A stretch of 49,108 nucleotides of DNA, taken from contig JAJPIL010000006.1 of the NCBI GenBank assembly GCA_021324755.1, positions 1-49,108 of the forward strand. The letters are read 5' to 3'. This document shows positions 1 to 49,108 of this stretch, in pieces. Below the pieces are notes generated by a model. That model ran no database searches and had not been told where the DNA came from. It worked only from the letters and a program-made list of their open reading frames with translations. Source of the stretch: Pseudomonadota bacterium. GTDB lineage: Bacteria; Desulfobacterota; Binatia; Binatales; Binataceae. Numbering within the stretch: position 1 is the first letter of the stretch; every line of letters begins with the position of its first letter. The position numbers and the translations under genes were made by a program.

Positions 1-236
1 AAATGGCGCGTCCACAACACATAGCCCATCGCCGCCGCCCCCATCGGCATCCCAGGATGCCCCGAACCCGCCCGCTCGACCATCTCCGCCGCCAATACCC
101 GTATCGCTACCACACACCGCTCGTCCAGCTCGCCCAATTCCCACAACCCCGCCTGCACCAACTCCGAATCGGAAAGCTGCGTCTTTGCCGTGTCTTCGGG
201 TGCAATTTCTTTTCTAAAGTACGCTGATGAGCTCAC
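1..236 (-). CDS. tkt: Transketolase, N-terminal part (cut by window edge)
   Basis: This is the first 78 codons of a transketolase, starting at a GTG at 236 and running off the left edge. Transketolase moves two-carbon units between sugar phosphates and is needed to regenerate ribulose-5-phosphate in the Calvin cycle. Reading the minus strand gives AIRVLAAEMVERAGSGHPGM followed by PMGAAAMGYVLWTRH, the conserved thiamine-enzyme N-terminus with the SGHPG motif. The start is supported by a strong Shine-Dalgarno AGGAGGT at 241-247, four bases upstream of the GTG. It lies 248 bases downstream of cbbX on the same strand and is very probably the next gene of the cbb operon (cbbT). A plus-strand reading frame over the same bases is a shadow. 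Confidence 0.88.
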   Translation of the reverse strand, partial: MSSSAYFRKEIAPEDTAKTQLSDSELVQAGLWELGELDERCVVAIRVLAAEMVERAGSGHPGMPMGAAAMGYVLWTRH

Positions 237-332
237 CTTTACCTCCTGAAAATTAATGACCCCAGCCAAAGAGTACCACGCACCGTTAAAGAAACGGCCT
301 TAAACACGAGTGCGCCGAGCCGAAAGACGACG

Positions 333-360
333 AAATTTTTTTGAGGGCCCCAAAAAATTT
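333..360 (-). terminator. A/T-rich hairpin between cbbX and tkt
   Basis: The arms AAATTTTTT (333-341) and AAAAAATTT (352-360) can pair around a G/C core, giving a long hairpin in the 248-base gap after cbbX. It could be an intrinsic terminator, an attenuator or a processing site that separates tkt expression from cbbLSX. No clear U-tract follows on the minus strand, so termination is only a guess. Confidence 0.25.
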
Positions 361-484
361 ATTTAATTAACTTACAGTTGCGCCCGCCGAACAGAGGCGC
401 GCGCCGACGGTGCAAAAGTTGAGCCCCTCTTGGCTCGAAAAGCGCAAATCGAAGCGGGTCAACTCAACTAGTAGACCGAGCAAG

Positions 485-1402
485 TCAGCTAGCCTGCTGG
501 AGCATCCCGTCGTTGTCGTCACGCATTACGCGGCTAGCCAAAATTTCCTCCGGCTCGATCGTCATCAGGTCGTCTTTGGTAAGAGGACGCTTTCCCGAAG
601 CGAGCAGGCGGGAAGCGTGGCGCAGGCGTGCTCGCTCGAGCGCGTTTCGTATGCTGCGAGCATTGGCGAAATTAGGCTGCGCCATCCGCCGTTCGATGTA
701 CAAGCGCAACGCCTGCTCGGCCGCGGGACTCAGCCGGTAGTGCTGGTTGGCCAGCATCAGCTTGGCGATCTCCATGAGCTCGTCGACGGTGTAGTCCGGG
801 AAGTCGATGTGATGGGTAATACGCGACTTCATACCGGGATTTCCCTGAAAGAACCGCTCCATGCGATCCTTGTAGCCGGCGAGAATAACCACCAGATCGT
901 CGCGATTGTTCTCCATCACTTGGAGCAGGATCTCGATCGCCTCTTGCCCGTAGTCGCGCTCGTTTTCGGGGCGATACAAATAGTAGGCCTCGTCGATAAA
1001 AAGAACGCCGCCCATCGCTCGCTTGAGCACTTCCTTGGTTTTCGGGGCGGTATGACCCACGTACTGCCCCACAAGGTCGTCGCGCGTAGCTGTCACCAGG
1101 TGTCCTTTGCGACTGTATCCGAGCCGATGAAGAATTTCAGCCATTCGCAGCGCGACAGTAGTCTTTCCGGTTCCCGGATTGCCGGTAAAACACATATGAA
1201 GGGAGGGGCTTTCGGCCACCAGCCCATGCTCGCGCCGCAGGCGATCGATCACTAAGAGCGAGGCGATTTCACGGATTCTGGTCTTGACTGGCTTTAGCCC
1301 GACCAGCTCCTTGTCAAGGCGGGCGAGCATTTCCTGGGCTATGGCGTCGAGCCCCTCCGTATGCTTAGTTTCCGTATCGAGCATCGAAACGTTGTCAGCC
1401 AT
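485..1402 (-). CDS. cbbX: CbbX, red-type RuBisCO activase (AAA+)
   Basis: CbbX is a hexameric AAA+ ATPase that threads the C-terminus of red-type RuBisCO large subunits and frees active sites from inhibitory sugar phosphates. The 305-residue protein has Walker A GNPGTGKT (74-81), pore loop GQYVGHT (112-118), Walker B VLFIDEA (133-139), an arginine-finger region NPGMKSR (188-194) and a sensor-2 stretch ARSIRN (249-254). Its length matches known CbbX proteins. The start codon overlaps the last 8 bases of cbbS, which indicates translational coupling. Position directly after cbbLS is the usual arrangement for form IC/ID RuBisCO and agrees with the type of large subunit seen here. Confidence 0.96.
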
Positions 1403-1823
1403 CGTCCCGATAACGCATCCCTATTGGTCGATTCGCCGCGTATGACCGAACTGTGTACCTGATTTGACGGTCGGCGAAATCTGTTCGCTCCAGGTGGAAA
1501 CCTGGTTCATGGGCAGGTCTGTTTACGATAAAGCTCAGGGCCGTAGTTTGCCGACCTTTGCTGCGGTCATAAGCGCTTATCCTGATGTACAAGTTGGGGT
1601 TAGCCTTACGGCACTGTTCGAGTTCCATCATTACTGCCGCGGCGTCCGTTACGTCGAACATCGGCAAGCCCCACAGGCTCCAATACACGTTTCGCGGATG
1701 GGGATCGTCTGTGTATTCGATCGCCACCGACCATCCACGGTCGAGCGCGTATTGGACCTGGGCGCGTATTTCTTCGTCGGTAAGAGGCGGTAAATAAGAG
1801 AAAGTTCCCTGCGTCAAATGCAT
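1395..1823 (-). CDS. cbbS: RuBisCO small subunit (red-type, form IC/ID)
   Basis: This is the small subunit of form I RuBisCO, 142 residues when started at the ATG at 1823. That start is preferred because a perfect AGGAGG lies at 1835-1840 and the protein then begins [19 protein letters not shown], the typical N-terminus; a longer in-frame reading runs into cbbL and is not credible. The motif [11 protein letters not shown] and the long C-terminal extension (from about residue 105, ending in IRYTVRSYA and then a GMRYRDDG tail) mark the red-type IC/ID class, whose C-terminal hairpin lines the central solvent channel. cbbL ends 16 bases upstream and cbbX starts inside the last codons. Confidence 0.96.
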
Positions 1824-1839
1824 CGTTGCTCTAACCTCC

Positions 1840-3312
<1,473 letters not shown>

Positions 3313-3456
3313 TTAATCCCGATACTTGGGCTTCGTTCGCACTTGCCGTCGTCTGCGCGTTCTGGTGGTGACGAAGAGATGCTTGGCGAATCGGTATGGC
3401 GGTAGCACCTAAATGCGACGCTTCAGCCCAAGGCTTTAACCGTTCGCTAAGCTTGC

Positions 3457-5610
3457 TCAAAAAACGTACTCATGTTCGGCGAAATCCTCTTCGTGATCCT
3501 TGGCGACGACGCGCACCAGCACCGATTGACGGGCGCTCAAGATGCGATGGCTGAGCAGGAGCTGAGCAAGTGCGAGCGGGTCGCTGTGCCTGCGTCGGCG
3601 CGCCTTTTCTTCGTAGGTCCCCAGCCTTTCGGGTGGTACGTAGTGGAGTTCGCCGTGCTTGCCGTCGATGTGCGCCCAGATGTTAGCCTCGATAAGGCGC
3701 GCCTCTTCGGGAGTGACCGCACCGTCAATTTCGATGACGTCGGCCCGCATTCCATCTTCGTCGACTACATCAAGATACAGACGGATCCACTTCGAGTCGT
3801 TGATTTCGCGGTCGAAGTTTAGGCGTGGCAAACTGTGGCGCTGGGTGATTCGGACGCTTAGATGGCGCATGTCGGTCAAAGAGGGGTCGCTGCGAAAAAA
3901 CCGCACCACCATGTCGGCGTATTTTCGTTGCGGCTTGATATAGGCTTCGACATCGGGACGCCGAGCCTCGAGTTCGGCGAGCACCTGCTGCCTGGAGTAT
4001 CCGCGTTTTACGACGTCGCGCTGAATTTTCCACTCAACGCGCAGCTCTTCTTCCGGGTCGAGCCAGACCTTGAGGTCGAAAGCGTGGCGAATTGCCGGAA
4101 CCAGAAAAGGATGCAAGCCTTGCACAAGAACGACGTCACGTGGGTGGACGATTTCGGGCCCTTTGATTGTGCCGTCGCGATGGTCGTAGATCGGCTTTCT
4201 GATCGGCTCTCCGCGCTTAAGCGCGAGAATTTGCTCCTCCATCAGAGCAAAGTTGTTCGCCCGTGGATTAAGTGCGGTAAGCCCCACCAGGCTGCGCTGA
4301 TGTCGGTCGAGAGAATGGTAGTCGTCCAGGCAAATGCAGGTGATGCGCTCGGGTCCGAACATCTCGTAGAAGGCCGAAGTAAGCGTGCTTTTGCCGCTGC
4401 CGCTGTCGCCGCCGATACCGACAAAGATGGGACGCTGCGGTCTTTTCGGTTTGGGCTTTGCCTCTTTTCGCGCAATCGGCTTTGCGCGTTTGACCTTTTC
4501 GCCGACCTCGCGCAGGAGCTTTTCAAAGGCTTGGACGAAGAGTTGCACGCCTTGGGCTTCGAGCTCGCGCGCTACCTGTTCGAGGTCGATGCCGGCAGAG
4601 GCCAGAGCCGTAAGTTCGCGCTGAGACTCGCTCAAGCCCTCGATAAGGGTTGCGCCGCGAATCACACCATGGTCGATCAGTGCGCGGATCGTAGTCAGCG
4701 GCATGGTGGCGACGGTGTTAGGGCCAACGAGTTCTTCGACATAAGTTGTGTCGCGATAGGCTGGGTTTTTGACGCTGGTTGAGGCCCACAGCAGCCGCTG
4801 CGGCTTGGCGCCGCGCTGAATCGTTCGTTTGGCCGCTTTGCTCGTCATAAACTCTCGCCACAGGGCGTAAGCGGCACGAGCGCTGGCAACAGCCGCCTTG
4901 CCCTTTAGCGCGGCGAGCACAGGTTTGTCGGCCTCGGGCGCCGAGTTAATTTTTTCTTCGATAAGCGCGTCCACGACGGTATCGATACGGCTTACGAAAA
5001 AGCTTGCAACTGAAGCGATTCGGTCAAGTTTGAGCCCGCGCTCGTAGGCTGAGGACATGCCTTTGACCCATGCTTCGAGCACTTGTGCATACCGGGAGAG
5101 CCCAAAAATTAGGGTTACGTTGACGTTGATGCCTTCGGCCAACAGCGAGGCGATCGCCTCAAGCCCGGCATCTGTGGCCGGAACCTTGATCATCAAGTTG
5201 TCCCGCGCAACTGCGGCGTAAAGTCTTCGCGCCTCGGTGACTGTGGCCGTGGGGTCATGAGCGAGCTCGGGCGAAACTTCAAGACTTACGAACCCATCGG
5301 CGCCGCGGGTCTGAACGTAGATCGGTTCGAGGATGTCGGCGACAGCTTGAATATCGGCGATAGCCAGTGCTTCGTATACCGACTTGGGTGACGCCGCAGT
5401 CGGCGCGATTCGCGCTATCTGATCGTCGTAAGTTGTGGAAGAAAGCGCCTTTTGAAAAATGGCGGGATTTGACGTTACGCCGGTTACGCCGCTCCCCTTT
5501 ACCAGCGCGGCCAGCTCGCCGCTGCGAATCAAATCACGGCTAAGCTCATCACACCAAGGGCTTTGACCCAGCTGGCGCATACGCTTTAAAGGGTTTGCAG
5601 CGTTCGACAT
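3457..5610 (-). CDS. Transaldolase-phosphoribulokinase fusion protein
   Basis: This is a two-domain protein of 717 residues. Residues 1-370 are a transaldolase of the type also found fused to phosphoglucose isomerase: GVTSNPAIFQ (44-53), SLEVSPELAHD (109-119), Schiff-base Lys142 in LMIKVPAT, NVTLIFGLSRY (164-174) and SVASFFVSRID (200-210). A basic, proline-rich linker follows (371-393). Residues 394-717 are a phosphoribulokinase of the plant/cyanobacterial type: Walker A GGDSGSGKST (400-409), CLDDYHSLDRHQR (427-439), KPIYDH (472-477) and QGLHP (498-502). The last motif is normally EGLHP; here Gln498 (codon CAA) replaces the Glu. Transaldolase makes sedoheptulose-7-phosphate from erythrose-4-phosphate and fructose-6-phosphate; the kinase makes ribulose-1,5-bisphosphate. 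AGGAG precedes the ATG at 5610. It is the first gene of the cbb operon. Confidence 0.93.
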   Translation of the reverse strand: MSNAANPLKRMRQLGQSPWCDELSRDLIRSGELAALVKGSGVTGVTSNPAIFQKALSSTTYDDQIARIAPTAASPKSVYEALAIADIQAVADILEPIYVQTRGADGFVSLEVSPELAHDPTATVTEARRLYAAVARDNLMIKVPATDAGLEAIASLLAEGINVNVTLIFGLSRYAQVLEAWVKGMSSAYERGLKLDRIASVASFFVSRIDTVVDALIEEKINSAPEADKPVLAALKGKAAVASARAAYALWREFMTSKAAKRTIQRGAKPQRLLWASTSVKNPAYRDTTYVEELVGPNTVATMPLTTIRALIDHGVIRGATLIEGLSESQRELTALASAGIDLEQVARELEAQGVQLFVQAFEKLLREVGEKVKRAKPIARKEAKPKPKRPQRPIFVGIGGDSGSGKSTLTSAFYEMFGPERITCICLDDYHSLDRHQRSLVGLTALNPRANNFALMEEQILALKRGEPIRKPIYDHRDGTIKGPEIVHPRDVVLVQGLHPFLVPAIRHAFDLKVWLDPEEELRVEWKIQRDVVKRGYSRQQVLAELEARRPDVEAYIKPQRKYADMVVRFFRSDPSLTDMRHLSVRITQRHSLPRLNFDREINDSKWIRLYLDVVDEDGMRADVIEIDGAVTPEEARLIEANIWAHIDGKHGELHYVPPERLGTYEEKARRRRHSDPLALAQLLLSHRILSARQSVLVRVVAKDHEEDFAEHEYVF

Positions 5611-5792
5611 CGATCAATCTCCTTTCATTGAAACGTTGTTGTCTTTAACAAAAATGGACTTCGGCGAGCCTTCGTTAGGCGATGAACGGGCAAGCACTGA
5701 GCTCGCCCCACTCTGGGAGGGCGACTCGATCCGCCGGGCGATTTTGACAGAGGGAAAGTTATGTTCACAGTTTAACATTTCTGGTACGCCAC

Positions 5793-5821
5793 AGATTATG
5801 GCAGATTGATCATGCAGTCAA
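5793..5821 (-). promoter_or_regulatory. Likely sigma70 promoter of the cbb operon
   Basis: On the minus strand, a -35 element TTGACT (5816-5821) is followed by overlapping -10 candidates: TAATCT at 17-base spacing (5793-5798) or CATAAT at 15-base spacing (5795-5800). It points toward the transaldolase-phosphoribulokinase gene, with about 175 bases of leader. It is the best sigma70-like match seen in the cbbR-cbb spacer. Confidence 0.5.
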
Positions 5822-5848
5822 ATACAATTATTAAATGAGTTACATTCA
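5818..5848. promoter_or_regulatory. Probable CbbR binding region (two TNA-N7-TNA sites)
   Basis: Two LysR-type half-sites lie 18 bases apart: TCA-N7-TTA at 5818-5830 and the palindromic TGA-N7-TCA at 5836-5848. Both fit the TNA-N7-TNA (T-N11-A) consensus reported for CbbR. The outer site is centred roughly 56 bases before the presumed cbb transcription start and 15 bases before the cbbR start codon. The inner one overlaps the -35 of the cbb promoter. This is the usual recognition-plus-activation layout and would also allow cbbR autoregulation. Confidence 0.5.
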
Positions 5849-5856
5849 TAGCTTTT

Positions 5857-6801
5857 ATGCTTGAGTCGAGGCTCGAACGGCAGATAACGCTGCACCAGCT
5901 GCGCATCTTCAAAAGCGTCGTTGACCATCGCAGCTTTACGCGCGCGGCAGAGGCTTTATTTCTCACGCAGCCGGCCGTAACCCATCAGATGAAGACCTTA
6001 GCCGCGGCGATCGGCCATCCGTTATTCCAGCCTTCGCGCAGGCGCTTTGCGCTCACGGCCGTAGGCGAGGCTCTCTACGAGCGAGCGGGCCGGATACTGG
6101 CCTTGGTGCGCGAGACCGGCGAAGCGATCGACGCGCTGCTCGGTAGCCGCGGCGGCTCTCTGTTAGTAGCAGCCGACACAACAGTGGGAATTTACGTGAT
6201 TCCCGACGCTTTAGCGGACTTCCATCGCCGATATCCGGGAATCAAACTTCGCCTAGACGTCGTGAACCGGGCGCGGGTGCGAGAGTTACTTATCAACGGA
6301 GATGCGGATCTCGGTGTTTTGGGGCGCCTGTGGAAGGACAGCGCTTTGGCGGCGGAGCCATTCATGGAGAATACCGTGATGTGGTTCTGCGCTCCGAACC
6401 ATCCTTTAATTAAGCGCGAGCCGCTTCATCCGAAGATGCTCTTGGAGGGGCCGTTGCTTTTGCGCGAACCGGGCTCGGGAACGCGCGAGACTGCTGAAAG
6501 CGTGCTCAAGAGGTACGGCGTCGAGGCGAAGCCGGCGATGGAGATAGCGAGCAACGGCGCGCTTAAACGGGCGGTGGCTGGTGGTTTGGGCGTCGCTGCG
6601 TTTTCGACCTGGGCGGTGCGGCTGGAGCTGGCTTCCGGTTTGTTGCATCCGCTTCGCGTGCGCGGTTTTCCCGTCAAAAGGATGTGGCACATCGTTTGGC
6701 TCAAGGAGCGGCTATTGAGCCCAGCGGCGCAAGCCTTTCTTGCCCACCTTCGAAGTGCTCAATGGCGCAAGCGTTTGCCCGTTGCCCTTGGCAGCGAATA
6801 G
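5857..6801 (+). CDS. cbbR: LysR-family regulator, probable CbbR
   Basis: This is a LysR-type transcriptional regulator of 314 residues. The N-terminal winged helix-turn-helix covers about residues 12-70, with the recognition region FTRAAEALFLTQPAVTHQMK (27-46); the rest is a periplasmic-binding-like effector domain starting near VAADTTVGIYVIPDAL. Divergent orientation to a RuBisCO operon, with TNA-N7-TNA sites in the spacer, makes it the likely activator CbbR, which in other bacteria senses Calvin-cycle metabolites or redox state. The ATG at 5857 has no good Shine-Dalgarno. The presumed operator overlaps its 5' leader, suggesting autoregulation. Assignment as CbbR rests mainly on position. 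Confidence 0.88.
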   Translation: MLESRLERQITLHQLRIFKSVVDHRSFTRAAEALFLTQPAVTHQMKTLAAAIGHPLFQPSRRRFALTAVGEALYERAGRILALVRETGEAIDALLGSRGGSLLVAADTTVGIYVIPDALADFHRRYPGIKLRLDVVNRARVRELLINGDADLGVLGRLWKDSALAAEPFMENTVMWFCAPNHPLIKREPLHPKMLLEGPLLLREPGSGTRETAESVLKRYGVEAKPAMEIASNGALKRAVAGGLGVAAFSTWAVRLELASGLLHPLRVRGFPVKRMWHIVWLKERLLSPAAQAFLAHLRSAQWRKRLPVALGSE

Positions 6802-6941
6802 CCCTTGGGCGCATCATGTGCTAAAAGCGCATATCGGCTTTGAGCTTGTAGAGCTTGTTGCTGACGAGGCCGAGACGAAGATCGCACCGGGCTGACTTTT
6901 CGGCCTTGGGCGGCGAAGTATCGAAGCTGCGGGCGAAGTTT

Positions 6942-9370
<2,429 letters not shown>

Positions 9371-9396
9371 TGAATTGGCAAGAGAGGTCTCACGCT

Positions 9397-10248
9397 GTGG
9401 TCGAGCATTCTCAAAGCGCGCCCGTCCCAGTTATGGTTGGGTCCGTAGTCTTCGGTGGGCCAAGTCTCGTCCTGATCGCGGGTCCGTGCGTTATTGAGAG
9501 CCGAGACTCGTGTTTGCGCCACGCAAGCAAGCTTGGTGCGATTGCCCAGCGAGCGGGTGTGCCGCTTGTATTCAAGTCATCCTTCGACAAGGCGAATCGC
9601 ACAAGTCACGAGTCTTTTAGGGGCGTGGGCTTGGATGAGGGGCTTAAGATTTTAGCCGAAGTAAAGAAGGACTTAGGCCTGCCTGTGTTGAGCGACGTGC
9701 ACGAGGTCTGGCAGGTAGACCCGTGCGCGGAGGTGCTCGACGTGCTGCAGATACCGGCGCTGCTGTCGCGCCAAACAGACCTAGTGATAGCCGCTGCTCG
9801 CAGCGGGCGCGCGGTGAACCTTAAAAAGGGGCAGTTTCTTTCGCCGTGGGACATGCAAGCGGTCGTACGAAAGGCCGAAAGCGCTGGCAATCGACGACTG
9901 CTGGTGACCGAGCGTGGCTTCTGCTTCGGCTACAATAACTTGGTGAGCGACATGCGCTCGCTGGTTGTAATGCGTCGTTTTGGCTATCCGGTCGTGTTCG
10001 ACGCAACTCATTCGGTTCAGCTGCCTGGTGCGGGCGGGCGGCATTCGCTGGGACAGCGAGAGTTTATAGCGCCGCTTGCCAGGGCGGCCGCGGCCGTGGG
10101 AATCGACGCTTTGTTCGTCGAGGTGCACGAACAACCCGAGCGGGCGCTAAGCGACGGGCCTAACGCCTATCCGCTGGATGAACTTCCATCTTTGCTGGAG
10201 ACGCTCAAGCGAATCACTGACGCTCTGCGTAATCATGCTCAAGGCTGA
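9397..10248 (+). CDS. kdsA: KDO-8-phosphate synthase
   Basis: KdsA condenses phosphoenolpyruvate with arabinose-5-phosphate to give KDO-8-phosphate, the first committed step of KDO synthesis. From the GTG at 9397 the protein has 283 residues, the typical length. Seen in it are LIAGPCVIES, FKSSFDKANRTS, GLKILAEVK, PVLSDVHE, NLKKGQFL, TERGFCFGYNNLVSDMR and FDATHSVQLPG, all family signatures. Cys in IAGPCVIES matches the metal-dependent class. AGAGAGG at 9381-9387 supports this start; a GTG at 9370 overlapping the pyrG stop would give 292 residues and cannot be excluded. The usual neighbours kdsD/kpsF and kdsC do not follow. Confidence 0.94.
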   Translation: MVEHSQSAPVPVMVGSVVFGGPSLVLIAGPCVIESRDSCLRHASKLGAIAQRAGVPLVFKSSFDKANRTSHESFRGVGLDEGLKILAEVKKDLGLPVLSDVHEVWQVDPCAEVLDVLQIPALLSRQTDLVIAAARSGRAVNLKKGQFLSPWDMQAVVRKAESAGNRRLLVTERGFCFGYNNLVSDMRSLVVMRRFGYPVVFDATHSVQLPGAGGRHSLGQREFIAPLARAAAAVGIDALFVEVHEQPERALSDGPNAYPLDELPSLLETLKRITDALRNHAQG

Positions 10249-10475
10249 GCGCAGGGCTTTTAGAGCATTCGCCTGGTATTTCGCCCTACCAAGCTAAGAC
10301 ATCATCGGAGGCCCAGCTCCGAATTCGTGCACTTTTGTGCTCTATTAAGCTTTTAGCTTGCACTTCAAGTGAACCCTACGCCGAGCGAGCGAGGTAATTA
10401 AAATAACGGGAATTGAGCAACTTAAGCGAAAAACGGTTGCTTGACTTAAAGTGGGGTTAGGGATTGGTTTAGGAT

Positions 10476-11066
10476 ATGCGGCTTAGACATGTTGCCAGGT
10501 TGATCGCTACGCTTGGCGCGGTTGCGCTAATCACGGTCGCTTTCGTTGCCGGGCGGCTCATGCGCAGTCGGGCGCCGGACCGGGCCCTCGATAGCATGCT
10601 CGCTTCTATCCCTGCCTCGATGGTTCACGCCAATGATTTTCGTTGGACCCAAATGAAAAATGGCCAGAAGCAGTGGGAATTGACGGCCCGCGAAGGTACC
10701 TATTCGGAGGATCGCACCCGCGTAATACTTGACCTTGCTACGTTGCGCGCTTGGGCGCAAGACGGCCATCAAATGGTGCTGCATGCGGCCGAGGGAGTGT
10801 TGGACTTGGCCGGCAATCAAATCGAACGAGCCGATTTGCGTGGAGGCGTGACGATCGATTACGCCGGCTTTGTTTTGGATACGCCCGAAGCGGTCTTCTT
10901 TCCTCAGCAGGACCGTCTAGAGGCTTCGGGGGTAGTTCATGTGCGGAGCGAGGGTATGACGGTCGAGGGTGTCGGCATGGAGGCGCACCTGCGCAGCCGA
11001 TTGTTCACGCTAAAGCACAACGTGACTACCGTACTGACTGCGGTCAAAGGTTCGAGAGCCTCGTAG
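10476..11066 (+). CDS. lptC: LPS export protein LptC
   Basis: LptC is a bitopic inner-membrane protein that passes LPS from LptBFG to the periplasmic LptA bridge. The 196-residue protein has an N-terminal membrane helix (about 9-27) and a periplasmic beta-jellyroll with the signature QKQWELTAREGTYSEDR near residues 64-80, then alternating beta strands. It starts 227 bases after kdsA, in the place where kdsD and kdsC often sit, and is followed 76 bases later by lptA. Sequence conservation in this family is low, so position before lptA adds weight. Confidence 0.85.
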   Translation: MRLRHVARLIATLGAVALITVAFVAGRLMRSRAPDRALDSMLASIPASMVHANDFRWTQMKNGQKQWELTAREGTYSEDRTRVILDLATLRAWAQDGHQMVLHAAEGVLDLAGNQIERADLRGGVTIDYAGFVLDTPEAVFFPQQDRLEASGVVHVRSEGMTVEGVGMEAHLRSRLFTLKHNVTTVLTAVKGSRAS

Positions 11067-11142
11067 GCAAAGACCTTTTGGCAAAAGCAATATGAAGATG
11101 AAGCATTAAGTGTTGTCCTAGAAAAGTGCTGGTTGCCAGTCG

Positions 11143-11805
11143 ATGCGGCAGATTTGGATTGGAGTCGGCTTCTCCGTTGCGATTTCTCTACTTATAGCCT
11201 CGGGTGGCTTTGCACAAAGCCAGGGTACTTCAAAAGAAGCAAAAGGAGTTCGGCCCAGGTTAAGTCAAGGCGTTCTGGAGGTAGGCAGAGAAAAACGTTC
11301 GGCTCCAAGTTCTCAGCCGAGTGCGTCCTCTGCTGGGACTGCGGCTGACGCGATGAAGATCTCGCCGGAGCGTGGCCCGATCAGGATTCGAGCTGACACT
11401 CTCGAGCTTGATTACAAAACCAAGCAGGTTTTCTATCGCGGGCATGTACATGCTACCCAGGCTGATGCGACTCTTGACAGCGACACATTGCAGGTAATTT
11501 ACGGAGCAAACTTCAACGACATCAAGCAGGTAATTGCCATAGGCAACGTGCGGATGACCCGAGGGACCGATGTCGTTACCGGACAACGCGCTGTGCTCGA
11601 CGAAGACAAGCAGACCGTTGTCGTGACCGGGGACCCAGTTGTTCAGAACGGCAAAGACCGGGTAGCTGGAGACCGCATATTGGTATATCTTGAGAGCCAG
11701 AGAAGCGTAGTTGAGAATGCGCACGCGGTGCTTTATCCGCGCCAAGCACAAGGCGCGGGCGACAGGCAAGGCGGCGCTTTCGAAAAAGATCACGGAACAC
11801 GTTAG
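11143..11805 (+). CDS. lptA: LPS transport periplasmic protein LptA
   Basis: LptA forms the periplasmic bridge that carries LPS to the outer membrane. The 220-residue protein has a Sec signal peptide (about 1-25, cleavage near GGFAQS), a low-complexity serine- and alanine-rich spacer (about 26-75), and an OstA-like domain (about 77-200) with PIRIRADTLELDYKTKQVFY, GHVHATQADATLDSDTLQV and GNVRMTRGTDVVTGQRA, the repeating strand pattern of LptA. No lptB follows: rpoN starts 15 bases after the stop. The spacer before the OstA domain is longer than in E. coli LptA. Confidence 0.88.
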   Translation: MRQIWIGVGFSVAISLLIASGGFAQSQGTSKEAKGVRPRLSQGVLEVGREKRSAPSSQPSASSAGTAADAMKISPERGPIRIRADTLELDYKTKQVFYRGHVHATQADATLDSDTLQVIYGANFNDIKQVIAIGNVRMTRGTDVVTGQRAVLDEDKQTVVVTGDPVVQNGKDRVAGDRILVYLESQRSVVENAHAVLYPRQAQGAGDRQGGAFEKDHGTR

Positions 11806-11820
11806 CGCGTAAGTTAACCG

Positions 11821-13365
11821 ATGGTGTTCGAAACCAAGCTCGGTCAGGAACTTCGGCTTCGCCAGCAGTTGGTGATGACGCCGCAGTTGCAGCAGGCGAT
11901 CAAGATTCTGCAGCTGCCGGTGGTCGAACTGGAGGCGATGATCCAGAGCGAGTTGGAACAGAACCCGTTGCTTGAAATTGCCGAGCGACCGGCTCAGGAG
12001 TCGACTCTCAACGGGGATAGCCTCGCGCTGGACGCTGCGGAGATCTCCTCCGAGCAAAGCTCAGCGCCCGGCGACGAATTGAATACTGCTCTTGACGGTG
12101 AAGACGCAACACCTGAATTATCGGCTGGCGCTTCAACCGAGCTCAGGGATCTCGATCGGATTGAGCGTATCGACTGGGCTGAATATTTCCAGACCTACTC
12201 CAATAACTGGCAGGATACCGGCTATGACTACGACGAGGACGAGGAAGAGGAGCGCCGCCTTAGGCTCGAGAACACCTTGGCTCAAAAGACCTCGCTCGAG
12301 GAACATCTGATATGGCAGCTTCGCCTGTCTAATCTTAGCGAGCCGGAGCGCCGGATTGGCGAAGCGATAATCTACAACCTCAACGAGGATGGTTATCTCG
12401 AGGCGAGCGTAGAGGAAATAGCTGCGCAGCTTGGGTGCGAGCCGACGCAAGTAGAAAAAGTTCTTCTCAAGGTACAAAAGTTCGACCCCCCTGGCGTGGC
12501 CAGCCGAAGTCTGCAGGAATGTTTGATCAATCAGCTGCGAGTGTATGGGATGGAAGATTCGCTGGCGGCCCGGATGATACGTAACCACTTGCATCTGTTG
12601 GAGAAGCATCGCTATGCCGAGGTTGCCAGACTCGAGAATGTAAGTCTTGAGACGGTCAATCAGGCGCTCAAAGTAATATCGTTACTGGAGCCGAAACCGG
12701 GGCGGGACTATGGCGATAGCAAGCCGGCCTATATCATTCCCGACGTATTCATCCGGAAGCAAAATGACGACTACGTAGTCTTGCTAAACGAAGACGCAAT
12801 CCCGCGCCTTCGAATATCGCCTTACTATCAACGCGTGCTGAATGACGACCAAATAAGTGAAGAGACCCGTCGTTATCTGCATGAACGACTGCGGTCGGCG
12901 CGTTGGCTGGTCAGGTCGATCTATCAACGTCAGCAGACCATCTACCGCGTTGCCACATCGATAGTTAAGTTTCAGCGCGAGTTTTTTGAACGGGGCATCG
13001 CGTACCTCAAACCTCTCGTGTTGCGCGACATCGCCAACGATATCAACATGCACGAGTCCACGATAAGCCGCGCGACTGCCAACAAGTATGCGGACACGCC
13101 GCAGGGGATTTTTGAACTCAAATTCTTCTTCACGTCCAGCGTCAAAGCGTCTTCCGGGCAAGAGGTAAGTGCTCAAACAATTAAAGAGCGCATTCGCCAG
13201 CTTGTTGCGAATGAGTCTCCGAGCGAGCCCTTATCCGACCAAGCCATCGTGGAGATTCTGCGCCGCGAGAACATCAACATCGCCCGCCGGACTGTTGCCA
13301 AATATCGACAAGCTCTGGCTATTCTGCCCTCGTCGCGGCGAAGGAGGTTGGAGCAGCCGTCTTAA
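11821..13365 (+). CDS. rpoN: RNA polymerase sigma-54 factor
   Basis: RpoN is the sigma-54 factor that needs AAA+ enhancer-binding activators. The 514-residue protein has the glutamine- and leucine-rich region I (about 8-50, QQLVMTPQLQQAIKILQLP), an acidic region II (about 90-140, DEDEEEERR), the core-binding region from about 155, a DNA-binding region with HESTISRATANKYADTPQGI, and the RpoN box ARRTVAKYR (488-496). All functional parts are present. In many related genomes lptB sits between lptA and rpoN, but here rpoN directly follows lptA. hpf comes 35 bases after the stop. Confidence 0.97.
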   Translation: MVFETKLGQELRLRQQLVMTPQLQQAIKILQLPVVELEAMIQSELEQNPLLEIAERPAQESTLNGDSLALDAAEISSEQSSAPGDELNTALDGEDATPELSAGASTELRDLDRIERIDWAEYFQTYSNNWQDTGYDYDEDEEEERRLRLENTLAQKTSLEEHLIWQLRLSNLSEPERRIGEAIIYNLNEDGYLEASVEEIAAQLGCEPTQVEKVLLKVQKFDPPGVASRSLQECLINQLRVYGMEDSLAARMIRNHLHLLEKHRYAEVARLENVSLETVNQALKVISLLEPKPGRDYGDSKPAYIIPDVFIRKQNDDYVVLLNEDAIPRLRISPYYQRVLNDDQISEETRRYLHERLRSARWLVRSIYQRQQTIYRVATSIVKFQREFFERGIAYLKPLVLRDIANDINMHESTISRATANKYADTPQGIFELKFFFTSSVKASSGQEVSAQTIKERIRQLVANESPSEPLSDQAIVEILRRENINIARRTVAKYRQALAILPSSRRRRLEQPS

Positions 13366-13400
13366 TTGGTAGCCCCTTGAGAGGCGGGAGGTCGGGTTTT

Positions 13401-13877
13401 ATGGCGAAAAGGAAGGTTGAGCATGAGCAAATCGAACGGCCAGTCCAGGTTGCGAATGGCGATGTGGCGCCGGAGGAGCCGGCTGCACCTAAGGCTAAAC
13501 GGAAGACTCACACCGCGAAGGTGAGTGCCACGTTTCGCCATCTGGATCCTTCACCGGCTATTCAGAGCTATGCGCAGCGCAAATTTGGCCAGATTGCACG
13601 CTTCCTTAGGAGAGATGCTTCAATACACCTGATTTTGTCGGTAGACAAGTACAGGCATTGTGGGGAAGCAACGGTTAAAGCGGGAAGGCTTAGCCTTAAG
13701 ACCGCTTACGAAGAGGGACGTGACATCTATGCTGTAATTGACGCCCTCGTTGCTAAGGTCAAACGACAGATAACTGAGCAAACACGCAAAATTCGGGAAC
13801 GGAGAACGCGGGCGGTCTCTGCAAACCAACTTCTGGGGGCTCGCTCGCTTATTGCCCCGGCGTTGAAAAACACCTAG
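13401..13877 (+). CDS. hpf: Ribosome hibernation promoting factor
   Basis: Hpf binds the 30S subunit and stabilises inactive ribosomes in stationary phase. From the ATG at 13401 the protein has 158 residues: a lysine- and proline-rich N-terminal extension of about 35 residues, then the HPF/YfiA fold (about 40-130) with AKVSATFRHLDPSPAIQSYA, FLRRDASIHLILSVD and GRDIYAVIDALVAKVKRQI. It lacks the separate C-terminal domain of long HPF. GGGAGG about ten bases upstream supports this start over the one at 13377. The rpoN-hpf-ptsN-rapZ order is classic for proteobacterial nitrogen-PTS clusters. Confidence 0.9.
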   Translation: MAKRKVEHEQIERPVQVANGDVAPEEPAAPKAKRKTHTAKVSATFRHLDPSPAIQSYAQRKFGQIARFLRRDASIHLILSVDKYRHCGEATVKAGRLSLKTAYEEGRDIYAVIDALVAKVKRQITEQTRKIRERRTRAVSANQLLGARSLIAPALKNT

Positions 13878-14064
13878 CCATAATTTAGTCTCGTGCAAGG
13901 AGTTTTAATTTTTTGTGCGCAAGCCAGAGCAAGACATTTGTTCATTGCGCCCTCGGCTTCGCATTTTCCTTTTCGCCTGAACGAAGTAGAGGTTGGGGAT
14001 TAGGGAGCTTTGGGCGGTTGTAGTCTGCCGGGGTAAGCTTGCCACCTAAGATGTGGTGCTGCTG

Positions 14065-14526
14065 ATGAACATCACAGAAATTCTGGCACCTGACATGATT
14101 TTGCCTGATATCCGCGCGAACTCCAAAAACGGGGTGCTGGAAGAGCTCGCCGCTCCAATCTGTGCTAAGTACCGGCAGATTAAGCTAAACGAACTGGTCG
14201 AGGTGCTGGTTCAACGAGAACGCCTGGGTTCAACTGCGATCGGTGACGGTATAGCGATTCCCCACGGCAAGATTGGCGGTATTCCAAGGATTGTTGGTGT
14301 CTTCGGTCGCAGTCTTAAGGGGGTTGACTTTGAGTCGCTCGACGGTAAACCCACCCATCTTTTTTTCCTACTGGTAGCTCCGGAGGAGTCGACAAGCTTG
14401 CATCTAAAGGCATTGGCGCGGGTATCGCGCCTGCTGAAAAGCGCCACATTTCGCGAGCAGCTTATGAAAGCTACTGATAGCGCCGAGCTCTATCGTCTGC
14501 TCAAGGAAGAGGACGCCAGGTACTGA
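14065..14526 (+). CDS. ptsN: PTS IIA-like nitrogen regulatory protein
   Basis: PtsN (EIIA-Ntr) is a phosphoryl acceptor of the nitrogen phosphotransferase branch and regulates potassium and nitrogen functions by protein contacts. From MNITEIL at 14065 it has 153 residues; the phosphorylated histidine is His67 in IAIPHGK. Other family segments are RERLGSTAIGDGIAIPHGKI, LFFLLVAPEESTSLHLKALA and LSRLLK-like helices near the end. A GTG at 14053 would add four residues. It stands between hpf and rapZ, with a 187-base gap to hpf in which no other feature was recognised. Confidence 0.93.
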   Translation: MNITEILAPDMILPDIRANSKNGVLEELAAPICAKYRQIKLNELVEVLVQRERLGSTAIGDGIAIPHGKIGGIPRIVGVFGRSLKGVDFESLDGKPTHLFFLLVAPEESTSLHLKALARVSRLLKSATFREQLMKATDSAELYRLLKEEDARY

Positions 14527-14620
14527 AGAATTTCTTTCCGGGCAGTTTTTGAAGAACCCGCAGCGCCCGCTTGATCGCCATATCGGCCCTATTTTTTGGT
14601 TTCGGGATACGTCCTTCCAG

Positions 14621-15523
14621 ATGACCTCGCAGGGTTCAAAAACGCCGAACGAGAAGCTTCGATTGATTGTCGTCACAGGAGTGTCCGGGTCGGGCCGAGC
14701 GAGCACGATGCGCATCCTCGAGGATCTCGGCTTCTACTGCATAGATAACTTGCCAGTGGCTTTGGCTCCGACGATGCTCGAGCTCGTAACCGAGCGCGAT
14801 CCGACACTTTCGAAGGTGGCGCTCGGAATCGACGCTCGGGAGCGCTTGTTTTTCCCTGAATGGCCGCGTGTTTTTGCTCAGCTAGAAGCTTCAGGGTTTC
14901 GTCCGGAAATAATTTTTCTCGATGCCGCTGATGCGGTGTTGGCTCGTCGCTATTCCGAGACTCGGCGCCCCCATCCCTTGGCTCACGCCGGCACGACTGT
15001 GGCAGAAAGTATTCGTCGCGAACGGCTAGCGTTGGCGGAGATGCGCGAGCGAGCCAACCGCATTATCGATACCAGCGCGCTTACCGTCCATGAGTTGCGT
15101 GAGATAATCACCGCAATCGTGGCATCTCCGGGTGACCAAGCTGAAATGGCGATTACGCTGGTGTCCTTCGGCTTCAAGTATGGAACGCCAGTCGGTCTCG
15201 ACCTTATGTTCGATGTCAGGTTCATACCGAACCCGTTCTTCGTCGACGAGCTTCGCGGCTTGGATGGCCACGATCCCAAAGTGAGGGCGTTTGTCATGAA
15301 TCAACCCACTGCGGTTGCCTTCCTTGACCAGGTCGAAAGCTTGATGAAGTTCTTGATTCCGCTTTATAAAAAAGAAGGCAAACGTCATCTCGCAATCGGA
15401 CTGGGTTGCACCGGGGGCCGACATCGGTCGCCCGTGCTCGTTCAGGAGCTGGCCAAACGGTTAAGCGCTTTCGGTTTACCCATCCAGACACGCGACCAAG
15501 ACATCCATCGCCAAGAAACTTAG
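14621..15523 (+). CDS. rapZ: RNase adapter protein RapZ
   Basis: RapZ is a nucleotide-binding protein that in enterobacteria targets small RNAs to RNase E and controls amino-sugar synthesis. With the ATG at 14621 it has 300 residues. The P-loop reads GVSGSGRAST (about 20-29), with Arg in place of the usual Lys, followed by the conserved LEDLGFYCIDNLPV. The C-terminal RNA-binding part has GFKYG, DVRFIPNPFF and the signature GLGCTGGRHRS. An upstream TTG at 14549 would give 324 residues but adds no family sequence. Arg at the P-loop Lys is also known in actinobacterial homologues, so it need not mean loss of function. Confidence 0.92.
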   Translation: MTSQGSKTPNEKLRLIVVTGVSGSGRASTMRILEDLGFYCIDNLPVALAPTMLELVTERDPTLSKVALGIDARERLFFPEWPRVFAQLEASGFRPEIIFLDAADAVLARRYSETRRPHPLAHAGTTVAESIRRERLALAEMRERANRIIDTSALTVHELREIITAIVASPGDQAEMAITLVSFGFKYGTPVGLDLMFDVRFIPNPFFVDELRGLDGHDPKVRAFVMNQPTAVAFLDQVESLMKFLIPLYKKEGKRHLAIGLGCTGGRHRSPVLVQELAKRLSAFGLPIQTRDQDIHRQET

Positions 15524-15820
15524 CGTTTAAGGCCATTTTATTTTATGCGTCTTGCGCAAGCCTTTGGCTAAGATTGCCGCTCAACTGCGTGTAGTTGCTC
15601 GGAATTTTGTGCGCTTCCCCGGGGTCGAAAATTGCCTACAAGAGAGTGCTAGAGGCTCAGATGTTGTTCGAGATCGGTTCACTCGATACACTAAACGGCT
15701 TGATTAGCATACTGGCAGTGTCGTAAGACAGCTCAGGCCGGGCAAGCGTGAGGGTTTAGTACGCTTGTGCTTGCTTGAGAGTTGGGAAATCAGCATCGGG
15801 GTAGAATTGTCCAAAAGGTG

Positions 15821-16540
15821 ATGGAGCGTCGGTTCTTCCGAAGCGTAAGGCCGGGCGTATTCTCCGCGCTCAAACTCGGGGTACTATTTGGGCTTGGCCT
15901 GGCGATGGTTTACTTGTTCGTTGCTCATCCTCAATGGTTTTCCGATCCTGCAGAGCTTCGCAGTGAACTTTTATCCTGGGGGATATGGGCACCGGCGATT
16001 TACCTTATTCTTTACATGATCGGTCCGTCTTTATTGCTGCCCGGAGCTGTGATGACTCTTGCAGCGGGGCTTGCCTTTGGCGCAGTGCGAGGAGCGCTTT
16101 ACGCATTGATCGGCGCCAATATCGGTGCTGTGACGGCGTTTGCCACCGGTCGGTTTTTAGGGCAAGACTTTGTGCGTCGCACCATTGGTAGCCGCTTCGA
16201 TCCGCTCTTTGATCGACTTGCCCGGCATGGTTTTCAGATAATTTTCTATCTTCGCGTATTTCCCATCATTCCCTACAATGCGCTTAACCTGATCGCTGGA
16301 GTAAGCCCGATTCGCTTCCGTGATTACTGGTGGGCAACGGTGCTGGGTTTGGTGCCAGGAACAATACTGTTTGCTTGTCTCGGCAATGAACTGTGGCATC
16401 CGACCTCCGCGCGTTTCGCCGCCACCCTTGCTCTGCTGGCGATCTGCTTTGCTTCGGCTGAGTATTATCGCCGGCGCGCGGGGGCGCGTCTCTACGTTTC
16501 CTATGAAGAGACAGGGCGCGACTCTAGTAAGCCGTCCTAA
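15821..16540 (+). CDS. VTT-domain (TVP38/TMEM64-like) membrane protein
   Basis: This is an inner-membrane protein of the VTT/DedA-like superfamily, 239 residues from the ATG at 15821 (AAAAGG lies 3 bases upstream; a TTG at 15782 is possible). Hydrophobic helices occur at about 17-36, 55-75, 75-97 and 98-115, with two more near the end. The family signature FYLRVFPIIPYNALNLIAG spans about 142-160. Members have been linked to lipid scrambling or membrane homeostasis, but the role of bacterial TVP38 proteins is mostly unknown. It stands alone, 297 bases after rapZ; that gap shows no other feature I could support. Confidence 0.85.
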   Translation: MERRFFRSVRPGVFSALKLGVLFGLGLAMVYLFVAHPQWFSDPAELRSELLSWGIWAPAIYLILYMIGPSLLLPGAVMTLAAGLAFGAVRGALYALIGANIGAVTAFATGRFLGQDFVRRTIGSRFDPLFDRLARHGFQIIFYLRVFPIIPYNALNLIAGVSPIRFRDYWWATVLGLVPGTILFACLGNELWHPTSARFAATLALLAICFASAEYYRRRAGARLYVSYEETGRDSSKPS

Positions 16541-16862
16541 GTTTCCGTTTGGCTTCGGCACAGACTGGCTCCTATCGAAAAAGCCCAGCGGAGGTACGTG
16601 GCATACCGCGCTAAGCAAACTTCGCTGTGGTGCAGTTAGCGATATTATGAAGGCGGCCAGAGCGAAGTCTTACGATTCTAGCCTTGTTGAGTCGTTCCCT
16701 GTCGGCGCGACTTTCCGAACAGCTGCGGCGAACCTTTGACAAAATTTGGGATCCCCTTCTGATAGCGCCGTGTTACGATAAGGTTAGGAACGCCAGAGGC
16801 GGGCTTTTCAACGTTCTGTGCGCATTGCAAGCCACCAGCGTTGGCTACGAGGAGAACCAGCC
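16541..16862. other. Spacer without recognised gene
   Basis: These 322 bases between the VTT-protein gene and the MepK-like gene contain only short overlapping frames without family similarity. A TTGACA hexamer at 16736-16741 could be a -35 element, but no convincing -10 sits at the right distance. Confidence 0.5.
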
Positions 16863-17555
16863 GTGGCGAAGCAGAGACTCGAGACGAGGACGGATTGCGA
16901 GGTCACTGAACCCGCTTGTCCAAGACGCGAACGAAGCATCAGCCGCCGCGAGCTAATAAACGGTCTTGCCGCGGCTGCATTCCTTTTCTTTCCTTTTTCC
17001 ATGACAGCTTGGGCGACCGAGACCGCGTTGAATCGACCCCGGAAGCTATCCTTTTACAATTTGCATACGGGCGAGAAGCTCAGCGTGGTTTATTGGGAGC
17101 AGGGCCATTACGACGTTTTGGCGCTGAGCCAGATCGACTACATTATGCGTGACTTTCGAGCCGGTGTGGTCAAACCAATCGACGTGCGTCTGCTCGATTT
17201 GCTTTATCTTTTGCGTCTCGACCTCGGTAGCGAGCGACCTTTTGAACTCATTTCTGGCTATCGAACTCCTGCCACCAACGCGATGTTGAGAGCCCGCACC
17301 CAGGGCGTTTCGCCAGTCAGTATGCATATGCAAGCAAGAGCTGCGGACGTGCGGTTGCCGGATCGCTCGGCTGAAGATCTGTGGCTTGCAGCCTGCAGGC
17401 GATGCGCGGGTGGGGCCGGATATTATCCGGAGTCGGGCTTCGTCCATATCGATGTAGGCAGGGTGCGCCGATGGGTTTTCCCGCCCAGTGCGTCAAGGGC
17501 CGTTGCCTTCGCCCTTCCAATTGTTGGCTGCTCAGATGCTGGGCAGAAGATTTAA
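16863..17555 (+). CDS. MepK-like murein endopeptidase (YcbK/DUF882), Tat signal
   Basis: This is a peptidase M15-like protein of the YcbK/MepK family, which cleaves peptidoglycan cross-links in the periplasm. Starting at the GTG at 16863 (GAGGAG ten bases upstream) gives 230 residues. A twin-arginine motif SRREL (27-31) precedes a hydrophobic stretch and a cleavage-like WATETA, so Tat export is likely, as for E. coli YcbK. Family features are LSFYNLHTGEKL, ELISGYRTPATNAMLRART, and zinc ligands His155 (SMHMQ), Asp162 (AADVRL) and His195 (FVHIDVG). The final about 25 residues after RVRRW are extra relative to E. coli YcbK. A GTG at 16818 would give a longer N-terminus without benefit. Confidence 0.87.
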   Translation: MAKQRLETRTDCEVTEPACPRRERSISRRELINGLAAAAFLFFPFSMTAWATETALNRPRKLSFYNLHTGEKLSVVYWEQGHYDVLALSQIDYIMRDFRAGVVKPIDVRLLDLLYLLRLDLGSERPFELISGYRTPATNAMLRARTQGVSPVSMHMQARAADVRLPDRSAEDLWLAACRRCAGGAGYYPESGFVHIDVGRVRRWVFPPSASRAVAFALPIVGCSDAGQKI

Positions 17556-17784
17556 GCGACGTTTGCTGCGCGCGACGAGGTATGTCGAGCTGTCCTCACG
17601 ACGTCTATAGCCCTGATCTGCGTCGCCCCAGTGCAAGCGGTTATTCTAAATGCCCGCTTCTAAATAGCGGCGAGCCCGGAGGCTCAGCCTCAGCCGAACT
17701 AGGCAAGATGTTTGGTGGTGAGAGGCGGTATGGCGCAGTGGCTTGCGCGTTGATGGTTCGAAGCGTCGATAGCACCGAGTGGTT

Positions 17785-18312
17785 TTAGCCGACGAATGAT
17801 CTGATCGACCTGTCGATTAATTCCTTAGCGGTTTCAGGACCGGCCCAGCGCGTAATTTTGACCCATTTCCCCTCCTCCAGGTCTTTGTAGTGCCGGAAGA
17901 AATGGGCGATCTGTTCGCGCAAAATAAGCGGCAAGTCTTCGATGCTTTGAACTCCCGTATAATACGGGTTAAGTTCGTCAACCGGCACAGCGATAATTTT
18001 TTCGTCGGGTCCGTTTTCGTCCTCCATCAGAAGGGCGCCAATCGGACGGCATCGCACAAGCGCTCCAGAAATCACGGGCACCTGGGTTACCACGAGTACG
18101 TCGCACGGATCTCCGTCTTCGCAAAGCGTATTGGGAATGAATCCGTAGTTGGCAGGGTAAGACATCGATGTGTGGAGAAAACGGTCGACTACGAGAACGC
18201 CCGACGCCTTATCCAGTTCGTATTTTACAGGGACCCCGCCTTGGGGAATTTCAATGATGACGTTGATATCGTGCGGCGGATTTACGCCGGGAGATATCTT
18301 GCTTATGTCCAT
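17785..18312 (-). CDS. ppa: Inorganic pyrophosphatase, family I
   Basis: This soluble family I pyrophosphatase hydrolyses PPi from biosynthetic reactions. The 175-residue protein is full length, with NVIIEIPQG, KYELDK, YPANYGFIP and the metal-binding DGDPCDVLV (about 66-74), plus KIIAVPVDE. AAAGGA about 13 bases upstream supports the ATG at 18312. It is monocistronic; the 229-base gap to the convergent MepK-like gene includes a GAGGCT/AGCCTC palindrome near 17690 but no clear terminator. Confidence 0.96.
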   Translation of the reverse strand: MDISKISPGVNPPHDINVIIEIPQGGVPVKYELDKASGVLVVDRFLHTSMSYPANYGFIPNTLCEDGDPCDVLVVTQVPVISGALVRCRPIGALLMEDENGPDEKIIAVPVDELNPYYTGVQSIEDLPLILREQIAHFFRHYKDLEEGKWVKITRWAGPETAKELIDRSIRSFVG

Positions 18313-18545
18313 TTTTAAGTAATTCCTTTGGAGCTTTGGACTAAGCTTAAATTTCGGCTCGGATCATTCTGGAGGAGGAGGCTTATTCGCCGGCCGAGCA
18401 ACTGGGGATGTGAAATACGAAATTGGCGCACTGGGCGATAAAAGGGTTTCGTTCTATCGACTACGCAACTAAATTTGCGCACCCCGCTCGTCCTTGAACG
18501 GTTCTGGCAGCAGGCCGCGTATCACCTCCGTTTCGCGCCGAAGTT

Positions 18546-19427
18546 TCACAGGTCGAGCGCACTGGCTGAGCCGACAATAGTTTTAGTGCCGTCGCTTTTC
18601 TCGCTCCAAACCTCCAGCATAACGCGCGTGTGTTTGCCCTCGGGGATGCGTTCGATGACCCGTCCTTGTGTCAGGACGGTATCGTTGCACCAAACCACGT
18701 TGACCAAACGCAAGTCTAAGCGCCCCCCATAGTAAAAGCCCAAGCCGAATCGTTCGGTCATCATAGCGCTCACCAAACAGACCGACAGCATTCCCTGAAC
18801 GACGATATCGGGAAATCCCAGTTCGCGGGCTTTTTCGCGGTCGGTGTGGTAGTTGCGCTGCGGCCCTGAGAAAGCCATGCACATCGCTTCCGTAATCGTC
18901 CGCGGTGCGGTTTTTATCCGCTCGCCGGGTCCTTCTCCCACTTTGAAAGTACGTTCGGGAGCTTTTTCGCGGCTCTTGTCCACAGCAAAGCCTTGCGGCG
19001 TCGCCCCATCGATAAGAAAACTCTGATGGGTTCGGCCGCGCCACAGGACTCGCTGGTCGCGGCTGAAGGCTAAAAGCTCTGCTACTACATATTCGCGGTC
19101 TCGTTTGCGGTACCGGTCGACAATGAAGCGATGGGTCGTTACCTTTTCGCCCACGGGCACCGGCGCGAACGACTCCCATTCCTGACGAGCGTGCAGGTTG
19201 CCGTAAATGTTCGGCAAATACCAGTCGAGGTTCACATACACCGCCGAATGGAGTACTAAGGCTGGGGCGATCGCGTAGCCCAGCGGAGAGGCGCCGCGAT
19301 ACCAGGGATTGTCATCGCCGGTGCCAGCTACGTACTTCTCCACCAACTCTCGGCTAATCTCGAACTCATATCTTCCGAAATCACGGCCAACGTAAATCTC
19401 GTCCTTGCCAAACAGTTCCTCAGCCAT
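18546..19427 (-). CDS. MaoC-like double hotdog protein
   Basis: This 293-residue protein has two hotdog domains: about 10-140 (MaoC N-terminal type) and about 160-293 (MaoC-like C-terminal type). Enzymes of this build hydrate or dehydrate acyl-CoAs. The usual hydratase signature with catalytic Asp and His is altered in both halves: the first has GTGDDNPWY (35-43), with Tyr where His is expected; the second has SGPQRNYH (187-194), keeping His but with Pro where Asp is expected. So the activity could differ from a standard enoyl-CoA hydratase. It is transcribed 14 bases after a FlK-like thioesterase gene on the same strand, which suggests a small acyl-CoA operon. Confidence 0.75.
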   Translation of the reverse strand: MAEELFGKDEIYVGRDFGRYEFEISRELVEKYVAGTGDDNPWYRGASPLGYAIAPALVLHSAVYVNLDWYLPNIYGNLHARQEWESFAPVPVGEKVTTHRFIVDRYRKRDREYVVAELLAFSRDQRVLWRGRTHQSFLIDGATPQGFAVDKSREKAPERTFKVGEGPGERIKTAPRTITEAMCMAFSGPQRNYHTDREKARELGFPDIVVQGMLSVCLVSAMMTERFGLGFYYGGRLDLRLVNVVWCNDTVLTQGRVIERIPEGKHTRVMLEVWSEKSDGTKTIVGSASALDL

Positions 19428-19441
19428 CTCTCTGTCCCGTG

Positions 19442-19852
19442 TTAACGTTTGATCTTGGAGGCAAGCCGTTCGCTGAATTTGCTCGATTGAATAACGGCAC
19501 GCTGATGGGTACCAACTCCAATCGATTCGACTTCGTCAAACGCGCTAACCTTGAACTCGAGCTTGCGCCCTTCAACCTTCACAAGTTCCGCTTCGGCCTT
19601 GACTACGTGACCGATCGGAGTGGCTGCCAGATGTTGGACGTTGATCCCGACTCCGACCGACGCCTCACCCGGCTCAAGGTAATCACGCATAGCGTCCATC
19701 GCCGCCTGCTCCATCATCACAATCATCCAGCCCGTGGCTAGCACGGGAGGTAGCGTAGGATTGATCGTGCTTGCCAGGTGCTCCTCTTTAACGGTCATGG
19801 TAAAAGTCCCTTTTACTCCCACCGGAATATCGCGCATCGAGCCCTCCATCAA
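19442..19852 (-). CDS. Fluoroacetyl-CoA thioesterase-like (FlK family) protein
   Basis: This is a small hotdog thioesterase of 136 residues, close in pattern to FlK of Streptomyces cattleya. The FlK catalytic triad is conserved with a two-residue offset: Thr40 and Glu48 in ATGWMIVMMEQA and His74 in NVQHLAATP. The later segments VEGRKLEFKVSAFDEVE and IGVGTHQRAVI also match FlK. FlK itself hydrolyses fluoroacetyl-CoA; relatives may act on other small acyl-CoAs, so the true substrate is open. The gene is followed after 14 bases by the MaoC-like gene. An internal ATG six codons in is an alternative start. Confidence 0.72.
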   Translation of the reverse strand: MMEGSMRDIPVGVKGTFTMTVKEEHLASTINPTLPPVLATGWMIVMMEQAAMDAMRDYLEPGEASVGVGINVQHLAATPIGHVVKAEAELVKVEGRKLEFKVSAFDEVESIGVGTHQRAVIQSSKFSERLASKIKR

Positions 19853-20462
19853 AACCTATGGCTGCACAGGCAGGTCCTTGACCACCCCGTCATTGAACCT
19901 TATATCGCCAATCAATTCGCACAAGTTCTACGAAAGCCGCCCGCGAATCGTCAGAGCCGCGATTCACCGTCGAGCGTCCGACCAATAAATAACCTTCGCA
20001 TAAGAGCGAGACTCTCAAGCTTTCTCCGCCCTTATCTCGTTAACACTTACATCAACTCGAATAACGCTCGCAATCGCCAGCTTCATTCGACTTTGCTAGA
20101 CCTCGTAGAAGCGCTGACCGCGTCGATTACGCTTAGTTCCGTTCAGGGTCTGCTCGACCACGCGTTGGATACGACTCTTCCATAAAGAGGGCGAGAAGGG
20201 ATGTCGTCTGTATGGTGATGGCCCCGACTGGGCTGAGCCAACGGATGGGGAAAGCAAGTGGTGATGGCCAACCTTTAGCGCTCGTGAGTCGATTGTACCG
20301 GCGGGCAACTTTCACTCAACGGCCAAGCTGTTTTGCTCTGTCGTTTTTGGCACTGGCGGATGGTGTAATTTAAGCAAGCGGTGGTCACGGGCTCGGCGAG
20401 AACTCCGAGAATTGCCCCGAGCCCGCGCAAAGACCTTGGTGTCTGGGCGGCAGTCTAATTGT
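19853..20462. other. Gene-free stretch upstream of the thioesterase gene
   Basis: These 610 bases separate two minus-strand genes and should hold the promoter of the thioesterase-MaoC pair. Short frames on both strands show no family similarity. I found no tRNA, terminator hairpin or clear promoter here. Confidence 0.5.
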
Positions 20463-20897
20463 TTACTTTTTGAAGCGCTGCTTTAGCGCGTCGAAACCGC
20501 TTTGGAAGACCCCGGTGATCGTCTCTACCATTTCCTTGGGTTGAGGTGTCTCGAACTCGGCTGACCATTCGCCGAACGTGCGGTCGCCGTCGGTGATCCT
20601 GCGAAGCCGCAAGGTCGCGACATAATTTTCAAGCGGCAACGGAGCGGACAGGATCGTATACGTGCAGTAGTGCTCCGCGTCCGACAAGGCGAGCTGACGC
20701 TCGCGGATGTTGCCGCCCTGCTTGAGGTTGAAGTTACGAACGCATCCAACAGCATCAGGCGACAGACCGCCTTCGATATGGCTGTCGGCAAACGCGGGAT
20801 GCCAGTCAGGCAAGCCGTTGAAGTTCCGCACGACTGACCAAACCTTTTCAATAGGCGCATCGATAACCGCGCTCACGTACACTTTAGGCATTTTCAT
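20463..20897 (-). CDS. SRPBCC (START/polyketide cyclase-like) family protein
   Basis: This is a helix-grip ligand-binding protein of 144 residues starting at the ATG at 20897 (AAGGGGG five bases upstream). The N-terminal PKVYVSAVIDAPIEKVWSVV and the following FNGLPDWHPA are typical of SRPBCC members, as are the closing strand EWSAEFETP and the long C-terminal helix. Such proteins bind small hydrophobic molecules; no substrate can be named. A longer frame with a start at 21011 exists, but it has no good ribosome site and its extra 38 residues do not resemble the family. It is a lone gene. Confidence 0.8.
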   Translation of the reverse strand: MKMPKVYVSAVIDAPIEKVWSVVRNFNGLPDWHPAFADSHIEGGLSPDAVGCVRNFNLKQGGNIRERQLALSDAEHYCTYTILSAPLPLENYVATLRLRRITDGDRTFGEWSAEFETPQPKEMVETITGVFQSGFDALKQRFKK

Positions 20898-21238
20898 TGA
20901 TCCCCCTTCTAGTAGTTTTGCGTCCCCCGAGATACGTGGTGTTTGGTTTCGTAAGAGCGTGGTCCGTGGTCGGCGAACGCTATCCTGTAAGAATAGCGCC
21001 GACACTGTCATTGGGCCAATTGTCGACCCGATCAGAAGTCTTAGAAATTTTTAAGCGCGCCTGGCACCACAGGCTTCTATTTGTCATTGGCGGTAGTGCC
21101 TTGACACAAATTTTGGTTCGCAGGCTTTGTGCTTAAGGTGGGCTGGGATAACGTTCTTCGTGTGCGAGGCAATCAGCGATACGCCCTGCTCGATGTTGGC
21201 GACTTTGGGCGGCCCCTTTTTGCGCGTAAATCGCTTAA
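20898..21238. other. Spacer without recognised gene
   Basis: These 341 bases separate the SDR gene from the SRPBCC gene, both on the minus strand. Apart from the SRPBCC ribosome site at 20902-20910, nothing could be supported here. Confidence 0.5.
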
Positions 21239-21970
21239 TCAGTATAGGTGGCGCCCGCCGTCGACTCGGATACACTCCCCGGTTACGAAGTCGGTTTCTA
21301 TGAGGAAGATCACCGCTTTTGCAATTTCTTCAGCGCCACCCCAACGGCGAAGCGGCGTGGCTTCGATCACGCGCGCGTTTTCCTCGGGCGACAAATCCGG
21401 CGGAGGCATAATCGGACCTGGCGCAATAGCGTTCACTAGGATTTCAGGCGCTAATTCGAGAGCGAGGCTTTCCGTCAAAGCATTGAGCGCGCCTTTCGAG
21501 GCGTAGTAAGCAAGATAACCCTTGTACCGTGGGCGCCCGCTTGCGGCAAGCCAATCGCTTACGTTGATTATGCGACCCGCTCCGGCTCGCTTCATCGCTG
21601 GCGCCGCCTTTATCGCGAACAGAAACGCGCTTGTGGCGTTCACCTCCATCGCCCGCGACCAATCTTGGCGACTCGGGTTCGGCGTTTTTTGGTAAACCGA
21701 CGCCATGTTGATGAGGATGTCCAGACGGCCAAGCGAGCCGACTACTTCGTCGACAACCTCTGCCACCCTAGCTTCGTCGGTTGCGTCAACTTGTAGCGCG
21801 ATGGTGCGAACTCCATATCGAGCTGCCTCGGCTATGGTCGCCTCAGCGATCTTTTGGGACGTGCGATAAGTAAGCGCGAGGTTGCATCCGCGCGCTGCTA
21901 GCGTCGTGGCAACCGTACGCCCGATACGAGCCCCTCCAGTTATAAGCGCAACTTTGCCCTCGAGCTCCAT
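21239..21970 (-). CDS. SDR-family oxidoreductase (pteridine reductase-like)
   Basis: This is a short-chain dehydrogenase/reductase of 243 residues. The Rossmann glycine motif is TGGARIGR (11-18), one residue shorter than TGxxxGxG and closer to the RIG form of pteridine reductases. NMASVYQ takes the place of NNAG, INVSDW gives the catalytic Ser, and YYASKGAL has the Tyr-x-x-x-Lys pair. The C-terminus CIRVDGGRHLY is usual for the family. It could be a dihydropteridine reductase such as FolM or a 3-oxoacyl reductase; the sequence favours the former slightly. It is not in an obvious operon. Confidence 0.82.
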   Translation of the reverse strand: MELEGKVALITGGARIGRTVATTLAARGCNLALTYRTSQKIAEATIAEAARYGVRTIALQVDATDEARVAEVVDEVVGSLGRLDILINMASVYQKTPNPSRQDWSRAMEVNATSAFLFAIKAAPAMKRAGAGRIINVSDWLAASGRPRYKGYLAYYASKGALNALTESLALELAPEILVNAIAPGPIMPPPDLSPEENARVIEATPLRRWGGAEEIAKAVIFLIETDFVTGECIRVDGGRHLY

Positions 21971-22135
21971 TGGGCTTCCCTAACCTTTGAATTGAAAAGT
22001 CGATAGTCTTGCGAACATTCCGCTTGTCGCGTCTTAGTTTGCTCACAGCAGTAAACTTGATTCAGCTTAGCCTAGTTTTGTAGCTGTCCAGCTCGAAGCG
22101 AGTCGCAACGACGCTCTTATAGCCAGCGAATTCAC

Positions 22136-22780
22136 CTATTCACGCGTCTCGACTTGCAAAGGCCGTTTGCCTCGTTCACGGTTCGCGCAAGAGCGCAGCT
22201 TAACAAGCTTTTTGTGCATGGCGCAAAGAGGTCGACCGTCGGTCGCAACTGACTTTTTAGTTTGGAACTCGGTCACATCGTGCGAAGCAACGCACTCGCT
22301 TTCGACAAGTTCCCGAAGCCGCACAAACCACTTGAGTTTGTCAGCGTAGCTGGGGAAGTTTGCGTTGCGACCACTAGGGTTAGGCAGGACAAAAACGCTT
22401 GCACCAAAAAGCTTTTGAGGTTTGAGTCCAGCGCCTTTTGAACCCACCTTGCCAAAGAGCTCGCGATAAATACTGAGACCCACCAGGGCTACCACTCGCG
22501 GTTGCAATCGAGCGATCTTTCTTAGCAAAAGCTTGCTGCCGCGTTTTAATTCGTCCGGGCGAAGCTCGGTCGATGACCGAGTGGGTCGGGCGCACAAGTT
22601 GGTCAAAGCGATTCCATAGTGGGGCAATTTTTTGTCGTCGCGGTAGGTTATAGGATCCGGAACAAGGCGCGCATCGTACAAGAGTCGCCAAAACGGATTA
22701 CCTTTTCCGGCAAAATGATGCCCGAGCTCGGCAGAGCGAAGACCCGGGTTTATCCCCACGAACAGAATTCGCGGGCGCAT
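22136..22780 (-). CDS. Mug/TDG-like mismatch-specific DNA glycosylase
   Basis: This is a uracil-DNA glycosylase superfamily protein of the Mug/TDG type, which removes uracil or thymine opposite guanine. From the ATG at 22780 it has 214 residues, with the active-site motif VGINPGLRSAELGHHFAGKG and FWRLL near the start and LPNPSGRNANF (about 132-142), the second DNA-binding motif. AAGGA about ten bases upstream supports this start; an upstream TTG at 22882 would add 34 residues. After the catalytic core ends near WFVRLREL there are about 57 basic, Cys- and Lys-containing residues not seen in E. coli Mug. Confidence 0.8.
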   Translation of the reverse strand: MRPRILFVGINPGLRSAELGHHFAGKGNPFWRLLYDARLVPDPITYRDDKKLPHYGIALTNLCARPTRSSTELRPDELKRGSKLLLRKIARLQPRVVALVGLSIYRELFGKVGSKGAGLKPQKLFGASVFVLPNPSGRNANFPSYADKLKWFVRLRELVESECVASHDVTEFQTKKSVATDGRPLCAMHKKLVKLRSCANRERGKRPLQVETRE

Positions 22781-23361
22781 CCGCAGGATGTCTTTGAGCG
22801 CAGCCACCGTGCTAACAATAACCTTGTGTTGAAAGCCTAGAGGTCGCAGAAAGCAAAACAGTAAGTTGTATTTTACGGTCAATCGACGAACATGGAAAAC
22901 CGCAAGGGCCGCTCATTGGAAATCGTTCCCTGGTGGCCGGCCTCACAAGGCAGGCGTGCGAATGGCTAGGGACACTAAAAAGACCTCGAGTGATGTGCGA
23001 TTGCGAATCTCGAAAGTCACTACCTAGCTGCTCGTCGCCTTGTAGGGTTACTCAGTTGAGCGAGCCAAAAGAGACGCTTTAGTAAAAGGGCAATGAGGTC
23101 GGTTGATCCAAAGCGAGGTCGACATGTAATGGTGTTGTACGCGTGCGGCCTAAGTCGCCGATCGTTGAGTTCCGTTGACACCGCGAAGCGGCGCTTATTT
23201 ACCCTTTAGTTGAGCGTGCCAAAGCTGAGGCCGTACAGAGGTCGTATCGACTCCAGCGCGGTCTTGGATGCGCTAAGGCGAGCGGAAGCCATCTAACGGT
23301 ATTACGAGTTTCCAATTAGACGTTCCGTGCTTTCATTGATATTGACGTAGGTTGAATCGAG
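22781..23361. other. Spacer with imperfect direct repeats
   Basis: This divergent spacer between the Mug-like gene and the M20 peptidase gene carries no gene I can support. It includes two related segments beginning AGTTGAGCG-A/T-GCCAAA at 23054 and 23208; their similarity continues loosely for about 70 bases. Confidence 0.45.
23054..23271. repeat. Pair of imperfect direct repeats
   Basis: Copy one begins at 23054 and copy two at 23208. Each starts AGTTGAGCG(A/T)GCCAAA. Each contains GAGGTCG followed by a CCAAAGCGAGGTC or CCAGCGCGGTC segment and ends near ATG. They look like an old duplication; no protein-coding sense was found. Confidence 0.35.
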
Positions 23362-24771
23362 ATGGACACGTCGGGTATTTGGCGATTCGTGGAAGAGGTT
23401 TGGGAGCGGTCCGTACTGCCCGCGTTGGCCGAGTACATCCGCATCCCCAATAAGTCGCCCGCTTTCGACCCACAATGGCGCGAGCGCGGCCACATGGAGA
23501 GAGCGGTTGCCCTTTTTGAGGATTGGGCGCGGCATAACGCGGTCGAAGGAACGACGGTCGAGGTCGTGCGGCTTGATGGGCGCACGCCCTTGTTGTTCGT
23601 CGAGGTGCCTGGGCAGTCGCGTGACACTGTGCTGTTGTACGGTCATCTCGACAAACAGCCGGAGATGAGCGGATGGGCCTCGGGTTTGGGGCCCTGGGAG
23701 CCGGTGCGCAAAGAGGATAGGCTGTACGGTCGCGGCGCGGCGGACGACGGCTACGCGATGTTCGCCGCTTTGGTTGCAATCAGCGCTTTACGCGCGCAAA
23801 GCGTACCGCACGCGCGCTGCGCGATCGTCATCGAAGCGTGCGAGGAGAGCGGTAGTTATGACCTGCCGCATTACCTTGACTATCTTGCTCCGCGAATTGG
23901 CGAAGTAAGTCTCGTGATTGCGCTTGATTCGGGCTGCGCAAATTATGAACAGCTCTGGTGCACGACCTCTTTGCGCGGCTTGGTCGGCGGTGTTCTGAGG
24001 GTCGAGGTGCTTACCGAGGGTGTGCATTCAGGCGACGCTGGCGGAGTTGTGCCGGAAAGCTTTCGGATCGCGCGTAAGCTGTTGAGCAGGCTTGAAAATG
24101 AGAACAACGGCGAGATTTTGCCCGTCGAATTCCAGGTGCCGATTCCGCCGAAGCGGCGCCAAGAAGCTGCTTCGGCCGGAGCCGAGCTCGGCGATACGCT
24201 TTATAAACGCTTTCCGCTGGCCCCAGGCGTCGTGCCACTTAGCCTCGATCCTACCGAATTAATATTGAACCGTACATGGCGGCCAGCCTTGGCTGTCGTT
24301 GGGGCGGAAGGCCTGCCGCCGCTTGCCAGTGCGGGCAACGTTTTGCGCCCCATGACCGCTTTGAAGCTTTCTTTGCGGCTTCCGCCCACGTGTGACGCGC
24401 AAGTCGCCGCGAAAAAGCTTAAGAGCCTGCTAGAGCAGGATCCACCAAGTGGCGCAAAGGTAACCTTCGAGGCCGATTGGGCAGCAAGCGGCTGGCATAC
24501 GGGCGATCTAAAGCCGTGGCTTGCAAACTCGCTCGATACGGCGTCCAAGACTTATTTCGGCAAACCCGTCAGGTTCATGGGTGAAGGTGGCACTATACCG
24601 TTCGTTCCAATGTTGGCTGGGAAATTTCCAGACGCCCAGTTCCTGGTTACCGGCGTGCTGGGTCCCCATGCGAACGCTCACGGTCCCAACGAGTTTTTGC
24701 ACATTACCACCGCTAAGCGGTTGACATGTTGTGTGGCTCAGGTAATTGCAGATCACTACAAGGCAAGCTAG
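23362..24771 (+). CDS. M20-family metallopeptidase (dipeptidase)
   Basis: This 469-residue zinc metallopeptidase belongs to the M20 dipeptidase group. Metal ligands sit in YGHLDKQP (His95, with catalytic Asp97), GRGAADDGYA (Asp128) and EACEESGS (Glu161/162), with a late His in LGPHANAHGPNE. A dimerisation lid domain occupies roughly 205-335. There is no signal peptide, so it is likely cytosolic and cleaves dipeptides or related amide bonds. The substrate cannot be told from sequence. It stands alone and converges on an outer-membrane-type gene, with a 241-base gap containing an inverted repeat TTATCCC/GGGATAA near 24782-24808 but no U-tract. Confidence 0.9.
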   Translation: MDTSGIWRFVEEVWERSVLPALAEYIRIPNKSPAFDPQWRERGHMERAVALFEDWARHNAVEGTTVEVVRLDGRTPLLFVEVPGQSRDTVLLYGHLDKQPEMSGWASGLGPWEPVRKEDRLYGRGAADDGYAMFAALVAISALRAQSVPHARCAIVIEACEESGSYDLPHYLDYLAPRIGEVSLVIALDSGCANYEQLWCTTSLRGLVGGVLRVEVLTEGVHSGDAGGVVPESFRIARKLLSRLENENNGEILPVEFQVPIPPKRRQEAASAGAELGDTLYKRFPLAPGVVPLSLDPTELILNRTWRPALAVVGAEGLPPLASAGNVLRPMTALKLSLRLPPTCDAQVAAKKLKSLLEQDPPSGAKVTFEADWAASGWHTGDLKPWLANSLDTASKTYFGKPVRFMGEGGTIPFVPMLAGKFPDAQFLVTGVLGPHANAHGPNEFLHITTAKRLTCCVAQVIADHYKAS

Positions 24772-25012
24772 GCCACTTGGCTTATCCCGTTGCCTAACTG
24801 GGGGGATAAAAATACCCACCTACTAGGCAGTATACGAGTTTGTGCCAGTTAACCAAGGCTTTGGGCGCAACGTCCCACCCTGCATCGTATGTACGCGGCC
24901 TAACGTCCTCCCATTTGTTCCAGGCCCGTGACGCAGCGTGCTCTGAGAGGCCGGCTCAGAATTTCTTCCTGTAGATTTGTCTCCGCACTCGAAGGCAAGG
25001 AAAATCTCCCGA

Positions 25013-26296
25013 TCATTCGCCTCGGGGACCGCCTCCATTCCAGTAGAAAGTGACCGTGGCCATCGGTGTGATGACCCGAGGATAGTCCCATCGCATGATA
25101 GGTAATGCGATGCCGAAGCCCCATGTGGCGACAAAGGTGTTCGTGTTCGGCCAGTTAAATTCGATTGCCGGATCGATCCAAAAGAACGACCAAGGAGGCG
25201 CATTAGCGCGTCCGAAGAAGAGATTTTGTCGGCTCTGCCAAGCTCCGTAAAACTCCAATACGTAGCCCAATCCCCAGTCGGTAAGCACATGCTCGAAGGC
25301 GCCTGAGTAAGTCAACAAGTTACCGTCGACCATGCGAAGCGACTGACCTGGAGGAACCACTGTAAGGCCGTTGTTGAAAGTGTAACCGCCGTAGACGTGG
25401 GTTGGGTCCTCGATTAAGTCGGTAATTTGAAAATAGTATTCGAAAGGTTTGAAACGTTTACGAACAAGCAAAGACACACCTTCGTTGTAGGTGCCGTTGC
25501 CGAGCTGATCGGCCCCGTAAAGATTAGGGTTGAGATTGGTGTACTTGCCGGTTGGAAAGTATAGTTCGAGGTTTGTCGCAACGCTCGGCAAAGCCCAGAA
25601 CGAGTACGTGTCTTGGTCTTTAAGCCATTGATACTTGAGCTGCGTGTGCATGTTGCCGATGCCGAAGTAGCTAACCGAAACGCCGCGTGGCGTACTCGGC
25701 GGACCCAAAACGTTGCCATCGATCGTAAGCCAGTTGTCGAGCTCAAGATTGTGCCCAAGGCCGATCGCGAGACGCTGCGGCATGTAGTATTCGGAACTCC
25801 CCTGCGACGGTGTACGAAAATTGTAAAGCCAGGGCTCGTAATACCATGAACCCCACGGCTCGACGTCTGCGGTTCCAGTGAACATAGGGCCGCTCGTGTT
25901 GATCACCCACGGGGCGCGCTTCCTGCCACGTGCTTCTCCGGGTTCGGGCGTCAAATTGATTATTAGCAAATGCCGCTCGTTTTCAGGTTCTGCTTGGGCG
26001 ACTTTTGTTGTGAGCGTATAGTTGACCTTCTCGGCTACGATAAGGTAGTCACCTTCAGCTAAATGCCGAAAAATAAAATGGCCGTCGCTTGTGGTGAAAG
26101 TTTTTTTAAGGATTTCTCCATTTCGTTCCTCGAGTGTGACAAGAGCGCCAGGGAGAGGCACGTTCGCGTTATCCAAAACCACGCCCTCGATTACGTATGA
26201 GCCGTCCTTTGGGCTTGAATATCCGATAGATGAAAGCCCACAAAGGCTTGCTAAGACGCTCAGCGCCACCAGACCTAGTCGCCGTGTCCGGAGCAT
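25013..26296 (-). CDS. Predicted outer-membrane protein with carboxypeptidase-regulatory domain
   Basis: This is a secreted protein of 427 residues from the ATG at 26296 (AAAGGAA about nine bases upstream). A Sec signal peptide (about 1-28, with the hydrophobic LGLVALSVLASLCGL) is followed by a carboxypeptidase-regulatory-like beta-sandwich (about 33-100: VIEGVVLDNANVPLPGALVT, TTSDGHFIFRHLAEGDYLI). The remaining 300 residues are rich in aromatic residues and alternating strands (for example YYMPQRLAIGLGHNLEL, LELYFPTGKYTNL) and end in VTFYWNGGG, which suggests an outer-membrane barrel related to transporter-like proteins of unknown cargo. I do not recognise a specific family. Confidence 0.7.
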   Translation of the reverse strand: MLRTRRLGLVALSVLASLCGLSSIGYSSPKDGSYVIEGVVLDNANVPLPGALVTLEERNGEILKKTFTTSDGHFIFRHLAEGDYLIVAEKVNYTLTTKVAQAEPENERHLLIINLTPEPGEARGRKRAPWVINTSGPMFTGTADVEPWGSWYYEPWLYNFRTPSQGSSEYYMPQRLAIGLGHNLELDNWLTIDGNVLGPPSTPRGVSVSYFGIGNMHTQLKYQWLKDQDTYSFWALPSVATNLELYFPTGKYTNLNPNLYGADQLGNGTYNEGVSLLVRKRFKPFEYYFQITDLIEDPTHVYGGYTFNNGLTVVPPGQSLRMVDGNLLTYSGAFEHVLTDWGLGYVLEFYGAWQSRQNLFFGRANAPPWSFFWIDPAIEFNWPNTNTFVATWGFGIALPIMRWDYPRVITPMATVTFYWNGGGPRGE

Positions 26297-27548
26297 GGGA
26301 CGTATTCCTTTCTGGAAAGCGACTCTATAGAGCCGAAGCCAACGAAGTAAGTTGCACGTCTCTCCCATTTACGATGGGGAAATAAGGACCACTGGTTCAG
26401 CGCCGGCGCGAAATCCTACCCGCGCTTATCCCAACAGCCCGTCTATACAGAGGGAGCACGCCCGCACAGCGCGGAAAGGGCGGAACTAGCTAGGGTTCAT
26501 GCGAGGAAGCGACAAGCTTTTGTGCAGGGTAAACGCTTACCTCGTAAGCCTAGGTGCCCGAAGCTGTGACAGCTAGCGCTAGAAATCGACTGCGCAGCTG
26601 TGATGCCGCCCTACGCGTACCAGCGGGTGCGTCTAGAGCCAGTTTGGCTTTTTGGAAAAAACCGTTTTGGGAGGGGCGCGAGACTCGAAGATTATTTTGT
26701 CGCCCGCAAGGTTCTGAGCTCGGCTTCGTGTCACTCCGACACGGCACGAGCAAGGCGCTACAAAGCGAAAATTGTTTGTTCTCGCCCAGACCGGTCGCTG
26801 GTTTCGGGCAAAATATAGACCAAGCGCTGGGCGGTCAGCTTTGAAAGCGTTAATCGCTTGGCCCTGAGAGTCGAAGTGGGTAAAGGCCAGCGGCTTGAGC
26901 GGCAAAGCCTTGACTTGCCTAAGTGCAAGTTCACCATTGGTCGGCAGCGCCAAAAGCGCTAACGAGAGGATCGCCGTGCCCAGCGACCGAACAGGCGCTG
27001 CAAGAAACGGTCGCACGGCCAGCAACCACCGGTGTTTTAATTGCCGGAGTGGGATCGCGCCGCCGCCGAGCACAGTTGTTCTCCGAAAAAGCCGAAGGGC
27101 GTGGTAATTCTTTGCCTGGCAGAACGTTAGCACGAACCGTCAGCCACGCGCAAGAAATTGCACACAAACCCTCTACCATCTTTAGATATGCCTGGCCGCA
27201 CAGGTTACAAGGACGCTCTATGTCAAAAGCGCGCGATCGAGCCTCGCACGTGGTCGTGTGAAATTTTCAAACCTTGAAAACTGCATTGTCGTATTTTTGT
27301 GTTGCCTTTTTATGTGCCGCCGGGCTCTTCGAACGAGATGCGGCATTCGGTTTTTTGGCAAGCTCGGCTGTTCCTTGCCGTTAAGCCATTACTCCGGTGC
27401 CTAGTTTTTGCCCCGACTGGCAGTTAAACGGCGGCGGAAGCGGGACGGAATTTTGAACCGCTGCGCTGGGTGGGCTATGTGTGCCGTTGATCGCGCGGAT
27501 GGATGCTGGTGGAGGTAATGCGGCCTAGGTGAGCGTTCGATTGACTCT
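26297..27548. other. Gene-poor stretch at the left edge of the defence island
   Basis: These 1252 bases separate the outer-membrane gene from the last gene of the defence operon. A minus-strand frame at 26633-27133 (166 codons, with a hydrophobic stretch GTAILSLALLALP) is the only one of any length; it has no recognised relatives and I rate it as probably non-coding. An orphan hairpin with a T-run lies at 27315-27356. The sequence looks like decayed or non-coding DNA. Confidence 0.5.
27315..27356 (+). terminator. Orphan terminator-like hairpin
   Basis: TGCCGC (27315-27320) pairs with GCGGCA (27340-27345), with a smaller inner CTC/GAG pairing, followed by TTCGGTTTTTT. This is the form of a plus-strand intrinsic terminator, yet no plus-strand gene precedes it, so it may end an unannotated small RNA or be a relic. 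Confidence 0.35.
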
Positions 27549-28199
27549 CTAATCCGAGGGTGCATAAGGCTTGATCTCGGCTTCGCCGATTATGTGGGTG
27601 TCCTGATAGTGATCGAGCGCTTCGAGTGGTGTGAGAAGAAGCATATTCACTAGTGAAGCCCAATCTCGCTCTGAATAGCCGTACTTTCTGAGAGTTTGGA
27701 GGCGTTGCTCGATTATTTTGTTCTTTAGTAGTTCGTTTCGAAGGTATGCTCTTTCGTTTTCCAGCTTCAGCTTTTGCTGTTCGGCAGCGTCTCGATATTT
27801 GCGATCTTTCTTGCGCTGAGACCGATCGTTAAGGTACTTTCGGATGACCTCCAGTACGCTTAAGATGCCGAGAAATTCCCAAGAACCCGGCGATCCCAAT
27901 CGTACAGCGTGAAGGATCAACCGTTCATGTCTCGGTACCAACGTTGCTATCTGGGCAGGCTCTGGCGGCCAGGATAAGTAGGCTACCGTGAGAGGACCGC
28001 GACGAGGACCGAATGGGTAGAACCAAAAACGAAAGATGGGGTCCTTCTCCGCCTCTTCCAGTATCGACAGGAGCGTCCAAACGGAATTGTACGCGTGCTC
28101 AATGGCACTCAATACATCGAGCGCGTCGCTTACGGAAATCCCGCCTGTCCCACTAAGACTAAGCACTGCTAGTTCGTCTGACATGGAAGCTTCACTCAC
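27549..28199 (-). CDS. Unrecognised protein with coiled coil, last gene of defence operon
   Basis: I do not recognise the family of this 216-residue protein. It has no signal peptide. The N-terminal half (about 10-110) reads as a compact alpha/beta domain with FWFYPFGPRRGPLTVAYLSW. A highly charged helical segment (about 120-165, RSQRKKDRKYRDAAEQQKLK onward) should form a coiled coil, and the end has a helix with LRKYGYSERDWASLVNMLLL. The gene begins 24 bases after the DUF499 ATPase stop on the same strand, so it is probably co-transcribed and could be an accessory or effector subunit. The function is open. Confidence 0.7.
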   Translation of the reverse strand: MSEASMSDELAVLSLSGTGGISVSDALDVLSAIEHAYNSVWTLLSILEEAEKDPIFRFWFYPFGPRRGPLTVAYLSWPPEPAQIATLVPRHERLILHAVRLGSPGSWEFLGILSVLEVIRKYLNDRSQRKKDRKYRDAAEQQKLKLENERAYLRNELLKNKIIEQRLQTLRKYGYSERDWASLVNMLLLTPLEALDHYQDTHIIGEAEIKPYAPSD

Positions 28200-28223
28200 T
28201 CGAAGGCGAACGTTCCGATATGT

Positions 28224-31010
28224 TTACCTGACGTCAACATTGATTTGAGCGGTCAATCCCAAATTCGCCAACTCCTGCTGAATCTCGCGGACAAGATTTT
28301 CTGCCTGCGCTGAATCGAGCTCTAAGACAAAGTTAATCCTCAACGTCAGTTGCGCGTTCGATCGCATCTTCGGAATCAGTCGTAAGCCGACCTTGTTCCA
28401 CAGCTCTGGCGGAATTGTCCCGGTCACCGTCAGGATACGAGTTCCATGACTGGTGGCAGGCTCGGCGTAATCCGTGCCGGCCGTTGATGGTGTGTCGGTA
28501 TCGCCTCGGCCGCCTGCAGTCGCCGATGCGTCAGTGCTCTCGGAGTCAAGCGTAAACGATTTGACAGAGCCTGCCCGCAGTGCTTCGGCTTGCTCTCTTC
28601 GCAGCAGGTAAACGTCGGCATCGAACGACACCTCGTCCGAGGATATTTGCTCGCAGAACCAAACGCGTTGGTACCCGCCATCGGCTCGCGCTCCGGAGGC
28701 CAGCCCAAAATCTCCTCGGGCAACAAACTCCGGGATCTTGCGCTTGAGATATTCGTCCGGATCGATTAGCCGTTCCAACGAACCGTCCAGAAAGGCTTGG
28801 CGCAGACTCTTAATCGGCCAAGCGCCGCTGGCCTTGAACGCTTCAGGCCACCGTCGCTCCAGATATCCGGCGCCCGGCGACTCGTTCAGGAGAGAATTGG
28901 ACCTGAGCGCACCGAGCACTCGATCGCACAGAGACTTCGCGCCGCTCGAGTGGCCCGCGCCGAGATCGATGCATTTAAGGCCGTCGGGAGACTTTCGATC
29001 AGCTAGGACGATGTATCGGTAGCTGGCCCAGACCTCTTCGCGGGCTTCATCTTCGGCACCTTTTACCTTGGATGCGACCTCGCGGAGTTCGCTCGTTTCA
29101 AATTCCCCGCCCAGCGTACCATCGTTGATTTCCCGGAGGACACGCTGCCACGCGAGCCACTGCTCCACCTTGTCGCGAAGTTCACGGCCGGGTTTGCACA
29201 GGCACCAAATGATCGACGCAGGATATAGCCGCGCAGACTTGCCGCGATTCTTTGTCCACTGAATGAGCTTGTCACGAATTTCGGCTTCGTCAGTCCAAGG
29301 CTCATCCGGGCTCAAGACGACCAGGTTGAGCTGGGGTATGTCTTCGACGTCGGCGCTGTCTTTGGGGAACGGACGTTGCACACGGAGTGTCGCCCCCGCA
29401 CGAAACTGGGCTTCAACGAGCTGCTCGCTTGCTTTCTTAACCTCCGCTTCGTCGAGCGACGCCCGCCGATCGTAAACGACCTTTTCCAGTTTCGGCTTGA
29501 GGCCGAAGCGGAAACCATCGGTTCCAGCCCTTCGGATGTAAAAAGCGCGTGCTTCGAGCGCGATCGCAGCGTTGTCGATCGAGGTCGTATCGATGTCGGG
29601 TTCTCCTAGAGCAAACCGCAACTCGGGCAGGTGAGCTATCTTGTCGCTCTGTCCCCCGGACGACTCGAACAGGATTGCCGTGCCGACGCGGCGGTGGATG
29701 TCCTTTAGCGGTCCTTTCCGGATGTCTGCATCGAGAGCCGCCGCCTTGTTCTGCGCTCCGGCGATATCGCTATCCAACGCCGGATCCAGCCGCAACTCGC
29801 CAAGCTGACCCAGCACTACTGAGCGGAATTCGCGGACATGGAGCGGCGCCGAACCCAACGTAATGAGAGGCTCGGGACGCGCATGTTTATGGTCTCTACT
29901 GAACGCGATCGAGACCCACTGAGCGAACATCGCGAGCGTTCCCCGCGTTTGCTGGAACTGCGTCAGCGACCGCCATTTGCGTTGAAACACCGTGAGCGTT
30001 GAGGGATGAAACGGATAGCACTGCTCAAATCGGGCGCGCAGAAAGTCGCGCGCCTTCGCTTCAGTGGCGGCGGTGTCGACCGCCGTCCATTCCGGCGGCA
30101 GCTCCGCTCTATGGTCGAAGCACCAATTCGCGTAGCGCAAGGCTACAGTTTTGCGTAAAGACTCCCTGCCGAGATCGTCGAACAAGCGGCGGCGAACGAC
30201 TTCAGCAATTTCGGCTTCATCGTTTACCAGCAGGTCCTTGGCGACCCGTTTCACAACCTTGGTGATTCGTTCCTGCCACTTCTGGTCCCAATCGGTCATC
30301 TCGACCTGGCTTCGTGGCAGGCTTATGACGCAGGCGCTTGCGCGCGTGCCAGTCATCGCCACGGTGAGATTCTGAATAAAGGCATAAAAGCTCTCGGCTT
30401 GCGCGCGATAGCGGTTCAAGTAGTTGAGCACTTCGTCGAACAGGATGAGAACCGAGCCGCCGGCTTTTTCGATCATCCGCCTTATCGCTTCGGTACCGGG
30501 CGGCGTCGTCCTTGCTTCGCTTCCCAACGCGGCCACGCCTGCGTCGCCGGCGAGCTGACGCGCGATATCGATCCACGGAGTCTCGCGAGTCTCGCTCGGG
30601 TCCCATGCGTTCCCTACAAAAACCGCAACCCTGCTGTGTTCGGGTAGCTTTTCGACACCCAGAACCCGGCGGAGCTCTCCACCTATCTCCTTGGCGTAAT
30701 CATGGTTCTTAACCATATGGTAGAGAGCCGTGAGCGTGTGCGTCTTGCCGCCGCCGAACTGGGTGATCAGCGTGAGCACCGGCGCGGCATTCACCGTTTC
30801 ACCGACAAGACGCCGCGCGACCATAGCCATGTGCTCGCACAGGGCCTTGGTGAAGCACGTACGGGCGAAGAAGTTCGCCGGGTTCGTGTAATCTTCAGGG
30901 GCGGTTCCGGCTACGACCTGCTCGAGCGCGATCGCGAACTCGTCGGGATTGAACGAGCGTCCCTCTCGGACCTCCGCGCGCGGCCGAACGACTTTATACC
31001 AAGGTTCCAC
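28224..31010 (-). CDS. DUF499-type P-loop ATPase of the defence operon
   Basis: This is a large P-loop ATPase of 928 residues with the DUF499 pattern. Walker A is TQFGGGKTH (83-91) and Walker B is VLILFDEV (187-194), followed by YAFIQNLTVAMTGTRASACV. A low-complexity Ser/Thr/Gly/Asp stretch lies near 790-820, ahead of a C-terminal domain of about 100 residues. Proteins of this type co-occur with DUF1156 methylases and large helicases in defence islands, and their exact role is unsettled. The start is a GTG at 31010 with GAAGG close upstream. It overlaps the end of a small ORF by 17 bases, as expected for a compact operon. Confidence 0.87.
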   Translation of the reverse strand: MEPWYKVVRPRAEVREGRSFNPDEFAIALEQVVAGTAPEDYTNPANFFARTCFTKALCEHMAMVARRLVGETVNAAPVLTLITQFGGGKTHTLTALYHMVKNHDYAKEIGGELRRVLGVEKLPEHSRVAVFVGNAWDPSETRETPWIDIARQLAGDAGVAALGSEARTTPPGTEAIRRMIEKAGGSVLILFDEVLNYLNRYRAQAESFYAFIQNLTVAMTGTRASACVISLPRSQVEMTDWDQKWQERITKVVKRVAKDLLVNDEAEIAEVVRRRLFDDLGRESLRKTVALRYANWCFDHRAELPPEWTAVDTAATEAKARDFLRARFEQCYPFHPSTLTVFQRKWRSLTQFQQTRGTLAMFAQWVSIAFSRDHKHARPEPLITLGSAPLHVREFRSVVLGQLGELRLDPALDSDIAGAQNKAAALDADIRKGPLKDIHRRVGTAILFESSGGQSDKIAHLPELRFALGEPDIDTTSIDNAAIALEARAFYIRRAGTDGFRFGLKPKLEKVVYDRRASLDEAEVKKASEQLVEAQFRAGATLRVQRPFPKDSADVEDIPQLNLVVLSPDEPWTDEAEIRDKLIQWTKNRGKSARLYPASIIWCLCKPGRELRDKVEQWLAWQRVLREINDGTLGGEFETSELREVASKVKGAEDEAREEVWASYRYIVLADRKSPDGLKCIDLGAGHSSGAKSLCDRVLGALRSNSLLNESPGAGYLERRWPEAFKASGAWPIKSLRQAFLDGSLERLIDPDEYLKRKIPEFVARGDFGLASGARADGGYQRVWFCEQISSDEVSFDADVYLLRREQAEALRAGSVKSFTLDSESTDASATAGGRGDTDTPSTAGTDYAEPATSHGTRILTVTGTIPPELWNKVGLRLIPKMRSNAQLTLRINFVLELDSAQAENLVREIQQELANLGLTAQINVDVR

Positions 31011-31350
31011 TGGCCTTCACCCTCGTTTGTTCAAAAATTTGACTTCGTACGCGTAGAGCCGATGTTCCCTGGACCGCTCCAGCTTTGCGACGTTCACTAT
31101 CATCAGTCAAAACTCCGCCGGGCAAGGCTCGCATGCTTTCGTGAAATGTCTTTGTGAGTTCCCAAAATGCCGATGCCTTCAATTCGAAGCTTCCTTCAAG
31201 CCCTTGATCGAACAGATCCGACAGTTGGCTCGGCTGGTTGCGGAAATAGGACGCTATGATCGGATCGGCGACGTACCCGAGAAGCCGAGCACATGGTTCC
31301 GCAACTCGACCCAGGCAGATCGAGTCCGCTAAGGCATTCCCGTCCACCAT
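30994..31350 (-). CDS. Small unrecognised ORF between methylase and ATPase genes
   Basis: This frame of 118 codons fills most of the 443-base gap between the DUF1156 methylase and the DUF499 ATPase genes and overlaps the ATPase start by 17 bases. The first about 75 residues have a protein-like composition (CLGRVAEPCARLLGYVADPI, LSDLFDQGLEGSFELKASAF), while the tail looks random. It has no recognised family and no clear Shine-Dalgarno. It may be a real small subunit, the remnant of one, or chance. Confidence 0.35.
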   Translation of the reverse strand: MVDGNALADSICLGRVAEPCARLLGYVADPIIASYFRNQPSQLSDLFDQGLEGSFELKASAFWELTKTFHESMRALPGGVLTDDSERRKAGAVQGTSALRVRSQIFEQTRVKASGTLV

Positions 31351-31453
31351 GGATCTTGGCGTGGCCCCAATGTTCGACTCAGGCCCCCAATCTTCGGTGA
31401 ATCCTTTGCCACATTTCGGCCACCTCTACAACGGCGTATTATCATCCACGCTC

Positions 31454-34400
31454 CTATTTTGGGGCTGCAAGGAGCATAGCGTCGAGCAGGCGTTTTTCCT
31501 CGCTGTCACGGGGGTAGAGGGCGGACAAGGCGTTGGCGAGGCGAAAGAAGTCCGGGCCGCGCTCGGCCTCGGCCTTGAGCATCGTGCGCAGCGCATTCGA
31601 CTTGCCGCTCGCCTGAAGCAGCATCGCGATGTGCACGCGGTCCAGCGTCGTGGTTCCGGGCGCTAAGGTTGGGGCTTCATCGGGCGCCGACTTCGCACTC
31701 TTTGTCCCGCCGCGGCGGCCAGTCTTTCGGGGCCTGTCGTCCTCGAGCAACGAGAGCTGGATGGGCTCGCCGCGGCTGCGTTCGATCATATCGGCGACAC
31801 CCGATGCGCCGTCTTTACCGAGCAGCTGCTCCGCGCGTTCTTTCACCGGCAGTAGCCGCACGATTCCCTTTTTCGTCTCGATTATTCGGCCGTTCCACGT
31901 ATCGAGATGGATCCCGAGCGGCTGGCAAAACCGACGGACCACATCGTAAATCAGCGTAAGGCCCCTCTTGGTCGCTCCGCTTGATGCTTCGTCGTCGTCT
32001 TCATCTGCCGATTCGGACACGTCCTCTTCGGAGGATTCAGCGCCCGCGGCGTTGGGCGCGCCATTTAAAGAAGTAGATTGATGGGTCCAGAGAAAGAGCG
32101 CGGTCAGGCGCGCGTCCTCCTCGAGTGCGCCGGCAGCACCGTTTCTCGCGCGTGCTTCGGCGGTGCCGAGCACTTGTTCCAACGCAGTGCGGCTCACGAT
32201 CTCCCATACGTAGGCGAGGAAGCCGCGCTTGTACGGCTCGGTCGCTTCGGGGTTGCCGCCGAGCGGGATTTCGCGGCCTTCGGCGTCCTCGACGCGCGAG
32301 TAGCGGCTGTAGATTTCCATCGCGGGGCCGATACAGGCGAAGACGAGATCGGCGCCGCGGACGCCTTCGGAAGAGAGCCGCTCCATCCAGTCACCGATCC
32401 GGTCCGGAAGCTCGCGGAAGACATCGGCCCAATCGCCAATGGGCGCATCTTCGGGTCGCGGTCGGCATACGAGATGAACGCTGGAGCCCAAAGCCGCGGA
32501 ATCTTGGGCTCGCATACGCTGGGGCTTCTCCGTCGTTACAGGCCAGGAACCTGAGACCGTCCAGCCGCCCTTGATCATGCCCGAGAGCAGCGCTTCCCAA
32601 CCTTCTGTGGTTTTGTGGGCGAAGACAACCGAACCGATACCGTCATCTCTCAGCACGCGCCGGCCTTCGGCGAATGCAAGCGCCATCCGTTCCTCGAAGA
32701 ACGCGCGATCTTTCGGGCGGCTGTCGAAGCGTTTGGTTTCGTCTTGAACGATCTCGCATTCTTTTGGTGTGAGCGGCTCGCGCGTCAAAGGATCTTCAGG
32801 CAAGGCCCGCTTGAGCCAGACGTAGAAGAAGTCTGAGAGGTCGGCATATGGAACTGCATCGTAGTAAGGAGGATCAGTAAATAAGGCCGCTGCCGCGTCG
32901 TCGGGTAGAGGCAGCTTGCAGGCGTCCGCCTCCTGCACTTGCACCGGCGTTCCCGCGAAGCCTGACAATTTCCTAACGGTGCTGCAGATCCAATCGATAG
33001 CCACTCCCAGGGCCCCTGTTGCTCCTCCTAGAGGGGTGGCCTCGCACCAATCCCAAAGTATGGGCAGCGCCTGTCTCCCGAAAGTTGCGACGCTCTTTTC
33101 CATATGGTTCGCCCACCGAGCGAGGCTTGAGTTGAAATCAGCTTGCTTGCTAAGGGCGAATGCGAGGGGTGCCCTGACGGCTTCCAACTCCACCCTCCCT
33201 ATAATGCCAGCGAGGGTCGTTAGCGCAAGTTTCTGGCGGGCGGTGAAGAGGTCGCCGAATTGCATCATCCCGTAGTTTTGCACCGAGAATGCGCGGCCGG
33301 CGCCGGAACCTCCGCCTGCGGGTGTAGGTTCGTCGGGAATTACGCTCAGGCCGTTCGGCAGCTTCTCTTTCGCGAGCTTCGCAACTGCCTTCTGCGCCTT
33401 CCATACCGCCTCGTAATCGCGGTCAGTCGCGACGCGATACTGGCGACCAGCCTTGTCGTCTTTGAGCGTCACGACCGCGAGCAGGCGCGCTCCACCGATG
33501 CGATTACCGTCTGCGTCGAAGATAGTATCCGCGCCGCCACGCTGCTTGCGCAATTGCACCCGCACCCGCTCGACCGGAAGCACCCTTTCGCATGCTGGGC
33601 AGGTCGCGTTGCCGCGCGCGACGGTTCCGCGCGGAACCTCCTTTTCGCTATTAGGCGTGAAGACCTCGAATTCGATATGGGGAGTCTTGCCTTTGGGACG
33701 CCTAATTTCGTAGCGCAGCGCCCGCATCCGGCTCGCCTCCTTGCAGAGCCAGAACGAGCGAACCAGTGGGATTTCTGCGCCGCAATTGGGCGATTCGCAT
33801 TGCACAGTGCGCGCCCAGAGATACGCGATGGGAACGGCTCCATCAGGATCGGGCGGGTAATACTGCGCCAGTTCCTTTTCAGCCTGCCTCTTTATCTCCG
33901 CACCCACACGCCGAAGCTCGTCGGCAAGCTCGGGGCCGTAGCGCGGGATATCTTCGAGCATCACTTTTAGAATCAGGCATGCGACCGGGTTGAGGTCGCT
34001 CGCGAAGGCGTCGCATCCAAGGCGCAAAGCTTCGAGCGGAATCGATCCGCCGCCGGCGAAGGGATCGACGACCAGCGGCGGCTCCTCGCCATGCGCCGCT
34101 TTGACCAGTCCGCGTCCGACTTCGAGATACCGTTGATTTGCCGCCAGATCCCAGTTCGAGAAATCTCCGATGAATTTCAGCAGCGCCTTGCGCAGATCGA
34201 GGTCGTTCGGACCGGGCCTGCCCTGGACTTCCTCCAGGAGGTGGCGCGCTTTGTCCTTGAAATCCGAAGGACAATTCTCATCGCAGGGGTCGGGCAGCAG
34301 AAGCGCAAGCAGCATCGCCCTGCAGGCGGCGAGCGGGCGGCGCGCCCACCACAGATGAAGCGTGCTCGGATGGCCGTGCCGGATAGACTTTTCGCGCGCC

Positions 34401-34468
34401 GAATGCGCGCTCACCACCGCAATCGGAAAATCTACCTCCGCCAGTCGCTTACACTCCTTGGGTATCAT
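31454..34468 (-). CDS. DUF1156 adenine-type DNA methylase
   Basis: This 1004-residue protein is a DNA methyltransferase. The DUF1156 N-terminus is clear: KSIRHGHPSTLHLWWARRPL (28-47). The S-adenosylmethionine motif is VVDPFAGGGSIPLEALRLG (133-151) and the catalytic motif is TDPPYYD (531-537), the order of amino-methylases acting on adenine N6 or cytosine N4. An inserted cysteine pair CESPNC (224-229) with CPAC (290-293) suggests a zinc ribbon. The C-terminus includes an acidic linker (about 835-860) and a basic GRRGGTKSAK stretch. Its start overlaps the stop of the upstream membrane-protein gene by four bases (ATGA). In Hma- and DISARM-like systems such enzymes mark host DNA as self. Confidence 0.92.
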   Translation of the reverse strand: MIPKECKRLAEVDFPIAVVSAHSAREKSIRHGHPSTLHLWWARRPLAACRAMLLALLLPDPCDENCPSDFKDKARHLLEEVQGRPGPNDLDLRKALLKFIGDFSNWDLAANQRYLEVGRGLVKAAHGEEPPLVVDPFAGGGSIPLEALRLGCDAFASDLNPVACLILKVMLEDIPRYGPELADELRRVGAEIKRQAEKELAQYYPPDPDGAVPIAYLWARTVQCESPNCGAEIPLVRSFWLCKEASRMRALRYEIRRPKGKTPHIEFEVFTPNSEKEVPRGTVARGNATCPACERVLPVERVRVQLRKQRGGADTIFDADGNRIGGARLLAVVTLKDDKAGRQYRVATDRDYEAVWKAQKAVAKLAKEKLPNGLSVIPDEPTPAGGGSGAGRAFSVQNYGMMQFGDLFTARQKLALTTLAGIIGRVELEAVRAPLAFALSKQADFNSSLARWANHMEKSVATFGRQALPILWDWCEATPLGGATGALGVAIDWICSTVRKLSGFAGTPVQVQEADACKLPLPDDAAAALFTDPPYYDAVPYADLSDFFYVWLKRALPEDPLTREPLTPKECEIVQDETKRFDSRPKDRAFFEERMALAFAEGRRVLRDDGIGSVVFAHKTTEGWEALLSGMIKGGWTVSGSWPVTTEKPQRMRAQDSAALGSSVHLVCRPRPEDAPIGDWADVFRELPDRIGDWMERLSSEGVRGADLVFACIGPAMEIYSRYSRVEDAEGREIPLGGNPEATEPYKRGFLAYVWEIVSRTALEQVLGTAEARARNGAAGALEEDARLTALFLWTHQSTSLNGAPNAAGAESSEEDVSESADEDDDEASSGATKRGLTLIYDVVRRFCQPLGIHLDTWNGRIIETKKGIVRLLPVKERAEQLLGKDGASGVADMIERSRGEPIQLSLLEDDRPRKTGRRGGTKSAKSAPDEAPTLAPGTTTLDRVHIAMLLQASGKSNALRTMLKAEAERGPDFFRLANALSALYPRDSEEKRLLDAMLLAAPK

Positions 34469-35421
34469 GGTCTTGGGATGCCGATCTGCCTCAGGAGATA
34501 AACGGCATAGGCTCGGCCTAAAGGAGTGAGCTTCACGTTATTGCGATTGCGGTCGATGGTCACGCAGCCCGCCGCGCCCAGTGCGCTCAGGGTGGGGCGG
34601 ACCGCGGCGCCGATCTCTCGAGCGCGAACTATTAGTTCCCCGAGGGTCACTTGGCCCTTCTCGAAGAGCCAAAGAAGTAGAACCTTCGTTTGTAATACGA
34701 AGAACCGGTCCAGAGAAGAAAAAATATCGCCTGTCAGCGGAACCCTAGGAGCAATAGGAGCAAACAGCTGTAGCGGTCCAATCCTTATGCTTTCGACACC
34801 CAATAGCAGGAGTAACCTAGAGATATGCCGCCACAATAAAAGCGGTGCCGGAAGGAGTGCGATGACCAAGTCCGGCACCGAGAGGCTGAACCTTGGCCAC
34901 AACTTGAACAGATCGACCATCAAGATCACGAGTAGCGCAACCGAGTAAATGATGGGCAGCCAAAGGAAGAAACAAGCTATCAGGCGTTCTCCACACCACC
35001 GAGCGTTTGCGCGGATCGTGCTCCACAAGCTATCGCACCGATCGGCGTAAACGTTCAACGTTCCACTCGCGATGTCGGTGTCCCAGGTGCCGTATGCCCT
35101 CGTTAGTCCGTGGTCAAATGTGACATCGGCCTTGCCAGTAAAGGAAGCGCTGAGCGAATTGACTCGAAAATGTCGCATTTGAAGTTTAGCGTTGTTTCCC
35201 TGGAGCGAGCCTTCTATGCGGAACGTGGTCACGCCGAACAAATCGTCGTGAAATATGGCGTCGCCCCGATATGTTCCGCCCTCGCGCTCGAGCCGGATTA
35301 TGATCGTTCCGCGGTTCGAGCCGGTGACATGTCCTTTCCAGAACTTGGGCAAGGAGGGTGCGGAGCCCGCCTGATTCGTTGTAGAGTTTTCAACAGACGC
35401 TGGGCTTTTAGGTTCTGCCAT
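34465..35421 (-). CDS. Unrecognised membrane protein with C-terminal winged helix
   Basis: I do not recognise this 318-residue protein as a known family. Visible parts are a disordered N-terminus (1-24); a beta-rich domain (about 25-127: GTIIIRLEREGGTYRGDAIF, FRIEGSLQGNNAKLQMRHF); two membrane helices (about 148-170 and 182-208); and a cytoplasmic C-terminal domain (about 240-315: LLWLFEKGQVTLGELIVRAR, LSALGAAGCVTIDRNRNNVK) that looks like a winged helix. Its start overlaps the helicase end by 14 bases, and its stop overlaps the methylase start by four bases. So it is translationally coupled to both and must be part of the system. It could tether the complex to the membrane or act as a membrane-damaging effector. 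Confidence 0.8.
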   Translation of the reverse strand: MAEPKSPASVENSTTNQAGSAPSLPKFWKGHVTGSNRGTIIIRLEREGGTYRGDAIFHDDLFGVTTFRIEGSLQGNNAKLQMRHFRVNSLSASFTGKADVTFDHGLTRAYGTWDTDIASGTLNVYADRCDSLWSTIRANARWCGERLIACFFLWLPIIYSVALLVILMVDLFKLWPRFSLSVPDLVIALLPAPLLLWRHISRLLLLLGVESIRIGPLQLFAPIAPRVPLTGDIFSSLDRFFVLQTKVLLLWLFEKGQVTLGELIVRAREIGAAVRPTLSALGAAGCVTIDRNRNNVKLTPLGRAYAVYLLRQIGIPRP

Positions 35422-38400
35422 TTGTCAGTGCCTCCACGCGCAAGGCGTAGTGGTCGATCTTACGGACCTCGCTCCATTCAAGTTGCGCCGGGTCCTTGAT
35501 GGTCAGCAGTTTCGGACCGTCCGGGTGTTTGCATCGCGTTACTACGTAAAGCCAGTAGCAATCGCGGCGGTCCTCGGCGGTGCGCTTTTCGTTCGGCGTC
35601 AGCGCGACGACGCCGTCGTCGCCCGCAAGCCCCTTGACCTCGATAAGCCGAAGTTCGCCCGAGTTGGGGTCGAGGCTCGTGATGTCGTAACCGAGATCCT
35701 TTTCGTGGACGTCGGTGGCCGAACGGCCTTGTGATCGCTCGTACTCCATCGCCGTGCGCATCGCTATCGCTTCGGTCTCGGGATCGGGCCGAAGGTTGCG
35801 AACCTCGGGTGTCTCCCTCTCGGGATGCGGAAGGACCAGAACCGAAGTCATACGCTCGACTCCCTGGAGCGTCAGCGAGCGCTGCCGTTCGAGTTCTTCG
35901 CGGCGCCGGTTGCGCCGCTCTATCAATTCTGCATGCCTCATCTCGGCCTGGCGCAAATTGCCCGCGGCTCCTTCGACCCCGCGCTCGACATCCTCCTGAA
36001 GCCGACCGATTCGCTGGTCTTCGCGGAAGATCAACTCGGCCAAGGACGTTTCCACGTGCTTACTGATTCGCTCGACTTCGGCGAGGCGCTCCGCACGGAC
36101 CTCTTCAAGAAACGGGACGAGCGCGTTGTCATTGAGCCATGCACGCGGCTCCGGAAGCGTCGCGACGCTGGGAAGCTTGTCGGGAGGTGGCGCAGGGCCG
36201 AAATTTCCGAGCACTGCTGGGTCGCGAAGTGTGGCCGAGCCGTCAGAAGAAACCTCCACGGCGAATATCCGCTCATGGATTACGTCCCCGAGCCCATCGA
36301 CGACTTTCGCCCGATAGAAATCGATTCGCACCGGCTCGCTAATGTCGAGCGAGTAGAAGCAGGCGCCCTGCACCATCGACTCGCGCGATCGGTCGACAAT
36401 GTATCGGCGGATCGCCTCGAACAATGGATGACCCGGGGTTACCCATTCCAGATTGTTCTTCTCGGCGACTTTCCTGTCGGTCGAGAAGCGCGGATAGCGG
36501 TTGGAGAGCTGATCGAGTCGCCAGTCAGAGCTACTCTCGTAACGCTTTAGGGCGAGCGGCGTCGTGGCCGGATCGAAAGTATGCGGCAGGCCAGCCACCG
36601 GCTTGAGCGTGAACGGCACGTGCGGCGCGGCCTGTGCGATGAAGCGGGCTATTGTCTCGGGTACGACCCGGCGTTCCTGAGCGCGGGCGCGCCTCTCGAC
36701 GAGCATCGCGAGGTTGAGCTGCTTGCTCGCGAGACCTTCGAGCGCGTTCTGGCAGATCGCCCGGAATCGCTCTTCGCTGACCGGGCTCAGCAAGCGCTCT
36801 TCCAGGTCTTCGTCGCCGAGGTTTCCCGCATAGTAGTCCCGCAACACCTTCTCGATGTGAGCGGCGGGCAAGACTTCGCCGACCACGTTGAAGACCGCAT
36901 CGTCGTCGAGCGCGTTGCGGATCTCCTGCAAGCGCTGGTGCAGCTTGTCGAGAATCCGGCCTTCGACGGTGTTGGTCGCGACGAAGTTGAAGATCAGGCA
37001 ATCGTGAAGCTGGCCGTAGCGATGGATGCGGCCCATCCGCTGTTCGAGCCGGTTCGGGTTCCATGGAATGTCGTAATTGAACATGACGTGGCAGCACTGG
37101 AGGTTGATGCCTTCGCCGGCCGCTTCCGTCGCTACCAGAATTTGGATCGCCCCTTCGCGGAATTGCTGCTCCACGTAAAGCCGGGAGCCCTTTTCGTCGC
37201 GCGAGCCGATCGACATCCCGCCGTGGATGGCCCCCACGCGGAAGCCCCAGTTGCTGAGCTTATTGACCAGATAATCCAGCGTGTCTTTGAATTCAGTGAA
37301 AATCAGAAGGCGCTCGCCGGCTCGGTCGAAGAAGCCCTGCTCGCGGAGCACCGCGCGAAGCTTTGCGAGTTTCGCTTCTCCCTCGGCCTCTTCCAGTTTT
37401 TTCGCCTGAGCGGCAAGCGCTTGAAGCTTCGCGACTTCCTCGCGGACCTGAGCAGCATTCTGGGCGACCGTTATTGCCGCCAGAACGCCTTCCAGTCGTT
37501 CGCGCTCCGCTTCTTCCATTTCCTCGAGCTCTTCCTCGGTGGGAAGCTCGGGGGCAGCTGTGAGCGCAATCTCCTGGGCGCGGTTTAGGTTTTCCATTAG
37601 GCGGCGGGCGCGGTTCTCTAGAGAATGGCGCACGGCGTATGCGCTCGACGCAAGCCGCCGCTGATAGAGCGCCATCAGGAAGCTCACGGCGCGGGCGCGC
37701 GGGTCGTCGCCCTTTTCGGCCGCCTTGCGCGACTGCTCCTTTACGAACGCCGTAAGGTCACGGTATAGACGCAACTCTTCGTTGTCGATCGTAAAATCTG
37801 CCGTCCGCGTGTCGCGCTTGGTGAAGAGCTTGCGTGCCTTCCATGAGCCGTCTGGCTGCCGTTCCGGAAAATAGACCATCGCTTCCTTGGTCCGGCGCAG
37901 ATAGAAAGGCGCGGAGCGCTGCTCGATCGCTTGCCGGATCGACTTCACGTCGGCGTAGGCGTCCTGATCGAGAAGCTGAAGGAAGCGGCGGAAGTGTTCC
38001 TGGTCGCCCTTGTGCGGCGTGGCGGTCAGCAGAAGGATGTGGTCGGAATGGTCGCGAAGGTGCTCGCCGAGAGCATAGCGGGCGGTCTTTCGGGCCGGCG
38101 GCGACCATGACATCCGGTGCGCCTCATCGACGATCACCAGGTCCCAATGAACCTGTTTAAGGCCAGGCAGGATGGTGTCGCGCTTCGCCAAGTCCAGCGA
38201 TGTGATGACTTGCCGGTTCTGCAGCCACTGGTTTATGCCGTATTGCTCGCGGATCGCATCGCCCTTCAGCACGATGAACTGCTCATCGAATTTCTCACGC
38301 AGTTCACGTTGCCATTGGAACGTCAGGTTGGCGGGACACACGATCAAGGTCCGTTGAACCAGACCGCGCAGTTTCAACTCGCGCAGCAGAAGGCCAGCCA

Positions 38401-38812
38401 TAATCGTTTTACCCGCCCCAGCATCGTCAGCGAGCAGAAACCGGACACGGGCAAGCTTCAGAAGGTAGTCATAGACCGCCTCGAGCTGATGCGGTAGAGG
38501 ATCGACGCGGGAGAGCGAGAGGCCGAAGTAAGGATCGAACTCGTAGGCGATACCGAGCGCGTAGGCTTGTAGCCCGAGGCGCAGCAGTTCGCAATCGCCG
38601 CTGTAGGAAACTGCGCCACGCTCAACCTTAAGGCTCTCGATCTCAACTCGGCTTAACCGAACGCTCCTGAAAATGTTGGTGTGGATTCCGACCAGCCCGA
38701 GCTCCCAGGTGTCTGAATTGACCGGAGCAACGGTAACGACGCGCATCGGCTCGTTGAACTGCGCGCCTGACAGAATCTCGCCTCCGGCTATCGGTTGATT
38801 ATCGTTCGACAA
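35408..38812 (-). CDS. SNF2-type helicase with C-terminal DUF3883 nuclease-like domain
   Basis: This 1134-residue superfamily 2 helicase resembles DrmD-type defence helicases. An N-terminal domain (about 10-100) precedes motif I ADDAGAGKT (128-136), DEAH (229-232), LLLTATPHKGD, RTKEAMVYF and the C-terminal RecA half with IFTEFKDTLDYL, ATEAAGEGINLQ and QRMGRIHRYGQ. A long helical region follows. The last about 110 residues form a DUF3883-like domain with PD-(D/E)xK character: GYDI (Asp1043) and LIEVKG (Glu1058, Lys1060). It probably translocates on DNA and may cut it. The start is a TTG at 38812 behind AAAGGGA. higA ends 68 bases upstream on the same strand. Confidence 0.92.
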   Translation of the reverse strand: MSNDNQPIAGGEILSGAQFNEPMRVVTVAPVNSDTWELGLVGIHTNIFRSVRLSRVEIESLKVERGAVSYSGDCELLRLGLQAYALGIAYEFDPYFGLSLSRVDPLPHQLEAVYDYLLKLARVRFLLADDAGAGKTIMAGLLLRELKLRGLVQRTLIVCPANLTFQWQRELREKFDEQFIVLKGDAIREQYGINQWLQNRQVITSLDLAKRDTILPGLKQVHWDLVIVDEAHRMSWSPPARKTARYALGEHLRDHSDHILLLTATPHKGDQEHFRRFLQLLDQDAYADVKSIRQAIEQRSAPFYLRRTKEAMVYFPERQPDGSWKARKLFTKRDTRTADFTIDNEELRLYRDLTAFVKEQSRKAAEKGDDPRARAVSFLMALYQRRLASSAYAVRHSLENRARRLMENLNRAQEIALTAAPELPTEEELEEMEEAERERLEGVLAAITVAQNAAQVREEVAKLQALAAQAKKLEEAEGEAKLAKLRAVLREQGFFDRAGERLLIFTEFKDTLDYLVNKLSNWGFRVGAIHGGMSIGSRDEKGSRLYVEQQFREGAIQILVATEAAGEGINLQCCHVMFNYDIPWNPNRLEQRMGRIHRYGQLHDCLIFNFVATNTVEGRILDKLHQRLQEIRNALDDDAVFNVVGEVLPAAHIEKVLRDYYAGNLGDEDLEERLLSPVSEERFRAICQNALEGLASKQLNLAMLVERRARAQERRVVPETIARFIAQAAPHVPFTLKPVAGLPHTFDPATTPLALKRYESSSDWRLDQLSNRYPRFSTDRKVAEKNNLEWVTPGHPLFEAIRRYIVDRSRESMVQGACFYSLDISEPVRIDFYRAKVVDGLGDVIHERIFAVEVSSDGSATLRDPAVLGNFGPAPPPDKLPSVATLPEPRAWLNDNALVPFLEEVRAERLAEVERISKHVETSLAELIFREDQRIGRLQEDVERGVEGAAGNLRQAEMRHAELIERRNRRREELERQRSLTLQGVERMTSVLVLPHPERETPEVRNLRPDPETEAIAMRTAMEYERSQGRSATDVHEKDLGYDITSLDPNSGELRLIEVKGLAGDDGVVALTPNEKRTAEDRRDCYWLYVVTRCKHPDGPKLLTIKDPAQLEWSEVRKIDHYALRVEALTNGRT

Positions 38813-38880
38813 GGTCCCTTTCCCCCGCTCAGCACAGCGAATTTAGCACAACTGCCAATTTGCCTGCCGGGATCTAGCCT

Positions 38881-39306
38881 TCAAACTTTCGGTGACCAGC
38901 TCGCGTCGTTGAAGGAGCGCTTGGAGGCGGGGCAACGGCGACGTGGCACCCGAATCGGCTGGATGAGCACCTCGGCTGGAATCCCGAAACGCTGGTTGAG
39001 GCGGCGGATCATCTCGAGCGATAGACGCCGCTTACGATGCATCACCTCGTAAACGCGGCTCCGTCCACCGATCACGCCCACAAGCGCCCGATGGTCCAGT
39101 CCCAGCTGCTCGAGCCGGAACTTGATCGCCTCGATCGGGTCCGGCGCGTTTATCAGGAAATGCTTATCCTCGTATGCTTTTACCAGTGTCGTCAGCACCT
39201 CGAGGCGATCGCCTTCGGGTGTTCCTTCCTTAGCCCCACGCAGCCGTTCTATCTCGCGCAGCGCGACCTGGTGATCGGCGTGGCTGCGAATCGGTTTAAT
39301 CTCCAT
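38881..39306 (-). CDS. higA: HigA-type antitoxin/regulator
   Basis: This is a HigA-like antitoxin of 141 residues from the ATG at 39306 (AAGGAC eight bases upstream). Family features are the start MEIKPIRSHADHQVALREIE, a middle segment DRLEVLTTLVKAYEDKHF, and the C-terminal helix-turn-helix (about 56-115: EAIKFRLEQLGLDHRALVGV, GGRSRVYEVMHRKRRLS, IRRLNQRFGIP). HigA neutralises the HigB mRNA-cleaving toxin and represses its own promoter. Here the upstream higB is broken, so HigA has no intact local partner. It is the first intact gene before the defence operon, 68 bases ahead of the helicase, and may now serve as the operon's repressor. About 22 extra basic residues follow the usual end. Confidence 0.85.
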   Translation of the reverse strand: MEIKPIRSHADHQVALREIERLRGAKEGTPEGDRLEVLTTLVKAYEDKHFLINAPDPIEAIKFRLEQLGLDHRALVGVIGGRSRVYEVMHRKRRLSLEMIRRLNQRFGIPAEVLIQPIRVPRRRCPASKRSFNDASWSPKV

Positions 39307-39614
39307 ACTGAACCGTCCTTGTGTCAATCCTGTCGTACTCCGCGTGGCTTCAGACCCCATTGATGAACGTGACCTGGCGCACGTAATCGATTGCCATGAC
39401 TAACGGGTAACCTTTCCCCTTGATGTGGAACACCTCGCGGCCGGCGCTGACGATGCTCGCGGTCGCGTAGCTCTACTTCACCTCCACCGAGTTCTGCCAT
39501 CCCGCTCGCTGGACTTCGTAAAACCAGGCGTCTGAGGCCCTCTTCACCGCCCTTTGCCCTTTTACGTCCCTTCAGCAAATCCACGAACCGCCTAAGCGTC
39601 CTCCGCGCAGTCAC
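39296..39614 (-). pseudogene. higB: Decayed higB toxin gene
   Basis: The minus strand here encodes a HigB-like protein interrupted by a frameshift and two in-frame stops. An N-terminal piece RRTLRRFVDLLKG lies in one frame. After a shift the reading is SDAWFYEVQRAGWQNSVEVK, a stop, SYATASIVSAGREVFHIKGK, then GYPLVMAIDYVRQVTFINGV, a stop, and SHAEYDRIDTRTVQYGD. This follows the HigB order (acidic/aromatic helix, SASIV, VVFNIKGN, GTHAEYDRID) closely. The final TAA overlaps the higA start, as in intact higBA pairs. The N-terminal limit is uncertain. Sequencing error could explain one lesion, but hardly all three. Confidence 0.72.
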
Positions 39615-39627
39615 CCGCAGCGAACGC

Positions 39628-39655
39628 AGTGTAGCAAAGTTCCCAACAAGGGAAC
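39628..39655 (-). promoter_or_regulatory. higBA promoter with palindromic operator
   Basis: A perfect inverted repeat GTTCCC-N5-GGGAAC occupies 39639-39655. Directly downstream on the minus strand is an extended -10 element TGCTACACT (39628-39636), with no good -35. The palindrome therefore covers the polymerase-binding region upstream of the -10, a fitting place for HigA repression of the higB remnant, higA and perhaps the whole defence operon. Confidence 0.55.
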
Positions 39656-40553
39656 AGGTGAAATAAGCCTCAAGCCTTCGGACCAGGTGCTCCAAGCCCT
39701 ACTCAGGCCGTAACGCCTATGCTGAAAGCGGGTAAGCACCACTCAGTTAACAGGCCGCGCCTATCGTCGTGTGGCTGTGCCGAGGCGGCCAAGCGTCTAA
39801 TCGAGAAGGCTGGCGTTGAGGGCGATACTCGCGTTTGCGCTCGCCTTTGTCGGGTTTTTGCCAGTGCTGTAGCAGACTATCTCACGGGAATCGTCGCTGC
39901 GTCCTACAACCCATTTTACGGCGTGACAACTACCTAGCGGTTAGTTTTGAGTGCCGTCGTTCCGATGAGCCGGGCTATTGTCTTACGAAGCCGGCACTCT
40001 CCATTCGCGCGGTGTCACGCTGACTCGTCCGCGGTTTAATCCAGCTTCAGATCCTATAGCGTGTTCTTTGAGGTGAAGGTAAGTTGTCACGCTTCCAGCA
40101 GTGATCTGCCCGCTGCAACACGATGTCGACGCCCAGTGGGTTAAGTCCCAACGCCAACTGACACTGCTGAAAAACCGATGGGAAGGCGAGGCGGCGTCAA
40201 TTACGGACTTTTCCCGGCGGTGGTCGAACTTGCCCTACATCAACTCCCGGTGCTTAAGAGATTTCTGCGCCTGTCATGCCTCAGCAATAAGGTCGGCAAA
40301 TGTTGCTCACAAACAGCCCCGTTAAACCCGTCAAACTAGAAGGTATTAGCCGTGACGATCTTGTACTGGCTTTTGGGGTGCTTGGTTTGCGCAGGGGTAT
40401 GGTTAGCAGGACAGTGGCGACCTGCGCCTGCCACTGATGGATCGCATTCCTCGGAGTCTCAAGTGCCGCCCGCTATCGGAAGCTTTTCAATGCACCGACG
40501 AAGATCTGAGCAATCCCATAGCCGTGGGAAAGCTCCCAGCCTTGGCTCGCCCG
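39656..40553. other. Gene-poor decayed stretch at the right edge of the island
   Basis: These about 900 bases lie between the higBA promoter and the hicB remnant. No credible gene was found. A plus-strand frame at 40352-40576 has a hydrophobic start (TILYWLLGCLVCAGVWLAG) behind AGAAGG but no further protein-like character; I would not call it. An 8-base inverted repeat GAGTGCCG/CGGCACTC lies at 39949-39999. Confidence 0.5.
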
Positions 40554-40682
40554 TTTTTCCAGGCAAAGTTCAATAGCTTCCCAGATGTTCCGCAAGGGTT
40601 CATACCGAGTTTTACGCTGACTGAGACAACTTGGAATCACGAGGCAATCGGGGAGTAAGTAGCCACCCTGTGCGGGTAGCAA
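40554..40682 (-). pseudogene. Probable hicB antitoxin remnant
   Basis: The minus strand reads GGYLLPDCLVIPSCLSQRKT followed by RYEPLRNIWEAIELCLEK, which follows the HicB partial RNase H fold pattern (GGYxVxxPxLPGCxSQGxT, then EEALxNIxEAIELxLE). The conserved Gly of PGC is Ser here. An upstream LPIIIATRTG in another frame could be the lost first strand. No intact start, HicA partner or C-terminal DNA-binding domain is visible, so it is a fragment. Confidence 0.5.
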
Positions 40683-40854
40683 TGATGATTGGAAGTTGCG
40701 TGGGAACGTCTACGGTATCGCGACCGTTCGGGCCTGCGGTAGAACCACGAAGGCAACTCCGGATGGTCGCCCACTTCTCTCGAGGAGTGCGGACAGAATA
40801 CGAACAGGCCGCCTAGTCAGCGATGTTCGTGAAACGAAAAAGGCTTGCTTTTGT

Positions 40855-40931
40855 TGGTGGAGCTGAGCGGGATCGAACCGCCGACCTCCTGAATGCCATT
40901 CAGGCGCTCTCCCAAACTGAGCTACAGCCCC
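40855..40931 (-). tRNA. tRNA-Ala (GGC anticodon)
   Basis: A complete cloverleaf reads on the minus strand from GGGGCTGTAGCTCAG at 40931 to CAGCTCC-A-CCA at 40855. The acceptor stem pairs GGGGCTG with CAGCTCC (one G-U). The anticodon stem CCTGA/TCAGG encloses the loop ATGGCAT, giving anticodon GGC for alanine. The T-arm has GGTTCGATCC and the 3' CCA is encoded. The 3' end faces the decayed flank of the defence island. Confidence 0.95.
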
Positions 40932-40948
40932 ACCGTCATGCAGTTTAT

Positions 40949-40977
40949 TAATTAGTCCAGCGCGGCTGCGTTGTCAA
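40949..40977 (-). promoter_or_regulatory. Promoter of tRNA-Ala
   Basis: On the minus strand, a perfect -35 TTGACA (40972-40977) and an A/T-rich -10 TAATTA (40949-40954) stand 17 bases apart. The -10 ends 17 bases before the first tRNA base. Confidence 0.65.
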
Positions 40978-41121
40978 ATCGTGTGCCTGCTGGATATCGG
41001 CCGGCTTTAAGGGATGCGGAGCGAGTTTGTCAGAAAAACGCTTGGCCTTGGGCAAACTTATGGTTTCCAACAACCAAAGCATCTATGCAAAAGCCAGCGG
41101 TGGCTAGATGTTGCACCTGAT

Positions 41122-42819
41122 CTATGCGCGCGCCCGCTCGAGCAGCTCCTGAGCAGCCCGCACGATTCGCTCCGAACGCTGTCTGCCCCCGATCATCCGC
41201 GCTAACTCTTCGACCCGCTCGGCCCCCTTGAGCTCGCTTACCGTGCTAATAGTCGTTCCACGGCGCTCGCGTTTTTCGACGACGAAATGCTTGTCGGCGA
41301 ACGCAGCGATCTGGGCAAGATGTGTCACGCACAGTATTTGATGGAAACGCGCGAGACTTTTAAGTTTAAGTCCCACGACCTCGGCCACGGCGCCGCCGAT
41401 TCCGGCATCCACCTCGTCAAAGATAAGGGTTGCGACCGAGCGCCGTCGTGCCTCTAGACACTTTATTGCAAGCATCACGCGCGACAGCTCCCCACCTGAG
41501 GCTACTTTCGCCAGCGGCATCGGCGGCTGCCCCAGGTTGAACGCGATATTGAACTCGACGTCGTCGCTGCCCTCGGGCCCGAGCCCCAATCCGTCGCAGC
41601 TAAGGCTAGTTGCGTGCGCAGGTAATCGGGACAGGCGCGGCACGAAAACGGGATTGCGAATTCCCAGGGTTTTGAGCTCGCTCTCTACCTTCGCTTTAAG
41701 GTCTGTTGCCGCCGCTTGCCGGCGCTGGCTCAGCTCCTTTGCGGCTTGCGCCGTCTTTGCCAGCACGGCTTCATACTCGCTGGCAAGCGAGGCTTCCATA
41801 TGCTCGCTATCGTCGAGCTCTGCTATCTCGCGTTCGACTTGCGCGAGCGTCTCAAGGGCACTCTCGATACTTCCACCATACTTGCGCTTGATTCTGTTCA
41901 GTTGCTCAAGCCGCGTCTCTAGCATTTCGAGTTGGGCAGGATCGGCCTCGGCCCGTTCAGCATAAGTTCGCAGCCAGCGCGCAGCTTCGCTTACGGATGC
42001 CTCGGCCGACTCGAGCAGCGCCAGCGGCTCGCGCAGTGCGGGGTCGAGTGCCGCCACCTCTTTGAGTCGCGCCTGGGCTCGGCCGAGCGCGTCGACCACC
42101 GCGCTCTCGCCGCTATACAGCAGATGCTCGACGTCGCTTGCGGCTGCGTTAAGACGCGTCGCGTTAGCCAAAAACTCGCGCTTTTGGGCAATTTCTTGGT
42201 CTTCATCGGGCGTTAGATTTGCTGCCGAAAGCTCGCTTAGTTGAAAGCGGAGAAGCTCAAGTCGCTTTGACCGTTCCTGCGCAGCTTGTCTGATTTTTTC
42301 TAACTGCGCTTTAAGCTTGAGCGCGCGCTCGTACAGTCCACGGTAGTGCTCGAGCTCGTCAGCAAGCTCGGCGTAGCGGTCGAGGATCGCCAGATGGCTT
42401 TCGGAACGCAAAAGCTCATGCTGTTCGTGCTGGCCGAAGATTTGGATTAAGTTTGCGCCAAGGCGAGCTAAGGTCTGCATCGTGGCCAGAGCCCCGTTGA
42501 CTGTAGCGCGCGAGCGGCCACCTTCGGCGATTACGCGCCGGATGAGTAGTTCGCGTGTGTCCTCCAGTTCGAGGCTTTGTGCCAGCTCCGGGGCAAGCCT
42601 GACGCCTTCGAGGTCGAACAGCGCTTCGACTACTGCCTCGTGCGAGTCGGGCCGGACCATTTCCGCCGACGCTCTGGCACCCGTGATAAGCGCCAACGCG
42701 TTCATCACGAGCGTCTTGCCCGCGCCGGTTTCGCCGGAAATTACGTTGAGTCCGGGGCCGAACTCGATCGTCGCCTCATCGAGTACCGCCAGCCGACGAA
42801 TCCGAAGCGTAGCGAGCAT
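41122..42819 (-). CDS. recN: DNA repair protein RecN
   Basis: RecN is an SMC-like ATPase that acts in double-strand break repair. The 565-residue protein has Walker A GETGAGKT (29-36), a long coiled-coil middle (about 155-360), the ABC signature SGGELSR (441-447) and Walker B TLIFDEVDAGIGG (464-476). The order and length are normal. It begins 16 bases after the nadK stop; the nadK-recN pair is a widespread arrangement. I did not see a clear LexA box of the CTGT-N8-ACAG type upstream of the operon. The 190 bases between the recN stop and the tRNA hold the tRNA promoter only. Confidence 0.96.
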   Translation of the reverse strand: MLATLRIRRLAVLDEATIEFGPGLNVISGETGAGKTLVMNALALITGARASAEMVRPDSHEAVVEALFDLEGVRLAPELAQSLELEDTRELLIRRVIAEGGRSRATVNGALATMQTLARLGANLIQIFGQHEQHELLRSESHLAILDRYAELADELEHYRGLYERALKLKAQLEKIRQAAQERSKRLELLRFQLSELSAANLTPDEDQEIAQKREFLANATRLNAAASDVEHLLYSGESAVVDALGRAQARLKEVAALDPALREPLALLESAEASVSEAARWLRTYAERAEADPAQLEMLETRLEQLNRIKRKYGGSIESALETLAQVEREIAELDDSEHMEASLASEYEAVLAKTAQAAKELSQRRQAAATDLKAKVESELKTLGIRNPVFVPRLSRLPAHATSLSCDGLGLGPEGSDDVEFNIAFNLGQPPMPLAKVASGGELSRVMLAIKCLEARRRSVATLIFDEVDAGIGGAVAEVVGLKLKSLARFHQILCVTHLAQIAAFADKHFVVEKRERRGTTISTVSELKGAERVEELARMIGGRQRSERIVRAAQELLERARA

Positions 42820-42835
42820 CGCTTCTAACTATGCC

Positions 42836-43714
42836 TTATCCCCAGCGTAGCTTGTCGCGCCAACTCTCGAAGTACGAATGGGGCGAGGCGACCAGCGCTA
42901 CGTGCGCCTCGCCCTTGCGCACGCGCACAACGTCGCCCACTTTAAGTTGAGCGGCTTCGCATCCGTCAAGTGTCAGCGAAGCTTCGTGGTCGCGGCTTAT
43001 CACACCTATTTCGATCGTGAAGCGGCCAGGCAGGACCACCGGTCTATTGGTCAACGTGTGAGGGCAGATCGGGGCTAATACTATCACATCGAGCGTGGGA
43101 AACACGATAGGCCCGCCGGCGCTCAACGCGTACGCGGTCGAACCGGTTGGCGTAGCAACGATAAGCCCGTCGCCCCGGTAGCAACAAAAAGGCATGCCGT
43201 CGGCTAACACCTGTAGCTCGAGAATTCTTCCCATTATGCGTTTGTTGACGACGACGTCGTTGAGCGCCGGAAGCCATTGGCCACGCGGCGTTCTACGGCC
43301 GTCTTCGACGTGTTCGACGGTCGCCTCGAGCGTCATCCGCAAGTCCACGTCGAAATGCCCTGAAAGCACCTTGTCCACCGACTCGCGCGCCTCTTCGATG
43401 CGTGCTTGTGTAAGAAAACCGAGCCCTCCAAGATTTATTCCCAGGATCGGCGTCTCGCGTGTCCCGACCAGTCGAGCCACGCTAAGCAAGGTTCCATCAC
43501 CGCCTAAAACCACGATTAGTTCGGCTGTGCGGGCTATCTCCGCAGGATTGAGCGGCGTTGCTTGAAGCGAAGAGGCCAAATCCGGCTCGCTAAGAACGGT
43601 GAGCCCTCGGGCCCGAATGAAACCGCTAAGTTCGCTGGCTACGTTTAACGCGCGCAGATCGCCGCGTTTAACTATAAGGCCGATCGTTTTGATGCGTTTT
43701 CCGTCCATTCGCAA
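42836..43714 (-). CDS. nadK: NAD kinase
   Basis: NadK phosphorylates NAD to NADP, using ATP or polyphosphate. The 292-residue protein has the GGDGT motif (71-75), INLGGLGFL (93-101), LNDVVV (151-156), the GDGLIVATPTGSTAY segment (about 180-194) and a C-terminal VGDVVRVRKG strand. All are expected for the bacterial enzyme. Two near-adjacent ATG codons at the start give a two-residue uncertainty. recN follows 16 bases downstream. The divergent spacer toward nfo is 228 bases. Confidence 0.95.
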   Translation of the reverse strand: MRMDGKRIKTIGLIVKRGDLRALNVASELSGFIRARGLTVLSEPDLASSLQATPLNPAEIARTAELIVVLGGDGTLLSVARLVGTRETPILGINLGGLGFLTQARIEEARESVDKVLSGHFDVDLRMTLEATVEHVEDGRRTPRGQWLPALNDVVVNKRIMGRILELQVLADGMPFCCYRGDGLIVATPTGSTAYALSAGGPIVFPTLDVIVLAPICPHTLTNRPVVLPGRFTIEIGVISRDHEASLTLDGCEAAQLKVGDVVRVRKGEAHVALVASPHSYFESWRDKLRWG

Positions 43715-43904
43715 CTTAATCGCGTGCCGCGCTAAGTTATAATGCCAGGTGCTTGCGCTTTAGCGTCATTTCCTTCGACCGCGCTCGTTTAAACGAATAT
43801 CCCGCGGCGCGAACTTCGAAGCAAGCGCTTGCCGTTTTACGGGCTTTTTAAATATTGTGGCGCCTAAGGCGATGGATTGTACTGTCTGGCGCGTGCGACT
43901 TTGC

Positions 43905-43917
43905 CTTTACAGTAAAG
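43905..43917. promoter_or_regulatory. 13-base perfect palindrome upstream of nfo
   Basis: CTTTACAGTAAAG is a perfect palindrome around a central base, 25 bases before the nfo start and touching the ribosome site GGGAGG (43917-43922). It could be an operator; no regulator is known for it. A short hairpin CCGTTTTACGG followed by GCTTTTT lies further upstream, near 43832. Confidence 0.3.
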
Positions 43918-43942
43918 GGAGGCTCATCGAAGGTTAAACGCT

Positions 43943-47131
<3,189 letters not shown>

Positions 47132-47453
47132 AAAACAATCGGCTTAGCTTCAGACTCTAGCGAATTTTCACTTGTCGCACGCGTTAACGTTGTATCTGAT
47201 TGTCACCAGCCGCGAGCGGGCAAAGTCCTACGTTTGGCTTTTTTAGCGTTGCCTCCCCAGGTCGACGTTTCAAATGGTTTTCCGGGCGGACGCCTGGATT
47301 ATTTGCAAAGGTTTGCCTGCGCTCCAAAATCGCAACGAGCTACCGCATCGGACGTTTGCGATTTCTTGGGATGCGGAAGTAAGTCTTATCGAGCCGCAGG
47401 GTTGAGTCGTTTGAATAATCGCTGCGAGCATTCTGGATGGCGGCGTTTGCGAC
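47132..47453. other. Spacer upstream of the MFS gene
   Basis: These 322 bases lie between the proS stop and the MFS start, both on the minus strand. No gene, clear promoter or terminator was recognised. Confidence 0.5.
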
Positions 47454-48917
47454 CTAGTAGGCTTTGGCAAAGAAAGCCCGTTCTTGTGCCGGTTGGCCGC
47501 ATACAATACAAGGTCCTTGTGGCACGTCTTGATTAAGCGGTATCGCGCGACAGCTCGCTTTGGTTTCTTCGCGTATTTTTTCTTCGCATGACGGCTGACC
47601 GCACCAGTAAACGTTGGCAAATCCTCCGCCGCCTTCGCCTTCCATCTGCGCGCGCAACTCCTCGAAGCTTTGCGGTTCGGTCGTCGCCTGATCCATTGCG
47701 GCCTTCGCCTGCCGGTATAGGCTCTGTTGGATATCTTCGAGCAGCTCGGTAACGCTTTGCGCCAGGCGCTCCAACGGGCTTGCGAGCTTGCCCTGAGGAC
47801 CAGTTTGGTCGCGTCGCACCAAAGTGGCTACTTTCGCGGCGATGTCGCGTGGTCCGATTTCGATTCGCAACGGCACCCCGCGCATCTCCCATTCGTTGAA
47901 CTTAAAACCCGGGGTTACGCCCTCGCGTTCGTCGACTCGCACGCGCACCCCGACCTGGCAGAGATTCTGGTAAACCTCACGGCAGGCGTCCACCACCGGT
48001 TTCCGTTCCTCGGCTTTGCGCCATATCGGGACGATGACTGCTTGAGTCGGCGCGACCGTGGGCGGCAGGCGCAATCCCTGATCGTCTCCGTGCACCATCA
48101 CGAGCGCGCCGAGCAAGCGAGTCGATACCCCCCAGCTTGTCTGCCAGACGTATTGAAGCTGATTGTTCTGGTCCAAGTAGCGGATTTCGAACGCGCGAGC
48201 AAAGTTTTGCCCCAAAAAATGGGACGTACCACATTGAAGCGCTCGGCCGTCGCCCATCAGACCTTCGATACTGTAAGTTTCAACTGCGCCGGCAAATCGT
48301 TCTGCCGCGCTTTTGCGTCCCCAGACGAGCGGGATCGCCAGATAGCTTTCGCAAAAGTCGCGATAAAGTTCCAAGATCGCCAGCGTTTCCTGCTCCGCTT
48401 CCTCGCGAGTGGCGTGAGCTGTGTGCCCTTCCTGCCATAAAAATTCAGTGGTGCGCAGAAATACTCGCGTGCGCATCTCCCAGCGCACGACGTTACACCA
48501 CTGATTAACCATAAGCGGCAAGTCGCGATAGGATTTTATCCACTGAGCAAACATGTAATTGATAATGGTTTCGGAAGTTGGGCGTACGACCAAAGGCTCT
48601 TCGAGCTGTTTGCCACCGCCGTGAGTTACGACCGCCAGCTCAGGCGAGAAGCCCTCGACATGGGTGGCTTCCTTGCGAATGAAGCTTTCGGGGATGAAGA
48701 GCGGAAAATATGCGTTTTGGGCGCCAGTGCGCTTGATTCGTCGATCAAGCTCGGCCTGGATGTTTTCCCAGATAGCGAATCCCTGGGGCCGAAAGACAAT
48801 ACATCCTCGCACTGGCGAGTAATCGGCCAATTCCGCTCGCAACACGACCTCGTTGTACCACGCGGCGAAGTCCTGGCTTCGCGGCGTGATTTTCTTTTCG
48901 TCCGCTTTATCTGCCAT
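47454..48917 (-). CDS. proS: Prolyl-tRNA synthetase, type 3 (archaeal/eukaryotic-like)
   Basis: This class II synthetase charges tRNA-Pro. The 487-residue protein lacks the editing insertion of the bacterial type and has the type 3 build: N-terminal ITPRSQDFAAWYNEVVLRAE, motif 2 region RPTSETIINYMFAQWIKSYR and RTTEFLWQEGHTAH, motif 3 MVHGDDQGLRLPP, the anticodon-binding domain (about 285-400), and the C-terminal zinc domain with Cys439, Cys444, Cys456, Cys470 and Cys473, ending in the characteristic Tyr (FAKAY). AAAAGG six bases upstream supports the ATG at 48917. Type 3 enzymes occur in a number of bacterial lineages, so this alone does not show recent transfer. Confidence 0.95.
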   Translation of the reverse strand: MADKADEKKITPRSQDFAAWYNEVVLRAELADYSPVRGCIVFRPQGFAIWENIQAELDRRIKRTGAQNAYFPLFIPESFIRKEATHVEGFSPELAVVTHGGGKQLEEPLVVRPTSETIINYMFAQWIKSYRDLPLMVNQWCNVVRWEMRTRVFLRTTEFLWQEGHTAHATREEAEQETLAILELYRDFCESYLAIPLVWGRKSAAERFAGAVETYSIEGLMGDGRALQCGTSHFLGQNFARAFEIRYLDQNNQLQYVWQTSWGVSTRLLGALVMVHGDDQGLRLPPTVAPTQAVIVPIWRKAEERKPVVDACREVYQNLCQVGVRVRVDEREGVTPGFKFNEWEMRGVPLRIEIGPRDIAAKVATLVRRDQTGPQGKLASPLERLAQSVTELLEDIQQSLYRQAKAAMDQATTEPQSFEELRAQMEGEGGGGFANVYWCGQPSCEEKIREETKASCRAIPLNQDVPQGPCIVCGQPAQERAFFAKAY

Positions 48918-49108
48918 CGCAGCCTTTTATCTTATCCAATCCTCTTGCGGACTCTCGTGGAGCCCGCTTGCCTTGTTTCGCGCCAAGCGAATTGAGCGCT
49001 TAGCCTTGGTTGAACAAAGTCTATCTTCCGCGGTTGACCGCCCCGGCGTTTAGGCGCTCCCATAGGTAGAAGGAAGCTATTACGCAGGCTTGCATGGGGC
49101 GCGGAAAA
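48918..49108. other. Right window edge, unassigned
   Basis: An open minus-strand frame of about 50 codons runs in from the right edge and ends just before proS, but its translation (for example MGAPKRRGGQPRKIDFVQPR) matches nothing I recognise. It may be the end of a neighbouring gene or chance. Confidence 0.3.

Follow-up and report, generated by a model that had tools for sequence, protein, structure and literature searches.

The locus raises the question of what a transaldolase is doing in the same reading frame as a phosphoribulokinase (PRK) at the head of a RuBisCO operon. The gene, carried on the minus strand of the window (the whole stretch of DNA analyzed, 49,108 nucleotides; Table 1), encodes one protein, a transaldolase joined to a PRK, and the fusion is real. 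The uninterrupted frame with both enzymes joined by a basic linker, as claimed in the preliminary description, was recovered as 717 codons with both halves passing curated cut-offs. The transaldolase half scored 468.5 bits against NCBIfam PRK03343 (cut-off 367) and 339.6 bits against tal_mycobact (cut-off 233.75), and the PRK half 338.6 bits against PRK07429 (cut-off 236). There is one PF00485 match in the host genome (3.07 Mb, 29 contigs, 95.5% complete), and it is the fusion gene. The linker, which is basic in the window copy, varies in sequence and length among the five fusions aligned in this study. No in-frame ATG, GTG or TTG was found in codons 360–395 around it, the first being ATG 417, within the kinase domain, and translation of a free PRK from a start in the linker is therefore unlikely. 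In a structure model of the fusion, the transaldolase half was confident (pLDDT mostly >90), with the PRK half mostly at 26–80 pLDDT per block because just three of the 20 alignment rows reach that half.

Table 1. Features of the tal-prk fusion gene and the surrounding RuBisCO cassette, in window coordinates.
Feature	Position	Strand	Basis
tal-prk fusion gene	3457..5610	-	single open frame, 717 aa, ATG to stop
Transaldolase domain, residues 19-368	4507..5556	-	Pfam TAL_FSA, E 2.1e-81
Linker, residues 373-391	4438..4494	-	codon reading and alignment
PRK kinase core, residues 396-570	3901..4425	-	Pfam PRK (PF00485), E 4.9e-47
C-terminal part of PRK half, residues 571-717	3460..3900	-	phmmer alignment
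AAAGGAG, Shine-Dalgarno-like, upstream of fusion ATG	5619..5625	-	by reading
rbcL, form I (red-type) RuBisCO large subunit, 485 aa	1840..3297	-	profile matches, sequence comparison
rbcS, RuBisCO small subunit, 142 aa from ATG 1823	1395..1823	-	Pfam, reading
cbbX, red-type RuBisCO activase	485..1402	-	TIGR02880 506 bits, cut-off 459
Transketolase gene (tkt), 5' end, truncated by contig end	1..236	-	reading
Divergent LysR-type regulator, CbbR-like	5857..6801	+	NF045990 CbbR 191 bits, below cut-off 450

The two-domain architecture recurs in four more genomes, two of them from the host's own family and two from Eremiobacterota. Among 57 related genomes (35 from the same family, 22 from the same class), the full-length fusion was present in three: the host (G000), G015 and G027, with 69 and 68% identity to the window copy in the latter two. 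Scanning a collection of 84,980 species with two transaldolase peptide patterns gave 508 relatives, and among the best 80, which were kept, two were covered over the whole protein: JAJYYI010000070.1, filed as Deltaproteobacteria bacterium FK3.bin99, and QHBK01000007.1, Candidatus Eremiobacter sp. RRmetagenome_bin22 (G057). Whole fusions were found in 2 of 149 Eremiobacterota genomes, G057 and G072, at 60 and 62% identity. The four other fusions are also above both curated cut-offs, with PRK07429 scores of 326–336 bits. A survey of 395 genomes of the host phylum matched one at a strict limit of 1e-120, namely the host; the query comprised the transaldolase half, linker and P-loop, and fusions as distant as those of Eremiobacterota might miss that limit, whilst G015 and G027 were not among the matches and were probably not drawn into the sample. 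In none of 186 matching plasmid records did a single place span 80% of the fusion. The fusion is rare, yet it extends beyond any single-assembly event.

The order cbbR, tal-prk, rbcL, rbcS, cbbX, with cbbR divergent, is kept in all five fusion genomes, in agreement with the earlier claim that the fusion heads a form I operon with tkt, cbbL, cbbS and cbbX, of which tkt is a 5' stub in the window, its first 236 bases following cbbX before the contig ends. Complete tkt genes follow cbbX in G015 (TIGR00232 842 bits, cut-off 682) and G027; in G057 there is none within 3.15 kb after cbbX, and the G072 contig ends 0.4 kb past cbbX. The first 107 bases of the window contig are identical to those of a second host contig (C5), both entering the transketolase start with different sequence upstream, and the host probably has tkt in two nearly identical copies, which the assembly could not tell apart.

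The reading favored here, with a probability of roughly 0.6, is that the bifunctional protein serves a Calvin cycle in which transaldolase forms S7P, and that the fusion arose once, with the cassette then crossing phyla. In the host, F6P would probably be supplied by a class V aldolase/phosphatase, and the transaldolase half would convert F6P and E4P to S7P and G3P. The operon transketolase, together with epimerase and isomerase, would take S7P and G3P to ribulose 5-phosphate, which the PRK half would phosphorylate to RuBP for the adjoining RuBisCO. Transaldolase would in this way stand in for SBP aldolase and SBPase, with two FBPase events per three CO2 replacing one FBPase and one SBPase event. 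Such an S7P-forming cycle balances, requiring two FBP aldolase, two FBPase, one transaldolase and three PRK turns per three CO2 and no SBPase (PMC8927339, Table 2). The fusion would more likely tie together the supply and location of the two enzymes than channel a substrate, channelling being unlikely because transketolase, epimerase and isomerase act between the transaldolase and PRK steps. A fusion matched to flux is also argued against by the 1:1 ratio of the two enzymes in the polypeptide, set against three PRK turns per transaldolase turn.

Whether the cycle could do without SBPase depends on the other enzymes of these genomes. The preliminary description proposed looking for an SBPase elsewhere in the host genome, and there is none of the PF00316 type; the host has one GlpX, without the catalytic Thr, and a PPi-dependent phosphofructokinase. 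Profile searches found PF00316 (class I FBPase/SBPase) in none of the host, G015 and G027, and in both G011 and G024, same-family genomes with a standalone PRK and no fusion. Each of the three fusion-bearing family genomes has one GlpX, and its motif is DSLEGPV, as against DP..GT in the wild-type class II enzymes from the PDB used for comparison, so that Pro occupies the position of the catalytic Thr. At this position two M. tuberculosis GlpX chains, 6ayu and 6ayv, which we take to be active-site mutants, have Ser and Ala where 6ayy has Thr. The family proteins are still above the class II FBPase cut-off of 259 (328 bits in the host, 327 bits in G015), and the host gene lies outside the RuBisCO operon, with homoserine dehydrogenase, threonine synthase, an aminotransferase and an ApgM-type mutase as neighbors. 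The GlpX of the non-fusion sister G024 has Ala for the catalytic Thr, and in the host family the rest of the protein is well kept whether Pro or Ala stands there. Loss of the Thr as a consequence of the fusion is unsupported, G024 having lost it as well. In both Eremiobacterota fusion genomes the GlpX motif is intact (DPVEGT).

All three family genomes carry a class V FBP aldolase/phosphatase (host copy 540 bits, cut-off 520), and none was found in G057. A second transaldolase in the host is fused to phosphoglucose isomerase (TAL-PGI; NF007080 1409 bits, cut-off 712) and lies beside tkt and zwf, and the operon transaldolase therefore appears to be an extra, dedicated copy and not a housekeeping one. 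Class II FBP aldolase was absent from all seven genomes searched, the three family genomes included. All seven nevertheless carry a PF01791 gene, for which reason the notion that SBP cannot be made was dropped; the copies in the host, G015 and G027 are class I FBP aldolases by NCBIfam, and PF01791 genes also lie on the contigs that hold the class I FBPase of G011 and G024. Of the three family genomes the host alone has a phosphofructokinase (PFK), and it is PPi-dependent (NF041103 581 bits, cut-off 550). Enzymes of the PPi-PFK class act on sedoheptulose phosphates in methanotrophs.

The host gene set of class V enzyme, transaldolase-PRK, operonic transketolase and RuBisCO fits an S7P-forming cycle, with which it shares RuBisCO, PRK and transaldolase and the want of a recognised SBPase. 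The alternative that survives best, whilst still unlikely, is that the canonical route operates, with GlpX, the class V enzyme or PPi-PFK hydrolyzing SBP and the transaldolase half acting as an auxiliary valve to the pentose phosphate pool. Several of the findings above weigh against the S7P-forming model and in favor of this alternative. Canonical SBPase chemistry would be possible in the host because PPi-PFK is present, and with class I FBP aldolases in the host, G015 and G027, SBP could form. It would be more open still in Eremiobacterota, where GlpX is intact in G057 and G072 and G057 has no class V enzyme. Transaldolase and SBPase can also work jointly, as argued in PMC8927339 in the part of that article consulted. 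Against the canonical route stand the lack of PF00316 and the change of the GlpX Thr to Pro in three of three family genomes, the lack of PFK in G015 and G027, and the second transaldolase, which already serves the pentose phosphate cluster.

The claim that regeneration is committed to the transaldolase route thus stands in part: it gains from the missing PF00316, the lost GlpX Thr and the second transaldolase, and is weakened by PPi-PFK and class I FBP aldolase, which could handle SBP, and by the intact GlpX of Eremiobacterota. The S7P-forming cycle is the likely pathway role of the fusion, as judged from gene content and context. A stronger version, which may fall somewhat short of an even chance, is that the cassette carries its own SBPase-free regeneration in a single transaldolase-PRK polypeptide of one origin that moved horizontally, fed in one phylum by the archaeal-type class V enzyme, with SBP never being made.

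Three standalone PRK genes of Eremiobacterota (L161, L163 and L164) lie on contigs that also hold genes of a RuBisCO operon. In two of them GlpX directly follows the PRK (L161; L164, where GlpX is in two pieces), and GlpX can therefore hold the place that transaldolase has as the partner of PRK in the fusion. The third has cbbX next after the PRK and no GlpX on its 5-kb contig.

For the S7P-forming cycle both halves would have to be active. Eight transaldolase positions (D21, N48, E111, K142, N164, S203, F205 and R208) are invariant in all five fusions, their roles being those of the corresponding residues of E. coli TalB. The Schiff-base Lys142 of the preliminary description is borne out, as K142, like F205, is invariant in the 20 aligned transaldolase sequences as well. 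F205 stands at the aldolase-converting TalB position 178, with Phe and not Tyr. In the PRK half the P-loop reads GDSGSGKST, and the P-loop Lys, T409, D429, D430, H432, R436, H477, K528, R531, D532 and R536 are invariant in all five; 17 of the 18 PRK positions checked are identical throughout, residue 408 alone being either Ser or Thr. The roles of these residues, apart from an Asp-His dyad, are likewise those of bacterial PRKs. PMC9978339 (in the part consulted) describes the catalytic Asp-His dyad, which was mapped by eye onto D429/D430 and H477.

The acidic Walker-B residue is missing, Gln497 replacing Glu in all five fusions. Six Eremiobacterota genomes have, between them, eight standalone kinases with Gln, Arg or His at this position, and one of these kinases (G174) adjoins RuBisCO genes and scores 307 bits against PRK07429 (cut-off 236); the standalone PRKs of G011 and G024 have Glu. 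Searches of open papers for Walker-B residues found nothing on that Glu. The fusions and these standalone kinases together make up a subfamily of PRK whose active site is unusual. The kinase core and the catalytic positions are common to the fusion, to cyanobacterial and plant PRK (6hzk, 6kev) and to the chains labelled cyanobacteria-specific PRK (9qkn, 9qko), whereas the C-terminal part of the fusion PRK aligns by phmmer with 9qkn and 9qko only. Compared with cyanobacterial PRK, all five fusions have Ser or Thr for the P-loop Cys, which makes redox control of the plant type improbable there. Among the positions checked, only Gln497 differs from cyanobacterial PRK in a manner that may be consequential. 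Assignment of this half as PRK follows from its profile match and its operon, and the activity is putative. The standalone PRK of G011 (L037:9906-10949) is itself closest to 9qko/9qkn (338 bits, compared with 160 bits at best for ordinary PRK), and its neighbors rbcL and cbbX suggest a Calvin-cycle role for the cyanobacteria-specific subfamily.

Both halves of the fusion evolve under purifying selection. Between G015 and G027, dN/dS was 0.109 for transaldolase, 0.063 for the PRK core and 0.076 for the PRK C-terminus, and between G057 and G072 it was 0.171, 0.177 and 0.222, respectively; the dS values, all above 0.8, are rough. The transaldolase half may instead be mainly structural or regulatory, its catalysis lost and only PRK mattering. 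Such a role would agree with its faster change in G015/G027 (dN 0.143, against 0.079 for the PRK core) and with two reactions that are not consecutive in the pathway. It is very improbable given that none of the eight active-site positions examined varies among the five fusions and that dN/dS for this half is 0.11–0.18 in the pairs compared.

Slightly less probable again is that the transaldolase half runs in the S7P-removing direction, like Ohta's FBP-bypassing variant. That variant balances on paper (PMC8927339, in the part consulted), and a GlpX that looks inactive as FBPase in three family genomes would suit it. For every three CO2, however, it would call for two SBPase events in genomes that seem to be without SBPase and that have a class V FBP aldolase/phosphatase. 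The remaining doubt, that the fusion is an assembly join or a missed stop, can be dismissed despite the window being a single MAG contig, since full-length frames free of stops occur in five genomes of two phyla.

Returning to the S7P-forming reading, its second part concerns origin. The transaldolase halves of the five fusions form one clade (SH-aLRT 99; a quick tree of 80 rows thinned from 121), as do the PRK halves (96/98; 15 rows, rooted on G011 and G024). Descent of the fusion transaldolase from the host's own TAL-PGI is unsupported, the fusion transaldolases being a separate clade. TAL-PGI has the same transaldolase subfamily as the N-terminus of the fusion; its partner is PGI and not PRK, and the transaldolase-PRK fusions reach 462–477 of the 712 bits required by NF007080.

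The window RbcL is 86–87% identical to those of G015 and G027, 83–84% to those of Eremiobacterota and 76% to that of G011, which belongs to the host's family; CbbX is 74–76% identical to the Eremiobacterota proteins and 67% to that of G011. The cassette has probably moved horizontally between phyla, in either direction, because RbcL is nearer to that of the other phylum than to that of the PRK-bearing sister genus. From these comparisons we infer a single fusion event, after which the cassette crossed phyla. Among plasmid records the closest RbcL to that of the window is a Mycobacterium form I enzyme (77.7%). The M. intracellulare subsp. chimaera plasmid NZ_CP012886.2 carries form I RuBisCO and cbbX together with tkt, rpe, prk, a class I aldolase and hydrogenase maturation genes.

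The transaldolase variant of the cycle is itself already known. Frolov is said to have described it in 2019 in Thermodesulfobium, with a form III RuBisCO. The preliminary description had placed the form III case in Thermodesulfitimonas, which is contradicted by PMC13374853, where, in the part consulted, Thermodesulfobium acidophilus is named as the earlier case. The same source describes a transaldolase variant with form I RuBisCO in Ktedonobacteria, with a red-type activase in the cluster. There, in the part consulted, the rbc cluster is said to include prk, and transaldolase is given as a gene that the genome harbors, whereas here the transaldolase is operonic and covalently joined; the main text of that article contains neither "fusion" nor "fused" (PMC13374853). 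Eremiobacterota have been credited with form IE RuBisCO and trace-gas oxidation (PMC9561532, in the part consulted), in a main text that contains neither "prk" nor "transaldolase", and with form I RuBisCO and PRK, without mention of transaldolase in the part consulted (PMC6664022). Searches of 5.39 million open papers found no transaldolase-PRK fusion, either by direct phrases or in the titles and opening abstract lines of the papers matched by keywords, in line with the preliminary description, which knew of none.

In the portions of the literature found, the form I transaldolase cycle was deduced from missing genes. A transaldolase covalently tied to the kinase of the cycle, in the RuBisCO operon and across two phyla, offers positive genetic evidence for transaldolase in the cycle. 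The fusion also offers a small protein that can be expressed to test the idea directly, and may be a ready-made SBPase-free module for engineered carbon fixation.

Elsewhere in the window, at 28224–38812 on the minus strand, lie genes for an AAA+ ATPase (HmaC, 305 bits), a DNA-adenine methylase (HmaB, 387 bits) and an SNF2/DEAD helicase (HmaA, 567 bits), a cluster that looks like an Hma-type anti-phage defense system. Beside it, at 38881–39360 on the same strand, a 159-aa frame matches part of PADLOC PD-Lambda-2_B.
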